Below are positions 1 through 10,141 of a stretch of 10,141 nucleotides of DNA, in pieces. This stretch comes from Streptomyces lilacinus (GTDB taxonomy: Bacteria > Actinomycetota > Actinomycetes > Streptomycetales > Streptomycetaceae), in contig KL569423.1 of assembly GCA_000715685.1 (NCBI GenBank), forward strand, positions 62,660 through 72,800. The letters run 5' to 3'. Under the pieces are notes generated by a model that saw nothing but the letters and a program-made list of their open reading frames with translations, did no database searches and had not been told where the DNA came from. Positions within the stretch are counted from its first letter, which is position 1. Each line of letters begins with the position of its first letter. The position numbers were made by a program, and so were the translations under genes.

Positions 1-12
1 GGCGGCCGGCAC
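1..12 (-). CDS. possible 5' end of the next CIS gene (partial, four codons)
   Basis: Reading leftward, a GTG at 12-10 lies 9 nt after a good Shine-Dalgarno, GGAGGGG (complement of 22-28), and would start a protein beginning M-P-A-A that leaves the window. The gene after DUF6760 in actinobacterial contractile injection system clusters is often a LysM-type tail protein, so a start here would make sense. With only four codons visible the product cannot be identified. The 59 bases between this start and the DUF6760 stop contain GC-rich palindromes, for example the 12-bp one at 46-57, that could fold in the transcript. Confidence 0.2.
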
Positions 13-71
13 CTCGCGCCACCCCTCCGCCCGCCCCGGGCGCGCCCCCGGCCGGGGTAATCGCCTCGTGC

Positions 72-230
72 TCACCGGCCCTCCGCCCTCGCGGTGTTGA
101 TCCTGGCGATCTCACGCACCCACGCGCGCCGCTCCTCGTGCGGGAAGGCGAGGATGTCCTCGTGCGCCCAGTGGAAGTGGTAGGCGATGTAGGCGACTTC
201 CTCGCGGAGCCGGTGCGCGGGGTGCGTCAT
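72..230 (-). CDS. DUF6760 family protein of a contractile injection system locus (52 aa)
   Basis: This small soluble protein carries the signature I associate with DUF6760: R-E-E-V-A-Y-I-A-Y-H-F-H-W near residues 9-21, then H-E-D-I-L, F-P-H-E-E-R-R and W-V-R-E-I-A-R-I-N. In known systems such genes sit among tail-tube, tail-assembly and LysM genes of phage-tail-like contractile injection systems. Their exact role is not established; a small assembly or chaperone factor is likely. The ATG overlaps the stop of the upstream 131-aa gene (ATGA), in the -1 frame, which implies translational coupling. A run of five G residues 4 nt before the ATG serves as ribosome binding site and is also the coding end of the upstream gene. 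No signal peptide or membrane segment is visible. It is too short for many gene callers. Confidence 0.8.
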   Translation of the reverse strand: MTHPAHRLREEVAYIAYHFHWAHEDILAFPHEERRAWVREIARINTARAEGR

Positions 231-622
231 GTTTCCCCCAGGCGGCCGCCGGACGACGGTGCCGGCACCGCGAAGTGCGTACCGCAGGAGGGGCAGGCGA
301 CGGCGCCGTAGCCGGACTCCAGGCCGTTGACGCGCCGGTAGAGGTCCTGGAGGTGGGCGAGGTCGGCGGCGAAGAGCTGTTCCACCACGCCCGCGTGGAT
401 GTCGGTCAGGGTGCCGAGCCGGGTGATGACCAGGCTGAGCAGGACGACGCCGAGGTAGGCGGGGTTCTCCTTCACCCGTTGGTCGATGAGGGGCGACAGC
501 TCGTCCCGCGCGGTGGCCAGGCGCATCGTGCCCTGGCGGTGCACGGTGCCGCCGGCGTCGACGTAGCCGTGGGGGAGCTCGAAGTCGAACTCGGTGCGGA
601 GCCGGGATCCGTTCTCCTGCAT
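227..622 (-). CDS. phage-tail-assembly-like protein of a contractile injection system (131 aa)
   Basis: A soluble 131-aa protein. The N-terminal part, F-D-F-E-L-P-x-G-Y-V-D at residues 12-22 followed by G-T-V-H-R-Q-G-T-M-R-L-A-T-A-R-D-E, resembles small tail-assembly proteins of Mu-like phages and of actinobacterial contractile injection systems. A helical core at about 41-100 (L-I-D-Q-R-V-K-E-N-P-A-Y-L, then V-I-T-R-L-G) leads to a C-terminal C-P-S-C at 110-113 with G-T-H-F, half of a zinc-ribbon-like pair; no second Cys pair is present, so metal binding may need dimerisation. It probably chaperones tube or baseplate parts in the cytoplasm. The ATG lies about 11 nt after GGAGGA, a little far. 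Its stop overlaps the DUF6760 start. Upstream, a strong hairpin separates it from the propeller gene. The family assignment is from motif memory. Confidence 0.7.
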   Translation of the reverse strand: MQENGSRLRTEFDFELPHGYVDAGGTVHRQGTMRLATARDELSPLIDQRVKENPAYLGVVLLSLVITRLGTLTDIHAGVVEQLFAADLAHLQDLYRRVNGLESGYGAVACPSCGTHFAVPAPSSGGRLGET

Positions 623-653
623 GGTGGGGCGGTTCCTCCGGGCGGTCGGCCGG

Positions 654-685
654 GCCGGCCTCCCACGACGGCGTGGGAGGCCGGC
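654..685 (-). terminator. strong intergenic hairpin between propeller and tail-assembly genes
   Basis: The arms 654-666 and 673-685 are perfect inverted repeats of 13 bp around a 6-nt loop (667-672), nearly all G:C. On the minus strand the hairpin begins 16 nt after the stop of the 518-aa gene and ends before the GGAGGA ribosome binding site of the 131-aa gene. There is no U-tract, which is common for Streptomyces terminators. It could end the propeller transcript, allow partial read-through into the tail genes, or act as a 3' stabiliser or processing site. The structure is seen directly; its function is inferred. Confidence 0.7.
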
Positions 686-701
686 GACGCGGCGTGCGGC
701 G

Positions 702-2258
702 TCAGTGGATGTTCAGGTGGTAGAGCAGGCTCACGTTCGTGTCGGCGGCCCACGCCTCGACCGAGAAGCCACCGGGACTGTCACCCGCCGTCACGACGGC
801 GGAGGTGACCGAGCCCCCGGCACCGCTCGTGACCTCGTCGGTGTCCCCTCCCCCGGGGAAGGAGGCCACGCGCTCTCCCCGGATCTTGAAGGTGACCGCG
901 ACGCCCTCGAGCGGATTGCCCTTCGCGTCCTCGACCACGAGCTTCAGTGGTTCGTCGAAGGACTTCCCCGCCGGGACGGTCTGACCGGCACCCGAGACGT
1001 ACCGGACACGGTCCGCCGCGCCCGGCTTCGGGGTGACGACCAGGCGGGAGAAGGCCGCGACAGCGTCGGTCTCCGTCCACCGCGCGGTGACGACGCAGGG
1101 CCCTTCCTTGACCGTCTTGAGCGGCGAGCTGGTCGCCACGCCGAGCTGGTCGCCGTCGGTACCGGTGTACCGCGTCTCGGTCGGCTTGCCGTTCTCGAAG
1201 ACCGCCGAGCCGCCCTCGACGGAGAACACGATTTTCTGCTTGGCCACCGGTGTGCCGTCCAGCTGGGTCGCCTTGACCGCCAGCGGCTTGGGGAAGCGCT
1301 CTCCGACGACGGTCGTCTGACCGTCCCCGGACTCCACCGCCAGCCGGTACCGGGAGACCCGTCGCAGTGCCTTCTCCCCGGCCAGCGCGACCCACAGCTT
1401 GCTGTCGCCGGAGATGGTGCTGCCCGAGGGGTGGGACCCCTGGCCGGCGGGGAGCATGGAGACCCGGTTCTGCCCGGGCAGCACATAGCCGATGGCGTCC
1501 CCCGCGTAGCTCGTGAACCACAGGGTGCCGTCCGCCGCCACCGTCAACCGATGGGCCGGGTGACTGATGTCGATCCGATTGGACACGCCTTCTGCGACGT
1601 TGTACTTGAACAGTACGTTCTCGGTGGTGGCCACCCATACGACGTCGCCGGCCGGGGTGATCGCCAGGTCTCGGGGCTCGACCCCGAGGCCCACGGGAGA
1701 CCCGAAGACACCGGTGTGCGCGTCGTAGATCACCAGCGACTTGCTCTGCGGGGAGGTGAGCCAGTAGTGCGTCGGGTCCTGCGCGGCGACGGCGACGGCG
1801 TAGAGGCTGGAGGTGTACACGGCGGAGGTGGAGAACCCGCCCCCGGCGTCGAGGAACCCCAGCGAGCTCCAGTCCATGAGCGGCGCGACGAGACGCTGAC
1901 GGCCTCCCGGCGCGGCGGCGAGCGCCAGGGAGCGGCAGTCCGTCTTGCCTCCCAGGAAGTGGGCCTGGTATTTGCCTTCCAGGTCACACTTGACGAAGCC
2001 GGAATCGTTCTCCCCGACGACGAAGGTCCACACCCCGTGGCCCGGCCAGGCGACGAGGGAATGCGCCCGGCCCGTGAGCACCGAGCCCCGATCGAAGAGG
2101 GTGTTGCTCCAGGGGCTGCGTGGCTCGAAGAGACCGACGAGGCCTTCGGCTGTGACGAACCATACGTTCCGGTCGTCGCGGTTCCACGTCAGGTCGACAG
2201 CGGGGGCGTCGATGGGGAACTTGTCGGCGTCGCGGTGGGACGGCGCGTCGGACGGCAT
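702..2258 (-). CDS. leaderless beta-propeller protein with two C-terminal Ig-like domains (518 aa)
   Basis: Residues ~20-300 contain repeated strands of the form (V/L)-W-(F/V)-(V/T/A): N-V-W-F-V-T (31-36), G-V-W-T-F-V (75-80), Y-W-L-T (165-168), V-V-W-V-A (206-210), T-L-W-F-T (245-249) and K-L-W-V-A (287-291). This is typical of Vgb/SMP-30-like six- or seven-bladed propellers. Two Big_1/invasin-like Ig modules follow, ~320-410 (L-A-V-K-A-T-Q-L-D-G-T-P-V) and ~412-518 (L-K-L-V-V-E-D-A-K-G-N-P-L-E-G-V-A-V-T-F). There is no signal peptide or membrane segment, unusual for Ig-like adhesion modules and compatible with loading into, or association with, a cytoplasmically assembled particle. GGAGGG lies 8 nt before the ATG. 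The stop of its 440-aa paralogue is 57 nt upstream, so the two are probably co-transcribed. Binding or recognition seems likelier than catalysis; true lyase activity is unsupported. Confidence 0.75.
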   Translation of the reverse strand: MPSDAPSHRDADKFPIDAPAVDLTWNRDDRNVWFVTAEGLVGLFEPRSPWSNTLFDRGSVLTGRAHSLVAWPGHGVWTFVVGENDSGFVKCDLEGKYQAHFLGGKTDCRSLALAAAPGGRQRLVAPLMDWSSLGFLDAGGGFSTSAVYTSSLYAVAVAAQDPTHYWLTSPQSKSLVIYDAHTGVFGSPVGLGVEPRDLAITPAGDVVWVATTENVLFKYNVAEGVSNRIDISHPAHRLTVAADGTLWFTSYAGDAIGYVLPGQNRVSMLPAGQGSHPSGSTISGDSKLWVALAGEKALRRVSRYRLAVESGDGQTTVVGERFPKPLAVKATQLDGTPVAKQKIVFSVEGGSAVFENGKPTETRYTGTDGDQLGVATSSPLKTVKEGPCVVTARWTETDAVAAFSRLVVTPKPGAADRVRYVSGAGQTVPAGKSFDEPLKLVVEDAKGNPLEGVAVTFKIRGERVASFPGGGDTDEVTSGAGGSVTSAVVTAGDSPGGFSVEAWAADTNVSLLYHLNIH

Positions 2259-2265
2259 GCTGATT

Positions 2266-2279
2266 CTCCCTCCTGGGAG
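2266..2279 (-). promoter_or_regulatory. small hairpin enclosing the ribosome binding site of the 518-aa gene
   Basis: The arms 2266-2270 and 2275-2279 form a 5-bp G:C-rich stem with a 4-nt loop. In the minus-strand transcript the GGAGGG ribosome binding site lies within this loop and its 3' arm, 8 nt before the ATG. It could weaken initiation unless ribosomes finishing the upstream 440-aa gene open it, giving coupling. With 5 bp it may equally be chance from purine/pyrimidine-rich Shine-Dalgarno sequence. Confidence 0.3.
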
Positions 2280-2315
2280 GAGTGAAAGGGGATGACCGGT
2301 GGAACGACGGCCTCG

Positions 2316-3638
2316 CTACGCGGGCTTGATGTTCAGAACGGAGGTCGCGTGGATCTCCGTGTCCCCGAGGCCGACGCTCAGCACGGCCTCCTCCTCGATG
2401 TCCCCGGCGTACACCGGCGGCACGACGACCTGACCGCGCTGGTCGGTCAGGATCACGCGCTCCCGGGTGTTGTCGTCGAACGTCGCTCCTTCCGCCTCGA
2501 GCCTGCAGGTGAGCGGAATTCCCGGCACGGGCCGGCCGTTGGCCACGTACTCGACGACCAGGGGACGGTCGACGTGCTCCTTCTCCTGGAGCTCGTACTC
2601 GCCCTGGTAGGTCACCTGGGTCCGGCCGATGCGGGAGGATTGACCGGCCACCGGGGCGGCGAGGGCGAACCTTCCCACGTTCTTCTGCGTGGGGTTGGTG
2701 TACCAGAGCTTTCCGTCGCTGCCGATGCAGATGCCCTTGGCACCGCCCGCGACGTCGACCATGGACCCCGGACCCGACAGCTCCCGGTCGAACTGGTGAA
2801 GTCCCTTGCTGGAGGCGACCCATACTTCACCGGTCGGCGCGAACGTCATCTGCTGGGGAACGGCGTCGCCCAGGTCTTGCTGACGCCACGTTGCGGTCTG
2901 TGGGTTGTAGCGCAGCACCTGGTTCGGGCTTGTCGCGGTCACCCAGATGTTCCCGCTTGTGTCGGCCTTCACGTAGAAGGGCTTCTGGGCAGTGCCCCGT
3001 GGCAGCATGATCCGCTGCCAGGTTTTCGTCTCCGGCGAGCGGCGGTACAGACCGTTCTCGGCCCTGGGCGGGTTGTTGGTCCTCTGCTGACCCGTAACCC
3101 AGTAGGTGTGGGTCTGCTTGTCCGCAGCCGTGGTGACGGCGACGTCCCAGAGCCACGTGTTCGGTTCGACGGAGATGACGTCGATCACGCCACCCGAGTT
3201 GGGAATGGCGAGCATTCCGACGTATTTGTTCTCCGGTTCGGCGAACAGGAGGGTGTATTGGGTGATCGGGGTGGGGGTGGACGGGATCTCGGTCGTCTGG
3301 AGCGTGATGCTCTCCGCCTTGGCGTTGTTCTCCAGTGGGTAGACGGTGACCACGTAGCTGCCCGTGGTCTCCATCTCCATGATGGGGTCCGGGTCGTTCG
3401 GCGGCGCCGGCGCGGCAAACCAGATCTTCTGCCTCCCGAGCGGGTCCTTCATGACTCCCGCGGACAGCTCGGGAATGGCGCCGTGCTTGATCTCGGTGCG
3501 CATCTTGTTCCCGGGATCAATGCGCACGATGCATTTGCTGCTCGTGGTGACCCACATCTTGCCTGCGTTCCCGACTCCGATCGAATGTGGCGTGAAATTG
3601 CCGATCGGGATTACTTCGACGCTGGACACGTCCGGCAT
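2316..3638 (-). CDS. leaderless beta-propeller protein with one C-terminal Ig-like domain (440 aa)
   Basis: This is the first gene of the leftward series and a paralogue of the 518-aa protein. Propeller strands recur at K-M-W-V-T (27-31), K-I-W-F-A (71-75), Y-W-V-T (179-182), N-I-W-V-T (230-234), E-V-W-V-A (271-275) and K-L-W-Y-T (310-314), each near loops such as 'D-T-S-G-N' or 'G-S-D-G-K' that are usual in Vgb/SMP-30-like folds. A single Ig-like domain fills ~345-440 (L-V-V-E-Y-V-A-N-G-R-P-V-P-G-I-P-L). No Sec or Tat signal is visible. GGAGGG lies 6 nt before the ATG at 3638. Codon choice looks somewhat less GC-rich at third positions than the PBP gene, which may hint at acquisition. Similar proteins are often named virginiamycin-B-lyase-like or 'hydrolytic'; nothing here supports that enzymatic activity. 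A cargo, binding or scaffold role with the contractile system is inference. Confidence 0.75.
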   Translation of the reverse strand: MPDVSSVEVIPIGNFTPHSIGVGNAGKMWVTTSSKCIVRIDPGNKMRTEIKHGAIPELSAGVMKDPLGRQKIWFAAPAPPNDPDPIMEMETTGSYVVTVYPLENNAKAESITLQTTEIPSTPTPITQYTLLFAEPENKYVGMLAIPNSGGVIDVISVEPNTWLWDVAVTTAADKQTHTYWVTGQQRTNNPPRAENGLYRRSPETKTWQRIMLPRGTAQKPFYVKADTSGNIWVTATSPNQVLRYNPQTATWRQQDLGDAVPQQMTFAPTGEVWVASSKGLHQFDRELSGPGSMVDVAGGAKGICIGSDGKLWYTNPTQKNVGRFALAAPVAGQSSRIGRTQVTYQGEYELQEKEHVDRPLVVEYVANGRPVPGIPLTCRLEAEGATFDDNTRERVILTDQRGQVVVPPVYAGDIEEEAVLSVGLGDTEIHATSVLNIKPA

Positions 3639-4131
3639 GCCGTTTCCCTCCGGGTCCGACTGGCTGGCCGGTCGAGGCTATGCGGTCGGTGCGGCCGCCA
3701 CATCGGGGAGATCCGGCCACACTTCGCCTATGCCTCCGGCATTTGGCCAAGGGGCTCGGCCTGCTGACCGGATCTCACGAAACCGCTGTTGGCGACCGCG
3801 TGCGGTATCCCGTCTTCCGGATAACTCGCCGAGAAAAGCCGGTGATACACCCTGCGTCAAGGGTGCCGTCACGGCTTGATCGGCATGTGATTCCTTGGCC
3901 GGAATCTCCCGAGCCCGCCGATTTTGGCCGTTGATGGCCGCGCCGATGGCGCGAAATCCGACCCGCATGGTCCGCACCAAATTCCGAACAAGAGTTCTGC
4001 GGCTCTCGGACGCCCTCGAAAATCGCGCTCGCGGGCCGTAGTCGAAGGAGGGAAATCCGGGTACGGCGACCGCCGGCGGGGCCGGCGAGCCACCCACGCG
4101 GACGGCAAGCGCACGACGGCCGCCCGTCCGT
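3639..4131. other. non-coding region upstream of the propeller genes
   Basis: This 493-bp gap lies between the TNT gene's 3' end and the start of the propeller series, both on the minus strand. It is less GC-rich than its flanks and contains rare codons (TTA, AGA, ATA, GTA) in its longest leftward open frame, so I do not regard it as coding. It must hold the promoter of the propeller/CIS series. A TTGACG at 3860-3855 (minus strand) is the best -35-like hexamer, but no convincing -10 follows at 17-18 nt. A short hairpin (4071-4087) near its right side may end TNT transcription. Confidence 0.5.
4071..4087 (-). terminator. possible terminator of the TNT-domain gene
   Basis: A perfect 7-bp G:C stem (4071-4077 with 4081-4087) around a 3-nt loop lies about 45 nt downstream of the TNT gene stop in its direction of reading. 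A second, weaker stem (4099-4105 with 4124-4130) sits between. No U-tract follows. In such GC-rich DNA, stems of this size also occur by chance. Confidence 0.3.
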
Positions 4132-5058
4132 TCAGCCCCGGCTCGCGACGAGCTCCTGGAACAGGCGCTGCGAGGCGCGGGACTCGTCGGCGTACCGCGC
4201 GACGAGGCGGTCCTTTCCGCGCTCGTTCAGAGTGACGACCCACTGGCCGGCGGTCTTGCGCAGGCGGTAGAACTCCGTCGCGGGCAGCCGGGGCTCGTGG
4301 ACGGAGTCGATGCGGTAGTACGCGTCGGGAACTCCGGCGCGGGCCAGCGCGGCACGCGCGTCGGCGCGGTTCGCCACGGGCTTCAGCGGCGTGGCCGGGC
4401 GGGGGGACGTACGGCTGCGCCCGGGCGTCGCGTCCTCCAGGACCTTGTTCAGCAGGTCCTTGACGGGGACGCCGAGCTTGACCTGTGTTCCCCCGCCGCT
4501 CTGACCGAACGCGGGCGCTATCTTGCCCTTCAGTACGTTGAGGCTCTGCCCCTTCATCACCTTGTACTGGTGGTAGTTGCACTCGACGTCGCCGGAGTAC
4601 GTGTGAAGGTTCGAGGGCGGTATGGCCCGTTCCTGGTAGAGCGCCGCCTTGGACTTCTCCACCGGCGAGAGGAACGTACCGTTCGTCGACCCGAAGCGGT
4701 CCAGTGTCGTGCCCTCCGACAGGGTCACCGTGGTCGGCTGGCCGTCGAAGCCGTCGTTCTTCGGGTATATCCAATTCCAGTCGTTGTCCTTCCAGTCGTT
4801 GAGGAAGGACCTGGCCGTCGGGTACGTCCCGAACCGCGCATAGCCCTTGACCAGTGATCCCACCGCGCCTTGCTTCGGCAGTTCCTTCGGCCCCAGGGAC
4901 CAGTCCCCCTGGAAGGGGTCCAGGCACTGCGTGGGCTGCGCGGCCGAGGGCGTGTCCTGCCCGGGCTGACCGGGCGCGGCCTGTGCCGTGCCCGACAGCG
5001 CCGTACCCCCAAGTAACGCGCCGCACGCGGCTATCACCATGCGCGTAGTGACCCTCAT
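4132..5058 (-). CDS. secreted TNT-domain protein, predicted NAD+ glycohydrolase (308 aa)
   Basis: A Sec signal peptide (M-R-V-T-T-R, hydrophobic stretch 7-24, cleavage likely after A-Q-A at 27) predicts export. The mature region has C45, then G-D-W-S-L-G-P-K-E-L-P, V-G-S-L-V-K-G-Y-x-R-F-G and W-x-Y-P-K-N-D-G-F-D-G (~50-106), as in secreted TNT NADases. The TNT core runs ~95-200: T-L-D-R-F-G (118-123), F-L-S-P, the Y/H-rich N-Y-H-Q-Y (161-165) and F-G-Q-S-G-G-G-T-Q (184-192). R121 and Q192 fit the conserved catalytic positions. C45 and C160 could form a disulfide. A separate small module at ~230-308 (A-R-A-A-L-A-R-A-G-V-P-D-A-Y-Y-R) is of unknown role. The start at 5058 is chosen because GGAGGG lies 6 nt upstream and the signal peptide begins there; a start 12 codons earlier is less likely. 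No immunity gene for TNT is recognisable beside it. Confidence 0.85.
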   Translation of the reverse strand: MRVTTRMVIAACGALLGGTALSGTAQAAPGQPGQDTPSAAQPTQCLDPFQGDWSLGPKELPKQGAVGSLVKGYARFGTYPTARSFLNDWKDNDWNWIYPKNDGFDGQPTTVTLSEGTTLDRFGSTNGTFLSPVEKSKAALYQERAIPPSNLHTYSGDVECNYHQYKVMKGQSLNVLKGKIAPAFGQSGGGTQVKLGVPVKDLLNKVLEDATPGRSRTSPRPATPLKPVANRADARAALARAGVPDAYYRIDSVHEPRLPATEFYRLRKTAGQWVVTLNERGKDRLVARYADESRASQRLFQELVASRG

Positions 5059-5291
5059 CAGCCCTCCAGGCATTTCCGTGTCATCGAGGCTCACCGGCCT
5101 CAGGCGTCAACACGGGGAACCTAACAGCGCAGGGGGCCGAGCGAGAGGAGTGGATCACGCCACATGGCCGAAGCGAGAACTGTCCAATTCCCGCCGCCCT
5201 CACCGAAAGTGGGTCTGGCATGCCCCTTGCCGACGTCCCTACAGTCCGCTGGACGCATCGATTCCGGTCGCGACGGAGAAGAGGGACCTTC
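5059..5291. promoter_or_regulatory. divergent promoter region between the TNT gene and the oxidase remnant
   Basis: These 233 bp separate divergent genes and must hold both promoters. On the plus strand TACAGT at 5240-5245 is a reasonable -10-like hexamer and would give a ~40-nt leader before the ATG at 5292, but the -35 is poor. On the minus strand TAGGTT (complement of 5118-5123) is a -10-like hexamer for the TNT gene, and a TTGACG lies nearer the start without a matching -10. No clear operator palindrome was found. Element assignments are weak. Confidence 0.35.
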
Positions 5292-5876
5292 ATGGATCAA
5301 ACGATCACGCGCGTCGCCATTTACCCGCCGATCGGCATCGCCCGCGTCGGAAACAGCGAGGACAAGGACGGTTTCTTCTTCGGCCCGGAGTCGCCCGACC
5401 AGAGCCCCTTACCCGCCGGCTCCTACAAGGACGCGCAGGGCGCCATCAAGCGACAGGCCGCCCGCTTCCGGCTGTACGGATACAACGCCGCCGGCCAGGT
5501 CGTCCGCGAAATCACCGCCGCGGACCAGAAAACCCGGATCGTGTGGAGCGCACATCTGGCCAACAAGAAGTCGGCCTGGTACCAATTCAGCCTCGCCTTC
5601 GACATCCCGGACATCAATCGCCTGAGCCGGGACCAGTTCACCCGGCGCAACGCGGCCGAGACCGACCGGAATTCCCTGATCAACGACCCGGGCGAGAGGA
5701 GCATCGACGGCACCCCCGACGCCGCGCCCGTGGCCTTCGACACCGGGAAGGTCAAGGACACGCCGGTCTACCTCGGCGAGCTGCGCACGGACGCCGGATC
5801 GCGGCCGGCGACGCGGCGGCCGCCTTCGACCCGCTGTCGTCGCAGGGCATCCTCACGGCCCTCTACACCGGGCTGA
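5292..5876 (+). pseudogene. 5' fragment of a LodA/GoxA-type CTQ-dependent amino-acid oxidase
   Basis: LodA/GoxA enzymes are ~600-700-aa quinoproteins that oxidise lysine or glycine and release H2O2. Here only the N-terminus survives. It begins I-Y-P-P-I-G-I-A-R-V-G-N-S (residues 9-21) and continues with Y-K-D-A-Q-G-A-I-K-R-Q-A-A-R-F-R-L-Y-G-Y, H-L-A-N-K-K-S-A-W-Y-Q-F and V-Y-L-G-E-L-R-T-D (~159-167), all hallmark segments in the right order. Family similarity stops at about base 5795. The frame then runs on for ~26 unrelated Arg/Pro/Ser-rich codons to a stop at 5876, because the DNA has become the 3' end of the partner gene in another frame. The region that would carry the Cys and Trp forming the quinone cofactor is missing, so it is inactive as an oxidase. 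GAGGG 6 nt before the ATG suggests it can still be translated. Confidence 0.85.
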
Positions 5877-6097
5877 GCGCGGGCGAGGCGATCGACGCGA
5901 GCCTGCGCGGGAGGCCAGGGGCCCTGGAGGCGTACGCGGCACGGGTGGCGCGCGTGCTCGAAGGGTACGCCCGCGACCACCGCGCCGCCTACGCGATGGA
6001 GCGCCGCTGGCCGCACCGGCCCTTCTGGGCCCGCCGCATGTCGACGTCGACGAGAACCGTTGCTGCCCTGTCACCCGGCGAAGCGACCACCGGGTGA
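5795..6097 (+). pseudogene. 3' fragment of a LodB/GoxB-type flavoprotein (oxidase maturation partner)
   Basis: In a frame different from the upstream fragment, the DNA encodes R-I-A-A-G-D-A-A-A-A-F-D-P-L-S-S-Q-G-I, the C-terminal FAD-binding signature of LodB/GoxB and related halogenase-like flavoproteins. This is followed by A-L-Y-T-G-L-S-A-G-E-A-I-D-A, Y-A-x-R-V-A-R-V-L-E-G-Y and the family-typical E-R-R-W-P-H-R-P-F-W-A-R-R. Only ~100 of the ~400-450 residues usual for the family remain and no start or ribosome binding site precedes them. LodB proteins install the CTQ cofactor in LodA and their genes lie directly downstream, so an internal deletion joining the two genes explains both fragments. 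The stop codon (6095-6097) sits inside a hairpin. Confidence 0.85.
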
Positions 6098-6102
6098 CGG
6101 GG
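6066..6102 (+). terminator. hairpin terminator at the end of the oxidase/flavoprotein remnant
   Basis: Arms 6070-6078 and 6090-6098 pair perfectly over 9 bp around an 11-nt loop, and extend outward by a T:G wobble and three more C:G pairs to 6066/6102. The remnant's TGA stop lies within the right arm. No U-tract follows. The convergent small gene on the minus strand ends 42 nt away, so the element may act in both directions. It probably once terminated the intact oxidase operon. Confidence 0.6.
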
Positions 6103-6144
6103 AACGAGGGACTTGGACGCGGGATCTGTCGGACGCGGAAGGCG

Positions 6145-6423
6145 TCAGCCGCAGGAGGTGAAGGTCGGGCTGGTGTTCGCGATGTACAGGGTCGCGCCGC
6201 CCTTGGGGTCGTCCTTGAGGGGGACGGTGACCGTGTCCTCGGCTGTCCAGGGGAAGCCGCGCGCGTCGAACGTCCAGGTGCCGGTCACCTTCTTCGCCAG
6301 CACCGACAGGGTCACCCAGCCGTAGTTGTTGGCGGGGACAGGCACGGTGACCTGGTTGTTGACGCTCTCCGAGCCCTGCCAGACCTGGGAGAGCTGGTTG
6401 GAGAGCTGCATCTGGACCTTCAC
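6145..6423 (-). CDS. small beta-rich hypothetical protein (92 aa)
   Basis: I do not recognise this protein with certainty. It starts M-K-V-Q-M-Q-L-S-N-Q-L-S and is rich in Val/Thr/Ser/Trp beta-strand patterns: V-N-N-Q-V-T-V-P-V-P-A-N-N-Y-G-W-V-T-L-S-V, then K-V-T-G-T-W-T-F-D-A-R-G-F and A-E-D-T-V-T-V-P-L. It ends F-T-S-C-G with a single Cys. The amphipathic strand pairs and 'T-V-P-x-P-A-N' resemble the insertion-domain region of ETX/MTX2 aerolysin-like proteins, but it lacks the length of a full toxin and any signal peptide. The GTG at 6423 is chosen because GGGGG lies ~9 nt upstream; a TTG at 6429 is the alternative. It starts ~23 nt after the phosphatase stop, so both are probably one transcript. 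Aerolysin similarity is a guess. Confidence 0.6.
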   Translation of the reverse strand: MKVQMQLSNQLSQVWQGSESVNNQVTVPVPANNYGWVTLSVLAKKVTGTWTFDARGFPWTAEDTVTVPLKDDPKGGATLYIANTSPTFTSCG

Positions 6424-6446
6424 GGCCAACTGCCCCCGGACCCCGG

Positions 6447-7583
6447 TCAGCGCGCGGTGATCGGCGCGGGGGCGAGCCGCTGGACGGCGACCATGGCCGC
6501 GTCGTCGCCCAGGGAGCCGCCGGCGTGGGCCAGCAGGTCACCGCACAGGTGCCGCAGGAGCGCCTGGGGGCCGCTGCCCGACCATGCCGCCATCCGCTCG
6601 GCCAGCGGATAGAACGCGCCGGACTCGTCACGCGCCTCGATGACGCCGTCCGTGTACAGCAGCACGACGTCGCCCGGCTCGAACGCGTAGGACTCCACGG
6701 AGACGTCGGTGTGGGCGACCTCGATCAGGCCCAGGGGAAGCGACGGCCGGCTCACCTCCAGCGGGGTGACCCGGCCGGCGCGCAGCAGCAGGGGCGGGGG
6801 GTGCCCGCAGCTGACCAGGTGCAGGACGGACTCGGTGTCGGGCACGTCCAGCACGGCCGCGGTCACGAAGGTCTCCCCCCGGTCGGCGCGTTCCTTCCGC
6901 CGCGTGCCGGGGTCGGCCAGGTCGGAGGAGACGGCCCCCTCCAGGTCGGCGACCAGGACCGGCAGCTCGGCCTGCCGGTGGGCGGCGGCCCGGAAGGCCC
7001 CGAGGACGAGCGCGGCCTCACCGATGGCCTGCAGCCCCTTGCCCCGTACGTCGCCGATGACCAGCCGCGTGCCCCGGGCCGTGCGGGTGACGGCGTACAG
7101 GTCGCCGCCGATCTGCGCCTCGGCCTCCGCGGCGAGGTAGACGGACGCGATGCGCAGCGGGCCGATCCGCTGCGGGAGCGCGCGCAGCAGCACCCCCTGG
7201 GCCGCCTCCGCCACCGATCTGAGCTGCGTCATCTCCTTCTCGTGCCGCTCGCGGTGATGGGCGAAGAAGGTCACGATCGCCGAGATCAGGATCAGGGCGG
7301 TGATCTGGAGGGTGTGGTTGAGGTCGATGAGGCTGGTGCGGGTGGCGGCTACGACGGCCTGGGCCACGACGGCGAGCACCCCGACGGACGCCGTCAGCCA
7401 CGGGCCGGCGAACGACGCCGTGATGGCGGGAGCGGCGACGAGGAAGGGCCCGAGGTGCACGTCGGGCGGAGCCAGGACGTCGACCACGGTGACGACCAGG
7501 ACGAGGAGAAGCGGCACCGCCACCAGCGCATGGCTCCGTTGCCATGGCCATCGGTGATCCCCGCGGAGTCGCCGAAGGTCCAT
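6447..7583 (-). CDS. membrane PP2C/SpoIIE-type serine/threonine phosphatase (378 aa)
   Basis: The N-terminus is membrane-embedded, with hydrophobic segments at about 20-38, 43-82 (probably two crossings) and 91-108, then a short coiled linker (H-R-E-R-H-E-K-E-M-T-Q-L, 110-121). The cytoplasmic catalytic domain (~140-370) has the SpoIIE/PP2C metal-binding motifs: I-G-G-D-L-Y (158-163), G-D-V-R-G-K-G (177-183), S-C-G-H-P-P-P-L-L-L (258-267), L-L-Y-T-D-G-V-I-E-A (308-317) and D-D-A-A-M-V-A-V (360-367). Such actinobacterial proteins dephosphorylate anti-sigma-factor antagonists in partner-switching or sporulation/stress circuits. No kinase, antagonist or PAS/GAF sensor is present here, so the signal is unknown. 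AGGAGG lies only 1 nt before the ATG, which is oddly close; the family-like M-D-L-R-R start still supports it. It is followed by a small gene in the same direction. Confidence 0.9.
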   Translation of the reverse strand: MDLRRLRGDHRWPWQRSHALVAVPLLLVLVVTVVDVLAPPDVHLGPFLVAAPAITASFAGPWLTASVGVLAVVAQAVVAATRTSLIDLNHTLQITALILISAIVTFFAHHRERHEKEMTQLRSVAEAAQGVLLRALPQRIGPLRIASVYLAAEAEAQIGGDLYAVTRTARGTRLVIGDVRGKGLQAIGEAALVLGAFRAAAHRQAELPVLVADLEGAVSSDLADPGTRRKERADRGETFVTAAVLDVPDTESVLHLVSCGHPPPLLLRAGRVTPLEVSRPSLPLGLIEVAHTDVSVESYAFEPGDVVLLYTDGVIEARDESGAFYPLAERMAAWSGSGPQALLRHLCGDLLAHAGGSLGDDAAMVAVQRLAPAPITAR

Positions 7584-7889
7584 GCCTCCTGCTTACACCA
7601 CGGGGCACCCGCTGCCCCCGTCGCCATGCCCGCCGCCGGCGCATCACCGGGCCATCGGCGTTCGAACGGGCCATCGCCGCCCTTCGGGGCCGGAGCGGGC
7701 CCTCGGCGGCCCGGAGTAGGAACCCGCCGTGATCCGCCACTCACACCCTCCGGGCATATCAGCCCACAACGCGGGCCGAACGTCGCACCCGGGGACCTCG
7801 CCCGGGTGAAGCAGCCCCGCACGACGTTCGGCGGGCGGCGGCCCGCGGTACGGCTGCCGCACGCACATGGGCTCGAAACAGGTGGCGGC
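7584..7889. other. divergent non-coding region between the phosphatase and PBP genes
   Basis: This 306-bp interval separates divergent genes and should hold both promoters. I see no convincing -10/-35 pair. A GGAAC at about 7717-7721 recalls sigma-E-type -35 elements, which would suit a cell-envelope gene, but no clear GTC/TT -10 follows at the expected distance. The interval's main structured element is the nested inverted repeat at 7775-7832. An in-frame GTG at 7806 lies inside that structure and could extend the PBP by 28 residues, but the result would be a less standard signal peptide. Confidence 0.4.
7775..7832 (+). promoter_or_regulatory. nested inverted repeat upstream of the PBP gene
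   Basis: An outer perfect 11-bp inverted repeat (7775-7785 with 7822-7832) encloses an adjoining perfect 8-bp inverted repeat (7786-7793 with 7801-7808) with a 7-nt loop. Together they make a 19-bp helix with one 13-nt bulge on the 3' side (7809-7821). It ends 57 nt before the PBP start. It could be a structured mRNA leader, an attenuator, or the binding site of a dimeric regulator. The pairing is directly seen; whether it is transcribed is unknown. Confidence 0.5.
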
Positions 7890-9578
7890 ATGAGAAGACG
7901 CTTCGCTCGTGGACGACGCCGGCGGGCCCTCACGGCCGGCGCGCTCGCCGTGATCACGGCGATGGCCACGATCGCGCCCGCCGCCGCGGCGACGGCCCCT
8001 GCCGCAAGCCCCCCGGCGGTCCGTGGCGACGGACTCGGCCCCGAGATCGCGGCGATCATGAAGAAGCCGCAGTACGCGCACGCGCGATGGGGGCTGCTGG
8101 AGATCGACGACAAGGGCCGCACGGTCCACTCGCGGAGGGCCGACGAGTTCTTCGTCCCCGGATCAGCGGCCAAGCTTTTCAGCGTCTCGGGCACCTGGCG
8201 GACGCTCGGCGGCGACCACCGCTTCATCACGCCGGTGCACGCCGTGGGGGAGCGCGACGGATCGGCCCTGGACGGCGATCTCGTGCTCGTCGCCCAGGGC
8301 GACCTCAGCCTGGGCGGCCGGACGAGACCCGACGGCACCCTCGACTACACCGACGTCGACCACACCTACGCCAACGACGTCCCCGGCGCCACGCTGACGC
8401 CCGAGAACCCCCTCGCCGGGCTCGACGCCCTCGCCCGCCAGGTGCGCCGGTCCGGCATCACCGCGGTCCACGGCGACGTCCTCGTCGACTCCCGGCTCTT
8501 CACCTCGTCCCCCGACCTCGACCCGAGCCCGGCCCCGCTCATCGTCAACGACAACGTCATCGACCTGCTGACCACCCCGACCTCCGCCGGCCGCCCGGCC
8601 CGCCTCGACTGGCGCCCCCACGTCGCGCCGTACCGGGTCGAGTCGAGCGTACGGACGGTGCGCGCGGGCGGTCGCACGGACATCTCCGTGTCCGCCTCGT
8701 CCGACGGCACGCGCATCCGCCTCACCGGGACGATCGCCGCCGGCGCGAAGCCGGTGCTGAGGGTCAGCCCCGTCCACGACCCCGACGCCTTCGGCCGCAC
8801 GGCCCTGATCGAGGCACTGGACCGCGCGGGAGTCGCCGTCGACGCGCCGCCGACCGGCCCCAACCGGACCGACCGGCTGCCGCGCTCACCGCGCGACGGC
8901 AGGCGCGTCGCGGCCTACGTTTCTCCGCCCTACGCCGAGTACGCCGAGGTCATCCTCAAGGTCAGCCACAACCTCGGGGCCAACCTGGGCATCTGCCTGA
9001 TGGCCGTGCACGCCGGGAGCCGCGCGTGCGCGGACGGCTTCCGTCCGCTCACCGCGTTCCTCCGCCGGGCCGGCGTGGACCCCACGCGGCTGCAGCTCCT
9101 CGACGGCCGCGGCGGCAACCCGGTGGATCGCGTCACCCCGACGGCCTTCCCCCCACTGCTGCGTTACTGGGAGCGCACCCCGGAGGCCGCGCGCTTCCGG
9201 CGCGCCCTGCCCGTCCTGGGGGTGGACGGTTCGCTGGCCGGCTCCTGCACCCGCCGCGCCACCTGCCGGGCTCACGGCAAGGTCTTCGCCAAACCCGGCA
9301 CGGTCGCCGGCTACGACGCCGTCAACCGGCGCGTGGCCGTCGGCGGCGAGACCCTCGCCGGATACCTCGAGACCGGCCACGGCCGCCGGCACACCTTCTT
9401 CATCGGTGTGAACGGCGCCTCCGCGCCGGACGTCCAGGGCGTCCTCGCCCTCGCCGACGACCTGAACCGCATCGCGGCCCTCCTCCAGCAACGGGCCGCG
9501 GCGGCTCACGCTCCCGGTGCGCGGGACGTACGCCGCCGCTCCACGGCGCGCCCCAGCAGGAAGGGAACCATCCGGTGA
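7890..9578 (+). CDS. dacB: secreted D-alanyl-D-alanine carboxypeptidase/endopeptidase, PBP4 (DacB) family (562 aa)
   Basis: This enzyme acts outside the membrane on peptidoglycan, removing terminal D-Ala or cutting cross-links. An Arg-rich N-terminus (residues 1-12) and hydrophobic Ala-rich stretch (13-34) form a signal peptide. Serine-peptidase S13 features follow in order: active-site S-x-x-K as G-S-A-A-K (91-95), S-H-N (359-361, second motif), D-G-R-G-G-N (405-410, where D-G-S-G is usual), L-P-V-L-G-V-D-G-S-L-A-G (440-451) and A-K-P-G-T-V-A-G (467-474) in place of the usual K-T-G-T. The ~160-residue insertion between motifs 1 and 2 is typical of PBP4. Two Cys pairs are possible (C369/C380, C453/C459). 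AGGTGG lies 5 nt before the ATG. The Arg-rich tail (548-562) overlaps a convergent gene. The S13 assignment is strong; full activity is less certain because of K-P-G. Confidence 0.88.
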   Translation: MRRRFARGRRRRALTAGALAVITAMATIAPAAAATAPAASPPAVRGDGLGPEIAAIMKKPQYAHARWGLLEIDDKGRTVHSRRADEFFVPGSAAKLFSVSGTWRTLGGDHRFITPVHAVGERDGSALDGDLVLVAQGDLSLGGRTRPDGTLDYTDVDHTYANDVPGATLTPENPLAGLDALARQVRRSGITAVHGDVLVDSRLFTSSPDLDPSPAPLIVNDNVIDLLTTPTSAGRPARLDWRPHVAPYRVESSVRTVRAGGRTDISVSASSDGTRIRLTGTIAAGAKPVLRVSPVHDPDAFGRTALIEALDRAGVAVDAPPTGPNRTDRLPRSPRDGRRVAAYVSPPYAEYAEVILKVSHNLGANLGICLMAVHAGSRACADGFRPLTAFLRRAGVDPTRLQLLDGRGGNPVDRVTPTAFPPLLRYWERTPEAARFRRALPVLGVDGSLAGSCTRRATCRAHGKVFAKPGTVAGYDAVNRRVAVGGETLAGYLETGHGRRHTFFIGVNGASAPDVQGVLALADDLNRIAALLQQRAAAAHAPGARDVRRRSTARPSRKGTIR

Positions 9579-10012
9579 TGGGCCGGGGCGGCCAGGGACC
9601 ACACGCGGCGGGCCAGTCGGTGGTCGAAGCGCACGAAGGTCGACCAGACCACGTCCGCGTCGCGCACGGTCACGACGTTGTGGGCCGTGATCAGCGACGA
9701 GCGCGCCGCGAGGATGATCGACTCCGGGCCGTCATCGGGCCCGGACTCCGCGACGGGCCACCCCAGCACATGCCTCGGCGACGATCTCGGCCCGAGCCGG
9801 AGGCCCAGGAGGCGCGTCCACGCCACGACCATCAACCACCGCAGCGGGGCCGGGGCCGCATCGAACGTGGCCCGTGCCCACTGCTCGGCCGTCAGGGCTT
9901 CCGCGTCGCGGGTCGACATCGCGAAGGCGGAGGCGTAGTCGACCTTCGTGAATCCTCCGCCGTCCTGAATCGCTCGCGGTACCACGACACGACGGGCACG
10001 GGACATGGCCAT
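9506..10012 (-). CDS. DUF2867-like hypothetical protein (168 aa)
   Basis: The protein has the layout of actinobacterial DUF2867-type proteins, whose function is unknown. After V-D-Y-A-S-A-F (24-30) come A-P-A-P-L-R-W-L-M-V-V-A-W-T-R-L-L-G-L-R-L (54-74), a strand series with G-W-P-V-A and E-S-I-I-L-A-A-R-S-S-L-I-T-A-H-N (97-112), V-V-W-S-T-F-V-R-F-D (121-130), and a C-terminal V-W-S-L-A-A-P-A-H-H-R-M-V-P-F-L-L-G-R-A (137-156). This pattern suggests a small-ligand-binding or SRPBCC-like fold. No signal peptide is visible; the hydrophobic part at 58-72 is probably a buried helix. The ATG at 10012 is chosen because AAGGAG lies 8 nt upstream; a TTG at 10042 lacks this. Its last 73 bp are antisense to the end of the PBP gene. 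The family call is moderate. Confidence 0.65.
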   Translation of the reverse strand: MAMSRARRVVVPRAIQDGGGFTKVDYASAFAMSTRDAEALTAEQWARATFDAAPAPLRWLMVVAWTRLLGLRLGPRSSPRHVLGWPVAESGPDDGPESIILAARSSLITAHNVVTVRDADVVWSTFVRFDHRLARRVWSLAAPAHHRMVPFLLGRAVERRRTSRAPGA

Positions 10013-10057
10013 GGGACGGGCTCCTTCGACAACGGCGGGCAAAGAGCGCGGAGTTGG

Positions 10058-10063
10058 ATTTTA
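10058..10063 (-). promoter_or_regulatory. candidate -10 element for the DUF2867-like gene
   Basis: The minus-strand hexamer TAAAAT is the only AT-rich patch upstream of this gene and would place transcription start ~40 nt before the ATG at 10012. The -35 region at 17-18 nt is weak (TCGGAT or ATCGGA). The rest of 10064-10141 shows only a short direct repeat of CTCGATGGC (10099-10107 and 10111-10119) and no supportable gene. Confidence 0.35.
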
Positions 10064-10141
10064 TCCGGCCCCATCCGGCGATCCGATGGGCGGCCCCCTC
10101 GATGGCTGCCTCGATGGCCTGATCAGTGGCCCGACCGGCGG

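What the first reader, a model, noticed from the sequence alone, without database searches (positions are those of the whole stretch)
702..3638. Tandem leaderless propeller-Ig proteins attached to a contractile injection system locus
Seen: two adjacent genes with Vgb/SMP-30-like W-(V/F)-(T/A) propeller strands and C-terminal Ig-like domains, neither with a signal peptide, directly ahead of a tail-assembly-like gene and a DUF6760 gene. Known: Ig/Big domains are usually found on exported proteins, while actinobacterial CIS particles assemble in the cytoplasm. Inference: the pair may be CIS cargo, a particle-bound recognition module or a regulator of firing. It is the strongest candidate in this window for an undescribed system.
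Basis: partly seen in the sequence, partly recalled or inferred. Interest (0 to 1): 0.7.

Follow-up and report, generated by a model that had tools for sequence, protein, structure and literature searches.

The report
Swappable propeller pair of injection machine
In some Streptomyces the gene cluster for a phage-tail-like injection machine includes two neighbouring genes for propeller proteins with predicted Ig-like ends, and because these differ sharply as one block between otherwise near-identical clusters, the pair is likely an exchangeable recognition part of the machine.

Summary
On the minus strand lie P440 (2316-3638) and P518 (702-2258), leaderless propeller proteins with predicted C-terminal Ig domains, directly ahead of a tail-chaperone-like gene (ZnR) and DUF6760. 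They belong to a contractile injection system (CIS) locus. Of 16 pairs found, 14 sit directly before ZnR-DUF6760, one at the other end of a CIS locus, one (G388) away from any CIS. All 9 ZnR hits of the window's clade in 392 genus genomes carry the pair; in 22 pair-free ZnR loci examined the tube gene stands there instead. No CisA-like membrane adaptor was detected at pair loci, while 182 of 192 ZnR-positive, pair-free genomes have one. New evidence is an exchange island: between operons with core proteins 90-99% identical, P440 plus the P518 propeller and most of its first Ig drop to about 55-78% DNA identity with raised synonymous divergence, while the second P518 Ig, ZnR and the cargo-type gene upstream stay alike. 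I read the pair as an exchangeable recognition head with a constant Ig anchor (inferred). Cargo, firing regulator and neutral exchange are rivals; no binding or particle data exist, and the island is seen in one group of five close loci.

The parts
2316..3638 (-). P440: leaderless propeller protein (propeller about residues 1-327) with a predicted C-terminal Ig-like domain (about 338-440); differs over its whole length between allele classes
   Evidence: ORF; Vgb_lyase 43.6 bits; model pLDDT 87.4; exchange island
702..2258 (-). P518: leaderless propeller protein with two predicted C-terminal Ig-like domains
1344..2231 (-). P518 propeller (residues about 10-305), the variable part: 57-59% identity between allele classes
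1029..1346 (-). P518 Ig1 (residues about 305-410); the island's border lies in it, near residues 380-400 (inferred from the identity and dS profile)
705..1028 (-). P518 Ig2 (residues about 411-518), the constant part: 88-94% identity between the same allele classes; proposed attachment to the machine (inferred)
653..686 (-). hairpin between P518 and ZnR (14 pairs, G-T pairs and one mismatch allowed); hairpins of 13-19 pairs in the same gap in 12 of 14 loci, none in G312a and G312b; possible terminator or processing element (inferred)
   Evidence: no T run, so not listed by the terminator scan
227..622 (-). ZnR: 131-aa tail-assembly-chaperone-like CIS gene, found in 200 of 392 genus genomes
72..230 (-). 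DUF6760 gene (52 aa), overlaps ZnR by 4 bases

Best explanation
The two genes are a conserved part of a distinct Streptomyces CIS locus type in which no CisA-like gene was detected, and they likely encode the exchangeable recognition head of the CIS particle, with the second Ig domain of P518 predicted to be its constant attachment to the machine. Shown: fixed gene order with the CIS baseplate operon, no detectable CisA-like gene at these loci, and a sharp divergence island covering P440 plus the P518 propeller and most of Ig1 between alike flanks. Inferred: the island arose by allele replacement; P440 and the P518 head form a complex, because they differ together; the complex is held to the particle through P518 Ig2 and a conserved CIS part; the propellers contact the target or trigger; and this replaces the CisA membrane route used by the common Streptomyces CIS.
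For: Order P440-P518-ZnR-DUF6760 in 14 distinct loci, own included (13, own), out of 16 pairs found; 12 of the 14 show further CIS genes on the same contig, the two others (G326, L016) lie near a contig edge. All 9 ZnR hits of 78% identity or more in the 392-genome sample are pair loci; the next hit is at 70%. In 22 pair-free ZnR loci (the best-scoring of 192 such genomes) the ORF directly before ZnR is tube-like in all 22 (read by eye; 5 of them confirmed by BLAST); in 8 of 8 pair loci it is P518. CisA-like gene: 182 of 192 ZnR-positive, pair-free genomes against 2 of 8 pair genomes with ZnR; in those two (G485, G620) it lies on another contig that also holds a sheath gene; none in the 3 pair genomes outside that sample (G149, G152, G196). 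Exchange, G620 against G505: mostly 85-99% DNA identity over the operon but 56-76% over P440 and P518 up to about base 2600, then 87-96%; dS 0.52-0.78 in the island, 0.23 in late Ig1-Ig2, 0.04-0.16 in seven CIS genes, 0.42 in the sampled YncE part. P518 propeller 58% against Ig2 94% in that pair. The upstream DUF4157-type gene stays 82-95% alike in the same comparison. P518 and P440 distances are 2.4 and 2.7 times the core mean, like the sampled part of the YncE propeller protein (2.6), and follow the core distances less closely (r 0.70 and 0.46; other genes 0.79-0.97).
Against: G388 carries a diverged pair (P518 36%, P440 29%) with no CIS match within 20 kb on either side; its one sheath hit is 9 Mb away. 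No particle, binding or expression data. The island is seen in one group of five close loci, so at least one event; G485/G152, the other pair of loci compared in this way, shows none. Two further stretches of the operon diverge too. Recombination alone does not prove recognition. Known CIS fibres attach by an N-terminal part (recalled) and usually follow the baseplate genes (PMC12237407, passage), unlike this pair; the YncE propeller protein, not the pair, sits there. CisA counts are not corrected for relatedness, and the wide search scored only 7 candidates a genome.
Confidence: 0.48

Rival explanations
1. P440 and P518 are CIS cargo (injected effectors): variable alleles are kept next to the machine and loaded into the tube.
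For: A DUF4157-type motif lies within 6 kb upstream of P440 in 8 of 15 regions examined; adjacency to DUF4157 genes is described as a feature of effectors that lack the domain (PMC13277306 and PMC11297309, passages). Allelic exchange is also typical of effectors (recalled).
Against: No DUF4157 HExxH or LQRxAGN-type motif in 18 P518 or 17 P440 proteins. All 9 loci of this ZnR clade in the sample have the pair at one position, whereas cargo-type genes differ between loci. Two propellers with Ig domains would have to be unfolded or fit the lumen (inference). No toxin domain matched.
Confidence: 0.2
2. The pair are soluble regulators of firing or assembly factors that act in the producer cell, for instance a sensor that takes the place of CisA.
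For: No signal peptide or transmembrane stretch; no CisA-like gene at these loci, and in S. coelicolor contraction depends on CisA (PMC12237407, abstract passage). A hairpin between P518 and ZnR in 12 of 14 loci suggests separate dosage from the baseplate operon.
Against: A cytoplasmic sensor of a conserved machine would not be expected to be the largest divergence island of the operon, nor to have a variable head and constant tail.
Confidence: 0.17
3. The pair are enzymes of the virginiamycin B lyase / SMP-30 type that merely ride next to the CIS locus.
For: Fold and weak family matches to virginiamycin B lyase; SGL just over its cut-off in P440.
Against: The catalytic His270 (named in the title of entry 2z2p) is not a histidine in P440 in either register of the alignment: glutamine in the stronger one (24.5 bits, to 2qc5), A60 in a weak one (8.0 bits, to 2z2p) (read by hand). 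No histidine is invariant in the P440 alignment and only H74 in that of P518. NCBIfam lyase scores 18.6 and 23.7 against a cut-off of 600. Strict synteny with CIS has no reason under this reading.
Confidence: 0.05
4. The divergence island is neutral: a chance homologous replacement in the operon carried in a distant allele, with no link to recognition.
For: Only one group of five loci shows it; a proline-rich ORF and a stretch of the YncE protein also diverge.
Against: Identity starts to fall within about 400 bases before P440 and recovers inside P518 Ig1, so the cargo-type gene and the CIS genes on either side are spared; one of the two other divergent stretches lies in another propeller protein.
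Confidence: 0.1

Closest known systems
Common Streptomyces CIS (type IId; CIS-Sc / SLP)
   Same: Sheath, tube, ZnR, DUF6760, LysM tube initiator, VgrG, gp25, J, tail P2 I, Pvc16 cap, AAA ATPase
   Different: Pair-type loci have two sheath genes around the tube in a divergent group, P440-P518 before ZnR where the common type has the tube, a leaderless YncE-like multi-propeller protein of about 1000-1270 aa, and no CisA-like gene. The type IId label is taken from PMC12237407 (passage); no subtype assignment was computed here
CisA (SCO4242)
   Same: CIS-linked accessory factor; the pair is proposed to serve the same step, coupling of the particle to a target (inference)
   Different: CisA is a bitopic membrane protein (PMC12237407, passages); P440 and P518 have no transmembrane stretch
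CIS tail fibres with beta-propeller lectin or Ig folds (eBAP3 group; PMC12923769, section 7 and passages)
   Same: Propeller and bacterial Ig folds used for binding; fast evolution
   Different: Those fibres carry an eBAP baseplate domain and shaft; P440 and P518 are short with no evident shaft in the models, and eBAP could not be tested here
Virginiamycin B lyase (Vgb)
   Different: Added Ig domains; His270 not kept in P440 in the alignments seen; CIS synteny
PD40-propeller + DUF11 protein of 1065 aa (L095:4936-8133) and similar-sized proteins in common CIS loci
   Same: Propeller repeats followed by DUF11 (Ig-like, recalled) domains, in a CIS locus beside Pvc16 (one protein scanned)
   Different: Single protein with a hydrophobic N-terminus; no significant BLAST match between P440 or P518 and the proteins of six common loci (best E 0.09)

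Membership tests
Virginiamycin B lyase | propeller fold | tested here: met
Virginiamycin B lyase | catalytic His270 | tested here: not met
   P440: Q in the stronger register, A60 in the weaker (read by hand; weak alignments). P518: the alignments do not cover this position, so inconclusive there
Virginiamycin B lyase | family score over curated cut-off | tested here: not met
   Pfam 28.9 and 43.6 against 50; NCBIfam 18.6 and 23.7 against 600
CIS locus (for the neighbourhood) | sheath, tube, baseplate, cap and ATPase genes together | tested here: met
   own contig C48: sheath, tube gp19, spike tip, CIS_tube/LysM, gp25, Pvc16_N; AAA ATPase shown in a pair-type relative, G229
Common type IId CIS with CisA | CisA-like membrane protein at or near the locus | tested here: not met
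   none in the own genome (86.5% complete) and 8 other pair genomes that have a CIS; in G485 and G620 only on a contig with another sheath gene. The query is a CisA-like protein of G301, not SCO4242 itself
CIS cargo (effector) | DUF4157 HExxH motif or LQRxAGN-type motif | tested here: not met
   0 of 18 P518, 0 of 17 P440 proteins
CIS cargo (effector) | close to CIS genes and to DUF4157 genes | tested here: met
   (DUF4157-type motif in 8 of 15 upstream regions; not in the own one)
CIS tail fibre | N-terminal baseplate-attachment domain (eBAP) and shaft | not testable with these tools
   eBAP models are not among the libraries used; no evident shaft in the models
CIS tail fibre | constant anchor plus variable binding part between related systems | tested here: met
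   P518 Ig2 88-94% against propeller 57-59% between allele classes; that these parts anchor and bind is inferred
CIS tail fibre | gene just downstream of the baseplate genes | tested here: not met
   the pair precedes ZnR at the other end of the baseplate operon
CIS particle component | present in purified particles | not tested
   needs mass spectrometry

The most novel reading that the evidence does not exclude
A CisA-less class of Streptomyces contractile injection systems carries a two-protein propeller-Ig recognition head that is swapped as a cassette by homologous recombination, with the boundary inside an Ig domain of P518: a new kind of modular aiming device that replaces membrane coupling in the producer by recognition on the particle.
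Probability: 0.4. Interest if true: 0.78.

Novelty: new variant of a known kind. Interest (0 to 1): 0.6.

Why it matters
Streptomyces CIS are described as cytoplasmic machines whose firing depends on the membrane protein CisA (PMC12237407). A subtype without a detectable CisA-like gene and with an exchangeable propeller-Ig pair would show a second mode of action in the same genus and make 'what do these machines aim at' directly testable: the near-identical operons of two allele classes are natural constant-machine, variable-head comparisons.

Tried and rejected
Standalone lyase: rejected on residue and scores. Phage gene: no P440 match in 50,697 phage records, no PHROG match for the pair. Plasmids: one plasmid record matched P518, the 2.8 Mb record of Streptomyces sp. 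BHT-5-2, whose length and match coordinates equal those of G229. Relatives elsewhere: 1 of 396 phylum genomes, the own one (only 4 candidates scored a genome, so weak). The profile search of 5.8 billion proteins scored 7994 candidates and returned 26: 25 P440-like proteins, own included (where named: Streptomyces, Streptoverticillium or Saccharothrix sp. ST-888), and one weak one, P0025. G149 is the one pair genome in another genus of the family. A 24% tblastn hit in a Nitrospinae MAG (L023) was set aside as a generic propeller. (hairpins between tube and ZnR in common loci) used the wrong strand for many loci and is discarded; in the six annotated common loci the tube-ZnR gap is 11 bases in 3, a 4-base overlap in 2, and 146 as called in G604. 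Rfam: no match. Sigma-70-like promoters: 0 in window 1-4200. Solved-structure and PDB fold searches gave propellers at the top; the Ig parts were not searched alone. The viral fold search gave mixed propeller and Ig proteins, none used. One search has a 5% and a 24% window at the very end of two profiles, a slice-end artefact. Literature: no paper on this pair and none with the word DUF6760 was found in the library (in one search, 15 of 30 papers were listed). PMC12923769 was read in section 7 and passages; PMC10066040, PMC12237407, PMC13277306, PMC11297309 and PMC8505568 in passages only; all other papers in search listings only.
Full report

THE LOCUS. Beyond the window the same contig encodes, toward lower coordinates, a proline-rich ORF, a second tube-like protein, CIS_tube/LysM, VgrG, gp25, two J-like proteins, tail P2 I, YncE-like propellers, Pvc16_N, then, divergently, sheath, tube gp19, sheath and spike tip (VgrG, J and P2 I named from reading and from relatives). 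The own contig holds masked N runs flanked by recurring peptide scraps, which look like adapter joins (inference), so its long-range order alone is weak; relatives without N (G229, G485) show the same order.

CONSERVATION OF THE PAIR WITH CIS. I compared 21 fetched regions of relatives. In 13 of these 14 (all but G388), and in the own locus, the order is P440-P518-ZnR-DUF6760 (own). Twelve of these 14 loci (own included) show further CIS genes on the same contig; G326 and L016 lie near a contig edge. Other copies: a diverged second pair in G485 beside the sheath genes of the same locus; a lone P440 copy in G229 about 17.5 kb from its pair; and the diverged pair in G388 with no CIS match within 20 kb on either side, although G388 has one sheath hit 9 Mb away and no ZnR. 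So of 16 pairs, 14 are directly before ZnR, one is elsewhere in a CIS locus, one is orphan. G312 has two CIS loci, each with its own pair.

RARITY AND A DISTINCT SUBTYPE. P440 is in 5 of 297 family genomes, P518 in 9 of 392 genus genomes, own included; 8 of these 9 have ZnR, which is in 200 of the same 392. ZnR of the pair loci is 76-86% identical to the window's; in the sample the 9 best ZnR hits (78% or more by that search) are all pair loci and the next is at 70%. This test does not start from the pair, so it is not circular. Loci were returned for 22 of the 192 pair-free ZnR genomes, the best-scoring ones: in all 22 the ORF directly before ZnR is tube-like (read by eye; G471, G444, G615, G604 and G507 confirmed by BLAST); in all 8 pair loci returned it is P518. 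In six common loci annotated in full, a CisA-like protein with a strong hydrophobic segment (and a zinc ribbon in the five called at full length) follows the baseplate genes. Over the 392 genomes, CisA-like matches are in 182 of 192 ZnR-positive pair-free genomes, and in 2 of 8 pair genomes with ZnR. Those two, G485 and G620, hold it on a different contig together with another sheath gene. Six further genomes have CisA-like matches without ZnR. Relatedness is not corrected for, and the wide search scored 7 candidates a genome, the narrow one all. I call the gene CisA-like by position, zinc ribbon, single hydrophobic segment and the description in PMC12237407 (passages); I did not compare it with SCO4242 itself.

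THE EXCHANGE ISLAND. Five loci (G620, G519, G505, G196, G229) have near-identical CIS cores (ZnR, LysM, VgrG, gp25, P2I, tube2: 90-100% protein identity; J1 83-92%, Pvc16 78-96%), yet P440 and P518 fall into two classes, G620/G519 and G505/G196/G229, at 58-62% and 69-71% between classes and 77-89% and 83-93% within. Between classes the P518 propeller is 57-59%, Ig1 76-81%, Ig2 88-94% identical. DNA identity of G620 against G505 from 5 kb upstream, through two cargo-type genes, is 82-97% except one 30% window between them; it falls to 80 and 73% in the last 400 bases, is 56-76% across P440 and P518 up to about base 2600, and returns to 87-96%. G519 differs from the others further upstream (51% or less beyond about 2.4 kb before P440), so the alike upstream flank there is the nearest gene only. 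Over the operon of G620 against G505 most windows are 85-99%; besides the pair, a proline-rich ORF (36-80%) and about 900 bases of the YncE protein (69-78%) diverge, and one further window falls to 81%. Synonymous divergence rises from 0.04-0.16 in seven CIS genes to 0.52-0.78 in the island and falls to 0.23 in late Ig1-Ig2; the sampled YncE part is at 0.42 (G620-G505). That pattern points to replacement by a distant allele rather than fast amino-acid change alone (inference). Controls: within classes the pair shows no comparable rise (G620-G519 0.12-0.16 against 0.02-0.14 in the core; G505-G196 0.12-0.26 against 0.09-0.18; G505-G229 0.26-0.31 against 0.12-0.30), and in G485-G152 the pair (0.27-0.44) is not above the core (0.30-0.56). 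The YncE part diverges between G620 and G519, which share pair alleles (dS 0.40), so it varies independently.

CARGO IS ELSEWHERE. In 8 of 15 upstream regions (own and G388 included; two shorter than 6 kb in the table) a DUF4157-type HExxHVxQQ ORF lies within 6 kb of P440, and in 6 of these an LQRxAGN-type motif is present; the own locus has neither. P440 and P518 proteins have neither (0 of 17, 0 of 18). The nearest cargo-type gene is spared by the exchange island. Still, adjacency to DUF4157 genes is a described feature of effectors without the domain, so cargo stays the main rival.

MECHANISM. Most likely (0.48): the pair is a two-protein recognition head. Shown: co-location, fixed order, joint divergence of P440 with the P518 propeller and Ig1, constancy of P518 Ig2. 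Inferred: physical complex, anchoring by Ig2, target contact by the propellers, functional replacement of CisA. A hairpin of 13-19 pairs sits between P518 and ZnR in 12 of 14 loci, with differing letters (in each of the 12, at most 5 of 100 shuffles reach it; G312a and G312b have none). It lacks a T run and the terminator scan did not list it. It may end or process the pair's transcript apart from the baseplate operon (inference). At least one common locus carries a different protein with a hydrophobic N-terminus, PD40 propeller repeats and DUF11 domains next to Pvc16, with similar-sized proteins at that place in four of the other five and a fused call in the sixth, so propeller-Ig architecture may recur in Streptomyces CIS loci without detectable sequence relation.

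MEMBERSHIP AND NOVELTY. Not filed as a lyase: scores fail for both, the catalytic residue for P440 (weak alignments), and it was not covered for P518. Not filed as a tail fibre, since position fails and the attachment domain could not be tested, though it works like one in having constant and variable parts. A new variant of a known kind: a CIS locus type with a new accessory module. No paper on it was found in eight library searches.

Noticed in passing
window 4132-5094 (-): Protein with an export-signal-like N-terminus and a TNT domain (82.8 bits), lying where cargo-type genes lie in several relatives; as a tblastn query it gave no hit in the 21 other regions.
   Followed up: partly
window 5292-6097 (+): LodA N-terminal domain (175 bits) that breaks off; the following frame resembles the C-terminal part of a flavoprotein (recalled, LodB-like): looks like a deletion remnant of a lodA-lodB pair.
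   Followed up: no
window 653-686 (-): GC-rich 14-pair hairpin between P518 and ZnR; hairpins of different sequence at the same place in 12 of 14 loci.
   Followed up: partly
G000:C48, e.g. L004 around 3465-8659: Masked N runs with recurring flanking peptide scraps (VYKRQ, CLLYT, MCIRD): probably adapter remnants at assembly joins.
   Followed up: no
G000:C102:12004-12474 (-): A third sheath hit of the own genome (74.9 bits) on another contig; it may belong to another CIS or a phage.
   Followed up: no
G388:C1:10215206-10217949: Orphan, strongly diverged P440-P518 pair (29% and 36%) without CIS genes within 20 kb, near another propeller-like ORF.
   Followed up: partly
G229:C2 (same length and match as NZ_CP081497.1): A pair-type CIS locus on a 2.8 Mb record filed as a plasmid of Streptomyces sp. 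BHT-5-2.
   Followed up: partly
L095:4936-8133 (-): 1065-aa protein with hydrophobic N-terminus, PD40 propeller repeats and DUF11 domains directly before Pvc16 in a common CIS locus.
   Followed up: partly
L043:4459-7446 (-) and counterparts: Leaderless multi-propeller protein (Lactonase/SGL matches) after the baseplate genes, with its own divergent stretch of about 900 bases between close loci.
   Followed up: partly
L037:17289-19607 (-): 772-aa protein beside the spike tip gene with a weak ADP-ribosyltransferase-like C-terminus (15.7 bits, below cut-off) and a QQEAGNAA motif near its start; a candidate CIS cargo.
   Followed up: no
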